From: Falsirhodobacter halotolerans
GTDB taxonomy: Bacteria; Pseudomonadota; Alphaproteobacteria; Rhodobacterales; Rhodobacteraceae
DNA length: 64,000 nt
NCBI RefSeq assembly: GCF_022899245.1
Contig: NZ_JALJAZ010000001.1
Coordinates: 2,019,001 to 2,083,000, forward strand
Direction of reading: 5' to 3'
Shown here: positions 1 through 64,000 of the stretch, piece after piece
Layout of the letters: each line of letters opens with the position of its first letter
Position numbering within the stretch: the first letter of the stretch is position 1
The notes under the pieces: generated by a model
Seen by the model: the letters and a program-made list of their open reading frames with translations, nothing else
What the model was told of the DNA's origin: nothing
Databases searched by the model: none
Program-made: the position numbers and the translations under genes

Positions 1-213
1 ATTCGAGGCCGCCGGAGGGCGCACCAGTCTCAGCAGCGCCAGCGGAAGCACGATCAGCCCGACCATGCCATGCGATGGCCCGAGGGATGCCATCTTATCA
101 AGAAATGGGGAGGACCCAGCGATCTTGTAGGCCGTCACGATCCCGATCTGCCAGAAAACCAGTGCCGCCAGAGCCCAGTGGAGGATGCGAGAGAAAATGG
201 GATACCGCCTCAT
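1..213 (-). CDS. Cytochrome b561-family protein, N-terminal part (cut by window edge)
   Basis: Only the first 71 codons are present; the gene runs off the left edge. The protein opens MRRYPIFSRILHWALAALVF, a first membrane helix with the histidine (H12) expected of a haem ligand, and a second helix opens SHGMVGLIVLPLALLRLVRP with another histidine. This layout fits the cytochrome b561/Ni-Fe hydrogenase b-type family of di-haem inner-membrane electron carriers. Its ATG overlaps the mntP stop codon (ATGA at 213-210), so the two are very probably co-transcribed and translationally coupled behind the manganese riboswitch. The family call rests on a short fragment; the electron donor and acceptor cannot be seen. 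Confidence 0.7.
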   Translation of the reverse strand, partial: MRRYPIFSRILHWALAALVFWQIGIVTAYKIAGSSPFLDKMASLGPSHGMVGLIVLPLALLRLVRPPAASN

Positions 214-764
214 GCGAGAAACAGATGGTCGATCAGGATAGAGAAGCCTAAGCCCACAAGCGCTATACCCCCAAGAAATTCCGCCGTCCGTCCGATACGC
301 GCTCCAATGAAGCGCCCCGCCAGCATTCCGACCGTGGCCATGATCGTCGTGGCAATGCCGATAGCAGTCGCCACCATCAGGATGTTAACCTCAAGAAAGG
401 CAAGCGAGACCCCCACGGCCATCGCGTCAATCGAAGTGCCGACGGCGGTCGCGACGATGGCTCCGAACGATCGGCCCCCGCCGCTCTCTTCGCGTGGCTT
501 GAACGCCTCCAGCATCATCTTGATGCCGATGGCCCCCAAAAGCCCGAATGCAATCCAGTGATCCACCGCCTGGACGTAGCTCGAGGCCAGAAGCCCCAAG
601 GTCCAGCCAATGAGAGGCGTGATCGCCTCGATGATGCCGAAGACAGCCCCGGTGCCGAGAGCGGCCATCAGGCCGTGTCGTTCTTTCGCACCACGCCCCA
701 ATGACGCGATAAGGGCATCGACGGACATGCCGATGGCAAGGATACCGATGGAGGTCGGAGACAT
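210..764 (-). CDS. mntP: Manganese efflux pump MntP
   Basis: 184-residue inner-membrane protein with about six hydrophobic helices, the size and layout of MntP (DUF204), which exports Mn2+ and protects against manganese excess. Both family repeats keep their acidic membrane residue: SVDALIASLG (D16) in helix 1 and GTSIDAMAVG (D113) in helix 4. The ATG at 764 is chosen because AAAGGA lies eight bases upstream; a longer in-frame reading would begin inside the riboswitch RNA. A cytochrome b561 gene overlaps its stop codon. Expression should rise with manganese through the yybP-ykoY element at 801-907. Confidence 0.93.
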   Translation of the reverse strand: MSPTSIGILAIGMSVDALIASLGRGAKERHGLMAALGTGAVFGIIEAITPLIGWTLGLLASSYVQAVDHWIAFGLLGAIGIKMMLEAFKPREESGGGRSFGAIVATAVGTSIDAMAVGVSLAFLEVNILMVATAIGIATTIMATVGMLAGRFIGARIGRTAEFLGGIALVGLGFSILIDHLFLA

Positions 765-800
765 GGATGGGTCCTTTCGCGACGGGCGGGGCGAGATTGC

Positions 801-907
801 CCCCTGCCGGTCTCGTGGAACCCGAAGGCCGGACACACCACGCGTTGCCGCGATCATGTTGACGTGCCCCCGCCAGATATGGCGGTCACTACTCCCCGAT
901 GCAGGGG
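801..907 (-). ncRNA. yybP-ykoY manganese riboswitch in the mntP leader
   Basis: Read on the minus strand, the leader has the hallmarks of this class. The closing P1 helix is CCCCTGC (907-901) pairing with GCAGGGG (807-801). The invariant GGGGAGTAG follows at 897-889, then GTCAACATG near 862, a CCGGCCTTCGGG hairpin arm near 832-821, and GAGACC near 814-808. The element ends 36 bases before the mntP start. In this family Mn2+ binding turns on expression, here probably by freeing the ribosome site (AAAGGA), since no clear terminator lies between. The rest of the 765-1189 gap shows no other gene. Confidence 0.9.
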
Positions 908-1189
908 CTGATGCCGGATCAGGCGGTAAGCGTCAACGAAAACATGTGCTTATGACACTCATTCGCAAAGAAACTTCTTGGTTATAAGGACGTCTGCTCA
1001 GATATGTCAGACAACTGGCCCTGCTAAAGCGCACCGCTCAGATAAAAGGTCGAACCAGCCATTTACCCTATCGCCATCGGCAAAACATTGATTGCCTTAC
1101 TGCGAAAAATGTTCATGAGATACGCCGAAATTAAATCGTTTGCACTTCAAAGGCGAATTTAGTTCCTGGGACCCTAGAAGAGAGGGTTC

Positions 1190-1870
1190 ATGGACAAGAT
1201 TGGTATCAGAGTTCTGTCGTCGGCCGAGCAGCGCTGCGACACAACCACGTTAGAGGCATTCCGCCAAGTGGGAGTCGCACAGGTCAGCGACTGCATGGGA
1301 CGTCTTTACGGATCGGTCGGGCTGCGACCGATTCACGGACCCGGGGTTCGGATGTCGGGGATCGCGCTGACAGTTAAGACACGTCCGGGCGACAACCTTA
1401 TGATCCACCGCGCCATTGATCTTGCCCAACCCGGCGATGTCATCGTCGTGGATGGCGGTGGATGCACGGCCAACGCCCTTGTTGGGGAACTGATGATGAA
1501 GCAGGCGCAGCGACGCGGCGTCGTCGGGTTCGTCATCGACGGAGCCGTGCGCGACGCCGAGGCATTCGGACCTGCAGGGTTTGCCTGCTTCGCACGGGAC
1601 ATTTCACATCGCGGCCCGTTCAAGGACGGTCCCGGAGAGATCAATGTTCCGGTCAGTGTCGGCGGTCTGGTGGTTCAGCCGGGCGACGTGATCTTGGGCG
1701 ACGCCGATGGTCTGACAGCTATCCCCCAAGCCTACGCCGTTGAGGTTCTTCGCCTTGCCGAAGCGAAGGAGCAGGCGGAGGCCAAGGGAATGGAGCGCAT
1801 CGCCGCCGGCACCTATGAAAAGCCTTGGCAGGCCCCAGCCCTCGCCCGGTTGCAGAAGGACTACGCATGA
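1190..1870 (+). CDS. RraA-like / HMG-CHA aldolase family protein
   Basis: 226 residues, the length of the RraA / 4-hydroxy-4-methyl-2-oxoglutarate (HMG) aldolase family. The signature region is present: VGELMMKQA (about 98-106) followed by IDGAVRD with R121 and D122, the arginine-aspartate pair that binds substrate and Mg2+ in HMG/CHA aldolases. These enzymes split 4-hydroxy-4-substituted 2-oxo acids to pyruvate. The related RraA proteins that inhibit RNase E are shorter and lack such catabolic neighbours, so the enzyme reading is favoured. RBS AGAGAGG precedes the ATG. The stop overlaps the start of the aminotransferase gene (ATGA), placing it first in an operon with an amino-acid importer. 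Exact substrate unknown. Confidence 0.75.
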   Translation: MDKIGIRVLSSAEQRCDTTTLEAFRQVGVAQVSDCMGRLYGSVGLRPIHGPGVRMSGIALTVKTRPGDNLMIHRAIDLAQPGDVIVVDGGGCTANALVGELMMKQAQRRGVVGFVIDGAVRDAEAFGPAGFACFARDISHRGPFKDGPGEINVPVSVGGLVVQPGDVILGDADGLTAIPQAYAVEVLRLAEAKEQAEAKGMERIAAGTYEKPWQAPALARLQKDYA

Positions 1871-3081
1871 GCATCGTTTCCGCCCGGATGCGGCAGGTCA
1901 AATTGTCGCCCAGCGTCGCCGCGCGCATCATTCTGAACCAGTTGAGGGAGGAAGGTCGCCGCATCATCGACCTGACGATCGGCGAGCCGGACTTTACTAC
2001 CCCGGCTCACATCTGCGACGCCGCCCACGCGGCGATGCAGCGGGGGGAGACCAAATATCCCTTGTCGCAAGGCACGATGGCCCTGCGCAAGGCCGCGGCC
2101 GAGCGCATCCGCCTCGATACCGGGATCGAATACCCACTTGATCAGATCATTGTCAGCACCGGCGCCAAACAGGTGCTCTACAACGCGCTGACGGCCACGC
2201 TTGAGGTGGGTGACGAGGTCATCATCCCGGCCCCGTTCTGGGTATCCTATCCCGACATGGTGGAATTGGGGGGCGGCGTGCCGGTCACGCTCGAGACCCA
2301 TTCGGCTGCGAACTACAAAATCACGCCCGATGCGCTTCGGTCCGCGATCACGCCGCGCACGAAGTGGCTGATGCTGAATGCCCCGAGCAATCCGTCCGGG
2401 GCTATTTATGACCGCGAAGAGTTGCTGGCCCTCGCCGGAGTGCTGCGAGAGCAGTCCCACGTTTGGCTGATGACGGACGACATCTATGCCAGGCTGACAT
2501 TCGATGGGGGCCCGGCAACGCACATACTTCAGGTCGCGCCGGATCTGGCCGATCGCACGCTGGCGGTCAACGGGGTGTCGAAATGCTATGCCATGACCGG
2601 TTGGCGCATCGGCTACGGCTCGGGTCCGAAGGACCTGATCAAGGCCATGGCGGTGGTGCAATCGCAAAGCACCTCCGGGGCTTGTTCCATCAGCCAAGCG
2701 GCGGCAACCGCCGCCCTCACGGGGCCGCAGGACTGCGTCGAGGCATTCACACGCTCGTTCAAGGAGCGTCGTGACCTCGCAATGTCAATCCTTACGCAGG
2801 CGCCGGGGTTGACGGCCGTGGCGCCGGGCGGCGCCTTTTATATCTTCCCCGACTGCTCGGCCCTTCTGTGCCGCACGGCGCCGGACGGGACGAAGATCGT
2901 GACCGATGCCGATCTGGTGCAGTATATTCTGCAAACCACCGGAGTGGCATTGCTTGACGGGGGATCTTACGGGGTTCCCGGCACCTTCCGCATGTCCTTC
3001 GCTTCAGCCCCCGAAGAGGTGCGCGCGGGATGTGAGGCCATCAAATCCGTCTGCGAAGAACTGACGGCTGTTCCGGCCTGA
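1867..3081 (+). CDS. PLP-dependent aminotransferase, class I/II (AspC-like)
   Basis: 404 residues with fold-type I aminotransferase features: NAPSNPSGA (about 171-179), the TDDIYARL segment, and the PLP lysine in SKCYAMTGWRIGYG (K239). It should move an amino group between an amino acid and a 2-oxo acid in the cytoplasm. The ATG at 1867 overlaps the upstream stop and gives the usual family N-terminus; in-frame starts further up lie inside the aldolase gene. The pairing with an HMG-type aldolase suggests it makes the oxo acid that the aldolase cleaves. Substrate specificity cannot be read from sequence. Confidence 0.88.
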   Translation: MSIVSARMRQVKLSPSVAARIILNQLREEGRRIIDLTIGEPDFTTPAHICDAAHAAMQRGETKYPLSQGTMALRKAAAERIRLDTGIEYPLDQIIVSTGAKQVLYNALTATLEVGDEVIIPAPFWVSYPDMVELGGGVPVTLETHSAANYKITPDALRSAITPRTKWLMLNAPSNPSGAIYDREELLALAGVLREQSHVWLMTDDIYARLTFDGGPATHILQVAPDLADRTLAVNGVSKCYAMTGWRIGYGSGPKDLIKAMAVVQSQSTSGACSISQAAATAALTGPQDCVEAFTRSFKERRDLAMSILTQAPGLTAVAPGGAFYIFPDCSALLCRTAPDGTKIVTDADLVQYILQTTGVALLDGGSYGVPGTFRMSFASAPEEVRAGCEAIKSVCEELTAVPA

Positions 3082-3109
3082 ACAGGGCCATACCAACAGG
3101 AGAAAACAT

Positions 3110-3928
3110 ATGAACTTGCGACATCTGATCTGGGCAGCGCTGCTGGCACTTCCCGCTATGGGGGGAATGGCACAGGCCGATGCCCTTGCCGACATCAAGG
3201 CGCGTGGCGTGCTTGTATGCGGCACACTAGGAACGTCCGAACCGTTCAGTTTTCAGGACGCGGCGACGCGCAGCCTCGTCGGCTATGATGTCGACATCTG
3301 CAAGCTGGTGGCCGATCACCTTGGCGTTGGTATCGAATACAAGCTTCTTGCCGTCGCGGCCCGTATTCCCGAACTGGACAGCGGGCGGGTGGACGTGCTG
3401 GCCGCGAACCTTGGCTGGACCGCCGAACGCGCGGACCAGATCGAGTTCAGCCACCGCTACTACGTGACGCCGCAGAAGCTGCTGGTGCGCGCCGACAGCG
3501 ACATCCAGACAATCGACGACCTGCAGGGCAAACGCATCGGCGCGACGAAGGGATCGTCGTCGGAGCGGGTGATCGCCGAACGCCTGCCGGAATCGCGCGT
3601 GATCGGCTATGCCGACAGCCCGGCCACGTTCCTGTCGCTGCAGCAGCGCAAGGTCGATGCGCAATTCGCGTCCGAGCTGGTGCTGGTGCGTCTTGTCAAC
3701 CAAAGCCCCGACAGCTCCCCGACCCGCATTCTGGAACAGTCGGTCGTGGACGAACCCTGGGGCCTTGGCATCCGCAAGGGCGAGGACGCGCTTTTGGCCG
3801 AGGTGAACGCCGCGCTGGACGAAGCGGAAACTTCCGGCGAGGCGCAGGCCCTGTTCGACAAGTGGTTCGGTGCGGACACGCCCTATGATCTGACCCGTTC
3901 GTTCCAGATCGGTCCCATCACCAACTGA
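3110..3928 (+). CDS. Periplasmic amino-acid-binding protein of ABC importer
   Basis: 272 residues, SBP_bac_3 family. The first about 24 residues are a typical signal peptide ending MAQA, then the mature protein starts DALADIKARGVLVCGT, the standard opening of polar amino-acid binding proteins. It should capture a polar amino acid or analogue in the periplasm and deliver it to the two permeases that follow. AGGAG lies upstream of the ATG. Middle gene of the 1190-7057 operon; a hairpin after the stop (3946-3972) may raise its yield relative to the membrane subunits. Confidence 0.9.
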   Translation: MNLRHLIWAALLALPAMGGMAQADALADIKARGVLVCGTLGTSEPFSFQDAATRSLVGYDVDICKLVADHLGVGIEYKLLAVAARIPELDSGRVDVLAANLGWTAERADQIEFSHRYYVTPQKLLVRADSDIQTIDDLQGKRIGATKGSSSERVIAERLPESRVIGYADSPATFLSLQQRKVDAQFASELVLVRLVNQSPDSSPTRILEQSVVDEPWGLGIRKGEDALLAEVNAALDEAETSGEAQALFDKWFGADTPYDLTRSFQIGPITN

Positions 3929-3945
3929 AACCGGCATCTGCCGAA

Positions 3946-3972
3946 AGGCCGCGCGGGGATCCCGGGCGGCCT
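3946..3972 (+). other. Intercistronic hairpin after binding-protein gene
   Basis: AGGCCGC (3946-3952) pairs with GCGGCCT (3966-3972) in the 64-base gap between the binding protein and the first permease. It is followed by CTTTCC, not a true U-tract. Such hairpins commonly stabilise upstream mRNA or attenuate, giving more binding protein than permease. Function is inferred. Confidence 0.4.
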
Positions 3973-3992
3973 CTTTCCATGGAGAGGCCTGG

Positions 3993-4688
3993 ATGGATAT
4001 CCTTCTTCCGCCGGATCAGTGGGCGATGCTCTTTCAGGGGTTGCGCACCACGATCCTGCTCTTTGCCATCGCCTGGGTCGGCGCCTTCGCATTGGCGCTG
4101 ATCCTGGTCGTCGTCCGGGCAACCGACTATCGGGCCTGCCGGTGGATCGTGGATGCCTTCGTCGCCTATCACCGCAACGTGCCGCTGCTGGTGCAGGTGA
4201 TGTTCTGGTATTTCGCAATGCCCGAAGTGCTGCCTGACGGCATCCGCTTCTGGCTTTATGACCACAATGCCGAATTCTGTCTCGCGGCCATTGCCCTTGC
4301 CCTTGGCAGTTCCGCCTATCAGGCCGAGGATATCCGCTCCGGCCTGCGTGCCATTCCCGGCACCCAGTTCGAGGCTGCACGGGCCCTGGGCTGCACTTAT
4401 CTGGAAACGATGCGCTTCATCGTCGTGCCGCAGGCGTTGCGCATCTCGTTGCCCCCGCTCGTAGGACGCGCGCTCCTCCTGTTCAAAAACACCTCCATCG
4501 CCATGGCCATCGGTGTCGCCGAACTGACCTACCGCACGCGTGAGATCGAGAATCTGACCTTCAACACCTTCACGATCTTCGGTATCGCCACCGCCCTCTA
4601 TCTTTTTGGAACCTTCTCGCTGATGGGTTTCGGGGCTTGGCTGGAACGGCGCGCGACCCCCGGCCGGAAGGAGCGTCATCATGCTTGA
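3993..4688 (+). CDS. Amino-acid ABC transporter permease (first)
   Basis: 231-residue HisM/GlnP-type permease with about five membrane helices. It has the family cytoplasmic (EAA) loop in GTQFEAARALGCTYLETM at about residues 123-140, which docks to the ATPase, and the export-like opening FQGLRTTILLFAIAW. It should form the inner-membrane channel as a heterodimer with the next gene product. Its stop overlaps the following permease start by eight bases, so the two subunits are translationally coupled. Confidence 0.9.
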   Translation: MDILLPPDQWAMLFQGLRTTILLFAIAWVGAFALALILVVVRATDYRACRWIVDAFVAYHRNVPLLVQVMFWYFAMPEVLPDGIRFWLYDHNAEFCLAAIALALGSSAYQAEDIRSGLRAIPGTQFEAARALGCTYLETMRFIVVPQALRISLPPLVGRALLLFKNTSIAMAIGVAELTYRTREIENLTFNTFTIFGIATALYLFGTFSLMGFGAWLERRATPGRKERHHA

Positions 4689-5370
4689 GATCATCCAGAG
4701 CTATTGGCTCACCTTTCTGATCGGGCAATATCCGAACGGTCCGCTTGGCGGGCTTGCCATGACGATCATCGTGGCCGTCTTGTCGATCCTTATGTCCTTT
4801 CCGATCGCAATCGCCTTTGCCATGGCGCGCCTGTCGACCTTTGGCTGGCTGCGCGCGGCCAGTTCCGGCGTCGTCAATCTGGTGCGTGGCATCCCGCTTC
4901 TGATGCTGATCTTCTGGTGTTATTTCGTGATCCCGATCATGACGGGCTATGCCGTCAGCGGCTTCTGGACGCTGGTTTGCGCCCTGACCATCTATGAAGC
5001 GGCCTATCTTTCCGAGGTGATCCGCGCCGGCATGGCCTCGGTCGCCAAGGGGCAGACCGAGGCCGCGCGGTCGCTGGGCGGGGGATATTTCCTGACGATG
5101 CGCAGCGTGATCCTGCCGCAGGCCCTGTTCAACGTGCTGCCGGGCATCACAAGCCAGTTCATTTCCACCATCAAGGAAACGTCGCTTGGCTATGTCATCG
5201 CGGTGAATGAACTGACCTTCGCGGCCAATCAGGTAAATAACCTTTTGCTGACCCAGCCGCTTCAGGTCTTCACGATCCTTGCCGCTATCTATTTCATCCT
5301 GTGCTTCGCTCTGTCGCGCGGGCTGTCCAAGATCGAAACTTCCATCCGCCGAAAGAGAGGTCTGCTGTGA
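4681..5370 (+). CDS. Amino-acid ABC transporter permease (second)
   Basis: 229 residues, same HisM/GlnP permease family as its neighbour: [20 protein letters not shown] near the N-terminus and an EAA loop [20 protein letters not shown] at about 122-141. Partner channel subunit for the importer. Starts inside the end of the preceding permease, with GGAAGGAGCG upstream as ribosome site. Its stop codon overlaps the GTG start of the ATPase gene (GTGA), again a coupled junction. Confidence 0.9.
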
Positions 5371-6113
5371 CCCAGCCCGTCATCGTCCGTTTCGACAAGG
5401 TCAACAAGTGGTATGGGCAGCATCAGGTCCTGCACGATATCTCGTTGGAGGTGAGGAGGGGCGAGGTCGTGGTAGTCTGCGGCCCTTCGGGGTCCGGGAA
5501 ATCCACCCTGATCCGGACCATCAATGCCTTGGAACCAATCGGTGATGGTCACCTCTCCTTGGATGGGACCAATGTCCACGCCAAGGGCACGGATCTGAAC
5601 AAGCTGCGCCAAAGCGTGGGATTCGTGTTCCAGCAATTCAATCTGTTTCCCCACATGTCCGTTCTGGACAACGTCACCTTCGCGCCGATCCGCATCCAGA
5701 AACGTCCCCGGGCCAAGGCGGAGGCGCTGGCCCGCGACCTTCTGGCGCGCGTGGGCCTTTCGGAAAAAGCCGAGAGCTTTCCCGGCTTCCTGTCGGGCGG
5801 TCAGCAGCAGCGCGTTGCCATTGCGCGGGCGCTGGCGTTGCAGCCGCCGGTGATCCTGTTCGACGAGCCGACCAGCGCACTCGACCCGGAAATGGTGGGG
5901 GAGGTGCTTCAGGTGATGAAAGGGTTGGCGCGCGACGGAATGACCATGATCTGCGTCACGCACGAAATGGGCTTCGCGCGCGAGGTAGGTGACCGCGTGA
6001 TTTTCATGGATCAGGGGCGTGTGGTGGTTGATACGACGCCGGAACTGTTCTTTGATGCGCCCGACCACCCGCGCGTGAAGCGTTTCCTATCGGACGTGCG
6101 GGGGGAGCACTGA
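5367..6113 (+). CDS. Amino-acid ABC transporter ATP-binding protein (GlnQ-like)
   Basis: 248-residue ABC ATPase: Walker [10 protein letters not shown] (39-47), Q-loop [10 protein letters not shown], signature [15 protein letters not shown], Walker [14 protein letters not shown] and the switch histidine in CVTHEMGFA. It powers the importer encoded just upstream. The GTG at 5367 is preferred because GAGAGG lies upstream and it overlaps the permease stop; earlier in-frame codons lie well inside the permease. Specificity is set by the binding protein, so a polar amino acid is likely but unproven. Confidence 0.92.
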
Positions 6114-6136
6114 TCTCTGCCCGTTGAAAGACCTCG

Positions 6137-7057
6137 ATGTATACCCTTAAGCAGATTGAGGCCTTTCACGTCAGCGCCTTGCTCGGCAGTTTCACCGATG
6201 CGGCGCGCAAATTGTCGATGACGCAATCCACCATTGCAAAACGGATCGCCGAACTTGAGGTGGCGGTGGGAACGTCCCTTTTCCTGCGATCAGGCAAGTC
6301 GTTGCGCCTTACCCCGGCCGGGGAACGCCTGCTGCCCGCGGCGCGTGAAATGATGCGCCTGAACGAACGGATGGTTCAGACCATGACTGCCGCGTCGCAT
6401 CTTGAAGGGCATGTGCGAATTGGGGCCACCGATCTTGTTGGCCTCACTTGGTTGCCCGCCCTGATCCAGACCGTCCGCCTGCGGTATCCCAAGATGCGTG
6501 TCATGCCCGAGATAGACGGCGGAGTGCGCCTATACGAACGGCTTTCCCGCAACGAATTGGACATCGTCATCATGCCTGGACCATTCGCCAGCCCGGAGGT
6601 GGACGCCGTCCCGCTGGGGCGCATCAGAAACGCCTGGATGGCAAGCCCGACCCTTGACTTGCCCCAAGGCACTTTGACGCCGCAGCAGATCTCTGCCTTG
6701 CCCATCATCGGCCAGCCTGAGAATTCCGCGCTGACGGTGCTTTATCGCAAGTGGTTTGCCGATCACGGTTTCACGCTGAACAACGTGCTGTCGTGCAATA
6801 GTCTGGGGATGGTGGCCAAGTTGACAACATACGGCCTTGGTGTCAGCTATCTTCCGCTTAACCACTTCGCGTCGCAGATTACGGAAGGAGCGCTGCGCGT
6901 CCTTGACGTTGAACCGGAATTGCCCTTGGTCACGTATTATTCACTGATGCGGCACGACGCATCGCCCTTGGCCCAAGTGATGCTCCCGATCATGAATGAA
7001 GTGCATGATTTCGAAGCTGGCCTTTCCGAAGGCTCTGCAATTATTCCTCATTCATAA
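6137..7057 (+). CDS. LysR-family transcriptional regulator
   Basis: 306 residues. Winged helix-turn-helix at about 1-60 (GSFTDAARKLSMTQSTIAKR, then LEVAVGTSLFLRSGKSLRLT), followed by a periplasmic-binding-like effector domain. It lies 23 bases after the ATPase on the same strand, at the end of the catabolic operon, so it probably controls that operon in response to the transported compound or an intermediate. LysR genes are more often divergent from their targets; the last-gene position here suggests autoregulation. No clear terminator follows. Confidence 0.88.
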   Translation: MYTLKQIEAFHVSALLGSFTDAARKLSMTQSTIAKRIAELEVAVGTSLFLRSGKSLRLTPAGERLLPAAREMMRLNERMVQTMTAASHLEGHVRIGATDLVGLTWLPALIQTVRLRYPKMRVMPEIDGGVRLYERLSRNELDIVIMPGPFASPEVDAVPLGRIRNAWMASPTLDLPQGTLTPQQISALPIIGQPENSALTVLYRKWFADHGFTLNNVLSCNSLGMVAKLTTYGLGVSYLPLNHFASQITEGALRVLDVEPELPLVTYYSLMRHDASPLAQVMLPIMNEVHDFEAGLSEGSAIIPHS

Positions 7058-7202
7058 GAGAGTTATCTCGGAAGGCCGACACGGAGATTTTCTCACTGGG
7101 GCCTAATATATTGGAAAATTGCGCTATTGATCCAAAAGCTAATGTAGCTAGAGCCCATTTTCTAAGAAGTTTGGCGCGAATGGCAGCAATGGGGCTTTCG
7201 CG

Positions 7203-7576
7203 TCATAGGGCCGATATTTTAAGAACGTCGGGATCGATTCCACGGCGAATTATCAGTTTCCGTGCGCAGGTTAGTCGAACTCCGCGGACCCCATTCAGCG
7301 CGGCAGGCTCTGCGTCGATGCTATCGTCCAGTAAAAACCACCTGTCCTTCCCTTGAACAGCAGGTGCAAGAACATAGCCGTTACTGATAGTGGCGCACGG
7401 TAGAAAATATGCCTCCCGCTTAGCGAGACGCGTGCTCGGCTCAATCACTTTTCGCACGGTTGGCGCTCTTTGAGGGCGCGGCAAGCCAACCCCTGCAATG
7501 CGGAGCCTTTCCAGTCCGTCCCACTCGATGGGGATGGGTGGATACGAACGGGGGTCCTCGATTTCGAGCTGGCACA
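7203..7576 (-). pseudogene. Truncated unknown gene interrupted by the IS element (3' part)
   Basis: An open minus-strand frame of about 124 codons ends at 7203 and is cut at its 5' side by the left end of the insertion sequence at 7577. Its protein contains CQLEIEDPRSYPP and DRWFLLDDSIDAEPAALNG and looks like real protein rather than a GC-rich shadow frame. Beyond the right IS end, a short minus-strand frame (8888-8830, beginning with GTG, in-frame stop just upstream) could be the missing start. The two parts are in frame only if a 4-base target duplication is removed. I do not recognise the family. AT-richer than the surrounding chromosome. Confidence 0.35.
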
Positions 7577-7590
7577 TGACCTGCCCCCCG
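7577..7590 (+). repeat. Left terminal inverted repeat of IS element
   Basis: TGACCTGCCCCCCG, a perfect inverted copy of 8816-8829. Binding and cleavage site for the transposase. Confidence 0.9.
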
Positions 7591-7643
7591 GAATATCCCT
7601 CGCTCTGATGTAGAGTCTGCTTCATCACGCAGGAGCAGACGAT

Positions 7644-7907
7644 ATGAGGAAAAGCCGCTTCACCGAGGCGCAGATCATCGGAATGATCAAGGAACAGGAA
7701 GCCGGGATGGCGACGGCGGAGGTCTGTCGTCGGTATGGGCTCAGCCCGGCCACGTTCTACAAGCTTAAGGCCAAGTATGGCGGCATGGACGTATCCGATG
7801 CCCAGCGGCTGAAGACCCTTGAAGACGAGAACGGCAAGCTGAAGCGTCTTCTGGCGGACGCGATGCTGGACAACATCGTGCTCAAGGATCTGCTGGGAAA
7901 GCCCTGA
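7644..7907 (+). CDS. IS3-family transposase OrfA
   Basis: 87 residues. An N-terminal helix-turn-helix ([18 protein letters not shown], then [20 protein letters not shown]) binds the IS ends, followed by a leucine-zipper-like helix ([20 protein letters not shown]) used for dimerisation. Near the stop the in-frame heptamer G GGA AAG (7895-7901) is a canonical -1 slippery site, and orfB is in the -1 frame, so the active transposase should be an OrfAB fusion made by ribosomal frameshifting. Confidence 0.92.
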
Positions 7908-7918
7908 CGACACCGAAG

Positions 7919-8803
7919 GTGCGGCGGGAGGCGGTGCTCAGGGCGATGCGGGATCACGATATCTCGCAACGCCGGGCCTGCGTTCTGATCGGTGTCGATC
8001 CGAAGACGGTGCGGCGAGAGCGGCCGCCCGACAATCCGGAGATCCGCAAGGCCATGCAGGAGATCGCGGCCGTGCGCCGCCGGTTCGGCTATCGGCGGAT
8101 CGGCCTGATGCTGGAGCGCAGGGGCATGCTGATGAATCCGAAGAAGCTGTATCGACTTTACCGCGAAGAAGGGCTGTCGGTCCGGCGCAGGCGTGGTCGC
8201 AAACGAGCCCGTGGCACGCGCACACCGATGCCCTTGGCCTTGATGCCGAACCAGCGCTGGTCGCTGGACTTCGTCGCCGACACGTTCGGGGCCTCGCGCA
8301 AGTTCCGCATTCTGGCGGTGATCGACGATTGCTGCCGCGAGAACCTGTGTCTGGTCGCCGACACCAGCATCTCGGGCGCAAGGGTGGCGCGCGAGCTGGA
8401 CGCGCTGGTGCGGATCTATGGCAAGCCTGCCTGCATCGTCAGTGATAACGGCACCGAGTTCACCAGTCGCGCCATCCTGAAGTGGGCAGACCAGAACAAC
8501 GTCGCCTGGCATTACATCGATCCCGGCAAGCCACAGCAGAACGCCTTCATCGAAAGCTTCAACGGCAGCCTGCGCGACGAGCTGTTGAATGAAGAGATGT
8601 TCGACACCTTGGGCGACGCGCGCCGCAAAATCGCCCTCTGGCGCTATGATTACAACGCCGTCAGACCACATTCCTCGCTCGGCAACCTGACGCCGCTCGA
8701 AGCGCGCCGGACGCTTGCGCTACCTGATGGCTCCGCGCCCGGCGCGCTTGCCAAGAAACTACCCGCCGATTACCAATCTCAAACCGGCAGACTCTCGTTA
8801 TGA
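7919..8803 (+). CDS. IS3-family transposase OrfB (DDE integrase catalytic domain)
   Basis: 294 residues with an rve integrase core. The three acidic residues are visible: D in [11 protein letters not shown] in [12 protein letters not shown] and E in [16 protein letters not shown]. Upstream lies the HTH_21-like region ([17 protein letters not shown]). It starts with GTG at 7919, but the open frame extends back to the slippery site near 7899, consistent with production as an OrfAB fusion by -1 frameshift. No internal stop or lost catalytic residue, so the element looks potentially active. Confidence 0.93.
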
Positions 8804-8815
8804 ATGAGGGACCCA

Positions 8816-8829
8816 CGGGGGGCAGGTCA
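8816..8829 (-). repeat. Right terminal inverted repeat of IS element
   Basis: CGGGGGGCAGGTCA on the plus strand, perfect inverted copy of 7577-7590. The orfB stop lies just 13 bases inside it. Confidence 0.9.
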
Positions 8830-8991
8830 ACTACAATAAAGCGTGAAGTCGCCCCCATGCTTTCTAGGTAGTCCAAGCGTCCCACCACATTAAAGGAAGA
8901 TTACTGCCTATCTTCGTAGGAGGGACAGATGGGGGGATAAGAACTAGGCCTGAATAAATTCTTATAACATTCAGATACTTGAATAAGTATA
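8830..8991 (+). other. AT-rich spacer between IS element and tRNA-Ser
   Basis: No convincing full gene; base composition is clearly richer in A and T than the rest of the window. The first about 59 bases could hold the 5' remnant of the gene interrupted by the IS (minus strand, GTG at 8888). No second copy of the tRNA-Ser 3' end was seen here that would mark an integrase attachment site. Confidence 0.5.
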
Positions 8992-9081
8992 TGGCGGAAG
9001 CGGTGGGATTCGAACCCACGGTGGAGTTTCCCCCACGCTGGTTTTCAAGACCAGAGCCTTAAACCACTCGGCCACACTTCC
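8992..9081 (-). tRNA. tRNA-Ser (anticodon TGA)
   Basis: On the minus strand the cloverleaf starts GGAAGTG (9081-9075) and closes CGCTTCC, discriminator G, with CCA encoded (8994-8992). It has a D-arm GGCCGAGTGGTTTAAGGC, anticodon loop CTTGAAA with TGA, a long class II variable arm, and T-arm GTGGGTTCGAATCCCAC. It reads UCN serine codons. It lies 39 bases downstream of purC on the same strand. Confidence 0.97.
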
Positions 9082-9120
9082 ATGCCGTCACGCATAGCAA
9101 AACGGCGGCCGAGGGCAAGG

Positions 9121-10095
9121 TCAGATGAACCACGGGCTCAGGTTTTGGCGCACGCGGTCCAGCGGGGAAACGCCCGTGGTGTCGGGCACGAAGGTCTGGC
9201 CGGTGATCGTCTCATACGCCTCGACATAGGCGGCGGAGGTCGTGGCGATCATGTCGGCCGGAATCTCGGGGATCGGATCGGCATAGGGGTCGCAGCGCGC
9301 GGCCACCCAGGAACGGATCACGTCCTTGTCGAAGCTGGCGGGGCGGGTGCCCTCCTCGAACGCCTGCGCGTAGGAGGCCGCGCGCCAATAGCGCGAGCTG
9401 TCGGGCGTGTGGATCTCATCCGCCAGCAGGATCCGGCCCTCGGCATCCAGACCGAATTCGTATTTCGTGTCGACCAAGATCAGGCCGCGATCTTCAGCCA
9501 CCTGCTGGCCGCGCGCGAACAGGGCCAGTGCGGTGGCCGACACCTCCTCCCACTGGGCGGCGGTCAGCAGGCCGTTCGCCACGATCCCCGCCGCGTCCAG
9601 CGGTTCGTCATGCCCGCCGTCGAACGCCTTCGATGTGGGGGTGATGATCGGCGTGGGCAGCGCCTGGTTGGCGCGCAACCCGTCGGGCAACGTATGGCCA
9701 TACATCTGCCGCACGCCGTTGTTGTACATCGTCAGAACCGACGTGCCCGTGGTGCCGGCGAGATAGCCGCGCACGACAATCTCCACCGGCAGAATCTCCA
9801 CCCGCCGCCCGATCACGACATTCGGATCGGGATAGGCCACGACATGGTTCGGCGCGATGTCGCCCGTGCGGTCGAACCACCAGCGCGCCATCTGCGTCAG
9901 CACCTGCCCCTTCCACGGGATCGACGTCAGGATGCGGTCGAAGGCCGAAATGCGGTCGGATGAGATCAGGATGCGCTGCGCCCCCTCGCCCCGGTCGGGC
10001 AGGTCATAGCAGTCGCGCACCTTGCCGAAATAGGGGTTGGGCAATTCGGCGATGCGCGCCTCGGGCAGAACGCGGGTCAGGTCGAGTGCGGGCAT
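9121..10095 (-). CDS. purC: Phosphoribosylaminoimidazole-succinocarboxamide (SAICAR) synthase
   Basis: 324 residues, the long form of PurC, which joins aspartate to CAIR using ATP in purine synthesis. Recognisable stretches are GKVRDCYDL near the N-terminus, [22 protein letters not shown] and the acidic DTKYEFGLD. The ATG at 10095 has AGGAGG close upstream and gives the expected [15 protein letters not shown] opening; further upstream lies the tadA gene. Cytoplasmic enzyme. tRNA-Ser follows on the same strand. Confidence 0.95.
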
Positions 10096-10141
10096 GGCGG
10101 GCCTCCTGTTTGTCGTCTCATGGGTCGAGGGACGGAATATG

Positions 10142-10594
10142 TCAACGCCGCCCTGCGAAGAAGGCGCGCAGAAGGGCGGCGGATTCGGCGTCGGCGATGC
10201 CGTCATAAACCTCGGGCGCGTGGTGGCATTGCGGATGGCTGAAGACGCGCGGGCCTTGCGCCACCCCGCCAGATTTCGGATCGGCGGCCCCGTAATAAAG
10301 CCGGGCGATCCGCGCCGCCGAAATGGCCCCCGCGCAGATCGGGCACGGTTCCAGCGTGACGTAAAGGTCATGCCCCATCAGCCGTTCGGTTCCCAGCGCG
10401 CGGCAGGCCTCGCGGATCGCCACCACCTCGGCATGGGCGGTGGGGTCGCACCATTCGCGGGTGCGGTTTCCGGCGCGGGCCACCACGCGGCCCGCGGGGT
10501 CCACCACGACCGCACCCACCGGCACCTCGCCCCGGGCGGCGGCGGCGCGGGCTTCTTCCAGCGCAAGGGTCATGTGGCTGCGGAACGGGATCAT
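10142..10594 (-). CDS. tadA: tRNA-specific adenosine deaminase
   Basis: 150 residues with the cytidine/deoxycytidylate deaminase zinc site: H54-A-E56 (TAHAEVV) and P-C84-P-I-C87 ([10 protein letters not shown]). TadA converts A34 to inosine in the tRNA-Arg(ACG) anticodon, an essential modification. Size and the [14 protein letters not shown] segment favour TadA over guanine deaminase. It is divergent from rluB and 46 bases upstream of purC on the same strand. Confidence 0.93.
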
Positions 10595-10688
10595 GCCCCC
10601 TCTTGCCTTGGGCCGACGATCCTGACAAGAGCTTGCCCCTTGCCCCGCCCACCCCTACGGTGGGCCGACCCCGCACCGTGAGGATGCC

Positions 10689-11606
10689 ATGACCGACACC
10701 ACTCCCCCCCCGAACGGCGAACGCATCGCCAAGGTCCTTTCCCGCGCGGGCATCGCCTCGCGCCGCGAGGCCGAACGCATGATCGAGGCGGGCCTTGTGA
10801 AGGTCAACGGCAAGGTCATCGACAGCCCGGCGCTGAACGTGCAGGCCAGCGACCGGATCATCGTCGATGGCAAGCCGCTGGACGCCCCCGAACCCGCGCG
10901 GCTGTGGCTGTATTACAAGCCCGACGGGCTGGTCACGTCGGAAAGCGATGAAAAGGGCCGCCAGACGGTGTTCGAATCGCTGCCCGAGGATATGCCGCGC
11001 GTGATGTCCGTCGGGCGGCTGGACCTCAATTCCGAAGGTCTGTTGCTTCTGACCAACGACGGCGGGCTGAAACGGCGGCTGGAGCTGCCCTCCACCGGGT
11101 GGCTGCGCAAATACCGCGTGCGGGTGAAGGGCAACCCGACCGACCCCGATCTGGAGCCGCTGCGCCGCGGCATCACCATCGACGGCGAACGCTTTCAGCC
11201 GATGGATGTGAAGCTGGACCGGCATCAGGGCGCGAATGCCTGGCTGACCGTGGGTCTGCGCGAAGGCAAGAACCGCGAGATCCGCCGCGCCATGACCCAT
11301 ATCGGCCTGACGGTGAACCGGCTGATCCGCGTCAGCTATGGCCCCTTCCGCCTGAACGACCTGAAACCCGGCGAGGTGGAGGAGATCCGGCCCCGCGTCC
11401 TGAAGGATCAGTTGGGCCTGACCGATCCGGCCGAGGACGCGCCCAAGCCCCGCGGCAAGGGTCCGGTGGTGCGCAAACCCGCCACCGGACCCCGCGGGCG
11501 CGGACCGGCGGACATGTCCGATCCGACGAAGCGCGAACGCCCCGTCAAACCTTCGGGGAAACGGCCTTCGGGCTTGAAGGGCGGACCATCTCGAACACCT
11601 CGTTGA
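10689..11606 (+). CDS. rluB: RluB/RsuA-type rRNA pseudouridine synthase
   Basis: 305 residues: an S4 RNA-binding domain (about 10-60, AKVLSRAGIASRREAERMI), then the pseudouridine synthase core with catalytic aspartate in SVGRLDLNSEGLLL (D112) and the KNREIRRAM box. A basic, proline/glycine-rich tail (about 245-305) is likely disordered and may bind RNA. RluB makes pseudouridine at helix 89 of 23S rRNA; RsuA or RluE-type activity cannot be excluded. The last 62 bases overlap the convergent flavin reductase gene. Confidence 0.88.
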   Translation: MTDTTPPPNGERIAKVLSRAGIASRREAERMIEAGLVKVNGKVIDSPALNVQASDRIIVDGKPLDAPEPARLWLYYKPDGLVTSESDEKGRQTVFESLPEDMPRVMSVGRLDLNSEGLLLLTNDGGLKRRLELPSTGWLRKYRVRVKGNPTDPDLEPLRRGITIDGERFQPMDVKLDRHQGANAWLTVGLREGKNREIRRAMTHIGLTVNRLIRVSYGPFRLNDLKPGEVEEIRPRVLKDQLGLTDPAEDAPKPRGKGPVVRKPATGPRGRGPADMSDPTKRERPVKPSGKRPSGLKGGPSRTPR

Positions 11607-12150
11607 TCGTGGCGTAATCCATGTAGCCCAGGCGCGACAGCGGGCGGAAGCGCGTGATCTCGAACCGCCCGTCGATCAGGCAATCGTCGCGCATGTGAAT
11701 GCCCGTCACCTCGCCCAGGATCAGCATGTTGCCGTCGCCCAGAAGCGGCACGATCTGCGTCACGCGGCATTCCAGCGCGGCCGGGGCGCCCGCCACGCGG
11801 GGACAGTCGATGGTGGTGCATTCCGCCTTCTCGATCCCGGCGGCGGCGAATTCATCCGTGCCGCGGGGAAAGGCGGCGGAGGTTGCGTTCATCGCCTCCA
11901 TCGCCGCCGTTTCCACGATGTTGACGCAGAACACCCCCGCCTCCTGCACCGCCGCCGCGCTGTCCTTGACGCCGGTGGAGGCGAACATGACCTGCGGCGG
12001 GGTATAGGCGACCGCGTTGAAGAACGAATAAGGCGCGAGGTTGTCGCCCATGGGTCCGCGCGTGGAAATCCAGCCGATCGGGCGCGGTGTCACGATGGCG
12101 TTGAACGGGTTGTGCGGCAGGCCGTGGCCGTCTTCGGGGCGATAGAACAT
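11545..12150 (-). CDS. Flavin reductase family protein (FMN-binding split barrel)
   Basis: 201 residues with the flavin_reduct domain: NAIVTPRPIGWISTRG near the N-terminus, LAPYSFFNAVAYTPPQVMFA, and a later NMLILGEVTGIHM strand. Members bind FMN and reduce flavins or act as flavoprotein partners of monooxygenases; the partner is not in this window. AAGGAG before the ATG at 12150 fixes the start. Its 3' end runs 62 bases into convergent rluB, and both reading frames look genuine. Confidence 0.85.
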   Translation of the reverse strand: MFYRPEDGHGLPHNPFNAIVTPRPIGWISTRGPMGDNLAPYSFFNAVAYTPPQVMFASTGVKDSAAAVQEAGVFCVNIVETAAMEAMNATSAAFPRGTDEFAAAGIEKAECTTIDCPRVAGAPAALECRVTQIVPLLGDGNMLILGEVTGIHMRDDCLIDGRFEITRFRPLSRLGYMDYATINEVFEMVRPSSPKAVSPKV

Positions 12151-12215
12151 GGACGCACTCCTTAGCGTTTGCGATGGTTGTGCCTGCATGTTACGCGCGT
12201 TTCCAGAGAATATTC

Positions 12216-12722
12216 ATGACGGGGACGCGCGTGTATCGGCTGGAGCAGGAAACGCCTGCCGATTGGTGGGAGGTCGAGAGCCTTTACGATCTGTGCTTCG
12301 CCCCGGGGCGCACGGCGCTGTCGTCCTACCGCCTGCGCGACGGGGTGCCGCCCGTCGCCGCCCTGTGCGCCCTGTTGCGCGACGCGGATGGCACGCTGGC
12401 CGCCGCCATCCGCTACTGGCCGATCGAGGTGGCGCAGAACGACGTGCTGCTTCTGGGCCCCGTCGCTGTCCACCCCACCCGTCAGGGCGAAGGACTGGGC
12501 GCGCTGTTGATGACCGAAACCCTGAAGGAGGCGCGGGTCATCGGCTGGGAGCGGGTGATGCTGGTGGGCGACGCCCCCTATTACCGCCGTTTCGGGTTTC
12601 GTAAGCTGGAGGATGTGGTGATGCCGCCCCCCACCAACCCCGAGCGGGTGCTGGGCCTTGCGCTGGTGGCGGGGGCCTGGACCGGCGTGGCCGGACCTGT
12701 GACGAAGGCGCGGGGGGCCTGA
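12216..12722 (+). CDS. GNAT-family N-acetyltransferase
   Basis: 168 residues with the acetyl-CoA-binding motif A in LLLGPVAVHPTRQGEGLGALLM (about 76-97, split Q/RxGxG-type loop) and a YYRRFGFRKLE motif typical of YhbS-like acetyltransferases. The acceptor is unknown. The ATG at 12216 (MTGTRVYRL) is favoured; an in-frame ATG at 12174 would add 14 residues unlike the family. It is divergent from the flavin reductase gene, 65 bases apart. Confidence 0.82.
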   Translation: MTGTRVYRLEQETPADWWEVESLYDLCFAPGRTALSSYRLRDGVPPVAALCALLRDADGTLAAAIRYWPIEVAQNDVLLLGPVAVHPTRQGEGLGALLMTETLKEARVIGWERVMLVGDAPYYRRFGFRKLEDVVMPPPTNPERVLGLALVAGAWTGVAGPVTKARGA

Positions 12723-12810
12723 GGTTTTCGCCTCCGATCCCCCATGACCACTGGCGACGGCGGCGCCCCTGCATTAGGTTCGGGATGTTGTGTTGCGGAA
12801 TGGGGCCGAC

Positions 12811-12894
12811 ATGTCGGGAACGGCGTTCGAGAAAATCGCTTTCCTGCTGCTGATGGGGGTCATGATCTTCGTCGCCTCGGGCGGGGGGGCCTGA
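12811..12894 (+). CDS. Possible 27-residue membrane microprotein
   Basis: ATG at 12811 opens a 27-codon frame encoding a charged start (SGTAFEK), one hydrophobic stretch of about 15 residues (IAFLLLMGVMIFVAS) and a glycine-rich end. Its stop overlaps the next gene's ATG as TGATG, the arrangement used for translational coupling. The ribosome site is weak (GGGG nine bases upstream). It could be a true small membrane protein or a leader peptide for the XpaC-family gene. Confidence 0.4.
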   Translation: MSGTAFEKIAFLLLMGVMIFVASGGGA

Positions 12895-13700
12895 TGGGCG
12901 GGCTGTTCCGGCGTCCCAATGCCTTCGACGGCAAGCGGCGGATGCGGGGTGGAATGCGCGCGCGGCTCTTGGTGCTGCCCGCGATCCTGTTCTTTCTGTC
13001 CGGGTTCGGCGGCACGGCCCCCCAGATGCTGATGGGCCTGATCGCCGGCGGGCTGATCCTTGGCGCATCCTGGATGACGCGCGAAGGGTTGAAGGCCGAA
13101 ATCGCCTACGACCAGCGCGCGCTTGCCCGCCGCCCTGCCCTGCCGCGCAAGACGTTCGGGGCCGCGCTGACGGGTCTGGGCCTTGTGGCGGGCGGGTTGA
13201 TGAACGGGCAGATCGTGTTCGCCGCGATCTTCGGCCTGATCGGCGCGGGCCTGCACGTCGCGGCCTTCGGCACCGATCCGTGGCGCAGCAAGGGCGAAGA
13301 TGTGGACCGCGTCAGCCGCGCCGTGACCGAGGCGGAGGGCCATCTGGCCGCCATGCAGGCCGCGATCGCCCCCTTGTCCGACCGCGCGTTGAACAGTCAT
13401 CTGGCGCGGGTGAGTGCGACCGCCCGCACCCTGCTTGGTCAGGTGGAGGCCTCCCCTCGCCTCCTGCCGCTGATCCGCAAGGACACCGCCGTCTATCTGC
13501 GCGCGGCGCGCGACGCCTCGCAGAAATTCGCCGATCTGCAGCGGGGCCACCCCGACAGCGGGGCGCGGCAGGACTATATCGCCATGCTGGTCGATCTGGA
13601 AACGACCCTGGCCGCCCGCAGTGCGCAGGCGCGTCTGGGTGACCGGACCGATCTTGACGTGGAAATCGGCGTTCTTCGCGACCGCCTGACCCGCGAATGA
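12894..13700 (+). CDS. XpaC-family protein (5-bromo-4-chloroindolyl phosphate hydrolysis family)
   Basis: 268 residues. The basic N-terminal segment is followed by about four hydrophobic helices (LLVLPAILFFLSGFGG, LMGLIAGGLILGASWM, AALTGLGLVAGGLM, IVFAAIFGLIGAGLHVAAFG). The cytoplasmic C-terminal half is mostly helical (VDRVSRAVTEAEGHLAAMQA). XpaC-family genes commonly precede telA-like genes, as here (13 bases apart), and the pair is linked to cell-envelope or toxic-anion stress; biochemical activity is unknown. The ATG at 12894 is used because it abuts the small upstream frame and starts the conserved part. Confidence 0.72.
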   Translation: MGGLFRRPNAFDGKRRMRGGMRARLLVLPAILFFLSGFGGTAPQMLMGLIAGGLILGASWMTREGLKAEIAYDQRALARRPALPRKTFGAALTGLGLVAGGLMNGQIVFAAIFGLIGAGLHVAAFGTDPWRSKGEDVDRVSRAVTEAEGHLAAMQAAIAPLSDRALNSHLARVSATARTLLGQVEASPRLLPLIRKDTAVYLRAARDASQKFADLQRGHPDSGARQDYIAMLVDLETTLAARSAQARLGDRTDLDVEIGVLRDRLTRE

Positions 13701-13713
13701 ACAGGAGAACGAC

Positions 13714-14877
13714 ATGAAGACGACCGTGGCCCAGACCGCCGCACAGACTTCGGACGACATTGCGGCCCTGCCGGCGAACGCCGTCCCCGACGACGATCTG
13801 CCCGCCTCGCTGGACACGGCCACGCCCGAGGATGCGATGGCCATCCGCGCCCGCATGGACGAATTGGACGTGGACGACGCGCAGTCGATCCTGCGGTTCG
13901 GAGCCAAGGCGCAGGGCGATCTGCGCGCCATCAGCGCCGAGATGCTGGAGGATGTGCGCACCAAGTCCCTGGGCCCCGCGGGCGACAGCCTGCGCGACAT
14001 GATCACCGTCATCCGCGGCTTTTCCGTGTCCGAACTGGACGTCCGCCGCAAACCCACATGGTTCGAGAAGGTGACCGGCCGCGGCGCGCCGTTCACCAAG
14101 TTCGTCGCCCGGTATGAACGCATCCAAGCGCAGCTTGACCACGCGACCGAGGTTCTTCTGGATCACGAACACAAGCTGCTGAAAGACATCCGCAGCCTCG
14201 ATATCCTCTATGACCGCACGCTCGATTTCTATCGCGAGCTGGGTCTTTACATCGCGGCGGGCGAGGCGGTGCTGAACGATCTGGACCGCGACCGCATCCC
14301 GCGCGAAGAAGGTGCCTTGTCCGACCGCCCCGACCACGAACGGATGCCCGCGACGCAGGCCCTGCGCGATCTTCGCGCGGCCCGCGACGATCTGGACCGG
14401 CGGGTGCATGATCTGAAGCTGACCCGGCAGGTGACGATGCAGTCCCTGCCCGCGATCCGGCTGGTGCAGGAGAACGACAAGGGACTGATCGGCAAGATCA
14501 ATTCCACCCTCGTGAACACCGTGCCGCTGTGGGAGACGCAACTGGCGCAGGCCGTCACCATCCAGCGTGGCCGCGAGGCGGCGGGCGCGATCCGCGCGGC
14601 GAACGACCTGACCAACGACCTGCTGAAGCGCAATGCCGAATCCCTGCAAAGCGCCAACCGCGAGATTCGGACCGAGATCGAGCGCGGCGTCTTCGACGTG
14701 GACGCGATCCGGCAGGCCAACACCGTTCTGGTCACCACCCTGAACGAAAGCCTGCAGCTGACCGAGGATGCCAAGGCGCGGCGCGCCAGCGCCGAAGACA
14801 GCCTGAGCAAGATGGAAAGCGATCTGCGCGACACGCTGGCGCAGATGGGCACCATCGACATGTCGGCGCGGGGGTGA
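13714..14877 (+). CDS. TelA-family toxic anion resistance protein
   Basis: 387 residues, mainly long alpha helices with coiled-coil character. Family stretches include ISAEMLEDVRTKSLGPAGDS, DLDHATEVLL-like helices, SLDILYDRTLDFYRELGLYI and NDLTNDLLKRNAESLQ. TelA proteins are cytoplasmic and associated with resistance to tellurite and cell-wall agents, mechanism unresolved. AGGAGAACGAC precedes the ATG. The gene sits between the XpaC gene and a DUF2927 lipoprotein, in what looks like one three-gene operon. Confidence 0.88.
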   Translation: MKTTVAQTAAQTSDDIAALPANAVPDDDLPASLDTATPEDAMAIRARMDELDVDDAQSILRFGAKAQGDLRAISAEMLEDVRTKSLGPAGDSLRDMITVIRGFSVSELDVRRKPTWFEKVTGRGAPFTKFVARYERIQAQLDHATEVLLDHEHKLLKDIRSLDILYDRTLDFYRELGLYIAAGEAVLNDLDRDRIPREEGALSDRPDHERMPATQALRDLRAARDDLDRRVHDLKLTRQVTMQSLPAIRLVQENDKGLIGKINSTLVNTVPLWETQLAQAVTIQRGREAAGAIRAANDLTNDLLKRNAESLQSANREIRTEIERGVFDVDAIRQANTVLVTTLNESLQLTEDAKARRASAEDSLSKMESDLRDTLAQMGTIDMSARG

Positions 14878-14879
14878 TC

Positions 14880-15827
14880 ATGGCGCGGCGCGGCTGGTTG
14901 GGAATGGGGATCTTGTGTATGATGCTGGCCGCCTGCGCCAGTCCCGCCCCCGTGGCCCCCACCCCGGTGGAGCCCACGCGGCCCAAATCGCGCCCCGACC
15001 TGCCGCCCGTCGGCCCGCCCTCGGCCATGTCGCTGGCCCTGGTGGATTACTACAAGGGCATCCAGTCCAACCTTCTGTCCCGTGGCCTGCTGCGCACCGA
15101 TGGCGGGGGGGCGGACACGCCGTTCGACGACCGCATCCTGACCGAAACCTTTCTTCGCATCGCGATGTATGACGAGTATGCGCGTGGCCCGGAGGGGTTC
15201 GTCGCGGCGGAAACGCCCACCCCCTTGCGCCGCTGGACGCAACCGGTTCGGGTGGGGCTGCTGTTCGGGCCGTCGGTCACACCGCAGGCCCAGGCGATCG
15301 AGCGGGCGCGGATCGGGTCGTATCTGGGCCGTCTGGCGCGGGTGACGGGCCATCCGATCGGGCTGGTGGACGGCCACGCCAATTTCAACATCTTCATCGT
15401 GAACGAGGATGAGCGCCGTGCAATGGGATCGGCCATCGCGCAGGCCGCCCCGTCCCTCACCCCGACCGAGGTTGCGGCGGTGCAGGGTTTGCCGAAAGAA
15501 ACCTACTGCCTCGTCTATGCCGGGTTGAAACCCGACAGCACCTATTCCGGGGCCCTGGCCCTGATCCGTCAGGAGCATCCCACCCTTTTGCGCATGGCCT
15601 GCCTGCACGAGGAGATCGCCCAGGGCCTCGGCCTTCAGAACGACCACCCCAAGGCCCGCCCCTCGGTCTTCAATGACGATGAGGAATTCGCCCTTCTGAC
15701 CCGCATGGACGAGATGATGCTGCGCATCCTCTACGACCCGCGCCTGCGCCCCGGCATGACCGAGGCGGAGGCGCGGCCCATCGTCCAGACGATTGCGGCC
15801 GAACTTCTGGCACCCGCGGCAAGCTGA
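14880..15827 (+). CDS. DUF2927 lipoprotein
   Basis: 315 residues. The signal peptide ends in a lipobox LAAC with the lipidated cysteine at residue 19 (MMLAACAS), followed by a proline-rich linker. The rest matches the DUF2927 pattern common in Rhodobacterales (AMYDEYARGPEGFVA, then NFNIFIVNEDERR, CLHEEIAQGLGLQNDHP). The HEExxQxLGL stretch resembles a metallopeptidase HExxH-like helix, with Q in place of the second histidine, so protease activity is doubtful. The start lies two bases after the telA-like stop, indicating co-expression. Confidence 0.82.
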   Translation: MARRGWLGMGILCMMLAACASPAPVAPTPVEPTRPKSRPDLPPVGPPSAMSLALVDYYKGIQSNLLSRGLLRTDGGGADTPFDDRILTETFLRIAMYDEYARGPEGFVAAETPTPLRRWTQPVRVGLLFGPSVTPQAQAIERARIGSYLGRLARVTGHPIGLVDGHANFNIFIVNEDERRAMGSAIAQAAPSLTPTEVAAVQGLPKETYCLVYAGLKPDSTYSGALALIRQEHPTLLRMACLHEEIAQGLGLQNDHPKARPSVFNDDEEFALLTRMDEMMLRILYDPRLRPGMTEAEARPIVQTIAAELLAPAAS

Positions 15828-15934
15828 CCGTCCGCGATCCGTGGGCATTGCCCCGCGCATTGCGCACAGGCGGTAAAATCCCCCTTAACGGCCGCTATTT
15901 TAATTGGCGGGCCGCTTAAAAAAAACGAACCCCT

Positions 15935-15962
15935 TTGCAATCCGTTACATAGGTAGTTTAAT
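15935..15962 (+). promoter_or_regulatory. Candidate sigma-70 promoter before small hypothetical gene
   Basis: TTGCAA (15935-15940), 16-base spacer, TTTAAT (15957-15962), 73 bases before the ATG at 16035. It lies in an AT-richer stretch of the 207-base gap after the DUF2927 gene. Confidence 0.4.
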
Positions 15963-16034
15963 CAGGGCGCGGCCGTCGAATGGCGCCGTTGGTGAATCAA
16001 TGCGTGTGATTGGGCGAGAGTGGGTGGGAACGCC

Positions 16035-16244
16035 ATGACGGATGAAACCCGTATCATCGAGCTTGAGCAGGAATTGATCGAATTGCGCCGCGCGGCGGTG
16101 TCGGTCGTTCTGCGTCTCGTTCCCCTGCGCACCGACACCACGCGTTCCGATCTGGCAACCGAGTTGGACCGCCTGGCCCGGACCGCCGCCCCGGTGGAGG
16201 CGCGTCTTCTGCGCCTTGTGGCCGAGGCGTTGCGCCGGGAATGA
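16035..16244 (+). CDS. Small hypothetical protein, helical
   Basis: 69 residues, not recognised. It is rich in leucine, arginine and glutamate (IELEQELIELRRAAVSVVLR, then LATELDRLARTAAPVEARLL), predicting two amphipathic helices, perhaps a short coiled coil. GTGGGA lies upstream of the ATG and the candidate promoter is at 15935-15962. secG follows 69 bases later on the same strand. Confidence 0.55.
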   Translation: MTDETRIIELEQELIELRRAAVSVVLRLVPLRTDTTRSDLATELDRLARTAAPVEARLLRLVAEALRRE

Positions 16245-16313
16245 CCCTTTGGGGTTGCGGGATTGGCCGGTTGCTTCTAGATAGGCGCGTCACTATCCGA
16301 AAGCCGTTCCCGC

Positions 16314-16730
16314 ATGGAAAACGTCCTGCTTACCGTTCACCTGATTCTCGCGCTCCTGCTGGTGGGCGTGGTGCTTCTTCAACGGTCGGAAGGCGGCGGG
16401 CTTGGCATGGGCGGCGGCGGTGGCGGCGCGATGTCGCAGCGGCAGGCGGCCAACGCCATGACCCGCGCCACCTGGATCATTGCCGTGGCCTTCATCTGCA
16501 CCTCGTTGGCCCTGACGATCGTGGCGGCCTCCAACAGCTCCACCGGCTCTGTTCTGGACCAGATCGGCTCGCAGGGGGAGGCGGACAGCGGCGCGCCGGT
16601 CGGCAATGACCTGCTGCCCCCCACCACCGGATCCAACCCGCTGGCCCCGCCGCGGGCCGAGGATCTGACCCCCGGCGCGGCCCCCGAAACGCAAGGGCAG
16701 ACGCCCGTTCCGCCGGCCCCCGCCAACTGA
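16314..16730 (+). CDS. secG: Preprotein translocase subunit SecG
   Basis: 138 residues. Two membrane helices ([20 protein letters not shown] at about 3-22 and [20 protein letters not shown] at about 53-72) are joined by the [15 protein letters not shown] glycine loop characteristic of SecG. The C-terminal 60 residues are a proline-rich extension, longer than in E. coli but common in alphaproteobacteria. It aids the SecYEG channel in the inner membrane. It precedes pyrG, as in many alphaproteobacteria. Confidence 0.93.
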
Positions 16731-16783
16731 TCCCCACCCCTCGGGCGACCAGAACCGAAGTTACCTGCATCTTGCGGGACGGG

Positions 16784-16812
16784 TTGTGCATGGCTGTGGT
16801 CTGCCTTATACC
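16784..16812 (+). promoter_or_regulatory. Candidate sigma-70 promoter for pyrG
   Basis: TTGTGC (16784-16789), 17-base spacer, TATACC (16807-16812), 75 bases before the pyrG start codon. Confidence 0.5.
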
Positions 16813-16887
16813 CCAAGTCCCGTGATGCTGCGATTCATCGAACCCGAATCGCCTATCGCATTGACCAGATCACGGGAGTTTCCACGC

Positions 16888-18531
16888 ATGGCACGATACG
16901 TATTCATCACCGGCGGCGTGGTGTCTTCCTTGGGCAAGGGCCTCGCCTCGGCCGCATTGGGGGCGCTTTTGCAGGCGCGGGGATACACGGTGCGGCTGCG
17001 CAAGCTCGACCCCTATCTCAACGTCGATCCCGGCACGATGAGCCCGTTCGAACACGGCGAGGTCTTCGTGACCGATGACGGCGCGGAAACCGATCTGGAC
17101 CTTGGGCATTACGAACGTTTCACCGGCGTGTCGGCGCGGATGACGGATTCGGTGTCTTCGGGCCGGATCTACTCCACCGTGCTCGAGAAGGAACGTCGCG
17201 GCGATTACCTGGGCAAGACGATCCAGGTCATTCCGCACGTTACGAACGAGATCAAGGATTTCCTCTCCATCGGCGAGGATGAGGTCGATTTCCAACTGTG
17301 CGAAATCGGCGGCACCGTGGGCGACATCGAGGGCCTGCCCTTCTTCGAGGCGATCCGCCAATTCGCGCAGGACAAGCCGCGCGGCCAGTGCATCTTCGTC
17401 CATCTGACGCTTCTGCCCTATGTCACCGCCAGCGGAGAGTTGAAGACGAAGCCCACCCAGCATTCGGTCAAAGAGCTGCGCTCCATCGGCATTGCGCCCG
17501 ATGTGTTGCTGCTGCGCTCCGAACAACCGATCCCGGAGAAGGAGCGTGAGAAGATCGCGCTGTTCTGCAACGTCCGCAAGGATGCCGTGATCGCGGCCCC
17601 CGACCTCAAGACGATCTACGAGGCCCCCCTCGCCTATCACCGCGAAGGTCTGGATCAAGCGGTTCTGGATGCCTTCCAGATCCAGCCCGCGCCGAAGCCC
17701 AACCTCGACCGCTGGACCGATGTGATGGACCGGCTGGAGAATGCCGAAGGGGTGGTCCGCGTGGCCATCGTCGGCAAATACACCCAGCTTGAAGACGCCT
17801 ACAAATCCATTGCCGAAGCGCTGACCCATGGCGGCATGGCCAACCGCACCCGCGTAAAGGCCGAATGGATCGATGCCGAGAAGTTCGAGCATCAGGATCC
17901 GGCCCAGTTCCTTCAGGGGTTCAACGCCATCCTCGTCCCCGGCGGGTTCGGGGAACGGGGCACCGAAGGCAAGATCAAGGCCGCGCAATACGCCCGCGAA
18001 AACAACCTGCCCTATCTTGGCATCTGCCTGGGAATGCAGATGGCGGTGATCGAGGCGGCCCGCAATCTGGCCAAGGTCGAGGATGCGGGATCGGAGGAGT
18101 TCGACCACGAGTCCGGCAAGAAACGCTTCACTCCTGTCGTCTATCACCTGAAGGAATGGGTGCAAGGCAACCACGTCGTCGAACGCAAGCTGGGCGACGA
18201 CAAGGGCGGCACGATGCGTCTGGGCGCCTATACCGCCGCGCTGGCCGAAGGGTCGCTGGTCTCCAAGGTCTATGGCGCGACCGAGATCGAGGAGCGGCAC
18301 CGCCACCGCTATGAGGTCGACACCACCTATCGCGAGCAGCTTGAGACTTGCGGGATGTGGTTCTCTGGCATGTCGCCCGATGGTCGCTTGCCCGAGATCG
18401 TGGAGATCAAGGACCATCCGTGGTTCATCGGCGTGCAGTTCCACCCCGAATTGAAATCGAAGCCCTTCGCCCCCCACCCGCTGTTCGCCGATTTCGTGCG
18501 GGCCGCACGGGATGCCAGCCGCCTCGTTTGA
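16888..18531 (+). CDS. pyrG: CTP synthase
   Basis: 547 residues, full length for PyrG, which aminates UTP to CTP using glutamine and ATP. N-terminal synthase domain: [19 protein letters not shown]; phosphate-binding [21 protein letters not shown]-terminal class I glutaminase: nucleophile C380 in LGICLGMQM, with the His-Glu pair in [11 protein letters not shown] near the end. GGGAG lies upstream of the ATG at 16888; upstream in-frame ATGs lie in or before the promoter region. An intrinsic terminator follows. Confidence 0.97.
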
Positions 18532-18536
18532 GGTCA

Positions 18537-18562
18537 GCGCCCCTCGGGGCGCTTTTCCTTTT
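18537..18562 (+). terminator. Rho-independent terminator after pyrG
   Basis: GCGCCCC (18537-18543) pairs with GGGGCGC (18546-18552), followed by TTTTCCTTTT. Confidence 0.75.
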
Positions 18563-18604
18563 CCCGCCGGTGTGCAAATGTCCGCCCCCAAACAGGAGGC
18601 GGCG

Positions 18605-19408
18605 ATGAAACAGGTCATCTGCATCAATTGGGGCACAAAATACGGCCCCCCCTTCATCAATCGCCTTTACGCGATGGTGGCACGCAACATCACGCCCCCC
18701 TTCCGCTTCACCTGTTTTTGCGACAATACCGACGGCATCCGGGCGGAGGTCGATTGCCAGCCCCTGCCCGAGATCGACTATGAAATCCCGGTGACGCGAA
18801 AAGGCATCTGGCCGAAATCGCGCCTGTGGGGGGCGAAGCTGGGGGATCTGGAGGGGCCGGTCCTGTTCATGGATCTGGACGTGGTCGTGACGGGCAATCT
18901 GGACGATTTCTTCACCTATGGCGATCCGGATCGGGTCATCCTGTCGCGCAACCCCGCAAAGCCGTTCGAGCGGCTGGGACAGACCTCGGTCTTCCGTTTC
19001 CCCGTGGGCAAACTGACGCCGCTGCAAGACCGGTTCAAGGCCGACCCCTTGGGCGTGGCCGAGGAATACGGTTATGAACAGCGCTTCGTCACCCGCAACG
19101 CGCCGGGGGGGATCGACCTGTTCCCGAAGGCGTGGGTGCGGCATTTCCGCTATCAATGTATTCCGCCCTTCCCCCTGAACTTCGCGATGACGCCGCGTTT
19201 GCCGAAGGATGCGCGGATCGTCATTTTCCCCGGCGGGGTGTTTCCCGAACAGGCGACCGCCGGCGGGTGGCTGGGGCGCGAGGGGTGGGGCCTTGGCCGC
19301 CACCTGAAGAACACCTTCAACGGCCCCCATCCCGACGGATCGAACTGGCGCTATCTTCGCCACTGGATGAAGCCGACCCCGTGGGTGGGCGACGCTTGGC
19401 GCGAATGA
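18605..19408 (+). CDS. Glycosyltransferase-like protein (DxD)
   Basis: 267 residues. N-terminal QVICINWGTKYGPPFINRLY and a DxD metal/sugar-nucleotide motif in VLFMDLDVVVTGNL (D90, D92), the usual position in GT8-like or GT-A enzymes; a later RNAPGGIDLF stretch resembles an acceptor loop. No signal peptide or membrane helix, so it is probably cytoplasmic, acting on an envelope sugar precursor. It stands alone between two terminators; donor and acceptor are unknown. GGAGGCGGCG precedes the ATG. Confidence 0.65.
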   Translation: MKQVICINWGTKYGPPFINRLYAMVARNITPPFRFTCFCDNTDGIRAEVDCQPLPEIDYEIPVTRKGIWPKSRLWGAKLGDLEGPVLFMDLDVVVTGNLDDFFTYGDPDRVILSRNPAKPFERLGQTSVFRFPVGKLTPLQDRFKADPLGVAEEYGYEQRFVTRNAPGGIDLFPKAWVRHFRYQCIPPFPLNFAMTPRLPKDARIVIFPGGVFPEQATAGGWLGREGWGLGRHLKNTFNGPHPDGSNWRYLRHWMKPTPWVGDAWRE

Positions 19409-19409
19409 C

Positions 19410-19437
19410 AAAGGCCGCCCCGAGGGGCGGCCTTTTC
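19410..19437 (+). terminator. Bidirectional intrinsic terminator
   Basis: AAGGCCGCCCC pairs with GGGGCGGCCTTTT around a GAG loop. It serves the glycosyltransferase-like gene on the plus strand and, with a weaker U-tract, the MHS transporter ending at 19458 on the minus strand. Confidence 0.8.
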
Positions 19438-19457
19438 GTGTGCCGGGGGTGGGTCGC

Positions 19458-20771
19458 TCAGACCTCGCCCTTGCGCGATCCCCAGATGCACAGCAGCGTG
19501 ATGACGGCCGCCGCGCACAGGTAATACCCGACCGCGTGCAGCCCGTAATTCGCCTGCAGATAGGTCGCGGCATAGGGCGCGAGCGAGGCCCCGAAGATGC
19601 CCGCGAAGTTGAACGTCAGCGACGAGCCGGTATAGCGCACATGCGTCGGGAAGGGTGCCGCCAGCGCAGCCCCGATCACGCCATAGGTCACACCCATCAG
19701 CGCCATGCCGATGATGACGAAGATGATGATCCCCTGCGGCCCCATCGACCACAGCGGTGCCAGCGCGAAGGAGAACAGCGCGATCAGCACCGTCACCACC
19801 GTCAGAACCGCACGGCGGCCATAGCGGTCGCCCAGTTTGCCGGCCACGGGAATGGCCAGACCGAAGATGATCGCGCCCAGAAGCTGGATCTCGATCGCCT
19901 CAAGCAGCGGCATGCCGATGACGCGGGTGTTGTAGGACAGAAGGTAGGCCGAGCCGATATAGAACAGCACGAAGGTCGCCAGCGCCACGAAGGTGCCGAG
20001 GAACAGGCTGCGCTTGTGCTTGGTGAACACCTCGGCCAGCGGCACGGCCACGCGGTCATGCCGGTCGATGGCCTTCTGGAAGGCGGGTGTTTCCGTGATC
20101 GACAGACGCACCCACAGGCCGATGACGATCAGCAGCGCCGAGGCGAGGAACGGCGCGCGCCAGATGCCGCTTTCGGCGATCCAGACGCGGGGATCGGCCC
20201 CTTCGGGTGCGAAGTTCAGGATGATGAAGAACACGCCCGACGCCAGGAACAGCCCGACCGGCGCGCCCAGTTGCGGGAACATGCCATACCAGCTGCGCTT
20301 GCCCGGAGGGGCGTTTTCGGTCGCGATCAGCACCGCCCCGCCCCATTCGCCGCCCAGACCGAAGCCCTGCCCGAAGCGGCACAGCGCCAGGAACAGCGGT
20401 GCCAGCACGCCGATTGAGGCATAGGTCGGCAAAAGACCGATGATGACGGTGGAAATCCCCATGGTCAGCAGCGCCGCGACCAGCGTGGCCTTGCGCCCGA
20501 TCCGGTCGCCGAAATGGCCGAACACGATCGCCCCGAAGGGCCGCGCGAAGAAGGCGATGGAGAAGGTGGCGAACGACGCCAGCAGCGCCGTCATCGGATC
20601 GGTGCCGGGGAAGAACAGCACCGGGAACACCAGAACGGCCGCCGTGGCATAGATGTAGAAATCGTAGAATTCGATGGTGGTGCCGATGAGACTGGCCGCC
20701 AGCACGCGCGACGGCTTGTTCAGCGGCTGCGTGCGGCCCGCCCCGGCATCGGTCGATGTGATATCGGTCAT
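19458..20771 (-). CDS. MFS transporter, metabolite:H+ symporter (MHS) type
   Basis: 437 residues, 12 membrane helices. The MHS signature IGTTIEFYDFYIYATAA is near residues 29-45; the loop 2-3 motif GHFGDRIGRKATL and RFGQGFGLGGEWGGAVLIAT (helix 4-5) are typical of ProP/KgtP/ShiA-like proton symporters. These import compatible solutes, dicarboxylates or aromatic acids; the substrate here is unknown. The ATG at 20771 starts a normal short cytoplasmic tail. It is divergent from rlmJ across 123 bases. Confidence 0.88.
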   Translation of the reverse strand: MTDITSTDAGAGRTQPLNKPSRVLAASLIGTTIEFYDFYIYATAAVLVFPVLFFPGTDPMTALLASFATFSIAFFARPFGAIVFGHFGDRIGRKATLVAALLTMGISTVIIGLLPTYASIGVLAPLFLALCRFGQGFGLGGEWGGAVLIATENAPPGKRSWYGMFPQLGAPVGLFLASGVFFIILNFAPEGADPRVWIAESGIWRAPFLASALLIVIGLWVRLSITETPAFQKAIDRHDRVAVPLAEVFTKHKRSLFLGTFVALATFVLFYIGSAYLLSYNTRVIGMPLLEAIEIQLLGAIIFGLAIPVAGKLGDRYGRRAVLTVVTVLIALFSFALAPLWSMGPQGIIIFVIIGMALMGVTYGVIGAALAAPFPTHVRYTGSSLTFNFAGIFGASLAPYAATYLQANYGLHAVGYYLCAAAVITLLCIWGSRKGEV

Positions 20772-20894
20772 GACAGGTTTCCGGACAAACATAAGATGAG
20801 CCGGATTAGCGCAATCTTCCATCATTCGGAAGCACGAATTTATGGAAATGTTACTTACCTTGCGAAAATCAAGGGGGGAATATAAAAGCGGCGG

Positions 20895-21671
20895 ATGTTG
20901 TCCTACCAGCACCTCTATCACGCGGGAAACCTTGCCGACGTTCAGAAACACGCGCTTTTGTGCGTGATGCTGGACTATATGACCCGCAAGGAAAAGCCCC
21001 TCACCTACATCGAATCCCATGCGGGTCGGGGGCTGTATCGCCTGGATGCCGAGGAATCGCTGCGGACGGGCGAGGCGGAGAAGGGCATCGGCGCACTGGC
21101 GGACGCGTTTCCCGCCGATCACCCCTATCGCCACCGGCTGGACGAGGTGCGGTCGCAATGGGGCCAGACCGCCTATCCGGGGTCGCCCCTGCTGGCGGCC
21201 CTGTCGTTGCGGGACACCGATCCGCTGCACCTGTGCGAGTTGCATCCGCAGGAACACCGTATCCTGACCGAGGTTCTGTCGCCCTGGGGCGCGCATATCC
21301 ACAAGAAGGACGGGTTCCAGATGGCCCTTGCCCTCACGCCCCCGACCCCGCGGCGTGGGATGCTGCTGATCGACCCGCCCTATGAGGTGAAAAGCGATTA
21401 CGAGGTGATCCCCACCCATATGGCCAACATCGCGCGCAAGTGGAACGTGGGCGTGCTGGCCTTGTGGTATCCGCTTCTGGCCAGCGCCGCGCATATCGGA
21501 ATGCTGGCCGCCCTTTCCGAACGGTTCCCCGACGCCCTGCGGCACGAGGTTCGGTTTCCCGTGGCCAAGGCGGGTCACCGCATGATCGGGTCGGGCATGT
21601 TCATCGTGAACGCCCCTTACGGCACGGCGGATGAGGCAAGGCGGATCGACCGCATTTTCCACTCGACTTGA
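20895..21671 (+). CDS. rlmJ: 23S rRNA (adenine-2030-N6)-methyltransferase
   Basis: 258 residues. The family N-terminus LSYQHLYHAGNLADVQKHA is clear, and the catalytic N6-adenine motif D160-P-P-Y lies in MLLIDPPYEVKSDY. RlmJ methylates A2030 of 23S rRNA. TerB-like and amino-acid transporter genes follow on the same strand, but with no functional link apparent. Confidence 0.92.
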   Translation: MLSYQHLYHAGNLADVQKHALLCVMLDYMTRKEKPLTYIESHAGRGLYRLDAEESLRTGEAEKGIGALADAFPADHPYRHRLDEVRSQWGQTAYPGSPLLAALSLRDTDPLHLCELHPQEHRILTEVLSPWGAHIHKKDGFQMALALTPPTPRRGMLLIDPPYEVKSDYEVIPTHMANIARKWNVGVLALWYPLLASAAHIGMLAALSERFPDALRHEVRFPVAKAGHRMIGSGMFIVNAPYGTADEARRIDRIFHST

Positions 21672-21697
21672 CGGCGCGGCGCGTCAAATACTCGACC

Positions 21698-22132
21698 ATG
21701 TTCGAACAGCTTTTGCACCGCATCACCTCCACCGCCGACCGGACCTTGCCGGAGCCGGACTCGCGTCTGGCGCTGGCGGCCCTTCTGGTCCGCGTCGCCC
21801 GCGCCGACGGCACTTACTCCGACGGCGAGATTGCACGCATCGACCGCGTGCTGGTTCAGCGCCACGGCCTGTCCCCGGCGGAGGCGACCGACCTGCGCCA
21901 TCAGGCCGAAGCGCTGGAGGCCGAGGCCCCCGACACCGTCCGCTTCACCCGCGCCCTGAAGGACGCCGTTCCGGTCGATGACCGCAACGCCCTGATGCAG
22001 GCGCTGTGGTCCGTGGCGCTGACGGACGGGCGGGACGCGTCGGAGGATCAGGTCATCCGTCTTGTCTCCAGCCTTCTGGGGGTGACGGATCAGGATTCGG
22101 CACTGGCGCGACAAAAGGTTCAGAAGGACTGA
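21698..22132 (+). CDS. TerB-family protein
   Basis: 144 residues, all helical, with the TerB/DUF-like acidic loops VARADGTYSDGEIARIDRVL and ALTDGRDASEDQVIRLVSSL, each containing the paired acidic residues thought to bind metal. The ATG at 21698 is chosen; a TTG overlapping the rlmJ stop (21668) would add ten residues. TerB-like proteins are linked to tellurite and phage/stress resistance, but isolated copies like this are of unknown role. Confidence 0.72.
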   Translation: MFEQLLHRITSTADRTLPEPDSRLALAALLVRVARADGTYSDGEIARIDRVLVQRHGLSPAEATDLRHQAEALEAEAPDTVRFTRALKDAVPVDDRNALMQALWSVALTDGRDASEDQVIRLVSSLLGVTDQDSALARQKVQKD

Positions 22133-22198
22133 CGCATTCGCGATTGCGCGGGCGCGCCCTTGGTTTTATCTTGTGCCGATACATTCAAGCGAGGTCCC

Positions 22199-22990
22199 GT
22201 GACGTCTGCCCCATCCGCGCCGGTGATCGAAGTCCGGAACCTGCACAAGGCCTATGGCCCGCTTGAGGTGCTGAAGGGCGTGGACCTGACGGCCCCGAAG
22301 GGGCATGTCGTGTCGTTGATCGGATCGTCGGGGTCGGGCAAATCGACGCTTCTGCGGTGCTGCAACCTTCTGGAAGACAGCCAGGCCGGCGACATCCGGT
22401 TCGAGGGGGAGCCCGTGCGCTGGCAGGGTCAGGCGGCCACCCGCCACCCCGCCGATCGCAAGCAGGTGCTGCGCATCCGCACCAATCTGTCGATGGTATT
22501 CCAGCAGTTCAACCTGTGGTCCCACATGACCATCCTGCAGAACGTGATGGAGGCGCCGGTGACCGTTCTGGGCCGTCCGCGCGCCGAGGTGGAGGGCAAG
22601 GCCCGCGAATATCTGGCCAAGGTGGGCATCGCCGACAAGGCCGACGCCTATCCCGCGCAACTGTCGGGCGGGCAGCAGCAACGCGCCGCCATCGCCCGCG
22701 CCCTGTGCATGGAACCCCGCGCCCTTCTGTTCGACGAACCCACCAGCGCGCTGGACCCCGAGCTGGAGCAGGAGGTCGTTCGCGTCATCCGCGCCCTGGC
22801 CGACGAAGGGCGCACCATGATCATCGTGACCCATGACATGAAGATGGCCGCCGATTGTTCGGACCATGTCATCTTCCTGCATCAGGGCCGCATCGAGGAA
22901 GAGGGCCCCCCAGCGGCCCTGTTCGGCAATCCACAATCCCAACGCTTGCGCGGGTTCCTGACCCCGGGCGGCGCGGGCAATATCCAATGA
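22199..22990 (+). CDS. Amino-acid/opine ABC transporter ATP-binding protein (HisP-like)
   Basis: 263 residues: Walker A GSSGSGKST (42-50), Q-loop VFQQFNLWSH, signature [15 protein letters not shown], Walker [14 protein letters not shown], switch H in IVTHDMKMA. The longer insert after Walker A (RWQGQAATRHPADRKQ) is characteristic of the HisP/OccP subset that serves histidine and opine/basic amino-acid importers. The GTG at 22199 is preferred because GAGG lies five bases upstream. First gene of the 22199-28820 operon. Confidence 0.92.
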   Translation: MTSAPSAPVIEVRNLHKAYGPLEVLKGVDLTAPKGHVVSLIGSSGSGKSTLLRCCNLLEDSQAGDIRFEGEPVRWQGQAATRHPADRKQVLRIRTNLSMVFQQFNLWSHMTILQNVMEAPVTVLGRPRAEVEGKAREYLAKVGIADKADAYPAQLSGGQQQRAAIARALCMEPRALLFDEPTSALDPELEQEVVRVIRALADEGRTMIIVTHDMKMAADCSDHVIFLHQGRIEEEGPPAALFGNPQSQRLRGFLTPGGAGNIQ

Positions 22991-23003
22991 CAGGGAGATA
23001 TCA

Positions 23004-23726
23004 ATGAAAACCACACTTCTCGCCGCCGCTTTCGCGCTGACCGCGACCTCGGGCCTTGCCCAGACCACCGTGCGGATCGCGACCGAGGGCGCCTACCCTC
23101 CCTTCAACTTCATCAACGATGCGGGCAATGTCGACGGGTTCGAGATCGAGTTGATGAACGACGTCTGCGCCCGCGCGGAACTGACCTGCACTTGGGTCAC
23201 CACCGATTGGGACGGCATCATTCCGAACCTGCAGTCAGGCAACTATGATGCCATTGCCGCCGGCATGTCGATCACGCCCGAGCGTAAGGCCGTCATCGAC
23301 TTCTCCGACGCCTACTATCCGCCGACCGATTCCGCCTATGCCGCGATGGATGGCGAGGCGGATATCGAAGGCGGCGTCGTGGCCGCGCAGGTCAACACCA
23401 TCCAGTCCGGCTATGTCGCCGAAACCGGGGCCACGCTGGTCGAATACGCCACCCCCGACGAGGCGGTGGCCGCCGTCCGCAATGGCGAGGCCGACGCGGT
23501 CTTTGCCGACAGCGATTACCTCAAGCCGGTGGTCGATGAATCGAACGGCGAATTCGTCTGGGTGGGCGAGCCGGTGGAACTGGGGGAAGGCATCGGTCTG
23601 GGCCTGCGTCAAAGCGACACCGACCTGCGCGACACGTTCAGCACCGCCATCCAGACCATGAAGGCCGACGGCACGCTGAACGACCTTCTGGTGAAATGGT
23701 TCGGCGACGACACCAACACCTTCTGA
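23004..23726 (+). CDS. Periplasmic binding protein, amino-acid/opine type
   Basis: 240 residues, SBP_bac_3 family. The signal peptide ends GLAQ near residue 20, then TTVRIATEGAYPPFNFINDA, the canonical family opening. It contains the family signature GFEIELMNDVCARAELTC. AGGGAGATATCA precedes the ATG. It should bind the ligand for the permeases that follow; context (amidotransferase, GS-like ligase, amine oxidase) suggests an amine or basic amino acid. Confidence 0.9.
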   Translation: MKTTLLAAAFALTATSGLAQTTVRIATEGAYPPFNFINDAGNVDGFEIELMNDVCARAELTCTWVTTDWDGIIPNLQSGNYDAIAAGMSITPERKAVIDFSDAYYPPTDSAYAAMDGEADIEGGVVAAQVNTIQSGYVAETGATLVEYATPDEAVAAVRNGEADAVFADSDYLKPVVDESNGEFVWVGEPVELGEGIGLGLRQSDTDLRDTFSTAIQTMKADGTLNDLLVKWFGDDTNTF

Positions 23727-23739
23727 TCGACCGTTCGGG

Positions 23740-24612
23740 ATGTTCGCCTATTGCGCCGATCCGAAGTCCCTTGAGGGGCTGCAATGGCTGTCGTGCTACC
23801 TGACCACGGGCACGCACCTGTCGTTCTATGCCTCGTTCCTGACGGTGCTTGTGCTCCTGGTGCTGACCGCACCGGTGGCGCTGGCCTTCGGGTTCGGCGG
23901 GGCGATGGCGGCGCGGTCGGGCGTGGCCCCGCTGCGCTGGTTCGGCAAAAGCTATATGGCGATGGTGCGTGGCATCCCGGATGTCGTCTTCTTCCTGTTC
24001 TTCGTCATCGCGCTGGATCAGGGGCTGGAATACGTGACCCACGTTGTCCGCTGTCCCGACTGGACCGATCCGGTGCGGCAGGGGCTGGAGTTTCGCGTCT
24101 GCCCCTCGGCCAAGATCCCGCCGAACACCGCGCCGCAACTGATCCACCAGATCTATGGCTTCGGGCTGGCGATCATCACCTTCGCGATCGTGTTCGGCGC
24201 CTTTGCCGCCAACGTGCTGTCCGGCGCCATGCGCGCCGTGCCGCGCGCGCAGCTTGAAACCGCCGAGAGTTACGGCATGACCCCGCGCCAGATCGACCGG
24301 CGCATTCTGATCCCGCAGATGTGGATCTATGCCCTGCCCGGCCTGTCGAACCTCTGGATGGTGCTGATCAAGGCGACGCCGCTTCTGTTCATCCTTGGCG
24401 TGCAGGACATCGTCTATTGGGCGCAGCAGTTGGGCGCGATGAAGACGCAGACCTTCTCCTATCCCCATCCCGACTGGCGGCTGTATTACTTCGTGGCACT
24501 TTTGGTGTTCTATCTTCTGTTGACGCGAGTGTCGGAGATTGCGTTCGACCGCCTGACCCGCCGCCTGTCGCACGGCCAGACGCTGGGCCACCCGCCGCAG
24601 GTGACGGCATGA
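23740..24612 (+). CDS. ABC transporter permease, amino-acid/opine type
   Basis: 290 residues, somewhat longer than usual because of a periplasmic insert with two cysteines (VVRCPDWTDP ... EFRVCPSAKIP, about 103-125) that could form a disulfide. HisQ/OccQ-type channel with EAA loop RAQLETAESYGMTPRQIDRR. Its stop overlaps the next permease start (ATGA at 24609). Confidence 0.88.
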   Translation: MFAYCADPKSLEGLQWLSCYLTTGTHLSFYASFLTVLVLLVLTAPVALAFGFGGAMAARSGVAPLRWFGKSYMAMVRGIPDVVFFLFFVIALDQGLEYVTHVVRCPDWTDPVRQGLEFRVCPSAKIPPNTAPQLIHQIYGFGLAIITFAIVFGAFAANVLSGAMRAVPRAQLETAESYGMTPRQIDRRILIPQMWIYALPGLSNLWMVLIKATPLLFILGVQDIVYWAQQLGAMKTQTFSYPHPDWRLYYFVALLVFYLLLTRVSEIAFDRLTRRLSHGQTLGHPPQVTA

Positions 24613-25454
24613 GCTGTTGGGACACCGTTCAGGCCTATGCCTTCCGCTCGCTCGGGTTTGGCGAGCGGATGCTGCCGCGCGACACCTATGACCTGTGCCA
24701 GCATTTCACGCTGATCGGATCGGGCCTGATCTGGAACATCTATTTCGCGGTGATCGCGCTGTCGGCGGGTTTTTTTCTGGCCACGGCGCTGGCGGTGGGC
24801 AAGGCGTCGCGGCGTCGCCTGATCCGCAAACCCGCCGAATGGTTCATCTTCGTCTTTCGCGGCTCGCCGCTGTTCATCCAGTTCTTCGTGGCCTACCAGC
24901 TTCTGGTCCTGCTGCCGCGTGAGGGGGTGACGGTCCCGCTGGGCCTGTTCGACCTGACGCTGGCGACCGATTGGGTGACGCGAGCCTGGGCGGGGGCGGC
25001 GCTGGTCCTGTTCCTGAATACCGCCGCCTATACGGCCGAGATTTTCTACGGCGCCCTGCGCGCCATCCCCCGCGGCGATCTGGAGGCGGCGGATGCCTAT
25101 GGCCTGACCGGCTGGACCAAGTTCCGCCGCATCCAATGGCCCACGATGCTGCGCCTCGCCTGGCCCGCCTATACGAACGAGGCGATCTTCCTGTTCCACG
25201 CCACGACGCTGGTGTTCTTTTCCGGCTTTCCCGCGTTCCAGCAGCGGGGCGACGCGCTCTACTATGCCAGCTATTTCGCGGGGCGGACGTTCAACCCCTT
25301 CGTCGCCTATCCCATCGTCGCCTTCTATTTCATCCTTCTGACGCTGATCCTGACCGTGGCCTTCGCGCAGATCGGCAAACGCCTGAACCGCCACCTGCCC
25401 GACAACCTCAAACCCCGCCGCCGCCCCCGCCTTCTTCCCCAGATCGTGCGGTAA
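24609..25454 (+). CDS. ABC transporter permease, amino-acid/opine type (second)
   Basis: 281 residues, HisM/OccM-like, with EAA loop RGDLEAADAYGLTGWTKFRR at about 158-177 and about five membrane helices. It forms the heterodimeric channel with the preceding permease. The start at 24609 overlaps the upstream stop; longer in-frame readings lie inside the first permease. The C-terminus is basic and proline-rich. Confidence 0.88.
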   Translation: MSCWDTVQAYAFRSLGFGERMLPRDTYDLCQHFTLIGSGLIWNIYFAVIALSAGFFLATALAVGKASRRRLIRKPAEWFIFVFRGSPLFIQFFVAYQLLVLLPREGVTVPLGLFDLTLATDWVTRAWAGAALVLFLNTAAYTAEIFYGALRAIPRGDLEAADAYGLTGWTKFRRIQWPTMLRLAWPAYTNEAIFLFHATTLVFFSGFPAFQQRGDALYYASYFAGRTFNPFVAYPIVAFYFILLTLILTVAFAQIGKRLNRHLPDNLKPRRRPRLLPQIVR

Positions 25455-25518
25455 GCGGGGCTGGACGGACGCCCCCCGCGCGGCATAGGTTGAGCCCGAC
25501 ATCACAACGGACACACCC

Positions 25519-26193
25519 ATGCGGATCGGCATCCTGCAAACCGGCGACGCACCGCCCGAAATCGTTCCCGATACCGGCGATTACCCCGACATGTTCATGC
25601 GGCTTCTGGCGGATCGGGGCTTCACCTTCCGCACATGGCGCGTGCTGGACGGGGATTTCCCGACCGACGTGCATCAGGCAGACGGCTGGCTGATCACCGG
25701 ATCGAAGTTCGGGGTGTATGAGGATCACGCCTTCCTGCCGCCCCTGCGCACCTTCATCCGCGACGCCTATGCCGCGCGGGTGCCGATGGTGGGCATCTGC
25801 TTCGGTCACCAGATCATCGCCCAGGCCCTGGGCGGCGTGGTGGAGAAATTCGCGGGCGGCTGGTCCATCGGCCGCACCGAATACCGCTTTGGGGATGAAA
25901 CGCTGAGCATGAACGCCTGGCATCAGGATCAGGTCACCACCCGGCCCGAGGGGGCGGAGGTCATCGGCCAGTCCGATTTCTGCGCCAACGCCGCGTTGAT
26001 CTATGACGACCGCGCCCTGACGGTGCAGGCCCATCCCGAATTCGACGATACGGTGGTCCGCGGCCTTCTGGTCTCGCGCGAGGATGTGGTGCCCACGGAG
26101 GACCTCGATCGCGCCCGCCGCAGTCTGGGGCAGCCCAACGACGCCGCCCGCATCGCCACCCAGATCGCCGATTTCTTCCACAAGCCGAGGTAA
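25519..26193 (+). CDS. Class I glutamine amidotransferase-like protein
   Basis: 224 residues with a GATase1 nucleophile elbow VGICFGHQIIAQALGG (C94) and the downstream HPEF (about 174), so the Cys-His-Glu triad is likely complete. It resembles GMP-synthase-like free-standing amidotransferases. In front of a GS-like ligase and an amine oxidase it probably hydrolyses a gamma-glutamyl intermediate, the role PuuD plays in putrescine breakdown, though the sequence is not clearly PuuD. It lies three bases before the ligase gene. Confidence 0.82.
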   Translation: MRIGILQTGDAPPEIVPDTGDYPDMFMRLLADRGFTFRTWRVLDGDFPTDVHQADGWLITGSKFGVYEDHAFLPPLRTFIRDAYAARVPMVGICFGHQIIAQALGGVVEKFAGGWSIGRTEYRFGDETLSMNAWHQDQVTTRPEGAEVIGQSDFCANAALIYDDRALTVQAHPEFDDTVVRGLLVSREDVVPTEDLDRARRSLGQPNDAARIATQIADFFHKPR

Positions 26194-26196
26194 CCC

Positions 26197-27552
26197 ATGT
26201 CCGACTGGACCAACCAGCTTCCGCAAGCGGCCCGCGACTATATCGGCGGGCGGCGGCTGGACGAGGTGGAGTGCATCGTCTCGGACATCGCGGGCGTCGC
26301 GCGGGGCAAGGCGATGCCCGCGTCGAAATTCGCGCGGCAGACCAGCTTTTTCCTGCCCAACTCCATCTTCCTGCAAACCATCACCGGCGAATGGGCGGAC
26401 AACCCCACGGGCGCGTTCACCGAACCGGACATGATCCTCTATCCCGACTTCACCACCGCCACCGCCGCACCCTGGACGGCGGACATCACGCTGCAGGTCA
26501 TCCACGACGCGATGAACCAAAGCGGCGAGCCGGTGGCCACCGCCCCGCGCAACGTGCTGAAACGCATCGTTCAGCTTTACAACGATCGCGGCTGGCAACC
26601 GATCGTCGCGCCGGAGATGGAGTTCTTTCTGGTCGCCCGCAACATCGACCCCAACATGCCGGTGATGCCGCCGATGGGACGCTCGGGTCGCCGGGCGGCG
26701 GGGCGTCAGGCCTATTCCATGAGCGCGGTCGATGAATATGGCAAGGTGATCGACGACATCTACGACTTTGCCGAATTGCAGGGGTTCGAGATCGACGGCA
26801 TCCTGCAGGAAGGCGGCGCGGGACAGGTGGAGATCAATCTGGCCCATGGCGACCCCGTGCGGCTGGCGGACGAGATCTTCTTCTTCAAACGCCTGATCCG
26901 CGAGGCGGCGTTGCGCCACGACTGCTTCGCCACCTTCATGGCCAAACCCATCGAGGGCGAGCCGGGATCGGCCATGCACATCCACCATTCGGTCACCGAC
27001 ATCGCGACGGGGCGGAACATCTTCTCCGACGCCAAGGGACAGGAGACGGACCAGTTCCTGCATTTCATCGCCGGAATGCAGACCCACCTGCCCGGTGCGG
27101 TGGCGCTGCTGGCCCCCTATGTGAACAGCTATCGCCGCTATGTCCCGGATTTCGCGGCGCCGATCAATCTGGAATGGGGGCGCGACAACCGGACCACCGG
27201 CCTGCGTGTCCCGATCTCGGGCCCCGAGGCGCGGCGGCTGGAAAACCGCTTGGCGGGCATGGACTGCAACCCCTATCTCGGCATCGCGGCATCGCTGGCT
27301 TGCGGATATCTGGGGTTGATCGAAGGGCAGACCCCCCGCCCCGAATGCATCGGCGACGCCTATATGAACGAAACCGACCTGCCCTATAACCTTGCCGACG
27401 CGCTGGATCTGCTGGACGAGGACGCGGCCCTGCGCGAGGTGCTGGGGACCGAGTTCTGCCAGCTGTACGATTCGGTCAAGCGCAACGAATACAAGGAGTT
27501 CCAGCAGGTCATCTCTCCGTGGGAGCGGGAGCACCTGCTGTTGAACGTATGA
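26197..27552 (+). CDS. Glutamine synthetase-family ligase (gamma-glutamylamine synthetase-like)
   Basis: 451 residues with the glutamine synthetase fold: N-terminal beta-grasp region (EVECIVSDIAGVARGKAMP) and catalytic motifs EMEFFLVA (metal-binding acidic), GAGQVEINLAHGDP, and FMAKPIEGEPGSAMHIHHSV (the KP-GS-HxH stretch). It lacks the adenylylation-type ending of GlnA and fits PuuA/GlnT-like enzymes that attach glutamate to amines. Its stop overlaps the oxidase start (ATGA). Substrate could be putrescine, another polyamine or an ethanolamine-like compound. Confidence 0.86.
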   Translation: MSDWTNQLPQAARDYIGGRRLDEVECIVSDIAGVARGKAMPASKFARQTSFFLPNSIFLQTITGEWADNPTGAFTEPDMILYPDFTTATAAPWTADITLQVIHDAMNQSGEPVATAPRNVLKRIVQLYNDRGWQPIVAPEMEFFLVARNIDPNMPVMPPMGRSGRRAAGRQAYSMSAVDEYGKVIDDIYDFAELQGFEIDGILQEGGAGQVEINLAHGDPVRLADEIFFFKRLIREAALRHDCFATFMAKPIEGEPGSAMHIHHSVTDIATGRNIFSDAKGQETDQFLHFIAGMQTHLPGAVALLAPYVNSYRRYVPDFAAPINLEWGRDNRTTGLRVPISGPEARRLENRLAGMDCNPYLGIAASLACGYLGLIEGQTPRPECIGDAYMNETDLPYNLADALDLLDEDAALREVLGTEFCQLYDSVKRNEYKEFQQVISPWEREHLLLNV

Positions 27553-28820
27553 ACCTGTTGACCGCCAACGACCGGATCGGGGCCTATCCTCCCAGTTTCC
27601 ATGCGGCCGTCAACACGCCCCTTCCCCCATTCCTGCCGTTAAAGGGGGCCATCCGCGCCGATGTCTGCGTGGTGGGGGCGGGCTATACCGGCCTTTCGGC
27701 GGCGCGCCATCTGGCCGAACGCGGCTTCGATGTGGTGGTGCTGGAGGCCAGCCGCGTCGGCTCCGGTGCGTCGGGCCGCAACGGGGGGCAGGTCGGCAGC
27801 GGTCAACGGTTGGAACAGGACGCGCTTGAGGCGATGGTGGGCCCGGACGACGCCCGCCGCCTGTGGGATATGGGCGAGGAGGCGAAGGCCCTTGTGCGCG
27901 ATCTTGCGGGCCGGATGGGGCTGGCCTTCCATCCCGGCATCGCCCATGCCTGCCGGACGGCGGCCGAGGTCGATCACGCCCGCCACATGGCCGACCATCT
28001 GGCCCGCCGCTATGCCTATGATCAGGTGCAGCCGATGGATGCGGGCCAGATGGCCGACCTGATCGGCACCGACCGTTACAAGGGGGGCGATCTGGACCAC
28101 GGCGCGGGTCATATCGATCCGCTGGCCTTCGCCCTCGGTCTGGCCCGCACCTGCCCCGCCCGCATCCACGAACGCAGCCGGGTCACCCGGATCGACGGCA
28201 CCACCGTCCATACGGAGGAGGGCCATGTGCAGGCGGATCATGTCATCCTCGCCTGCAACGGGTATCTGGGCGATCTGGAGCCGCAGGTCGCGGCGCGGGT
28301 CATGCCGATCAACAACTTCATCGTCGCGACCGAGCCGCTGGACCCCGCCCCCCTGTCCCGCCCGGTGGCCGTGGCCGATACGAAGTTCGTGGTGAACTAC
28401 TGGCGTCTGTCCGACGACAATCGCCTGCTGTTCGGCGGGGGCGAATCCTACGGCTACCGCTTTCCCAAGGACATCGCGGCCACGGTGCGCGCCCCGCTGG
28501 CCGAGGTGTATCCCCACCTGCGCGATGTCCGCATTGATTATGCCTGGGGCGGAACGCTGGCGATCACGATGAACCGGATGCCCTGCTTCCGGCAGGTGGC
28601 GCCGAATGTGCTGTCGGCGTCGGGCTATTCGGGACATGGGGTGGCAATGGCCACGCTGGCGGGGCGGGTATTGGCCGAGGCGGTGGCCGGTCAGGCCGAA
28701 CGCTTCGATCTGCTGGCCCGCCTGCCGCAGCCGCGCTTTCCCGGCGGGGTGACCCTGCGCGCGCCGCTGCTGGCGCTGGCGATGACGTGGTATGCGATGC
28801 GCGACCGGCTGGGGATCTAG
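27549..28820 (+). CDS. FAD-dependent oxidoreductase (PuuB/DadA-like)
   Basis: 423 residues. FAD-binding dinucleotide fold VCVVGAGYTGLSAARHLAE at about 39-57, a second GSGASGRNGGQ flavin motif, and the DAO C-terminal GYSGHGVAMATLAGRVLAEA. PuuB oxidises gamma-glutamylputrescine; the fused sequence pattern here fits that branch. It ends the operon and overlaps the 3' end of recN by four bases, convergently. Confidence 0.87.
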   Translation: MNLLTANDRIGAYPPSFHAAVNTPLPPFLPLKGAIRADVCVVGAGYTGLSAARHLAERGFDVVVLEASRVGSGASGRNGGQVGSGQRLEQDALEAMVGPDDARRLWDMGEEAKALVRDLAGRMGLAFHPGIAHACRTAAEVDHARHMADHLARRYAYDQVQPMDAGQMADLIGTDRYKGGDLDHGAGHIDPLAFALGLARTCPARIHERSRVTRIDGTTVHTEEGHVQADHVILACNGYLGDLEPQVAARVMPINNFIVATEPLDPAPLSRPVAVADTKFVVNYWRLSDDNRLLFGGGESYGYRFPKDIAATVRAPLAEVYPHLRDVRIDYAWGGTLAITMNRMPCFRQVAPNVLSASGYSGHGVAMATLAGRVLAEAVAGQAERFDLLARLPQPRFPGGVTLRAPLLALAMTWYAMRDRLGI

Positions 28821-30460
28821 CCCGCCAGAAGGTCGCGCGCAGCCTCGCGCGCCGCCTCGGTGATGGTGTCGCCGGCCAGCATCCGGCCCACCTCCTCCAC
28901 CCGCTGCCCCTGATCCAAGGGCACCACGGTGGAGGTCGTCATCCCGTCCCGCACCCGCTTTTCCACCCGCCAGTGATGCGCGCCAAGCGCCGCCACCTGC
29001 GGCGAGTGAGTGACGACCAGCACCTGCCCCGATCCGGCCAGCGCCTTCAGCCGCCGCCCCACGGCGTTGGCCGTCGCCCCGCCGACGCCTCGGTCGATCT
29101 CGTCAAAGATCATCGTCACGCCGGGCGTGTTGCCCGACAGGCAGACCTTCAGCGCCAGCAGGAACCGCGACAGTTCCCCCCCCGAGGCGATCTTGTTCAA
29201 CGGTCCCGCCGGGGCGCCGGGGTTGGTCGCGACGGTGAAGGCCACCGCATCCGCGCCCTCCGGCCCCGCCTCGGCCGGAGTGACCAACGTTTCGAACACC
29301 GCGCGTTCCATCTTCAGCGGGGCCAGTTCCGCCGCCATCGCGCGGTCAAGCCGCCCCGCCGCCTTGCGCCGCACGGCCGTCAGCGCCTCCGCTTCGGCGC
29401 GGTAGGCCAGCTCCGCCTCGGTCACCGCCTTGCGCAACGCGGCGATGTCCCGCGCGCTGCCGTCCAGCGCCGCGAGGCGGCCCCGCAGATCGTCGGCAAA
29501 GGCCGACAACTCATCCGCCAGCACCCCATGCTTGCGGGCCAGCGCGCGGATCGCGAACAGACGTTCCTCCAGGTTTTCCAGTTCCGACGGGTCGAAATCC
29601 AGCGCCGACAGACACTCCTCCACCCCCTGCTGCGCCTCGCCCAATTCGACCATGGCCCGGCCAAGGGATGCCAGCGCACCCTCCAGCCGCCCCTCCGCCC
29701 GGTCGGAGGCGGTTTCCAGCCAGCGGACGGCGTCGGTCATCAACCCCTCCGCGCCCTGATCGGAAATGGCCTGCGCTGCGCGGATCACATCGTCGCGGAT
29801 GCGCTCCGCCCCCTGCATGGCGCGGCGGCGGATGTCGAGACTCGCCTCCTCCCCCGGCTGTGGATCCAGCTTGTCCAGTTCGGCGACCGCGTGGCGCAGA
29901 AACTCCTCCTCGGCGCGGATCGCGTCCAGCGCGGCCTCCGCCTCGGTCAGACGGCGGCGCGATTGCCCCAATGCGGTCCAGGCGGCGCGCGTGGGCGCAA
30001 GATCGACCCCGGCGAAGGTGTCCAGCATCTGCCGATGCCCGCGCGGGTTCAGCAGGCCGCGATCGTCGTGCTGGCCGTGCAGTTCCACCAGAACATCCGA
30101 CAGTCCGCGCAACACTTCGCCCGAGACGCGGCGGTCGTTGACCCAAGCCGTTTTGCGGCCATCGGCGTGATTCACCCGACGCAGGATCAGTTCATCCTCG
30201 GCCTCGATCCCCGCTTCGATCAGGACGGCGCGCGCAAGATGATCGGCGGGCAGATCGAAGACCGCCGTCACCTCCCCCCGCTCCGCCCCCGCGCGGACCA
30301 GTTCGGCCCGCCCGCGCCATCCCAGCACGAAGCCCAGCGAATCGAGCAGGATGGATTTCCCCGCCCCCGTTTCCCCCGTCAGGACGTTCAGCCCCGGTTG
30401 GAAGGACAGGGACAGTCGCTCGATGATGAGCATGTCGCGAATGTCGAGCGTGCGCAGCAT
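28817..30460 (-). CDS. recN: DNA repair protein RecN
   Basis: 547 residues, SMC-like ATPase: Walker A GETGAGKS (29-36), two long coiled-coil arms, signature SGGELSRFLLALK and Walker B TMIFDEIDRGVGG near the C-terminus. It acts in double-strand break repair by holding chromosome ends. It lies 18 bases after bamD, so it is probably read from the lpxC-bamD transcript. No SOS (LexA) box was seen just upstream. Confidence 0.95.
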   Translation of the reverse strand: MLRTLDIRDMLIIERLSLSFQPGLNVLTGETGAGKSILLDSLGFVLGWRGRAELVRAGAERGEVTAVFDLPADHLARAVLIEAGIEAEDELILRRVNHADGRKTAWVNDRRVSGEVLRGLSDVLVELHGQHDDRGLLNPRGHRQMLDTFAGVDLAPTRAAWTALGQSRRRLTEAEAALDAIRAEEEFLRHAVAELDKLDPQPGEEASLDIRRRAMQGAERIRDDVIRAAQAISDQGAEGLMTDAVRWLETASDRAEGRLEGALASLGRAMVELGEAQQGVEECLSALDFDPSELENLEERLFAIRALARKHGVLADELSAFADDLRGRLAALDGSARDIAALRKAVTEAELAYRAEAEALTAVRRKAAGRLDRAMAAELAPLKMERAVFETLVTPAEAGPEGADAVAFTVATNPGAPAGPLNKIASGGELSRFLLALKVCLSGNTPGVTMIFDEIDRGVGGATANAVGRRLKALAGSGQVLVVTHSPQVAALGAHHWRVEKRVRDGMTTSTVVPLDQGQRVEEVGRMLAGDTITEAAREAARDLLAG

Positions 30461-30478
30461 GGTATTCCCCCCGTGGGG

Positions 30479-31318
30479 TTACAACCACTCACCCCGGATC
30501 GTCTGACGATAGATGCTGGCCAGCCAATTGTCGCCCGTGACCTTCGGGTCAAGGCCGCGACCGGTCAGAAGGCGGAAGCTGTCGTCATAGAAGGGGGAAG
30601 ACCGATAGTTGTAGCCCAGAATCGCCCCTGCCGTCTGCGCTTCGGCCGTCAGACCCAAGGCGAGATAGGATTCGACCAGACGATGCAGCGCCTCCGGCGT
30701 GTGGCTGGTGGTCTGATACTGTTCGACCACGGCGCGGAAACGGTTGATCGCGGCGGTGTAGTTCTGACGCTTCAGGTAATAGCGTCCGATCTCCATCTCC
30801 TTGCTGGCAAGGTGATCGAAGGCGATATCGAATTGCAGGCTGGCGGTGCGGGCATATTCGCTGTCGGGATAACGCTCCATCACCGTGCGCAGCGCCTGAA
30901 GCGCCTGGAACGTCAGGCCCTGGTCGCGGCCCACCTCGTCGATCTGGTCGTAATAGGACAGAGCCAGCAGATACTGGGCATAGGCCGCATCGGGATCGGC
31001 GGGATAGAAGTCGAGGAACCGCTGCGCTGTGGCCCGCGCATCCTCGTATTCCTTGGCCTGATGATAGGCATAGGCCTGCTGGATCAACCCGCGCTTGGCA
31101 TATTGGGTGTAGGGATAAAGGCGTTCGATTTCCCCGAAATAGCGGATCGCCCGCTCGGGGTTGTCCTCGATCAGGGCCGTGCCTTCGTTGTAGATCTGTT
31201 CGGGCGAACGCCCTTCCAGATCCAGCGCGGTGGTGTCCCCGCGCCCCCCGCAGCCGGCCAACAGACCCAACACAAGAATCGCGCCGAGGATCTGCCCGCC
31301 TGACTTCCTGCCCGTCAT
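30479..31318 (-). CDS. bamD: Outer membrane protein assembly factor BamD
   Basis: 279 residues. Lipoprotein signal with lipobox LLAGC (C23), then TPR-like repeats: PEQIYNEGTALIEDN, PYTQYAKRGLIQQAYAYHQA, DQIDEVGRDQ, SEYARTASLQFDIAFDHLAS. BamD is the essential lipoprotein of the BAM complex that inserts beta-barrels in the outer membrane. It stands between lpxC and recN, the usual alphaproteobacterial order. GGCGGAAA precedes the ATG. Confidence 0.94.
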   Translation of the reverse strand: MTGRKSGGQILGAILVLGLLAGCGGRGDTTALDLEGRSPEQIYNEGTALIEDNPERAIRYFGEIERLYPYTQYAKRGLIQQAYAYHQAKEYEDARATAQRFLDFYPADPDAAYAQYLLALSYYDQIDEVGRDQGLTFQALQALRTVMERYPDSEYARTASLQFDIAFDHLASKEMEIGRYYLKRQNYTAAINRFRAVVEQYQTTSHTPEALHRLVESYLALGLTAEAQTAGAILGYNYRSSPFYDDSFRLLTGRGLDPKVTGDNWLASIYRQTIRGEWL

Positions 31319-31420
31319 TTTCCGCCAATCCTCGTGCTTGTCACGCGCCCGCGCCTTGAGGCAAAGCGCAGGCTTCGCGTTGTCGTAGCACAGAAAAATC
31401 CGGGTGGCAAAACGCCTTTG

Positions 31421-32341
31421 TCACGCAACGGCGGCCAGATCGGCACGCGCCACGCCCATGCCCGGCAGTTTCAGGCCGGTCGTCGGCCCGCATTCGACCA
31501 TCTTCCATGCCCCACGCTTGGCAAACAGGGCGTGAAGCAGCTTGTTCGTCAACGCATGGCCCGCGCGGGTGCCGGTGTAGCGGCCGAGGATCGGCCCCCC
31601 CGCCAGCGCCAGATCGCCCAAGGCGTCCAGCATCTTGTGACGCACAGGTTCGTCCGCATGGCGCAGGCCGCCGGGGCTGACGACATGGTCGCCGTCGAAC
31701 ACCACGGCATTGTCCACCGTGCCGCCCAGGGCCAGGCCGTTGGCGCGCATCGCGTCCACATCCGCCTGACGGCAGAAGGTGCGGCTGTCACACAGCTCGC
31801 GCACGAACGCGCCGTTGGCCATGTTCAGGTGCTTCGCCTGATGCCCGATGGCCTTTTCGGCGAAATCGATGGTGAAGTCGATCTCCAGCATCTCCGACGG
31901 CTCCAGCCGCGCGACGGCGTCGCCCTCACGCACTTCGATCGCCTCGAGCACGCGGATGGCGCGAACGGGAATCATCTGCTCGCGCAGGCCAACGGCCAGA
32001 AAACGGTCCACGAACACGGCGGAGGAGCCGTCCATGATCGGAATTTCCGGCCCGTCGATCTCGATCAGGGCGTTGTGGATGCCGCACCCGGCCAGCGCCG
32101 CCATGATATGTTCAACCGTGGACACCGTCGCGCCCGAGGCGTTGGACAGCAGGGTGCACAGCTTGGACGGCACCACCACATCCCAACGCGCTGGAATCAG
32201 CGTGTCCGTCACCTTCAGATCGGTCCGCCGGAACCAGATCCCGTAATCCGCCGAGGCTGGGCGCACCGTCATGCGGGCCGGACGTCCGCTGTGCAGACCC
32301 AAGCCGGAAAAGCTGACCGCCGTTTTCAAAGTGCGCTGCAT
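31421..32341 (-). CDS. lpxC: UDP-3-O-acyl-N-acetylglucosamine deacetylase
   Basis: 306 residues, full length for LpxC, the committed zinc enzyme of lipid A synthesis. Zinc ligands are in STVEHIMAALAG and VRHKMLDALGDLAL (H and D), with the general-base glutamate region MDGSSAVFV. The ATG at 32341 has AGAAAGG eight bases upstream; a GTG nine bases earlier is less likely. A sigma-70-like promoter lies at 32400-32428, so it need not rely on dcw read-through. Confidence 0.96.
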   Translation of the reverse strand: MQRTLKTAVSFSGLGLHSGRPARMTVRPASADYGIWFRRTDLKVTDTLIPARWDVVVPSKLCTLLSNASGATVSTVEHIMAALAGCGIHNALIEIDGPEIPIMDGSSAVFVDRFLAVGLREQMIPVRAIRVLEAIEVREGDAVARLEPSEMLEIDFTIDFAEKAIGHQAKHLNMANGAFVRELCDSRTFCRQADVDAMRANGLALGGTVDNAVVFDGDHVVSPGGLRHADEPVRHKMLDALGDLALAGGPILGRYTGTRAGHALTNKLLHALFAKRGAWKMVECGPTTGLKLPGMGVARADLAAVA

Positions 32342-32399
32342 GGCAAACACCTTTCTCAGTTCCTGCGCAGGGACCGGAAAGGCCCTGCGTGTTGGACTC

Positions 32400-32428
32400 T
32401 AGGTAGGGAAAGGCAGGGCAAGGCTCAA
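32400..32428 (-). promoter_or_regulatory. Candidate sigma-70 promoter for lpxC
   Basis: On the minus strand TTGAGC (32428-32423), 17-base spacer, TACCTA (32405-32400), about 60 bases before the lpxC start and downstream of the ftsZ terminator. Confidence 0.5.
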
Positions 32429-32485
32429 TTCACTCTTTGTGACGCCATGTGACAGATCGTAATCCTTTGTTAACCCGCGTGAAAA

Positions 32486-32515
32486 CGAAAAAGCCCGGCG
32501 CGATGGCCGGGCTTT
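32486..32515 (-). terminator. Rho-independent terminator after ftsZ
   Basis: On the minus strand AAGCCCGGCC and CGCCGGGCTT form a strong stem with a short ATCG-type loop, followed by TTTCG. It closes the dcw transcript 19 bases after the ftsZ stop. Confidence 0.82.
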
Positions 32516-32533
32516 ATCACAACTTGAGGGGGA

Positions 32534-34147
32534 TCAGTTCGCCTGACGGCGCAGGAAAGCCGGAATCTCGATCCGCTCCTGCTCGGGGTTCGGCTCGGGT
32601 TCCTGATCGTAGGCGACCTGCTGCTGCGCGCGGGACTGCGGACGTTCGACCGGCTGCGACGGCTCGGCATGGCCGGCCATGCGGTTGATCAGCGACCCGA
32701 TGCCGAAGCGCGGCTTTTCCGCCTGCGCTTGCGGACGCGGGGCCGGTTGGGCCGGACGCTGGGCCGGGCTTGCGGCGGGCGCGCCACGCGGCGGGGCCTT
32801 GCTGACGGCGGCGGCCAGACGGGCCATCGTTTCGGGCGACGGCGTTCCGGGCTGACCGGCCTGCGCCGCGCGCGGACGCGGGGCCACGAAGGACGAGGCA
32901 TCGTCGTTCACCGACGGGGCCGGACGCTGCTGCATCCGCGGCGGCTGTGCGGGCGCGGGGGCCGGTTCGGCCTGCGGACGATAGGCGGGGGGCGGCGTGT
33001 CTTCCGTTTCCTCGATCATCTCGTCGCGCGGCGGCTCGAACATGGTGCGCTGCACCGGGGCGGCCTGCGGTTGGGGGGCGGGACGGGCGGCGACGGGCGC
33101 GGGACGCTCTTCGGCGACCGGCGTCTGCGGCAGCGGTTGCGCCAAGGGGCGGCGCGGCGGAGTGGCTTCCTGCTGCGACTTCGCGGCCTCGATCCCCGTG
33201 GCCACGACCGACACGCGGATGCGGCCCTCCATCGTCGTGTCCAGCGTGGACCCGACGATGATGTTCGCGTCCTGATCGACCTTGTTGCGGATGGTTTCCG
33301 CCGCTTCGTCCAGTTCGAACAGCGTCAGGTCATAGCCGCCGGTGATGTTGATCAGCACGCCTTTCGCGCCGTTCAGGCTGACTTCGTCCAGAAGCGGGTT
33401 GGCGATCGCCTTCTCGGCGGCCATCTTGGCGCGCTCGTCGCCCTCGGCCTCGCCCGTGCCCATCATGGCCTTGCCCATCTCGTCCATCACCGCGCGCACG
33501 TCGGCAAAGTCGAGGTTGATGAGACCCGGACGCACCATCAGGTCCGTCACGCCCTTCACGCCCTGATACAGAACGTCGTCGGCCATCGCGAACGCCTCGG
33601 TGAAGGTCGTGCGGTCGTTGGCCAGACGGAACAGGTTCTGGTTGGGAATGATGATCAGCGTGTCCACGACCTTCTGAAGGGCTTCGATCCCCTCATCGGC
33701 CTGACGCATGCGCTTGTTGCCTTCGAACTGGAAGGGCTTGGTCACGACGCCCACGGTCAGCACGCCCAGCTCGCGCGCGGCCTGCGCGATGATCGGGGCC
33801 GCGCCGGTGCCGGTGCCGCCGCCCATGCCGGCGGTGATGAAGCACATATGCGCGCCGGCCAGATGATCGACGATCTCCTCGATCGTCTCCTCCGCCGCCG
33901 CAGCGCCCACGGAGGGGCGCGCGCCCGCGCCCAGACCTTCGGTGACCTTCAGGCCCATCTGGATCTTGGCCGCCGCGTTCGACTGCTGCAGCGCCTGCGC
34001 GTCGGTGTTCGCGACCACGAACTCCACACCCTCAAGCTGCTGTTCGATCATGTTGTTGACGGCATTGCCGCCCGCACCACCGACACCGAACACCGTGATG
34101 CGCGGCTTCAGTTCTTCCTGTTGATCGTTCATCAGAGTGAGACGCAT
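32534..34147 (-). CDS. ftsZ: Cell division protein FtsZ
   Basis: 537 residues. GTPase domain with the tubulin signature GGGTGTG (109-115) and TKPFQFEG. Then a very long (about 170-residue) linker rich in P, Q and A, and the C-terminal peptide [12 protein letters not shown] that binds FtsA. It forms the cytokinetic ring at the inner membrane. Alphaproteobacterial FtsZ proteins have longer linkers than E. coli's 383-residue protein. The ATG at 34147 has GGCGGAGC upstream; a second ATG at 34132 is possible. Confidence 0.96.
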
Positions 34148-34322
34148 GCTGCTCCGCCTGTGTTCATGGGTCGTGGCGCCCTTGCGGCACCTGTCATTTT
34201 GATTTGGCTTCAGCTTAGACACAAAGGCCCCCGCGCGTCATCCAAAAAAGCTGTTTTCCACCAAATATGGGGAAAAGGAAAGGCGGTTCGGCGGCATCTC
34301 GCCGCCCATACCGGATATGGTG

Positions 34323-35657
34323 TCACCAGTTGTCCTTGAACCAGCGGAAGGCTTTTTGCAGCGACCGGCCGGGATAGCGTTCGTTCGGAATCTCGAAATC
34401 CCACCACTCGTCCTGCGGATGCGCCGCGAACAGGCACAGCCCCACGGCCGAGGCGAAGGCCGATCCGGTGATCGCCTGCGGCAGACCCTGCACCCGCAAC
34501 GGGCGGCCCAGACGGACGCGCTGGCCCAGGATGCGGCTGGCCAGACCGTCCAGACCCGGCACCTGGCTCGCCCCGCCGGTCAGGACGATCTGCTGGCTGG
34601 GAAGATGCTCGAACCCGGCGGCGTCCAGACGGGCGCGGACTTCCTCCAGGATTTCCTCCACCCGGGGGCGCATGATGCCGATCAGCTCGGTCCGGCTGAC
34701 GGTGCGGCTGTCTTTGTCCCAGTCGCCCGTATCCGCGCCGATGGAAATCATGTCGCGGTCGTCCATGCCGGTCGCGTGGATGCCGCCCTTCAGCGTCTTG
34801 ATCTTCTCCGCCTGCGCCAGCGGGATCTGCAACCCCTTGGCGATGTCCGAGGTGACGTGATCGCCCCCCATCCGCACCGAGTCGGCATAGATCATGTGCT
34901 TCTTGATGAAGATCGAGATGCCGGTGGACCCGCCCCCCATGTCGATACAGGCCGCGCCCAGTTCCTGTTCGTCCTCCACCAGGCTGGAGATGCCGGAGAC
35001 ATAGGCCGACGAGGCGATCCCCGCCAATTCCAGATCGCAGCGCTTGATGCAATACAGCAGATTCTGGATCGTGCTCGCGTCGATGGACAGCATGTGCATG
35101 TCGCAGGCCAGACGGTTGCCGATCTGCCCGCGCGGATCGGCCAGGCCGGTGCGGTGGTCCAGCGCGAAGTTCACGGGTTGGGCGTGCATCACCTCACGCC
35201 CCATGCCGATGTCGGGCACCTCGCAGGCCGACAGGACGCGCGCCACGTCCTGCTCGCTCACCACCGAATCCTGAAGCTCCCAGTCGCCCGCAAGGCCATA
35301 GCTGCGCGGCTCCCCGCCCGAGAAGGTGGCGATGACGTGATCGACCCGCACCTCGGCCATCTTCTGCGCGCTTTGCACCACGGTGCGGATCGCGCGTTCG
35401 GTCTCGTTCATCACGCTGATCTCGCCGAAACGAACCCCGCGCGACCGGGTCGTGGCTGCGCCGATCACGCGGAACTGGCTCTGCCCCGCCATCGACCCCA
35501 CGCCATCCTGTTCGCGCAGCCGGTCCGGCCCGTCGAACCGCAGGATCAGGCAGGCGATCTTGGTGGACCCCACGTCCAGAACCGCGATCACCCCCCGCTG
35601 AATCGCGGCGCGGCGCATGTTCCGCATCGCACGCTGGGACTGGTACAGATCGGTCAT
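34323..35657 (-). CDS. ftsA: Cell division protein FtsA
   Basis: 444 residues, actin-like ATPase: phosphate-1 motif VIAVLDVGSTKIACLI, the SHS2 segment (ERAIRTVVQSAQKMAEVRVD), IDMGGGSTGISIFI (phosphate-2) and IVLTGGASQVPGL (adenosine motif). The C-terminus RSLQKAFRWFKDNW is an amphipathic membrane-binding helix. It tethers FtsZ to the inner membrane. It follows ftsQ by 18 bases and is 175 bases before ftsZ, a gap large enough for a separate ftsZ promoter. Confidence 0.95.
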   Translation of the reverse strand: MTDLYQSQRAMRNMRRAAIQRGVIAVLDVGSTKIACLILRFDGPDRLREQDGVGSMAGQSQFRVIGAATTRSRGVRFGEISVMNETERAIRTVVQSAQKMAEVRVDHVIATFSGGEPRSYGLAGDWELQDSVVSEQDVARVLSACEVPDIGMGREVMHAQPVNFALDHRTGLADPRGQIGNRLACDMHMLSIDASTIQNLLYCIKRCDLELAGIASSAYVSGISSLVEDEQELGAACIDMGGGSTGISIFIKKHMIYADSVRMGGDHVTSDIAKGLQIPLAQAEKIKTLKGGIHATGMDDRDMISIGADTGDWDKDSRTVSRTELIGIMRPRVEEILEEVRARLDAAGFEHLPSQQIVLTGGASQVPGLDGLASRILGQRVRLGRPLRVQGLPQAITGSAFASAVGLCLFAAHPQDEWWDFEIPNERYPGRSLQKAFRWFKDNW

Positions 35658-35675
35658 CGGGGGCGCCTCCGGTTA

Positions 35676-36554
35676 TTATGGATTGGCCCGCGCGCGACGC
35701 AGCTCGGCCATGGCATTTGGCGCAAGACGCAGCACGGGGCGTTCTTTGAGTCTGAAATCGATCGCGATCACGTCGCGGGCCAGCAGGTCGTCCGCCTGAT
35801 CCAGCGCAAGGATGCGCTCGATCGCGGGGATGGGGTCGTCCACCGGCAACAGAATGCGCTGGTTGCGGTCCAGCACGAAATCCCACCGCCGTTCGCCCAC
35901 CCGCACGATGCCGCGCACGCGGGGCATGATGGGTTCGGCGGCGGCGATCAGGGCCATCACCTCCGGCACGGCCTTGTTTGCCCCGGTTCCGGCGATCAGC
36001 GGCAGGTCGGCGCGATCGTTGCGTTCGGCCACCAGCATCACGCGGTTTCCTTCGGCGTCCAGGAGTTCGACATTGGCGGCGGACCGCCAGACGACCACCG
36101 GCACCCGTTCGTCCACATCCGCCGTCAACACGCCGCCCGGCGCGATGCGCAGCGCGACATCGGCCACGGGGTCCAGCGTCAGGATCCGCTCGCGCAAGGC
36201 GACCAGATCCAGATCGAACGAGCTTTCGGGCAGTTGCAGGTCCAGAAGCCGCCGGATCGTCTCCGCCAGTTGCGGCGAGGCGTTTTCAACGCGGAACAGG
36301 TGAACCTGGAATTCGGGGCGGCCCTGAAACGCCTCTTTCAGCGCGACATAGGATTGGGCAACCCCGGCGCGACGGCTTTCACTGGCGAAATAGATGCCGA
36401 CGACCAGCGTCACCAGAAGAATCGGAAGCCCCACACGAAACAGACGCCGATAGATCGGCGTCAGCATCATCCGCTGCAGGCGGTAGTTGAACCGGCTGGG
36501 CGCGGGATCGCGCCGTCCGTGGCCGCGATGGGGGGGGCGGTTCATCGGTTGCAT
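35676..36554 (-). CDS. ftsQ: Cell division protein FtsQ
   Basis: 292 residues: a basic, proline-rich cytoplasmic tail, one membrane helix ([15 protein letters not shown]) and a periplasmic POTRA plus beta domain ([40 protein letters not shown]). It recruits FtsL/FtsI/FtsW to the division site. The ATG at 36554 (AAGGA upstream) overlaps the end of ddl by 13 bases; an ATG at 36545, exactly overlapping the ddl stop as ATGA, is an equally plausible start. Confidence 0.92.
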
Positions 36555-37465
36555 GACGCATCCTTCACCAGCCAGTCGCACAGCTCGGGAAAGGACACGC
36601 CGCACTGCGCCGCCTGTTCGGGCGCGAGCGAGGTCGGCGTCATGCCCGGCTGGGTGTTGGTCTCCAGAAGGATCAGGCCGTCGAGCCCACGCTCCTCGTC
36701 CCAGCGGAAATCGGTCCGGCTGAGGCCGCGGCATCCAAGCGCCTGATGCGCCCGCAGGGCATACTCCATGCAGGCGGCCGCGATCTCGGCCGGGATCACG
36801 GCGGGGATCACATGGCGGGACCCCCCAACCGTGTATTTGGCGTCATAATCATACCAGCCCTGCGTCACGATGTCGGTCACGCACAGCGCGCGGTCGCCCA
36901 TCACGGCCACCGTCAATTCGCGCCCAGGGGCATAGGTTTCGACCATCACCACATCCGGCATCGCCTCCGACAGGCGCGGCGGCGCATTGGCCCCCGCCTG
37001 CACGATATAGACGCCGACGGAGGATCCTTCGTTGTTGGGCTTGACCACGTAAGGGGGCGGCAGGACATGCCCCGCCTCCACCGTCGCGCGGTCCGCGATC
37101 ACGCTTTGCACCACGGGCAGACCGGCGGCGGCAAAGGCCATCTTCGCCCGCGTCTTGTCCATCGCCAACGACGACGCCAGCACCCCGGAATGGGTATAGG
37201 GCAGGCCCATCCACTCCAGAACGCCTTGGACGCAGCCATCCTCGCCCCAGCGGCCATGCAGGGCGTTGAACACAACGTCAGGGTGAATATCGTTCAGGCG
37301 TGTGAAAAGGTCGGGGCCGGCATCCAGTGCGACCACCTCATATCCCGCTTCCCGCAGGGCTGCCGCGCATTCGCGCCCGGAGCTGAGCGAGACCTCGCGC
37401 TCGGCCGAGGGTCCGCCCATCAGAACTGCAACCTTGCGGGCTGTCCTGCCAGACATTCCCGCCAT
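36542..37465 (-). CDS. ddl: D-alanine--D-alanine ligase
   Basis: 307 residues, DdlB size. ATP-grasp enzyme: [20 protein letters not shown] at the N-terminus, [24 protein letters not shown] (ATP/phosphate loop) and [11 protein letters not shown] (metal-binding Asn/Glu). It makes the D-Ala-D-Ala dipeptide of peptidoglycan precursors. It is preceded by the one clear gap inside the murB-ddl part of the operon (37466-37508), which has a CtrA-like sequence. Confidence 0.95.
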
Positions 37466-37508
37466 TTCACTGCCTCGACACGACCGTTAACCGGTTCGTA
37501 ACACTTTA

Positions 37509-38432
37509 TTATTTGTCAGCGGGTTCTCCGACCCGCATGATTTCCCACTCTAACGTCAAACCGAAGGTTTCGGAAACCCTCTTTCTGACCATCTCGCCAA
37601 GATTCTCAAGATCGGCGGCGGTGGCTTGCCCAGTGTTGATCATGAAGTTGGAGTGCTTCTCGCTCATCTGCGCACCACCCAGGGTTGCGCCGCGCAGTCC
37701 GGCGTCGTCGATGACCTTCCACGCCTTCATTTCATGCGTGTCATCGTCGCGGCCCGTGGAGGAATAACCGACCGGGTTGCGGAAGGTCGATCCGGCGGTG
37801 CGATCCTTGGTGGGCTGGGTCGCGTCGCGCTTGGCCAGCTGGTCGGCCATGCGGGCGGCCAGGGTTTCGGGATCGCCCTCCCCCGCCGCGAAGACCGCTT
37901 CCACCAGCACACAGCCCTCCGGCAGGTCGGACTGGCGATAGCGCAGGTTCAGCTCGGCGGCGGGGATCGTGACCTCCGCCCCCACCCGCGTGATCGCCCG
38001 CACCTCCACCAGATGATCCGCGACATAGGTGCCATAGCAGCCCGCGTTCATCCGCACCGCCCCGCCGATGCAACCGGGAATGGTGCGCAGGAAGGTCAGG
38101 TCGCGCCCGCCCTCCGCCGCGCGGCGGGCCACATGGGCATCAAGCGCCGCAGCCCCCGCGATGACCCGATCGCCCTCGATCCGAATCCCGTTGAAGCCGC
38201 GCCCCAAGCGGATCACCACCGCCCGAATCCCCCCATCGCGCACGATCAGGTTCGATCCCACGCCCATCGGAAAGACCGCGACATCCTGCGGCAGCGCGGC
38301 CAGAAACTGCGCCAGATCCGCCTCATCCGCAGGTTGGAAAAACCAGTCCGCCGGCCCACCGACCCGCAGCCATGTCAGATCGGCCAGGGGGCGATCGGGC
38401 GTCAGCGTGCCGCGCACGTCGGGCATCGTCAT
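37509..38432 (-). CDS. murB: UDP-N-acetylenolpyruvoylglucosamine reductase
   Basis: 307 residues, type II MurB fold: [35 protein letters not shown] (FAD-binding), [15 protein letters not shown], and the catalytic serine in [10 protein letters not shown]. It reduces UDP-GlcNAc-enolpyruvate to UDP-MurNAc. The start overlaps the DUF2484 stop (ATGA at 38432-38429). Confidence 0.95.
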
Positions 38433-38662
38433 TCGACCGCCCTCCCCGCCCGCCGCCGGACGGCCCGCAGCGGGGTGCGCAGCAAGAACAGCGCCACCAT
38501 CAGGGCGATCAGCCCGATCAACGGCCCGAACTGCCACGTCACCAATCCCAGAACCGGAATCCCGCTGAAGGTCAGCGCCCAGCCGGTCGGCGCATGAACC
38601 CGCCCCGACAGCGCCAGCGCCGCCACGAACCAGACCGCCGCGAGGCCGGAGACGGCAATCAT
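38429..38662 (-). CDS. DUF2484 small membrane protein
   Basis: 77 residues with two or three hydrophobic helices ([44 protein letters not shown]) and a basic C-terminus. DUF2484 proteins sit between murC and murB in Rhodobacterales; the function is unknown, but the location and the four-base overlaps on both sides suggest a role in wall synthesis at the membrane. A useful marker for the order. Confidence 0.85.
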
Positions 38663-40056
38663 GCCATCCGTCCGGGCAGCGCGTTGGCCCAGGCCGAAAT
38701 CGTGCCCGCCCCGAGACAGACCACCATGTCCCCCGGGCCCGCCTGCTCGCGCACCAGCCGCTCCAGATCATCCTCGGACAGGATGGCCCGGGCGTGGCGG
38801 TGGCCGTGGGCGATCAGCCCCGCCACCAGATCGTCGCGGCCCGCGCCGGGAATCGGATCCTCACCGGCGGCATAGATGTCGGAAATCGCCACCACGTCCG
38901 CCTCGTTGAAGCAGGTGCAGAAATCCTCGAACAGGCTGGCCAGACGGCTGTAGCGGTGGGGCTGGTGCACCGCGATCACGCGGCCCTTCGTCGCCTGCCG
39001 CGCGGCGCGCAGAACGGCTGCGATCTCCACCGGGTGGTGGCCGTAATCGTCGATGATGGTGACGCCGCCCAGAACCTCGCCCACCTTGGTGAACCGCCGG
39101 TTCACCCCGCCAAAGGCCGCCAGCGCCTCACGAATTTCCGCCCGCTTCATGCCCAGATGGCGGGCCACGGCCACGGCGGACAGGGCGTTCGAGACGTTGT
39201 GATCGCCGGGCATCGGCAGGGTGCAGCCCTCGATCACCGTGCCTTCAGCCTGCAGGGCCACGTCGAAATGCGCCACCCCGTTTTCATAGGTCAGGTTGAT
39301 CGCCCGCACGTCGGCCTGCGCATTGAAGCCGAAGGTCACGATCCGCCGGTCGGTCACACGCCCCACCAGCGCCTGCACCTCGGCATGATCGGTGCAACAG
39401 ACGGCCAGACCATAGAACGGGATGTTCGAGACGAAATCGTGGAAGCCCTTGCGCAGTGCGTCGAAACTTCCCCAATGTTCCATATGTTCGGGGTCGATAT
39501 TGGTCACGATGGCGATGGTCGCGGGCAGGCGGTTGAACGACCCGTCGCTTTCATCCGCCTCCACCACCATCCATTCGCCCGCCCCGGCCCGCGCGTTGGA
39601 GCCATAGGCGTGGATCACCCCGCCATTGATAACCGTGGGATCGAACCCGCCCTTGTCCAGCAGCGTCGCGACCATCGTCGTGGTCGTCGTCTTGCCATGC
39701 GTTCCGGCGACCGCGATGTTGGACCGCATCCGCATCAGTTCGGCCAGCATCTCGGCCCGCCGCACCACGGGAAGCTGACGGCGTCGCGCCTCCTCCAGCT
39801 CCGGGTTGCCGGGCTTGATGGCCGAAGAGATGACGACCACCGCCGCCTCGCCCACATTCTCCGCCCGCTGCCCTTCGAAGAAGGTCGCCCCCAGTTCAAC
39901 CAGACGGCCCGTGATCTTGGAGGCCTTCGCGTCCGATCCCTGCACGGTATAGCCCAGCGTCATCAGCACTTCGGCAATGCCCGACATGCCGATCCCGCCG
40001 ATGCCGACAAAATGGATCGGACCCAGTTCCCCGGGGAGTTTCGTGGCGGCGTTCAT
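38659..40056 (-). CDS. murC: UDP-N-acetylmuramate--L-alanine ligase
   Basis: 465 residues: [19 protein letters not shown] at the N-terminus, ATP-binding [18 protein letters not shown], central [11 protein letters not shown] and the C-terminal [10 protein letters not shown]. It adds L-Ala to UDP-MurNAc. The ATG at 40056 overlaps the murG stop. Confidence 0.96.
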
Positions 40057-41144
40057 GCGGTCCTCAATTCTTCGACGATGGCCACCAGACGCTGCGTGGC
40101 GTCCGGGCGGCCAAGGGCCAGCGCGCTTGCGGCCATGTGGGCGGCGGCGGTGGGCTGATTCAACACGGCAAGGATGTGCTCGCAAAGGGCGGGCGCGTCA
40201 AGCCGACCCTCCGGCAGGATGGAAGCCGCGCCGCCCTGCACCAGCCCCCGCGCGTTGGCGGTTTGGTGATCCCCCGCCGCCGCCGCGAACGGGATCAGCA
40301 CCGAGGGGCGCCCGATCACCGTGATGTCCGCAAGCGAACTGGCCCCCGAGCGTGAGACGACCAGCTGCGCCCCCGCGATGCGGGCCGGAACGTCAGTGAA
40401 GAACCCCTCCACCTCCGCCGCGATCCCGGCATCGCGATAGGTGCGGATGACGGTCTCGGCGTCCTCGGCCCGGGCCTGATGGCTGATCTTCAGGCGCGAC
40501 CGCAGGGCCTTCGGCAGACGGCTGAACGCGTCCGGCACCACCTTCGACAGCACCCGCGCCCCCTGGCTTCCGCCGATGACCAGAACCGAGATGTCGCCCG
40601 CGCCCGGCGGCACATAGGGCGCGCCGGCGCGGTCCAGAACCGCCTGACGGACGGGGTTGCCCGTATGCTTGCCCGTGATGCCCTTGGGCAGATCGGTGGG
40701 CCAGGTGCCGCAGGCGATGCGATCGACCCGCGGCGCGAAGATGCGGTTCACCCGCCCCAGCACGCCGTTCTGTTCATGGATCATCCGCGGCAGGCGCAGC
40801 AGCCACGCCGCCGTCAGCGCCGGGATGGAGGGATAGCCGCCAAAGCCCACGACCACCGCCGGTCGGTCGCGCCGCATCGCCCGCATCGCCGCCAGCACCC
40901 CCCGCGCAATGCGGAACGGCACCATCACCTTGGCCCCACGGGCGAATGTGGCCGAAGCCACCTCCTCCACCTGCACGGTATGGGGAAACCCGCCGGTATA
41001 GCGGGCGCCGCGCGAATCGGTGGACAGCTTGACCCGCCACCCCTTGCGCACCATCGCTTCGGCCAGGGCCTGCGCGGGGAACATATGCCCGCCGGTCCCC
41101 CCCGCCGCGATCAGCAGGAGGGGTTGGTCCGCCACATCGGCCAT
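40053..41144 (-). CDS. murG: UDP-N-acetylglucosamine--lipid II transferase MurG
   Basis: 363 residues, GT28. N-terminal glycine-rich loop [20 protein letters not shown], and [20 protein letters not shown] plus [19 protein letters not shown] in the UDP-GlcNAc-binding domain. It adds GlcNAc to lipid I at the inner membrane. One base separates it from ftsW. Confidence 0.96.
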
Positions 41145-41145
41145 G

Positions 41146-42312
41146 TCAGCGGCCCCGCTTGAACAGGATGTCGCCGATCTCGCCCTGCGGGCGGGTGCGG
41201 GTCAGGGCCAGAAGCATCCCCACCGTGATCCCCGCCGCGATGACGGACGACCCGCCATAGCTGACGAAGGGCAGCGTCATCCCCTTGGCGGGCAGAAGCC
41301 GCACGGCCACGCCCATGTTGATCATGGCCTGCACGCCGAAGATGCAGGCCAGCCCCGTCCCCGCCAGCCGGATAAAGGGGTCGCGTTCGCGCATCAGGCG
41401 GAACAGGCTGCGCACCACGATCGTGGCATAAAGCGCGATGATGCACAGCACCAGGATCAGGCCGTATTCCTCGGCCGCCACGGCGATGATGAAGTCGGTA
41501 TGCGCATCGGGCAGCGACCATTTCACCTGCCCCTCCCCCACGCCGACACCGAAGAACCCGCCTTCGATGATGGCGTTGGTGGCATAGCCAAGCTGCGTGC
41601 GGGGGTCGAGATCGGGGTTCAGGAACCCGTCGATCCGACGCGCGAAGTGTTCCGAGCTTTCGTAGAACAGCGTCCCCGAAAACACGACCGCACCGATGAA
41701 TCCCAAAATCAGGAACATGGGGGCGCCCGCCACGAAATAGATCACGCTCCACCCAAACAGGATCAGCGCGGTCTGGCCGAAGTCGGGCTGCATCGAGAGG
41801 AACCCCGCGATGACCATCAAGAGGATGAACGAGATGCGCTTGCCCGGCGGGCCGTTCAGCTCCTGCGCCGAGGACATCAGCCACGCGGTCACGATGATGA
41901 AGCCGGGCTTGAGGAATTCGGACGGCTGGAACGAGGCGAATCCAAGGCTGAACCAGCGCACGGCCCCCTTGCCGAAATCCGTGCCGAAGATGGGCAGCAG
42001 CGCCAGCGCTGCGAACGAGGCGGCAAAACCCAAGACCCCCAGACGGCGCACCATGTCGGGCGACATCATGGAGATGGCGACCATCGCCACCATCGCCATC
42101 CCGCCGAAGAACATCTGACGTTCCACGTAATAGAACGGGGCCAGTCCGTTGCGGGTCGCCAGCGGAACCGAGGCCGCGAGCGCCAGCAGAAGCCCGATCC
42201 CGAACAGGATGAAGATCGAGGTCAACGACCATTTGTCGATGGTTCGCCACCACCGGGGAAGAACGGGTTCCGACGCCCGCGCGGATACCGCGCCGTGGAC
42301 CATCTCAGTCAT
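41146..42312 (-). CDS. ftsW: Peptidoglycan glycosyltransferase FtsW
   Basis: 388 residues, SEDS family with ten membrane helices. The central periplasmic-loop region [21 protein letters not shown] and [20 protein letters not shown] near the C-terminus are family signatures, as is [13 protein letters not shown]. It polymerises septal glycan with FtsI. It lies between murG and murD (a 99-base gap on the murD side). Confidence 0.95.
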
Positions 42313-42411
42313 GGGTGCTGCCTGTCACTGTCACTGCTCTGTCCGGTTGTCCGGATCTGGCGGCAAGGGTAGCGCACTCCCCCCCACCTGACCAGCGGAA
42401 AGACGAGAGGG

Positions 42412-43823
42412 TCAGGCCCCGTCGGCGACCAGACGTTCCGAAACCAGCCGGGTGAAATGCTCGCCCCGTTTTTCGAAGTTCGGATACTGGTCGAAACTGG
42501 CGGCGGCGGGGGCCAGAAGGACCACCTCCCCCGCCTCGGCCTCCTCCGCCGCGCGGGCCACGGCCACGTCCAGCGTCTCGCAGATCTCATGCGGGGTTGC
42601 GCCCAGTTGCAGGGCGAAATCCCGCGCCGAATGCCCGATCAGATAGGCCTTGGTCACCGCGCCCAGATGGGGCGACAGCGCGGCGATGCCGCCGTCCTTG
42701 CCCATCCCCCCCGCGATCCAGCGGATGCGGGGAAAGGCCTGCAACGCCTTGGCCGCGCTGTCCACGTTGGTGGCCTTGGAATCGTTCACGAACCGCACGC
42801 CGTTCCGTTCGCCCACCACCTGGCTGCGATGCGGCAGACCGGCGAAGGAATGCAGCGCCGCCTCGATGTCGCGGGGGGAAAGGCCCAGCGTGCGGGCGGC
42901 CGCATAGGCGGCGCAGGCGTTCTGATGGTTGTGCCCACCGGGCAGGCCCGCAATCCCGCGCAGGTCGATGGAGGCCACCTGCCGCCCCTTGCGCCATTCG
43001 CTCAGAAACCCCTTGCGGGCATAGACGGACCAGCCGAACCCCTCCAGCTTGGTGCCGGAGGAGATGCGGATCACCCGGTCATCCGCCGCGCCCGTGCCCA
43101 TCTGGTTGGCCAGAAACCGCCCCTCAACCTCATCCACGCCGATGACGCAGCGATCGGGGCCACCTTGGGTGAACAGACGCCGCTTGGCCGCGAAATAGCC
43201 GCCCATCCCGCCATGCCGGTCCAGATGGTCGGGCGACAGGTTGGTGAAGACCGCCACATCCGGCGTCAGCGCACGCGCCAGTTCGGTCTGATAGCTGGAC
43301 AGCTCCAGCACCACGACCGCGCCATCCTCGGCCGGGTCGAGGTCCAGAACCCCCCGCCCGATATTGCCCGCCATATGCGCCGGACGCCCCACCTCAGTCA
43401 CGATGTGATGGATCAGCGCGGTGGTGGTGGATTTGCCGTTCGATCCGGTGACGCAGATCACCTTCGGCATCTGGTCGAACCCGTCCCAGTCCTGCGTGGC
43501 GAAGGAGCGGAAGAACAACCCGATGTCGTTGTCCACCGGCACGCCCAGATCCAGCGCGCGGGCAATGATCGCATTCGGCTCGGGGTAGAGATGCGGGATG
43601 CCGGGGCTGACGATCAGGGCGGCCACGCCGTCAAAGGCGCTGTGCCGCGTCAGGTCCACGGGGGTCAGCCCCTCCCCTTCCGCCTTGGCGCGCGATTCGG
43701 GGCTGTCGTCCCAGGCCAGCACCTCTGCCCCGCCAGCCAGCAGCGCGCGGGCGGTGGCCAAGCCCGAACGGCCAAGGCCCAGAACCGCGATCCGTTGCCC
43801 CTGAACCCCCTGAACCGGAATCA

Positions 43824-43824
<1 letters not shown>
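42412..43824 (-). CDS. murD: UDP-N-acetylmuramoylalanine--D-glutamate ligase
   Basis: 470 residues: [19 protein letters not shown] (UDP-binding), [18 protein letters not shown] (ATP loop), [18 protein letters not shown]. Adds D-Glu to UDP-MurNAc-Ala. One-base overlap with mraY. Confidence 0.96.
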
Positions 43825-44903
<1,079 letters not shown>

Positions 44904-44912
44904 CCGAATTCC

Positions 44913-46328
44913 CTATTCCGAAGCGGCAGGGCCTTGCCCCAGTTTGCGCAGGGCGTCAACCACAAGGCTGACCTTGATCCCCTTCGACCCCTTGACCAGC
45001 ACGATATCGCCCGCATCGACCAGCGATCGGGCCTCCCGCGCCAGATCGGCGGCATTTTCCACCCATTCGCCCTTCTGGCGGCGGGGCAGCGCGTCGTACA
45101 GGGCGCGCATACGTGGACCCACGCAATGGACCAGCGCAAAGGCGGCAAGGTTCGCATCCTTGGCGATGTCGGCATGGAATGCGGTTTCCAGCGCCCCAAG
45201 CTCCAGCATGTCGCCCAGAATGGCGATGCGGCGGCCGTTGCCGATGCGCCCGATCCCGTGTTCGGGCTGCATCTGCGCCACAAGGTCCAGGCTTGCGGCC
45301 ATCGAGGCGGGGTTGGCGTTGAACGCGTCGTCCACCAGATCGAACCGCGCCCCGTCGATGGGGTCGAGCACGATTGCCTCGCGCGTGCCACGGCCCGAGG
45401 GCGGGGCCCAATGGCCCAGATCGGCCAGCACCAGTGCCATGTCCAGACCTTCGGCCCGCGCCAAGGCCACCACCGCCAGCGCGTTCCGCGCAAAATGCCG
45501 CCCGGGCGAGGCAATCTTGTAGACGAACGTCTCCGCCCCGTGTTCGGCCTTCACCACGGTCGCGATTTCGGACTGGCGGATCTCGGTGGCGCGCAGGTCG
45601 CCCGCCGTCTCGCCAAAGGTCAGGACATGAGCCCCCGCCGCCGCGCGCAGGATCGGCGTGACCGCCAGATCGGCGGGGAAGATGGCGATGCCGCCCTCCA
45701 CCAGCCCCTCGAAGATCGCGGCCTTTTCCTGCGCGATGGCCTCCACCCCGTCGAAGGCCGCAAGATGGGCGGGCGCGACGGTGGTGACGATCGCCGCATG
45801 GGGGGCGGCCAATCGAGCCAGCGGCGCGATCTCTCCGGGGTGGTTCATGCCGATCTCGATGATGGCGAAATCGGTGTCCGCCGGCATCCGCGCCAGCGTC
45901 AGCGGCACGCCCCAATGGTTGTTGTAACTCGCCTCCGCCGCGTGGATGCGCCCCTGCGAGGCCAGCGCCGCGCGCAGCATCTCCTTGGTGGAGGTCTTGC
46001 CGACCGATCCGGTCACCGCGATCACCCGCGCGCCCGTCCGCGCCCGCGCCGCAGCCCCCAGCCGTTCCAGCGCAGCCAGCACATCCGGCACGACCAGCAA
46101 CGGCGCATCGGCGGCCACGCCCTCGGGCCGGTGGGTGACCAGCGCCGCCGCCGCCCCCTTGTCCAGCGCCTGGGCAACGAAATCATGCCCGTCCCGTTCG
46201 GCCTTCAGCGCGACGAACAGATCGCCGGGGCGCAGCGTGCGCGTGTCGATGGACACGCCCGTCGCCACCCAGGTTCCCGTCACGCCGCCCGTGGCCGCCG
46301 CCGCATCCGCCGAAGTCCACAAGCTCAT
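44913..46328 (-). CDS. murF: UDP-N-acetylmuramoyl-tripeptide--D-Ala-D-Ala ligase
   Basis: 471 residues: SIDTRTLRPGDLFVAL, ATP loop VIAVTGSVGKTSTKEMLRAA, EIGMNHPGEIAPLARLA, DAFNANPASM. Completes the pentapeptide precursor. The ATG at 46328 overlaps the murE stop (ATGA); the longer open frame upstream is murE read out of frame. Confidence 0.96.
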   Translation of the reverse strand: MSLWTSADAAAATGGVTGTWVATGVSIDTRTLRPGDLFVALKAERDGHDFVAQALDKGAAAALVTHRPEGVAADAPLLVVPDVLAALERLGAAARARTGARVIAVTGSVGKTSTKEMLRAALASQGRIHAAEASYNNHWGVPLTLARMPADTDFAIIEIGMNHPGEIAPLARLAAPHAAIVTTVAPAHLAAFDGVEAIAQEKAAIFEGLVEGGIAIFPADLAVTPILRAAAGAHVLTFGETAGDLRATEIRQSEIATVVKAEHGAETFVYKIASPGRHFARNALAVVALARAEGLDMALVLADLGHWAPPSGRGTREAIVLDPIDGARFDLVDDAFNANPASMAASLDLVAQMQPEHGIGRIGNGRRIAILGDMLELGALETAFHADIAKDANLAAFALVHCVGPRMRALYDALPRRQKGEWVENAADLAREARSLVDAGDIVLVKGSKGIKVSLVVDALRKLGQGPAASE

Positions 46329-47794
46329 ATCACGCCATCCAGTGCCGCCACGGCCACCGAGGCCTGTTCCACATCGTCGAACGGGAACACATCGCCCCCG
46401 ACGACCTGCCCCGTCTCGTGCCCCTTGCCCGCGATCAGCAGCGCGTCGCCCGGCCCCAGGGCGTCCACACCGCGCAGGATCGCCTCGGCCCGGTCGCCCA
46501 CGTTCATGGCATCGGGACATCCCGCCATCACCTGCGCGCGGATCGCCGCAGGGTCTTCGCTGCGCGGGTTGTCGTCGGTCACGAAAACCACATCCGCATT
46601 CTGGGCCGCCGCAGCCCCCATCAGCGGGCGCTTCGTCCGGTCGCGGTCGCCGCCCGCGCCCATCACGATGACGATCCGGCCCAGCACATGCGGGCGCAGC
46701 GCGCGCAGCGCGGTCGCGATGGCGTCGGGCGTATGGGCGTAATCCACAAAGACCGCCGCCCCGTTCGCGCGGGTCGCGGCCTTTTCCATCCGGCCCCGCA
46801 CCCCGGTCAGGGCGGGCAGCACGGCAAACACCTCCCGCGCGGGGGCGCCGGCCCCGATCGCAAGGCCCGCCGCCAGCATCACATTCGCCGCCTGAAAGCC
46901 GCCGATCAGGTTCAGCCGCACCTGATGCGCCACGTCCTTCCACATCAGCCGCAGGTCCTGCCCCGTCGCATCGAACCGCTGCGCCATGATCCGCAGGTCG
47001 GCCTTGTCCGACACGCCCACCCCCATCGTGGCGATCCCGCGTTCGGCGGACAGACGTGCCAGCTCCGCCCCGCGCGGATCGTCCAGATTGATGACCGCCA
47101 CGCCATCGGGCGGCAAAAGGCGGGTGAACAGCCCCGCCTTGGCGGCGAAATAGTCCTCAAGCCCCGCGTGGTAATCCAGATGATCCTGCGTCAGGTTCGT
47201 GAACCCCGCCGCCTTCAGATGCACCCCGTCCAACCGCCGCTGGTCCAACCCGTGGGAGGACGCCTCCATCGCCGCATGGGTCACGCCCGCCGTCGCGGCT
47301 TCGGCCAGCATCCGGTGCAGGGTCACGGGTTCGGGCGTGGTGTGGGGCGACGGCGCGGTCCACGCCCCCTCCACCCCCGTGGTGCCGATGTTGATCGCGG
47401 CGAGATCCAGCGCCTGCCAGATCTGTCGGGTGAAACTCGCGACGGACGTCTTGCCGTTCGTTCCCGTCACCGCCACCACATGCGCCGGCTGACGACCGAA
47501 CCACAGCGCCGCCGCACCGGCCAGCGACTGGCGCGGATCCTCGGCCACGATCACCGCCGCATCCACCGCCCCCAGTCGCGCCGCGCCCTCGGCGTCGGTC
47601 AGGATCGCGGCGGCCCCCAGCGTCAGGGCCGCCTCCGCGAATTCGATGCCGTGAATGATGCTGCCCGGAAGGGCCGCGAACAGGAAGCCGTCGCGCGCCT
47701 GCCGGCTGTCGACTGTGATGCCGGTGATCCGCGCCTCGCGCCCACCCCGTGCGGTCAGGCCAAGATCGGCCAGCGATGTATTGCGTCGCGCCAT
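46325..47794 (-). CDS. murE: UDP-MurNAc-tripeptide synthetase (meso-DAP adding)
   Basis: 489 residues: ITVDSRQARDGFLFAALPG, ATP loop VAVTGTNGKTSVASFTRQIW, EASSHGLDQRRL, and DNPRSEDP, the DNPR motif that marks meso-diaminopimelate specificity. Hence the cell wall is of the DAP type. GGAGG before the ATG at 47794 sets the start. Confidence 0.96.
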   Translation of the reverse strand: MARRNTSLADLGLTARGGREARITGITVDSRQARDGFLFAALPGSIIHGIEFAEAALTLGAAAILTDAEGAARLGAVDAAVIVAEDPRQSLAGAAALWFGRQPAHVVAVTGTNGKTSVASFTRQIWQALDLAAINIGTTGVEGAWTAPSPHTTPEPVTLHRMLAEAATAGVTHAAMEASSHGLDQRRLDGVHLKAAGFTNLTQDHLDYHAGLEDYFAAKAGLFTRLLPPDGVAVINLDDPRGAELARLSAERGIATMGVGVSDKADLRIMAQRFDATGQDLRLMWKDVAHQVRLNLIGGFQAANVMLAAGLAIGAGAPAREVFAVLPALTGVRGRMEKAATRANGAAVFVDYAHTPDAIATALRALRPHVLGRIVIVMGAGGDRDRTKRPLMGAAAAQNADVVFVTDDNPRSEDPAAIRAQVMAGCPDAMNVGDRAEAILRGVDALGPGDALLIAGKGHETGQVVGGDVFPFDDVEQASVAVAALDGVI

Positions 47795-47804
47795 GAAACC
47801 TCCG

Positions 47805-49610
47805 TCATTCGCCGACCGAGGCCATCTGGTCGCCCCGCGTGTCGTCTTGATCGCGCCGTTCGCCTTCGGGCGCAACCGGGCGCAGGCCCATCAGGGGGGC
47901 CACACGGCGGATAACCTCCGCCGCGACGGGCACGGCCGTCCACCCGGCGGACCGGCGCGGCTGGGACAGGGTATTGTCGGACGGTTCGTCCAGCGTGACG
48001 ATCAACACGTATTGCGGCGCGTCCGTGGGGAAAATGGACGCGAAGGTGTTCACCACACGATCGTTGTAATAGCCGCCGCGCGGGTTCGGCTTGTCCGCCG
48101 TTCCGGTCTTGCCGCCCACCGCATAGCCCGGAATGCGGGCATAGCTGGCGGTGCCCAGCGTCACCACTTCGCGCAGCATCTGCAGCGAATCGCGGGCGGT
48201 GCTCTCGCTCATCACCCGTTCGCCCACGGCGGGGCCGTCACGGCGCAAAAGCGTGGGCGTCACGCGGATGCCGCCGTTGGCAATGGCGGCATAGGCGGTG
48301 GCCAGGTTCATCGGGCTGGCCGCGATCCCGTGGCCATAGCTGGTGGTGATCGTCACGATCTCGGGCCAGCGGACGGGCACGATGGGCCGCGCGCCCGGCG
48401 CCTCCACCAATTCGATGGGCGACGGGTCGAACAGGCCCAGACGTCGCATGAAGGTCTTCTGCCGCTCGGCCCCCACCTCCAGCGCGATGCGCGCCGTGCC
48501 GACGTTGGAGGAATGCTGGATCACCTCGGACACGGTCTGGATGCCGTAGTTCTTGTTCTGGAATTCGCGGATGCGGTGCTTGCCCCAGATCAGCGGTGCG
48601 TTGCCGTCGATGATCGTGTCCTTGCTGACCAGACCCAGTTCGATGGCGTTCGCGGCGGTGAATATCTTGAAGGTGGAGCCCAGCTCGTACACGCCCTGCA
48701 CCGCGCGATTGAACAGCGGGCTGTCGCCCGGATCGCCGGTCAGCACCGGGGCAGGCCGGTCGTTCGGATCGAAATCGGGCAAGGAGACCAGCGACACGAT
48801 CTCGCCCGTGTGGACGTTCATCAGGATGCCGGCCGCCCCCTTGGCGTTCATCATCCGCATCCCGGCGTCCAGCACGCTGGTCATCGCCTGCTGCACCGTC
48901 ACGTCGATCGACAGTTGCAAGGGTTCGGTATGGGCCGGATCGCGCAGGCGGTCGTCCAGCGCGCGTTCGATCCCCGCCGTGCCGATCACCTCGGCCGAGG
49001 AGACGCCTTCGGCCCCGAAGGTCGATCCGCCCAGGATGTGCGAGGCCAGATGCCCGTTGGGATAAAGCCGCATCTGGCGCGCACCGAACAGCAGGCCCGG
49101 ATCGCCGATGTCATGCACCGCCTGCATCTGTTCGGGCGACAGCTTGCGCCGGATCCACATGAACTTCCGCCCGTCGGTGAAACGGGCGCGCAGGTCGGCC
49201 TCGTTCATGTCGGGAAAGAGTTCGGCCAACTGGCGCGCCACGCGGGCCGGGTCGATCATGTCCTGCGGGTGGGCATAGAGGGCATAGGTCGACAGGTTCG
49301 TCGCCAGCACCCGCCCCTCGCGGTCGGTGATGTCGGCGCGATTGGCCGAAATCTCGGACCCCGGAAGGGCCAGGCGCGGCTCGGTCGGTTCGGTGGAGGC
49401 AAGGCTGCCCATCCGCACCCCGATCACGGTGAACACCATAAAGAACGCAAGGCCCATGAACAAAAGCCGCCCTTCGGCGCGCGTGCGGGCCTTGTCGCGC
49501 TGCGATTCGTGCCGCAGGCGCAGGTTCTCCCGTTCGATCGTGTCGGGGTTTTCGCCGCGCTGGCGGGCCTGAAGAATACGGGCCAAGGGGCGGAGGGGCA
49601 CTCGGATCAT
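47805..49610 (-). CDS. ftsI: Peptidoglycan transpeptidase FtsI (PBP3)
   Basis: 601 residues. One N-terminal membrane helix (LLFMGLAFFMVFTVIGVRMG, about 49-68), PBP dimerisation domain, then transpeptidase with S312-T-F-K315 (GSTFKIFTAA), S367-S-N (HSSNVGTARI) and K501-T-G-T. Septal cross-linking enzyme, target of beta-lactams. The ATG at 49610 overlaps the ftsL stop. Confidence 0.96.
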   Translation of the reverse strand: MIRVPLRPLARILQARQRGENPDTIERENLRLRHESQRDKARTRAEGRLLFMGLAFFMVFTVIGVRMGSLASTEPTEPRLALPGSEISANRADITDREGRVLATNLSTYALYAHPQDMIDPARVARQLAELFPDMNEADLRARFTDGRKFMWIRRKLSPEQMQAVHDIGDPGLLFGARQMRLYPNGHLASHILGGSTFGAEGVSSAEVIGTAGIERALDDRLRDPAHTEPLQLSIDVTVQQAMTSVLDAGMRMMNAKGAAGILMNVHTGEIVSLVSLPDFDPNDRPAPVLTGDPGDSPLFNRAVQGVYELGSTFKIFTAANAIELGLVSKDTIIDGNAPLIWGKHRIREFQNKNYGIQTVSEVIQHSSNVGTARIALEVGAERQKTFMRRLGLFDPSPIELVEAPGARPIVPVRWPEIVTITTSYGHGIAASPMNLATAYAAIANGGIRVTPTLLRRDGPAVGERVMSESTARDSLQMLREVVTLGTASYARIPGYAVGGKTGTADKPNPRGGYYNDRVVNTFASIFPTDAPQYVLIVTLDEPSDNTLSQPRRSAGWTAVPVAAEVIRRVAPLMGLRPVAPEGERRDQDDTRGDQMASVGE

Positions 49611-49951
49611 GGGATCAACTCGTCCTGGGCGGCGTTGGGGTCGATGGTGAGCCCGAACAACGGTTCGGGCGGATAGGTGACTTGCTGCGGGGTGCCGAAC
49701 TGTTCGGCCTGAAACGGCAGAAGCTGCAGCCGGTCGAAGTTCGCGTTCACCAACTGCTGCAACCGTTCGGGGCGGTTCTGATACGCCCATTCCGCCTTCT
49801 GGATGTCCAGCGTGGCGCGCAGGTTCGCGATCTGGCGGTTCAGGCCCGACACGTTCTTCAGAAGTTCCTGCGTGGCGTAATTCTCGCGATACGCCCAGAA
49901 AGCGGCGACCAGAACGGCCAGAAACGAGGCGATGTAGATCAGCGGCCGCAT
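49607..49951 (-). CDS. ftsL: Cell division protein FtsL
   Basis: 114 residues: membrane helix LIYIASFLAVLVAAFWAYRE at the N-terminus, then a periplasmic coiled coil (NVSGLNRQIANLRATLDIQK). Size, topology and the position between rsmH and ftsI identify FtsL, which scaffolds FtsQBLWI. One-base overlap with rsmH. Confidence 0.9.
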   Translation of the reverse strand: MRPLIYIASFLAVLVAAFWAYRENYATQELLKNVSGLNRQIANLRATLDIQKAEWAYQNRPERLQQLVNANFDRLQLLPFQAEQFGTPQQVTYPPEPLFGLTIDPNAAQDELIP

Positions 49952-50925
49952 CAGCGCCCGCCCTTGGTGGGCAGGCGCGGCACGGCCAGCGCATCGGGAT
50001 CGACCGTGCCCGCGGGCGCGTCGGTGCGCCGCGCCACGCGCAGCTTGGCCGACCGTGACCGGGGGTTCAGCGCCAGTTCCTCGTCATCGGGGCCGACCGC
50101 GCGCTTGGTCACCAGCGTGAAGCGCGGGGCGTCCACCACCTGCGCGGGGGCATAGCGGCTGCCGCCGCCTTCGGTCTTCGCGCGGGACTGCATGAACCGC
50201 TTGACGATCCGATCCTCCAGCGAATGGAAGGTGACGACGGCCAGCTGCCCATCCGGGGCCAGCGCGCGTTCCGCCGCCTCCAACCCTTGCACAAGCTGAG
50301 AGAACTCGGCGTTCACGGCGATGCGGAGGGCCTGAAAGCTGCGGGTGGCGGGATGGCTCTGCCCCGGCTTCGGACGCGGCAGGCAGGCGGCGACAATCTC
50401 GGCCAGGGCCAGCGTGGTGCGGATCGGCGCGGTCTTGCGGGCGCGCACGATCGCCCCCGCGATGCGGCGCGAGGCACGCTCTTCGCCGTAATGATACAGG
50501 ATGTCGGCCAGCGCCGCATCGTCCAGCGTGTTCACCAGATCGGCGGCGGAGGGGCCGTCCGCCCCCATCCGCATGTCCAAGGGCCCGTCGCGCAGGAAGG
50601 AAAACCCGCGTTCGGCCATGTCCAGCTGCATCGAGGATACGCCCAGATCCAGCACGACACCGTCCAGAGGCCGCCCCGCATGACGGTCGAGCTCGGAGAA
50701 GGTCCCCTGCACCAGCGTCAGACGGTCGCCCCAATCCTGCCGGGCGGCCATCTCCACCGCCAAGGGATCGCGATCGACGCCGATGACGTGATCGGCGCCC
50801 GCATCCAGCAGACCGCGCGCGTATCCGCCCGCGCCGAACGTGCCGTCCAACCAGACGCCGCGCACCGGGGCCACCGCCTCAAGCAGCGGTTTCAGCAGGA
50901 CGGGAATATGGGGGGTGGCCTCCAT
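49951..50925 (-). CDS. rsmH: 16S rRNA (cytosine-1402-N4)-methyltransferase
   Basis: 324 residues, MraW family: [23 protein letters not shown]-binding [38 protein letters not shown], and [13 protein letters not shown] near the C-terminus. It methylates C1402 of 16S rRNA. It starts four bases after the mraZ stop. Confidence 0.95.
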
Positions 50926-50929
50926 CGGA

Positions 50930-51442
50930 TCACTCCTTCGGGGGCAGCAGGGTCAGCATGTCGCGGCCATCGGCCAGCAGGGCCATGTCCTCGGCCTCCT
51001 GGGCCGCCAGATTGGCCTCGAACGCGTCGCGTTTCCAGATCTGGAACGTGTCGAGTGCGCCGGCGAACACCGCCTCCACCGAACCCTTGATCTCATCCGC
51101 CGCCATGCCAAGCTTTTCCCGCACCCGGGTGGGCAGGACGATGCGGCCATCGTCGTCGATCTCGACCGTGACGGACAGGGTGATGAAGTTCCGCTCCAGC
51201 ACGCGGCGTTCGACGCTGCCGCGCGGCAGGCTGGCGATGGCCTCTTCCAGGCGGGCCATTTCGGCCATGGTGTAGCATTCGACGAATTTGCGACGTTCGT
51301 CGCCATAGACCATGATGAAACGGGTGCGTTGGCCTTCGGCGGGATCGCCCGCGTCCAGAACACGGCGAAAGGCCACGGGGATCAGCGCCCGCGCCTTTGC
51401 GTCAACCTTCTGGTTGAACTCGCCTCTGAACGCCTCTGCCAC
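50930..51442 (-). CDS. mraZ: Transcriptional regulator MraZ
   Basis: 170 residues, two AbrB-like swapped-hairpin repeats: [20 protein letters not shown] at the N-terminus and [20 protein letters not shown] in the second half. MraZ represses or tunes the dcw operon by binding TGGG direct repeats upstream. The start codon is GTG at 51442 with a weak AGGA site, which would keep translation low. The leader has an intrinsic terminator at 51489-51526. Confidence 0.94.
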
Positions 51443-51488
51443 GGTCCTGCCGCTTCCTGCTTACGGTCCGGGGGGGATCCCCGAACGT

Positions 51489-51526
51489 AAAAGGCGGATC
51501 GAGCGGCTGCCACTGCCCGATCCGCC
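51489..51526 (-). terminator. Intrinsic terminator in the mraZ leader
   Basis: On the minus strand GGCGGATCG pairs perfectly with CGATCCGCC around a 16-base loop region and is followed by TTTTACG. It lies 47 bases before the mraZ start, so a fraction of transcripts should end here as a short RNA. Confidence 0.78.
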
Positions 51527-51695
51527 GGTCTGTCCCATCGTATTGGGTGTCCAGCTGCGCGCGCCCACCTGGGGGATGTCTGCTCGGCCGCGCGCCGGAT
51601 CTGTTATGTGGACGAGGGTGTGCCTGTATGAAACCTGAAAGGTCTGCGCCTGTCGGGGTCTTAGCGCCCCTGATCACGTGTTCCCTCGTCGTCGT
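51489..51695 (-). ncRNA. UpsM-like small RNA from the dcw leader (5' end approximate)
   Basis: R. sphaeroides makes an abundant sRNA, UpsM, of about 200 nt by termination and processing in the unusually long leader before mraZ. Here the same arrangement is seen: no gene in 51443-52042, a strong intrinsic terminator 47 bases before mraZ, and TGGGA boxes near the expected start of the RNA. A small internal hairpin (ACCT-TTC-AGGT) lies near 51635. The 3' end is well supported by the terminator; the 5' end is set only by analogy. The primary sequence has not been compared with UpsM. Confidence 0.55.
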
Positions 51696-51745
51696 GGGAT
51701 ATGGATGACATGGGATAAGGTGGGACGTAAAGGAAAAAGATGGGA
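51695..51745 (+). promoter_or_regulatory. TGGGA box cluster, putative MraZ operator
   Basis: TGGGA occurs at 51695, 51711, 51721 and 51741. The 51711/51721 pair fits TGGGN-N5-TGGGN exactly, and 51741 is two further 10-base steps away, so three boxes lie on one helix face. MraZ in E. coli binds TGGGN-N5-TGGGN repeats before mraZ. Here they read on the strand opposite to mraZ, about 250-300 bases upstream of its start. Confidence 0.45.
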
Positions 51746-52042
51746 GCGCGGCCCGGGCATCGGCGCATCTTCGCGCGCCTTGATCTTGCGCCCCTGCGGA
51801 ATACGCCGTGGCCGCCGCACATATATCGAAATGCGGGCAATCAACCCCACCATATGTAGTATCCCACCGCATCCCGATGCGTTTGATTCAAACCCGACAG
51901 AACCCTGAGGATATCCCTACTCCGCCGATCCTTGCGGCACATCTGCAACAGATCGGCCGGGTCTCAGGCGAATCGCGGGACCGTGAAGCGGGCGTGATCC
52001 GGGCGGTTTCCCAGATCATCCCGTCTTTCCCACCTTGTCCCG
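51746..52042. other. Non-coding remainder of the dcw upstream region
   Basis: About 300 bases between the TGGGA cluster and the end of the apbC gene. No convincing gene in either direction. On the minus strand a TGGGA (51866-51862) and a TGGGG (51849-51845) resemble further MraZ-type boxes. No sigma-70 promoter with good spacing was found. Confidence 0.5.
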
Positions 52043-53095
52043 TCAGGCAAGGTCGCGGGCGACCAGAGCGGCGGCCAGATCGGCATAGGCGCGGGCGATC
52101 TCGCCCTCCCCCGCCGCCACGGGAACGCCCGAATCCCCGGCCAGCCGCACCGACAGGTCCAGCGGCAGCGCGCCCAGAAACGGCAAATCCAGCCGCGCGG
52201 CCTCTGCCTGCACGCCCCCTTGCCCGAAGATATGCGATTCGTGGCCGCAGCACGGGCAGACGAACGAGGACATATTCTCCACCAATCCCAGAACCGGCGT
52301 TCCCAGACGCTTGAACATGTCCAGCGCCTTGCGCGCATCCAGAAGCGCCACGTCCTGCGGGGTGGACACGACGATCGCGCCGGTCAGCTCGGTCTTCTGG
52401 CACAGGGTCAGCTGCACATCGCCCGTCCCCGGCGGCAGGTCGATCAGCAGGATATCCAGCTCCCCCCACTCCACCTGATGCAGAAGCTGCTGCATCGCGC
52501 CCATCAGCATCGGCCCGCGCCAGACGATCGCCTCCGCCTCCGGCACCATCAGGCCCAGCGACATCATCGTGACGCCATGCGCCCGCGGCGGGATGATCGT
52601 CTTGCCGTCGGGGGATCCGGGGCGCTTGGACACGCCCATCATGCGCGGCTGCGAGGGCCCGTAGATGTCGGCGTCCAGCAGGCCGACGCGCCGTCCCTGC
52701 CGCGCCAGCGCCACGGCCAGGTTCGAGGACACGGTGGACTTGCCCACCCCGCCCTTGCCCGACCCCACGACCACGATCCGCGCCACGCCCGGCACCGGCT
52801 GCGGGCCCGCCTGCGGCGTCGGGTGACGCCCGATCTTCAGGCTTGGCGCCGCCTGCGGGGCCACCAGCGCCACCGAGACGGCGGTGACGCCCGGCATCGC
52901 CTCCACCGCCGCCTGCGCGGCGGTGCGCAGCGGCTCCATCACCTGCGCGGCTTCGGCGGACGGGGCCTCGATCACGAATCGCACGGACCCCCCATCGACC
53001 CCAAGCGCGCGGATCATGTCGCGCGACCGCAACGTGCCCCCCGGCACGGCGATCCCATCCAGAACGGCCAGAACGGCCTCGCGGGTAACGGTCAT
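52043..53095 (-). CDS. apbC: Mrp/NBP35-family iron-sulfur carrier ATPase
   Basis: 350 residues. N-terminal DUF59-like domain, then P-loop with deviant Walker A GSGKGGVGKST (111-121), LLDADIYGPSQPRMMG, and the metal-binding CPCC in FVCPCCGHES. Proteins of this family carry and transfer Fe-S clusters in the cytoplasm. AAGGAGG before the ATG at 53095. It is divergent from the DUF1127 gene. Confidence 0.93.
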   Translation of the reverse strand: MTVTREAVLAVLDGIAVPGGTLRSRDMIRALGVDGGSVRFVIEAPSAEAAQVMEPLRTAAQAAVEAMPGVTAVSVALVAPQAAPSLKIGRHPTPQAGPQPVPGVARIVVVGSGKGGVGKSTVSSNLAVALARQGRRVGLLDADIYGPSQPRMMGVSKRPGSPDGKTIIPPRAHGVTMMSLGLMVPEAEAIVWRGPMLMGAMQQLLHQVEWGELDILLIDLPPGTGDVQLTLCQKTELTGAIVVSTPQDVALLDARKALDMFKRLGTPVLGLVENMSSFVCPCCGHESHIFGQGGVQAEAARLDLPFLGALPLDLSVRLAGDSGVPVAAGEGEIARAYADLAAALVARDLA

Positions 53096-53361
53096 GACAG
53101 CCTCCTTGCTTGCCCCACAGGTCGGGCAGATCGCCGCAAAGCACAAGTGCCCACCCCGGATCGTTCGCACGCCGCCCTGAAATCGGGCAAGTCGCCCCGG
53201 AATAGGCATGCAGTCCTGACCTAGCCATGCGGCAAGCGCATGGCGGTATTGCCAAGAACCCGGATTGTGCCGGACGGCGGTTCGCACCAAATTGTCCTCA
53301 ACAGCGCGAACCAAGGAATGGGCCAAGGCCAGCGCGGTTGATAACATGATGTGAGGTCGAG

Positions 53362-53571
53362 ATGGCACAAGCAGTTTATGGCGTTGAAAATGCTGGCGTT
53401 CGCGTTGAAGGCGGGTTCCTGTCCATGATCAAGACCGCGCTGCACCGTCGCGCCGTCTATCGTCAGACGGTGGCCGAGCTGAACGCCCTCTCCACGCGCG
53501 ATCTTGCCGATCTGGGAATGTCCCGGTCGAGCATCCGTGAAGTGGCATTTCAGGCCGCTTATAGTAAGTAA
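53362..53571 (+). CDS. DUF1127 RNA-binding protein (CcaF1-like)
   Basis: 69 residues. The C-terminal DUF1127 domain (YRQTVAELNALSTRDLADLG, then MSRSSIREVAFQAA) is an arginine-rich pair of helices. In R. sphaeroides the DUF1127 protein CcaF1 lies upstream of, and is co-transcribed with, the CcsR sRNAs, binds RNA and influences their maturation; expression there is under stress sigma factors RpoHI/RpoHII. Here the same order is seen: the stop at 53571 is 60 bases before the first CCTCCTCCC hairpin. GAGGTCGAG precedes the ATG. The gene symbol is withheld because orthology was not tested. Confidence 0.85.
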   Translation: MAQAVYGVENAGVRVEGGFLSMIKTALHRRAVYRQTVAELNALSTRDLADLGMSRSSIREVAFQAAYSK

Positions 53572-53630
53572 GGTCTGACGCCGGACATACCGGCACAGGT
53601 TTCGGGGCCACGGCCCCAACGATGTACGGA

Positions 53631-53697
53631 CGGCCCCTCCTCCTCCCTGGGCCGATCGGACCCGCGGCGACCCTCTCCTCCTCCCTGGGGTCGCCGC
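53631..53697 (+). ncRNA. CcsR-like unit 1 (hairpins 1 and 2)
   Basis: Hairpin 1: CGGCCC (53631-53636) with GGGCCG (53649-53654), 12-base loop. Hairpin 2: GCGGCGACCC (53664-53673) with GGGTCGCCGC (53688-53697), a perfect 10-base-pair stem and 14-base loop. The pairing of hairpins into units is inferred from the two-hairpin CcsR architecture. Confidence 0.65.
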
Positions 53698-53708
53698 ACC
53701 AGTTTCGT

Positions 53709-53779
53709 CCCGGCGGCCCCTCCTCCCTGGCCGCTGCGGGCAAAAGGCGATGTCTCTCCCTCCTCCCTGGGGCATCGTC
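53709..53779 (+). ncRNA. CcsR-like unit 2 (hairpins 3 and 4)
   Basis: Hairpin 3: GCGGCC (53713-53718) with GGCCGC (53729-53734), extended by CCCG/CGGG after a bulge. Hairpin 4: GGCGATG (53746-53752) with CATCGTC (53773-53779), including one G-U pair. Both loops show CCTCCTCCC. Confidence 0.65.
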
Positions 53780-53788
53780 ACCCTCTTC

Positions 53789-53860
53789 GGTCACCCCTCC
53801 TCCTCCCTGGGTGGCCGCAAGACTGGAACGTTGCCGCTCCTCCTCCCAAGGCGGCGTTCC
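53789..53860 (+). ncRNA. CcsR-like unit 3 (hairpins 5 and 6)
   Basis: Hairpin 5: GGTCACCC (53789-53796) with GGGTGGCC (53809-53816), one G-U pair. Hairpin 6: GGAACGTTGCC (53825-53835) with GGCGGCGTTCC (53850-53860), where two TT/GG positions pair as G-U, showing that pairing is kept despite sequence change. Confidence 0.65.
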
Positions 53861-53868
53861 ACAGGCTC

Positions 53869-53953
53869 CGCGGCTCCCCCTCCTCCCTTGGGGTCGCGTG
53901 ACGCGAAAAAGACGGCGACGCCCCTCCTCCTCCCTGGGCGTCGCCGTTTTTTT
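53869..53953 (+). ncRNA. CcsR-like unit 4 (hairpins 7 and 8)
   Basis: Hairpin 7: CGCGGCTCC (53869-53877) with GGGGTCGCG (53890-53898), two G-U pairs. Hairpin 8: ACGGCGACGCCC (53912-53923) with GGGCGTCGCCGT (53936-53947), 12 perfect pairs, then a run of seven T. Hairpin 8 thus doubles as the terminator of the locus. Confidence 0.65.
53912..53953 (+). terminator. Rho-independent terminator of the DUF1127-sRNA locus
   Basis: Twelve-base-pair stem (53912-53923 with 53936-53947) and T7 tract (53947-53953). It stands 46 bases before the 3' end of convergent uvrD. Confidence 0.9.
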
Positions 53954-53998
53954 ATGTCCGAATGTCAGGTTTTCGAGCGGCCGAAGGCGCAGCCCGGA

Positions 53999-56320
53999 TC
54001 AGAAGGGCACGTCGTCCGCCTGATCCGCCGCCACGACATAGCTGGCGACGACCTTTTTCAGCCCCGCCTTTTCAAAGGCCACGTCCAGCTTGTCGCCCTC
54101 CACCCCCTGCACCAGGCCGTAGCCGAACTTGGTGTTGAACACGCGATCCCCGACCGCGAACTTCGCCACGGCCGTCATGTCGATCACCACGCCCCGCGCC
54201 TCGCGCGGCTGGTTCACGGGGCGTGAGGTCGCCCGGTCCTGCATCCGCTTCCAGCCGGGGGAGTTGTAGACATCGGCGCTGGCCACCCGCTGATCCATCG
54301 CGGTGGCCGCAGCCCCAAACCCGCCGCCATACAGGCCAGGCGGGGTCAGCACGTCCACATGCTCCTCGGGCAATTCGTCGATGAACCGCGACGGCAGGGC
54401 GGATTGCCACTGACCATAGACGCGGCGGTTGGCGGCAAAGGATATGGTGCACAGCGTCTCGGCCCGCGTGATGCCGACATAGGCCAACCGCCGCTCCTCC
54501 TCCAAGCCCTTCAGCCCCGATTCGTCCATCGCGCGCTGCGAGGGGAACAGGCCATCCTCCCACCCCGGCAGAAAGACCGCCGGAAATTCCAGCCCCTTGG
54601 CCGCGTGCAGGGTCATGATCGACACCTTCTGCTCCGCCTCTCCCTGTTCGTTGTCCATGATCAGCGCGACGTGTTCGAGGAAGCCCTGAAGGTTCTCGAA
54701 CCCCTCCAGCGCCTTCACCAGTTCCTTGAGGTTTTCCAGCCGCCCCGGCGCTTCGGGCGTCTTGTCGTTCTGCCACATGGCGGTATAGCCGGATTCGTCC
54801 AGAATCACCTCGGCCAGTTCGATATGGTTGCGCCCTCGCTGAATGTCGGCATGCCAACGGTCGATCCCGTCGATGAATTGCCGCAGCTGCGCCGCGCCCT
54901 TCCCGCCGATCCCCTTGGCCGCAAGCAGCGCCCGCGCGCCCTCCAGCAGCGGCACATCGGCTTCGCGCGCGGTGCGCTGGATGGTCTGCTGCGCCTTGTC
55001 GCCCAAGCCGCGCTTGGGGGTATTCACCACCCGCTCGAAGGCCAGATCATCCTCGGGCGAGATGACCAGCCGGAAATAGGCCATCGCGTCCCGGATCTCC
55101 AACCGCTCATAGAATCGGGGGCCGCCGATCACGCGATAGGGCAGACCGATGGTCAGGAACCGATCCTCGAACGCGCGCATCTGATGGGACGCGCGGACCA
55201 GAATCGCCATGTCGTCCAAGCCTGTGCCCTTACGGGACAGGCGCTCGATCTCCTCACCGATCCAGCGGGCCTCCTCCTCGCCATCCCAGTGGCCGATCAG
55301 GCGCACCTTTTCGCCGCCCGTCGCATCGGTCCACAGCGTCTTGCCCAGACGCCCCGCATTGGTGGCGATCACGCCGGAGGCCGCACCCAGGATATGTTCG
55401 GTGGAGCGGTAGTTCTGCTCCAGCCGGATGACCTTCGCGCCGGGGAAATCCTTTTCGAAACGAAGGATGTTGCCGACCTCGGCCCCGCGCCAGCCATAGA
55501 TCGACTGGTCGTCATCCCCCACGCAGCAGATGTTCTTGTGCTGCTGCGCCAGAAGCCGCAGCCACAGATACTGCGCCGCGTTGGTGTCCTGATATTCGTC
55601 CACCAGAATATAGGGCAGCCAGCGCTGATATTGCGCCAGCACGTCGGGATGGTCCTGAAAGATCGTCAGCACATGCAGCAGCAGATCGCCGAAATCCACG
55701 GCATTCAGATTTTTCAGCCGGTCCTGATACTGCTCATAGATTTCCGTCCCACGGTGGTTGAAGGCCCCCGCCTCGACCGCGGGGACGCGGCGCGGCGTCC
55801 AGGCGCGGTTCTTCCAGCCGTCGATGATTCCCGCCATCATCCGCGCGGGCCAGCGCTTTTCGTCGATGTTCGCGGCAACGATCAACTGCTTCAGCAGGCG
55901 GATCTGGTCGTCGGTGTCCAGAATGGTGAAATTCGATTTCAGGCCCACCAGCTCGGCATGGCGGCGCAAGATCTTGACGCTGATTGAATGGAAGGTGCCC
56001 ATCCAGGGCATCCCCTCGATCCCGCCGAGCATCCGGCTGACGCGGTCCTTCATCTCGCGCGCGGCCTTGTTGGTGAAGGTCACGGCCAGAATCTCGTTCG
56101 GGCGCGCTCGTCCCGTGGTCAGCAGGTGAACGATTCGCGAGGTGAGGGCCTTGGTCTTGCCCGTCCCCGCCCCCGCCAGCATCAGGACGGGGCCGTCCAA
56201 CGCCTCCACCGCCGCGCGCTGCGCGGGATTCAGGTCGTCCAGATAGGGGGCAGGCCGCGCGGCCATCGCGCGACGGCTGAGCGGCACGGCGGCCTCGAAC
56301 GCGTCATCATCGTCAATCAT
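53999..56320 (-). CDS. uvrD: UvrD/PcrA-type DNA helicase II
   Basis: 773 residues, superfamily 1A helicase. Q motif and Walker A LNPAQRAAVEA and GAGTGKT (50-56), TFTNKAAREMKDRV (Ia), LVDEYQDTNAAQYLW (Walker B), DDDQSIYGWRGAEV (III), LEQNYRSTEHIL (IV), IMTLHAAKGLEFPAVFLPGW (V), EERRLAYVGITRA (VI). A C-terminal Tudor-like tail (AVGDRVFNTKFGYGLVQGVE) is typical of UvrD. Works in mismatch and nucleotide excision repair. Confidence 0.95.
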   Translation of the reverse strand: MIDDDDAFEAAVPLSRRAMAARPAPYLDDLNPAQRAAVEALDGPVLMLAGAGTGKTKALTSRIVHLLTTGRARPNEILAVTFTNKAAREMKDRVSRMLGGIEGMPWMGTFHSISVKILRRHAELVGLKSNFTILDTDDQIRLLKQLIVAANIDEKRWPARMMAGIIDGWKNRAWTPRRVPAVEAGAFNHRGTEIYEQYQDRLKNLNAVDFGDLLLHVLTIFQDHPDVLAQYQRWLPYILVDEYQDTNAAQYLWLRLLAQQHKNICCVGDDDQSIYGWRGAEVGNILRFEKDFPGAKVIRLEQNYRSTEHILGAASGVIATNAGRLGKTLWTDATGGEKVRLIGHWDGEEEARWIGEEIERLSRKGTGLDDMAILVRASHQMRAFEDRFLTIGLPYRVIGGPRFYERLEIRDAMAYFRLVISPEDDLAFERVVNTPKRGLGDKAQQTIQRTAREADVPLLEGARALLAAKGIGGKGAAQLRQFIDGIDRWHADIQRGRNHIELAEVILDESGYTAMWQNDKTPEAPGRLENLKELVKALEGFENLQGFLEHVALIMDNEQGEAEQKVSIMTLHAAKGLEFPAVFLPGWEDGLFPSQRAMDESGLKGLEEERRLAYVGITRAETLCTISFAANRRVYGQWQSALPSRFIDELPEEHVDVLTPPGLYGGGFGAAATAMDQRVASADVYNSPGWKRMQDRATSRPVNQPREARGVVIDMTAVAKFAVGDRVFNTKFGYGLVQGVEGDKLDVAFEKAGLKKVVASYVVAADQADDVPF

Positions 56321-56464
56321 GCCATGAGGTTAGCGCCCTTGCGCGGCAAAGGAAAGCGTTCCCAATCTGTTCCTGACAGTTTTTCTTTTGCAAACCCGAC
56401 CATTTTCCTTGCCGCAAATCCCCAAGTGAAACAGTCAACCATATGTTTTTATTGGATTATTTTC

Positions 56465-56493
56465 TTGACCCTGCCGGGCGGCCGATCTAGAAC
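56465..56493 (+). promoter_or_regulatory. Candidate sigma-70 promoter for the four-cysteine protein
   Basis: TTGACC (56465-56470), 17-base spacer, TAGAAC (56488-56493), 51 bases before the ATG at 56545, inside an AT-rich intergenic stretch. Confidence 0.55.
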
Positions 56494-56544
56494 TATTCCA
56501 AGGAAGGCCGAACGCCTCCGCCACATTATGGAAGGACCTCGGAT

Positions 56545-56742
56545 ATGAGCCATCACAACCATTGCGCCGATTGCGCGTTCTTCGAAGATCACGCTGCCAA
56601 TGCCCAGGCCGTTGCGAACGATGCCGGCCTGTGCCGCTTCAATCCGCCGGTGACCCAGCCTTCGGCCGATGCCAAGGGGTTCTGGCCGGTCGTGGGCGCC
56701 AACGACTGGTGCGGCCACTTCTCCACCCAAGCGGCGGAATAA
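56545..56742 (+). CDS. Small four-cysteine protein, putative metal-binding
   Basis: 65 residues. Cysteines in HCADCAFFE (C-x2-C), GLCRFNPP and NDWCGHF, plus several histidines at the N-terminus (SHHNHC), look like a single zinc or iron-sulfur site. The pattern CxxC ... GxCxxxPP ... DWCGxF recurs in small proteins of unknown role from alphaproteobacteria and phages. I do not know the function. It has its own promoter and terminator, so it is a monocistronic, probably well-expressed gene. AAGGACCTCGGAT precedes the ATG. Confidence 0.75.
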   Translation: MSHHNHCADCAFFEDHAANAQAVANDAGLCRFNPPVTQPSADAKGFWPVVGANDWCGHFSTQAAE

Positions 56743-56791
56743 GCGCGCCAGCCCGCCATGGGGCCCCGGCCCCTAGCCAGCCCGCAAGCCC

Positions 56792-56826
56792 AAAGGGCGG
56801 TGCCACGCGCACCGCCCTTTTCTTTT
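56792..56826 (+). terminator. Rho-independent terminator after the four-cysteine gene
   Basis: AAAGGGCGGTGC (56792-56803) pairs perfectly with GCACCGCCCTTT (56809-56820), followed by TCTTTT. Confidence 0.88.
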
Positions 56827-56847
56827 GGTTCGCCCTGATTTTTTCCC

Positions 56848-56876
56848 TTGCGTCCGCCGAAGCAACGGCCTAAATC
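56848..56876 (+). promoter_or_regulatory. Candidate sigma-70 promoter for the tRNA-Gly pair
   Basis: TTGCGT (56848-56853), 17-base spacer, TAAATC (56871-56876), 17 bases before the first tRNA. Confidence 0.55.
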
Positions 56877-56893
56877 CCGCCCATCCAGACGGT

Positions 56894-56968
56894 GCGGGCG
56901 TAGCTCAGGGGTAGAGCATAACCTTGCCAAGGTTAGGGTCGGGCGTTCGAATCGCCTCGCCCGCTCCA
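56894..56968 (+). tRNA. tRNA-Gly (anticodon GCC), copy 1
   Basis: 75-nt cloverleaf with acceptor GCGGGCG/CGCCCGC, D-arm TAGCTCAGGGGTAGAGCA, anticodon loop TTGCCAA (GCC), T-arm GGGCGTTCGAATCGCCT, encoded CCA. Sixteen bases separate it from an identical second copy. Confidence 0.97.
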
Positions 56969-56984
56969 ACTGGATAAATGGAGT

Positions 56985-57059
56985 GCGGGCGTAGCTCAGG
57001 GGTAGAGCATAACCTTGCCAAGGTTAGGGTCGGGCGTTCGAATCGCCTCGCCCGCTCCA
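56985..57059 (+). tRNA. tRNA-Gly (anticodon GCC), copy 2
   Basis: Identical in all 75 positions to copy 1, offset by 91 bases. It ends 66 bases before hisB, so hisB may be read from the tRNA promoter after tRNA processing. Confidence 0.97.
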
Positions 57060-57125
57060 GACATCATCGACATTGCGAAAACCGGATCACCGCCCTATAA
57101 GGCGCGGAGATCATGGGACATTGCA

Positions 57126-57710
57126 ATGCGCCACGCCGACATCACCCGCAAAACCGCTGAAACCGACATCACCCTGTCCGTCAATCTGGACGGCACGGGC
57201 GTCTATGACGTGAAAACCGGCGTCGGGTTCTTCGACCATATGCTGGACCAGTTGTCGCGCCATTCGCTGATCGACATCACCCTGCGGGCCACGGGCGATA
57301 CGCATATCGACGATCACCACACGGTGGAGGATTGCGGCATCGCCCTGGGTCAGGCGCTGGCACACGCCTTGGGCGACAAGCGTGGCATCCGGCGGTATGG
57401 CAGCTTTCACCTCGCGATGGACGACGCGCTGGTGCGGTGCGCGCTGGATCTGTCCGCGCGCCCCTATCTGATCTGGAACGTGCCCTTCCCGACCGAGAAG
57501 ATCGGCACCTTCGACACCGAACTGGTGCGCGAATTCTTTCAGGCGCTGTCCACCCATGGCGGCATCACGCTGCATGTGGACATGATCCACGGGATCAACA
57601 GCCATCACATCGCCGAGGCGGCGTTCAAGGCCGTCGCCCGCGCCCTGCGCGAGGCGGTGGAGCCGGACCCCCGCGCGACCGGAATCCCCTCCACCAAGGG
57701 GGCGCTGTGA
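57126..57710 (+). CDS. hisB: Imidazoleglycerol-phosphate dehydratase
   Basis: 194 residues, monofunctional HisB. Duplicated metal-binding motifs [20 protein letters not shown] and [18 protein letters not shown] coordinate the two Mn2+ ions. Catalyses the sixth step of histidine synthesis. The ATG at 57126 gives the usual [15 protein letters not shown] opening. The stop overlaps hisH as TGATG. Confidence 0.96.
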
Positions 57711-58345
57711 TGCTGACGGTTCTGGTCGATTACGACAGCGGAAACCTGCATTCAGCGGAAAAGGCGTTCCAGCGGATGGCGGCGGATGTGGGCGGGACGG
57801 TGATCGTCACCGACCGGCCCGAGGATGTCGCCCGCGCTGACCGTATCGTCCTGCCGGGCGACGGGGCGTTTCCGGCCTGCCGCCGCGCGCTTGGCGAACG
57901 CGGCGGCCTGTTCGAAGCGATCGAGGAGGCGGTGACCGCCCGCGCCCGCCCCTTTCTGGGCATCTGCGTGGGGATGCAGATGATGGCGACCTGGGGCCGC
58001 GAATACGACGACACCCGCGGCTTCGGCTGGATTGGGGGCGAGGTTGCGCGCATTACGCCCGACGACGCCGCGCTGAAGGTGCCGCATATGGGCTGGAACG
58101 ATCTGGTGATCGATCATCCGCATCCGGTGCTGGAAGGGATCTCCTCCGGCGATCACGCCTATTTCGTTCATTCCTACCACTTCCGCGTCGCCGATCAGGC
58201 CGAACGGCTGGCGCATGTGGATTATGGCACGCCCGTGACGGCGATCATCGGGCGGGACAACATGGTGGGGACGCAGTTCCACCCGGAGAAATCGCAAGCC
58301 ACCGGCCTGCGCCTGATCGCGAACTTCCTGCGCTGGCGCCCTTAA
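57710..58345 (+). CDS. hisH: Imidazole glycerol phosphate synthase, glutaminase subunit
   Basis: 211 residues, class I glutamine amidotransferase: N-terminal VLVDYDSGNLHS, nucleophile C86 in LGICVGMQMM, and VGTQFHPEKSQ (His-Glu). Supplies ammonia to HisF. Its stop overlaps the antisense DUF2147 gene by four bases. Confidence 0.96.
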   Translation: MLTVLVDYDSGNLHSAEKAFQRMAADVGGTVIVTDRPEDVARADRIVLPGDGAFPACRRALGERGGLFEAIEEAVTARARPFLGICVGMQMMATWGREYDDTRGFGWIGGEVARITPDDAALKVPHMGWNDLVIDHPHPVLEGISSGDHAYFVHSYHFRVADQAERLAHVDYGTPVTAIIGRDNMVGTQFHPEKSQATGLRLIANFLRWRP

Positions 58346-58689
58346 TCCAGCCGCAGCCACGTTCCGGCGGATCGGCAGATGGCAAGGATGCAGCCCCCCA
58401 CATCCAGCCGGTCCCCATCAAGGATCAGCCGCGCGGCATAGCTGTCGCCTGTTTCGGGGTTCACGATCCGCCCCTTGGAATAGCGCGCGCCTTCCGGCAC
58501 CACGTCCCGAAACACCTGCGTCCCGCTGTGCGGCCCCTGCACCGCCGTGCCGCAGAACCCCGCCCCGCAGGCCGCGATCCGCACCTGCCCCGTCACCCCG
58601 TTGCGGTCGGGCTGGGTCTGCCACACCCCTTCGATCGGGTCGGCCATGGCCGGAGAGGCCAGCAGCAGAAGCGCCAAAAGTCGGATCAT
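58342..58689 (-). CDS. DUF2147 secreted protein
   Basis: 115 residues: signal peptide IRLLALLLLASPAMA (cleavage AMA|DP), then a lipocalin-like DUF2147 domain (PIEGVWQTQ, VNPETGDSYAARLIL, DVGGCILAICRSAGTW). Cysteines at the end and in IAACGAGFCGT could form disulfides in the periplasm. AAGGAG before the ATG at 58689. It is inserted on the opposite strand between hisH and hisA; its role is unknown. Confidence 0.82.
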   Translation of the reverse strand: MIRLLALLLLASPAMADPIEGVWQTQPDRNGVTGQVRIAACGAGFCGTAVQGPHSGTQVFRDVVPEGARYSKGRIVNPETGDSYAARLILDGDRLDVGGCILAICRSAGTWLRLD

Positions 58690-58760
58690 CGGATCTCCTT
58701 CCATTTGCGCCCCGCGCCCCGCCGCGCTAGGACGGCAGGGACAATCACCGGAGCGCCGCC

Positions 58761-59480
58761 ATGATCCTCTATCCCGCCATCGACCTCAAGGACGGTCAAT
58801 GCGTCCGCCTGCTGCGCGGAGAGATGGAGGAAGCGACCGTCTTCGGCGACGATCCGGCGGCGCAGGCGCTGGCCTTTCAGGAGGCGGGATGCGAATGGAT
58901 CCACCTTGTCGATCTGAACGGCGCCTTTGCCGGCCATCCGGTGAACGCGGACGCGGTGGAGGCGATCCTGTCCCGCGTGACCGTTCCCTGCCAGCTGGGC
59001 GGCGGCATCCGTGACATGGACACCATCGCCATGTGGATCGAAAAGGGCCTGTCGCGCGTGATCCTCGGGACCGTCGCGGTGGAAAACCCCGCGCTGGTGC
59101 GCGAGGCCGCGCTGGTGTTTCCCGACCGCATCGCCGTGGGAATCGATGCCCGTCAGGGCCGCGTGGCCACGAAAGGCTGGGCGACCGAAACCGACGTCAT
59201 GGCAACCGACCTTGCCAAATCCTTCGAGGACGCGGGCGTCTGCGCCATCATCTATACCGACATCGACCGCGACGGCGCGATGGCCGGCCCGAACATCGAG
59301 GCGACCGAAGCCTTGGCCCGCGCGGTGTCGATCCCCGTCATCGCCTCGGGCGGGGTGTCGCGGATGGGCGATCTGACGGCCCTGCGCGACACCGGCGTCA
59401 TCGCGGGCGCAATTTCGGGCCGGGCGCTCTATGACGGCGCGATCGACCTTGCGGCAGCCTTGGCGGCCCTGAAATGCTGA
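58761..59480 (+). CDS. hisA: ProFAR isomerase
   Basis: 239 residues, (beta-alpha)8 barrel. Catalytic residues are D8 in [15 protein letters not shown] and the second aspartate in [11 protein letters not shown]; phosphate-binding loops [11 protein letters not shown] and [11 protein letters not shown]. Fourth-step isomerase of histidine synthesis. GGAG before the ATG; the stop overlaps the hisF start. Confidence 0.96.
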
Positions 59481-60235
59481 AGACCCGCATCATTCCCTGT
59501 CTGGACGTGGCCGATGGCCGCGTGGTCAAGGGCGTCAACTTCGTTGATCTGATCGACGCGGGCGATCCGGTCGAAGCCGCCCGCGCCTATGACGCCGCAG
59601 GCGCGGATGAGCTGTGTTTTCTCGACATTCACGCCACGCATGAAAACCGCGGCACGATGTTCGATCTGGTGACACGCACAGCCGAGCAGTGCTTCATGCC
59701 GCTGACCGTGGGCGGCGGCGTCCGCACGCCCGAGGATGTGCGCGCCCTGCTGCTGGCGGGGGCGGACAAGGTGTCCTTCAACTCGGCCGCCGTGGCCGAT
59801 CCCGACGTGGTCGCCCGCGCGGCCGATCGGTTCGGCAGCCAGTGCATCGTGGTCGCCATCGACGCCAAGACCGTGGCCGATGGACGGTGGGAGATTTTCA
59901 CCCATGGCGGGCGCAAACCGACCGGCATCGACGCCGTGGACTTTGCGCGCACCGTCGCCGCCAAGGGGGCGGGAGAGATCCTCCTCACCTCCATGGACCG
60001 CGACGGCACGCGCGCCGGGTTCAACCTGCCGCTGACCCGCGCGATTTCTGATGCGGTGAGCGTTCCCGTCATCGCCTCGGGCGGGGTGGGCACGCTGGAC
60101 CATCTGGTGGAAGGTGTGACGGAGGGCGGCGCATCCGCCGTGCTGGCCGCGTCGATCTTCCATTTCGGCACCCACACCATCGGCGAGGCCAAGGCCCATA
60201 TGGCCGCCGCCGGCATTCCCATGAGGATGTCATGA
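59474..60235 (+). CDS. hisF: Imidazole glycerol phosphate synthase, cyclase subunit
   Basis: 253 residues, barrel related to HisA: catalytic D11 in [15 protein letters not shown] and the second aspartate in [11 protein letters not shown]; phosphate loops [11 protein letters not shown] and [11 protein letters not shown]. Works with HisH. Overlaps hisA by seven bases and hisE by four. Confidence 0.97.
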
Positions 60236-60540
60236 CCGCGCTGACCCGCCTTGATGCCACGATCCAGGGCCGCAAGGGGGCCGATCCCGACACGTCCTGG
60301 ACCGCGAAGCTGCTGGCCAAAGGCCCCGAAAAATGCGCCGAGAAGTTCGGCGAGGAGGCGGTGGAAGCGATCATCGAAGCGGTGAAGGGCGACCGCGACC
60401 GGCTGACCTCCGAGGCCGCCGATGTTCTCTATCACCTGCTGGTGATGCTGGCCGCGCGGGACGTGACGCTGGACGACGTGCTGGCGGAACTGGAACGGCG
60501 CGAAGGCACCTCCGGCATCACCGAGAAAGCGCGCCGATAA
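60232..60540 (+). CDS. hisE: Phosphoribosyl-ATP pyrophosphatase
   Basis: 102 residues, all-alpha MazG-like fold: [20 protein letters not shown] followed by [20 protein letters not shown], which carries the acidic metal-binding residues. Second step of histidine synthesis; monofunctional as in other alphaproteobacteria. Its last 23 bases overlap the convergent CoA-binding gene. Confidence 0.95.
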
Positions 60541-60940
60541 GGCGCGGGATCTCGATCGCGGGGCAGCGGTTTTCGATCACCCCAAGCCCGTGGCGTTCGG
60601 CCAGCGCGCGCGCCTCCGCATTCTCGATCCCCAGCTGCATCCAGATGGTTCGGATTCCCGGCACCTGCACGGCCTGCTCCACGATGGGCAGAACGTCGTC
60701 CGACCGGCGGAAGATGTCGACCATGTCCACAGGTTCCTCCAACGCGGTCAGATCGGGGATCACGCGTTCGCCCAAGGCCATCTGCCCCGCCTGCCCCGGA
60801 TTGACGGGGATCACGCGATACCCCTGATTTTTCAGATAGGCCGCCACCCGGTGGCTTGCCCGATCCGGGTTGGCGGACCAGCCGACCACCGCCACGCTGC
60901 GCGTGGACAAAAGAACGGATCGGATCAGGTCTTCGTCCAT
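60518..60940 (-). CDS. CoA-binding domain protein (YccU-like)
   Basis: 140 residues, a Rossmann-fold succinyl-CoA synthetase-alpha-type CoA-binding domain: [49 protein letters not shown], and [10 protein letters not shown]. Stand-alone copies bind CoA or a nucleotide; function unknown. A terminator for the opposite upstream neighbour lies at 60965-60996, so it must have its own promoter in the short gap between, which was not identified. Confidence 0.8.
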
Positions 60941-60964
60941 GAGGCACCTTTACATACAGCAGAC

Positions 60965-60996
60965 AAAAAAACGCCCGGTCACAGGGGACCGGGCGC
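60965..60996 (-). terminator. Rho-independent terminator downstream of rlmB
   Basis: On the minus strand CGCCCGGTC and GACCGGGCG form a nine-pair stem, followed by a run of seven T (60971-60965). It lies about 190 bases after rlmB and before the CoA-binding gene. The stretch between is AT-rich and holds no gene. Confidence 0.78.
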
Positions 60997-61181
60997 GAGT
61001 TACGGAACGAGGGACAGTGAAGTCAGGAAACGGGGGTTCCGGCCCCGTCCTCCTCAACAACATAGCAAATCGAATTTTGTTTCATAGTCACTTCGCGATT
61101 CTGTGATTTTTTCGCAGATTTATTTCGCCATGAGTCAATCACGTGTGTCACCGGCATCGAAAAATGTGCTTTTTCGGCCAC

Positions 61182-61964
61182 TCAGCCCCGCGCAGCCGTG
61201 GCATAAAGCGCAATGGCCGCCGCATTTGAAACATTCAACGATCCCACGCTGTCGCGGAACGGGATGCGCACAAGGCGATCGCACGTCTCGCGCGTCTTGT
61301 CGCGCAGGCCCGGACCTTCCGCCCCCATGACAAGGGCGACGGGGCGATCCCCCACCTCGGCCAGCGCCTCGCCGATGGTCGCCTCCGCTTCGCCGTCCAG
61401 CCCCAGAAGGGTGAAGCCCATGCCGCGCAGGTCTTCCATCGCGTCCGCCAGGTTCTGCACCCGAAGATAGGGCTGCCGTTCCAGCGCGCCCGAAGCCGTC
61501 TTGGCCAGTGCCCCGGTTTCCGGCGCCGAATGACGGTGCGGAGCCACGACGGCCCGCGCCCCGAACACCTCGGCCGAGCGCAGGACCGCGCCCACATTGT
61601 GCGGGTCGGTCACACGGTCCAGCAGCACGACCAGCGGCGCCCCCTCGCCCCCGGCGCAAACCTCGGCCAGCGACCCCCAGTGCAGGGGCTTCACTTCCAG
61701 CGCAGCCCCCTGATGCACGGATTCGGGGTCGATCGGCACGTCGAACTTGCGCGGATCGACGATTTCCGGCTCCAGCCCGGCGGCGGTCACGGCCTCCTCC
61801 AGGCGGTCGAACGCGTTCTTGGTCAGGACCAGCCGCAACTTCTGCCGCGCCGGGTTCATCAGCGCGTCGCGCACCGCGTGAATGCCGAACAGCCACACCG
61901 TTTCCGCGGCTGAGGCCCGGCGCGCGCGTTCCTTGTCGATCACCCAGGAGGGTTTCTTGCTCAT
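61182..61964 (-). CDS. rlmB: 23S rRNA (guanosine-2251-2'-O)-methyltransferase
   Basis: 260 residues, SPOUT (SpoU/TrmH) family. N-terminal substrate-binding domain (LFGIHAVRDALMNPARQKLR), then LLDRVTDPHNVGAVLRSAEV (motif 1), VMGAEGPGLR (motif 2) and IPFRDSVGSLNVSNAAAIAL (motif 3) forming the knotted SAM site. RlmB is the likeliest member given the N-terminal domain; TrmH is less likely. The ATG at 61964 precedes MSKKPSWVIDKERAR. Confidence 0.92.
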   Translation of the reverse strand: MSKKPSWVIDKERARRASAAETVWLFGIHAVRDALMNPARQKLRLVLTKNAFDRLEEAVTAAGLEPEIVDPRKFDVPIDPESVHQGAALEVKPLHWGSLAEVCAGGEGAPLVVLLDRVTDPHNVGAVLRSAEVFGARAVVAPHRHSAPETGALAKTASGALERQPYLRVQNLADAMEDLRGMGFTLLGLDGEAEATIGEALAEVGDRPVALVMGAEGPGLRDKTRETCDRLVRIPFRDSVGSLNVSNAAAIALYATAARG

Positions 61965-62033
61965 TCTCGCACCTCGATTGCAGGGGGGGACAATCGCCCC
62001 GACGCCCTCCGCGCGCAAGTGGAACTTTCCCGC

Positions 62034-62062
62034 TTGACGCCCCCCAAGGGGATATATATGTC
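62034..62062 (+). promoter_or_regulatory. Candidate sigma-70 promoter for tRNA-Tyr
   Basis: TTGACG (62034-62039) with TATATG or TATGTC 15 to 17 bases downstream, about 12 bases before the tRNA. The -10 region is a run of TA repeats. Confidence 0.55.
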
Positions 62063-62073
62063 CCGCCCTCAGT

Positions 62074-62157
62074 GGGCGACGTGCTGCAAGGTGCGGCAGC
62101 GGACTGTAACTCCGCCGAGGCGACTCATGCCTGGTTCGATTCCAGGGTCGCCCACCA
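62074..62157 (+). tRNA. tRNA-Tyr (anticodon GTA)
   Basis: 84-nt class II tRNA. Acceptor GGGCGAC/GTCGCCC, discriminator A, encoded CCA (62155-62157). Anticodon stem GCGGA/TCCGC with loop CTGTAAC, long variable arm with GAG-GCGA-CTC stem, and T-arm CCTGGTTCGATTCCAGG. The D-arm (CTGC AAGGTGCG GCAG) does not show U8 and A14 at their usual places, so the D-arm may fold unusually. Coordinates are secure; isotype set by the anticodon. Confidence 0.85.
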
Positions 62158-62184
62158 TCTTCCTGAAAACCCATGGTTTCCGAA

Positions 62185-62204
62185 GGGCCTGCCGCAGCAG
62201 GCCC
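62185..62204 (-). terminator. Terminator-like hairpin between the BASS symporter and tRNA-Tyr
   Basis: GGGCCTGC (62185-62192) with GCAGGCCC (62197-62204), loop CGCA. Followed on the minus strand only by TTCGG, so any terminator is weak. It lies seven bases after the symporter stop. Confidence 0.4.
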
Positions 62205-62210
62205 CCCGTG

Positions 62211-63152
62211 TCATGCCCGCGGATCGTCCTCAGTCTGCCGCGCCATGTAGTTGGCGAACAGCGCCCCCGAAATATTGTGCCACACGCTGAAGATGGCGCT
62301 CGGCACCGCCGCCAGGGGCGAGAAGAAGGCCGTGGCCAGCGCCGCCCCCAGCCCCGAATTCTGCATCCCCACCTCGATCGCGATGGCCTTGCGTTTGGCC
62401 AGGCTGAGGCCGAAGGCCCGCGCGGCAAAAAAGCCGACCATGTATCCCAGCCCGTTATGCAGCACGACCACGGCAAAGATCGTCAGGCCCGACTGGACGA
62501 TCGCCCCCTTGGACGCCCCCACCACCGCCGCGACGATCAGCACGATGCCCGTCACGCTGACCAAAGGCAGCGCCGGAATCGCCGCCCGCACGAAGGAGGG
62601 CAGCAGCTTCTGCGCCAGAAAGCCCAAGGCCAGCGGCAGCAGGACGACCTTGACGATCGACAGGAACATCGCGCCCGCGTTCACGGGAAGATACTCGCTG
62701 GCCAGCATCAGGACGAGGAACGGCGTCACAAGGGGCGCCAGCAGCGTCGTGACGCTGGTGCAGGCCACCGACAGCGCGACGTCCCCTTTGGACAAATAGG
62801 TCATGACGTTGCTGGACGTGCCGCCGGGGCAACACCCGACCAGGATGACCCCCGCCGCCACTTCGGGCGGCATCGGGATCAGCCTGGTCAGCAGCACCGC
62901 CAGCAGCGGCATGATCAGGAACTGCGACAGCACGCCCACACCCACATCGAACGGACGCCGCGCCACCTCGCGGAAATCATCGGCCGAGATGGTCAGCCCC
63001 ATCCCGAACATGATGATCCCCAAAAGCGTGACGATCCATGGCGTCAGCTGGCGGAACGTGTCGGGCAGAAGAAAGCCCAGAACCGCGAACAGAACCACCC
63101 AGAACGCAAATGTCTTACCCACGAACGCCGATATCTTGGCAATTGACGACAT
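62211..63152 (-). CDS. Bile acid:sodium symporter (BASS) family transporter
   Basis: 313 residues, about ten membrane helices. Family signatures: [41 protein letters not shown] (the crossed, sodium-binding region) and [13 protein letters not shown]. Bacterial ASBT/YocS-like proteins move bile acids, pantoate or other organic anions with Na+; the ligand here is unknown. GGGGGAGAT directly before the ATG at 63152 sets the start, four codons inside a longer frame. Confidence 0.88.
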
Positions 63153-63341
63153 ATCTCCCCCCATATGCGCAACACTATTACGCGGCCATAGCGGGGCGGG
63201 GGAATGAGATCAAGGCGTGATCACGGACAAGGGCACGTCACCCGCCCGCCACAGCACCCCGCCCCGGGGCATCTGCGCTGTTTGTGCGGCCCCCGCAACA
63301 CCCTATAAGGGATACAGAATCACCCGACCCGGAGGCGTGAC

Positions 63342-64000
63342 ATGGCGCGTCAGAAGTTCAACATCCTCGCCATCGGTCAGGCCGGACGGCTGGAGCATGA
63401 GGCGATCATCCTCGCCACCTCGCTCCGTCTGGCCGACCCGAGCTTTCCCGGAACGCTGTTCATCGCCGAACCCCAGCCCGGCCCCCTGTGGCCCGAAGAC
63501 CCGCGGATGAGCCGCCAGACCCGCGCATGTCTTGAGGATCTGGGGGCCGAGATCCTGCCCTTCGACAATCAGGTCTTCGGCGCCGCCTATCCCAACGGCA
63601 ACAAGATCGAGGCCCTGTCCGCTCTGCCCGACAAGCCTTTCCTGTTTCTGGACACCGACACGATCGTCACCGGCAGCTTTTCCAAGGTGAAATTCGACTT
63701 CAAACGCCCCTCCGCCTCGATGAAGCGGGAAAACACCTGGCCGGTGGAGGAACTGTATGGCCCGACCGTGGGCCAGACGTGGCAGGCGCTTTACGACCAT
63801 TTCGGCATCCCCTTCCCCCCCACCGAAGATCCCGACGAGCCGCCCGATTACTGGCAACGCTATCTCTATTTCAACGCGGGCTGGTTCTTTCACAAAAGCC
63901 CCAAGGCGTTCGGCGCGAAGTTTCTGGAAATCGCCACGACCCTGTGGCGCGACCGCCCGGACCCCGTGGCCTTGCAGACGTTGGAACCGTGGCTGGATCA
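63342..64000 (+). CDS. Glycosyltransferase-like protein, 5' part (cut by window edge)
   Basis: 219 codons before the window ends. A Rossmann-like start (FNILAIGQAGRLEHEAIILA) and a DxD motif in FLFLDTDTIVTGSF (D104, D106) in the place expected for GT-A enzymes; aromatic-rich stretches follow (PDYWQRYLYFNAGWFFH). It resembles the gene at 18605 in general plan but not in detail. GGAGGCGTGAC precedes the ATG. Substrate unknown. Confidence 0.6.
   Translation, partial: MARQKFNILAIGQAGRLEHEAIILATSLRLADPSFPGTLFIAEPQPGPLWPEDPRMSRQTRACLEDLGAEILPFDNQVFGAAYPNGNKIEALSALPDKPFLFLDTDTIVTGSFSKVKFDFKRPSASMKRENTWPVEELYGPTVGQTWQALYDHFGIPFPPTEDPDEPPDYWQRYLYFNAGWFFHKSPKAFGAKFLEIATTLWRDRPDPVALQTLEPWLD

Follow-up and report, generated by a model that had tools for sequence, protein, structure and literature searches.

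The 64,000-nucleotide stretch of Falsirhodobacter halotolerans DNA that was analysed here (the window) carries a gene for a small DUF1127 protein, followed on the same strand by eight hairpins that all display the same nonamer in the loop. The explanation that we favour, with a probability of about 0.78, is that this is a one-unit ccaF1–CcsR locus which was ancestrally repressed by PhaR, a repressor that senses stored PHB, and which has lost this input in the window's species. A single transcript would encode CcaF1, the DUF1127 protein, and carry in its 3'-UTR four two-hairpin CcsR sRNAs, which may be freed by RNase E together with CcaF1, after the example of Rhodobacter sphaeroides.

The DUF1127 gene and the hairpin array

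The DUF1127 gene that had been predicted at 53362–53571 (plus strand) encodes 69 amino acids and matches Pfam PF06568 (E 6.8e-12), and it is regarded as the orthologue of ccaF1 because of this match and because its orthologues are accompanied by arrays as well. The gene order mrp / DUF1127 / array / uvrD is common to many Rhodobacterales, and all six other genomes of the window's genus have a DUF1127 gene and an array at the same place; one of these six has a CcaF1 protein with the same sequence as the one from Falsirhodobacter deserti (L013). The CcaF1 protein of R. sphaeroides complements a DUF1127 mutant of Agrobacterium, and DUF1127 proteins of other bacteria act via protein partners, which calls for caution with respect to the CcaF1 protein (PMC12501420). 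Two more DUF1127 genes are present in the window's own genome at C1:386463 and C1:1160194 (L010 and L012), away from the array, and two adjacent tRNA genes with equal Rfam scores are located at 56894–56965 and 56985–57056.

Downstream of the gene, CCTCCTCCC occurs in eight exact copies, starting at 53639, 53677, 53719, 53759, 53799, 53839, 53879 and 53926, with steps of 38, 42, 40, 40, 40, 40 and 47 nt. The window as a whole has ten copies, compared to 1.0 expected from shuffled sequences, and ten copies were reached in 0 of 100 shuffles. When the 389-nt RNA from 53572 to 53960 is folded (−193.6 kcal/mol, z −7.4, 0/100 shuffles), both the minimum free energy and the centroid structure place all eight nonamers in hairpin loops, one in each hairpin, and if the hairpins are folded singly the mean unpaired probability of the nonamer is 0.97–1.00. 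The copy positions and folds agree exactly with the coordinates of the original prediction, and its converse, a motif buried in stems, was checked and is not what the folds give.

On the plus strand, the folds delimit hairpin 1, with loop CCUCCUCCC, at 53627–53658 and hairpin 2 at 53664–53697 (pair A), hairpins 3 and 4 at 53707–53740 and 53746–53779 (pair B), hairpins 5 and 6 at 53784–53822 and 53824–53861 (pair C), and hairpins 7 and 8 at 53865–53904 and 53906–53953 (pair D), with covariation as additional evidence for hairpins 2, 4, 5, 6 and 8. By inspection, hairpin 8 is an intrinsic terminator that itself carries the motif and is followed by a U-run at 53947–53953, in keeping with the final terminator that had been proposed; a simple terminator scan of the locus gave no match, the loop of this terminator exceeding the length that the scan allows.

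The stems had been described as diverged but self-complementary, and comparison with species of the same genus bears this out. For hairpins 2, 6 and 8 in five species (the window and four of its genus), 95.6% of the cells are paired, and ten stem pairs are changed on both sides, versus 3.3 in shuffles (0 of 500 as high) and 0–3 in a control in which the partner was slid along the same three helices. In another count, which took in six hairpins, compensatory changes were seen in 13 out of 55 pairs; hairpin 8 was out of register there, for which reason the three-helix count is the sounder one. The loops are near-invariant across species while the stems vary, as would be expected if selection acts on the loop and the presence of a hairpin rather than on the sequence of the stem.

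Hairpin pairs and relationship to known cuckoo RNAs

In a set of 69 arrays the spacing alternates between short and long by index (medians 39, 66, 42, 56, 41.5, 50, 40, 46 and 40), which implies that the hairpins come in pairs, as CcsR1–4 do; judging from this spacing, the hairpin pair is the evolutionary unit of the array. Ten hairpins are present in each of the sister genomes G122, G124 and G125, where the gaps are, for example, 37, 66, 37, 42, 37, 37, 39, 40 and 42, and the gaps of the window fit this series from the third gap onward. On this comparison, the window's array is equivalent to pairs 2–5 of the sisters, pair 1 being missing, and the small hairpin that lies between pairs 1 and 2 of the sisters persists in the window as GGGGCC-AC-GGCCCC at 53604–53617 (plus strand; compared with G120, G122, G124 and G125). 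The match to pairs 2–5 makes four two-hairpin RNAs likelier than eight RNAs or one, even though the even spacing in the window (38–47 nt) masks the pair pattern. Four two-hairpin sRNAs are accordingly our best guess from the comparison of arrays, and of the numbers that had been considered originally this is the one favoured by the pair architecture. The number of hairpins per array ranges widely among species, from 2 to 16; the longest array among the named loci (L028, a Tabrizicola sp. MAG, 2668–3412) has sixteen copies of CCTCCTCCC with paired spacing.

Identification as a ccaF1–CcsR locus (CIN1, "cuckoo RNA") is supported by synteny and by Rfam matches within the genus. In the window, the CcsR1 model (RF02791, gathering threshold 65.3) scores 51.2 bits over 53622–53702 and 39 bits over 53864–53952, and the ar14 model (RF02344, threshold 58.8) scores at best 51.6 bits, over 53740–53863. 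Two loci of the same genus do exceed the thresholds (G120 with CcsR1, 66.4 bits; G125 with ar14, 69.2 bits), as do three R. sphaeroides-like genomes with CcsR1 (G051, 106; G091, 94; G021, 87). The covariance search that had been suggested thus gave a divided answer, with the window below both thresholds and some of its relatives above. Strict Rfam membership fails for the window alone, and its CIN1 identity is assigned via synteny: the DUF1127 gene upstream, CCUCCUCCC-loop hairpins with diverged stems and an orthologous position are all found. With the papers discussed below, synteny and the models that pass in the sisters uphold the earlier identification as DUF1127/CcaF1 with CcsR, and the array itself is a further member of the already known cuckoo/CcsR family. 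Tandem nonamer pairs with such spacing were present, at least one each, in 83 of 120 sampled genera, a count in which, owing to the near-symmetry of the motif, the reversed-pattern control also picks up part of these arrays. A search of the window's genome for additional cuckoo arrays yielded none, the other CcsR1 matches being weak and chance-like, since control genomes match too.

Among the closest known systems is ccaF1–CcsR1-4 of R. sphaeroides (RSP_6037; CIN1; RF02791), which shares the DUF1127 gene, the array of CCUCCUCCC-loop hairpins in the 3'-UTR and the 3' terminator; the CcsR1-positive genomes G051 and G091 also have the array directly 3' of ccaF1. According to papers on this system, ccaF1 is cotranscribed with CcsR1–4 from an RpoHI/RpoHII promoter, the transcript is processed by RNase E and CcaF1, and the CcsR RNAs affect FlhR and pyruvate dehydrogenase (PMC10253847, PMC8625941, PMC8307010). 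The window differs by its eight evenly spaced hairpins, by units whose scores, 51 and 39 bits, stay below the threshold of 65, and by eroded PhaR boxes where R. sphaeroides-like genomes keep them. The Rhizobiales cuckoo RNAs of the ar14 family (SmelA075 and SmelA099) likewise consist of consecutive hairpins with an identical loop motif and variable stems, but each RNA comprises three or four hairpins, and the paper that describes them gives no link to a DUF1127 gene (PMC3927594); against their model the window scores 51.6 bits where 58.8 is needed.

Putative PhaR boxes and their loss together with PhaR

Alignment of promoters points to a putative promoter at 53265–53293 (plus strand), with TTGTGC as the −35 element, which is conserved in relatives, a spacing of 17 nt and CAAATT as the −10 element. 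It has the TTG at −35, while the consensus −12 TAT of RpoHI/RpoHII promoters is not evident in CAAATT. Control by RpoH in the window cannot be confirmed from the promoter sequence alone, RpoHI/RpoHII control being known only for R. sphaeroides, and a sigma-70 scan of the locus gave no match.

The original prediction held that only this locus is new, and thereby missed the promoter, where relatives have a putative PhaR operator pair that is eroded here. Two putative PhaR boxes (CTGCN3-4GCAG, at least 7 of 8 positions) precede 63 of the 68 array loci in PhaR-encoding genomes; they take the form of CTGCATRGCRG and GTGCANNYGCAG, and in 58 of these 63 they are 30–31 nt apart. Such pairs occur in 0.2% of shuffled upstream regions and in none of the 68 reversed sequences. 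The pair lies around TTGTGC, with box 2 of the relatives overlapping the conserved −35 ATTGTGC. In the window the comparison with relatives locates the eroded positions at 53236–53246 (box 1, here GCGCATGGCGG) and 53267–53278 (box 2, here GTGCCGGACGGC), both on the plus strand, and the promoter has no CTGCN3-4GCAG match of 7/8 or better.

The boxes of the relatives match the published PhaR consensus of R. sphaeroides, CTGCNNNGCAG, and box 2 is very close to the Sinorhizobium meliloti sites that were tested by EMSA, in mmgR (ATTGTGCACCGCAGCA / CAATTGTGCACCGCAGCATTA) and SMa1961 (ATATTGTGCAGTGCAGCAACA) (PMC12542648). In S. meliloti phasin promoters two PhaR sites also flank the −35, and PhaR is sequestered by PHB (PMC12542648). 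CTGCN3GCAG-type doublets are also found upstream of phaP in the genomes of the same relatives. The mmgR case is a precedent for PhaR control of an sRNA, since the MmgR promoter has a PhaR box, ATTGTGCA..GCAGCA, of the kind found in the relatives but not in the window; MmgR is an unrelated RNA and no homologue. In the literature searched, in a search that was not exhaustive, a link of PhaR to CcsR, CcaF1 or DUF1127 is not stated. The upstream sequence TGCATRGCRGCATTG was rejected as a genome-wide regulon motif, being present in one copy per genome in 7 of 21 genomes, with the G003 copy outside the locus, in apparent coding sequence; because the exact pattern misses the phaP-type boxes, such single copies are no argument against PhaR.

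PhaR itself (PF07879) was found in 115 of 120 genera, and within the window's genus its presence goes together with that of the boxes. Both are present in G120, G123, G124 and G125, and both are absent from the window's genome (G000), G121 and G122, which retain ATTGTGC, the −10 region and TCAACAGCGC. In a second genus boxes are missing from the PhaR-less genomes G003, G138, G139 and G135, the last of these being less complete, and of the PhaR-encoding members G140 has one perfect box and G134 none. This brings the near-complete PhaR-less genomes without a box to six (G000, G121, G122, G003, G138 and G139); G098, an assembly that is 84% complete, has boxes and no PhaR match. In the first sample the boxes occurred in 63 of 68 PhaR-encoding and 0 of 4 PhaR-less cases (Fisher p 1e-4, in a test that ignores shared ancestry), and since a single loss of PhaR within the window's genus is compatible with the tree (support 53%), no more than about two independent events can be taken as secure. 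PhaC was not found in G000, G121, G122 and G124, and since G124 keeps PhaR and boxes without PhaC, the boxes follow PhaR and not PhaC. The retention of PhaR in G124, where PhaC_N was not detected, suggests either that PhaR has functions other than that at PHB granules or that PhaC was lost recently.

It could be argued that a different factor binds the box pair, or that the pair belongs to the promoter itself, and that its loss in PhaR-less genomes reflects shared ancestry. There are probably just two independent losses, the PhaR-encoding G134 lacks a box, and a second conserved palindrome adjoins the pair: CATGC-N7-GCATG, an inverted repeat between mrp and ccaF1 at 53225–53241, which is conserved in relatives including PhaR-less genomes. 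Its general form, YATGC-N7-GCATR, was found in 65 of 73 array loci versus 8 of 7300 shuffles, at 38–39 nt upstream of TTGTGC, and survives the loss of PhaR. We nevertheless consider this explanation unlikely, although it carries some weight, in view of the agreement with the consensus and the EMSA-tested sites, the same doublet at phaP, the persistence of PhaR and boxes in G124, and the finding that the −35 and TSS motifs are kept while only the GCAG halves erode. PhaR control, as deduced from sequence and co-loss, is therefore preferred: it is fairly probable that the CcaF1–CcsR operon belonged to the PhaR regulon ancestrally, that PHB would release the array and so curb pyruvate dehydrogenase and C1 flux, and that lineages without PhaR lost this input but kept the array.

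Mode of action and implications for carbon metabolism

The CcsR-type loops are described as anti-Shine–Dalgarno sequences in papers on both groups of bacteria (PMC10253847, PMC8625941, PMC8307010, PMC3927594). By analogy with the R. sphaeroides homologue, each CCUCCUCCC loop would pair with GGAGG-type ribosome binding sites of selected mRNAs and lower their translation or stability. The suggestion that the hairpins bind the ribosome sites of many mRNAs does not show as a broad perfect-match signature, which was rejected: GGGAGGAGG, the perfect complement of the loop, is not enriched genome-wide (63 sites versus 72 for a reversed control), and plausible start codons were found at about 3 of 30 inspected sites, the candidates being a Na/sulfate-type symporter, an FAA-hydrolase-like protein and a 70-aa open reading frame. 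Pairing of the CCUCC core to selected ribosome binding sites is the most likely mode on this analysis.

That perfect complements are not enriched at start sites genome-wide would also be expected if the array mainly is a sponge for CcaF1 or Hfq, with CCUCCUCCC as a protein recognition motif and repeats that autoregulate CcaF1 without pairing to mRNA. CcaF1 is reported, in the R. sphaeroides work, to bind RNA and to affect CcsR maturation, and CcsR to interact with Hfq too. The same work has CcsR1–4 acting on FlhR mRNA, however, and for the cuckoo-type RNAs of Rhizobiales an anti-SD role is proposed in a paper in which DUF1127 is unmentioned (PMC3927594), which makes a sponge unlikely. Even less probable is a global action, in which the hairpins mimic the anti-SD of 16S rRNA, occupy strong SDs of any mRNA in competition with the ribosome and dampen translation under stress. 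Every loop does contain CCUCC, the core anti-SD, near-invariant across species while stems vary; but the R. sphaeroides work reports changes in selected transcripts, the wide range in hairpin number is hard to reconcile with it, and a search for the 16S 3' tail pattern in the organism's own assembly gave no match.

With selective pairing as the preferred mode, the physiological role can be envisaged as follows. In most Rhodobacteraceae, PhaR bound to the two boxes around the −35 would additionally repress the unit, in parallel with the stress input through RpoH. Under carbon excess PHB would accumulate, PhaR would be taken up by the granules and ccaF1–CcsR would be derepressed, after which CcsR may lower pyruvate dehydrogenase and C1 functions and thereby the inflow of acetyl-CoA. 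In the window's species, which has lost both PhaR and PhaC and in which the boxes have eroded, control would be left to the other inputs, from stress and housekeeping. An increase of pyruvate dehydrogenase through PhaR has been reported for S. meliloti (PMC12542648); speculatively, one possible indirect route for this effect would be an sRNA that PhaR represses and that itself lowers the enzyme.

For the cuckoo/CcsR family, the array adds a well-resolved member that points to the hairpin pair as the unit of evolution. The PhaR wiring is the part that a specialist would not expect. Through the box pair, a stress-sRNA locus that is widespread would become connected to carbon storage and, if the wiring is true, stored carbon would feed back on the supply of acetyl-CoA, a link that may account for the effects of CcsR on pyruvate dehydrogenase and C1 metabolism.
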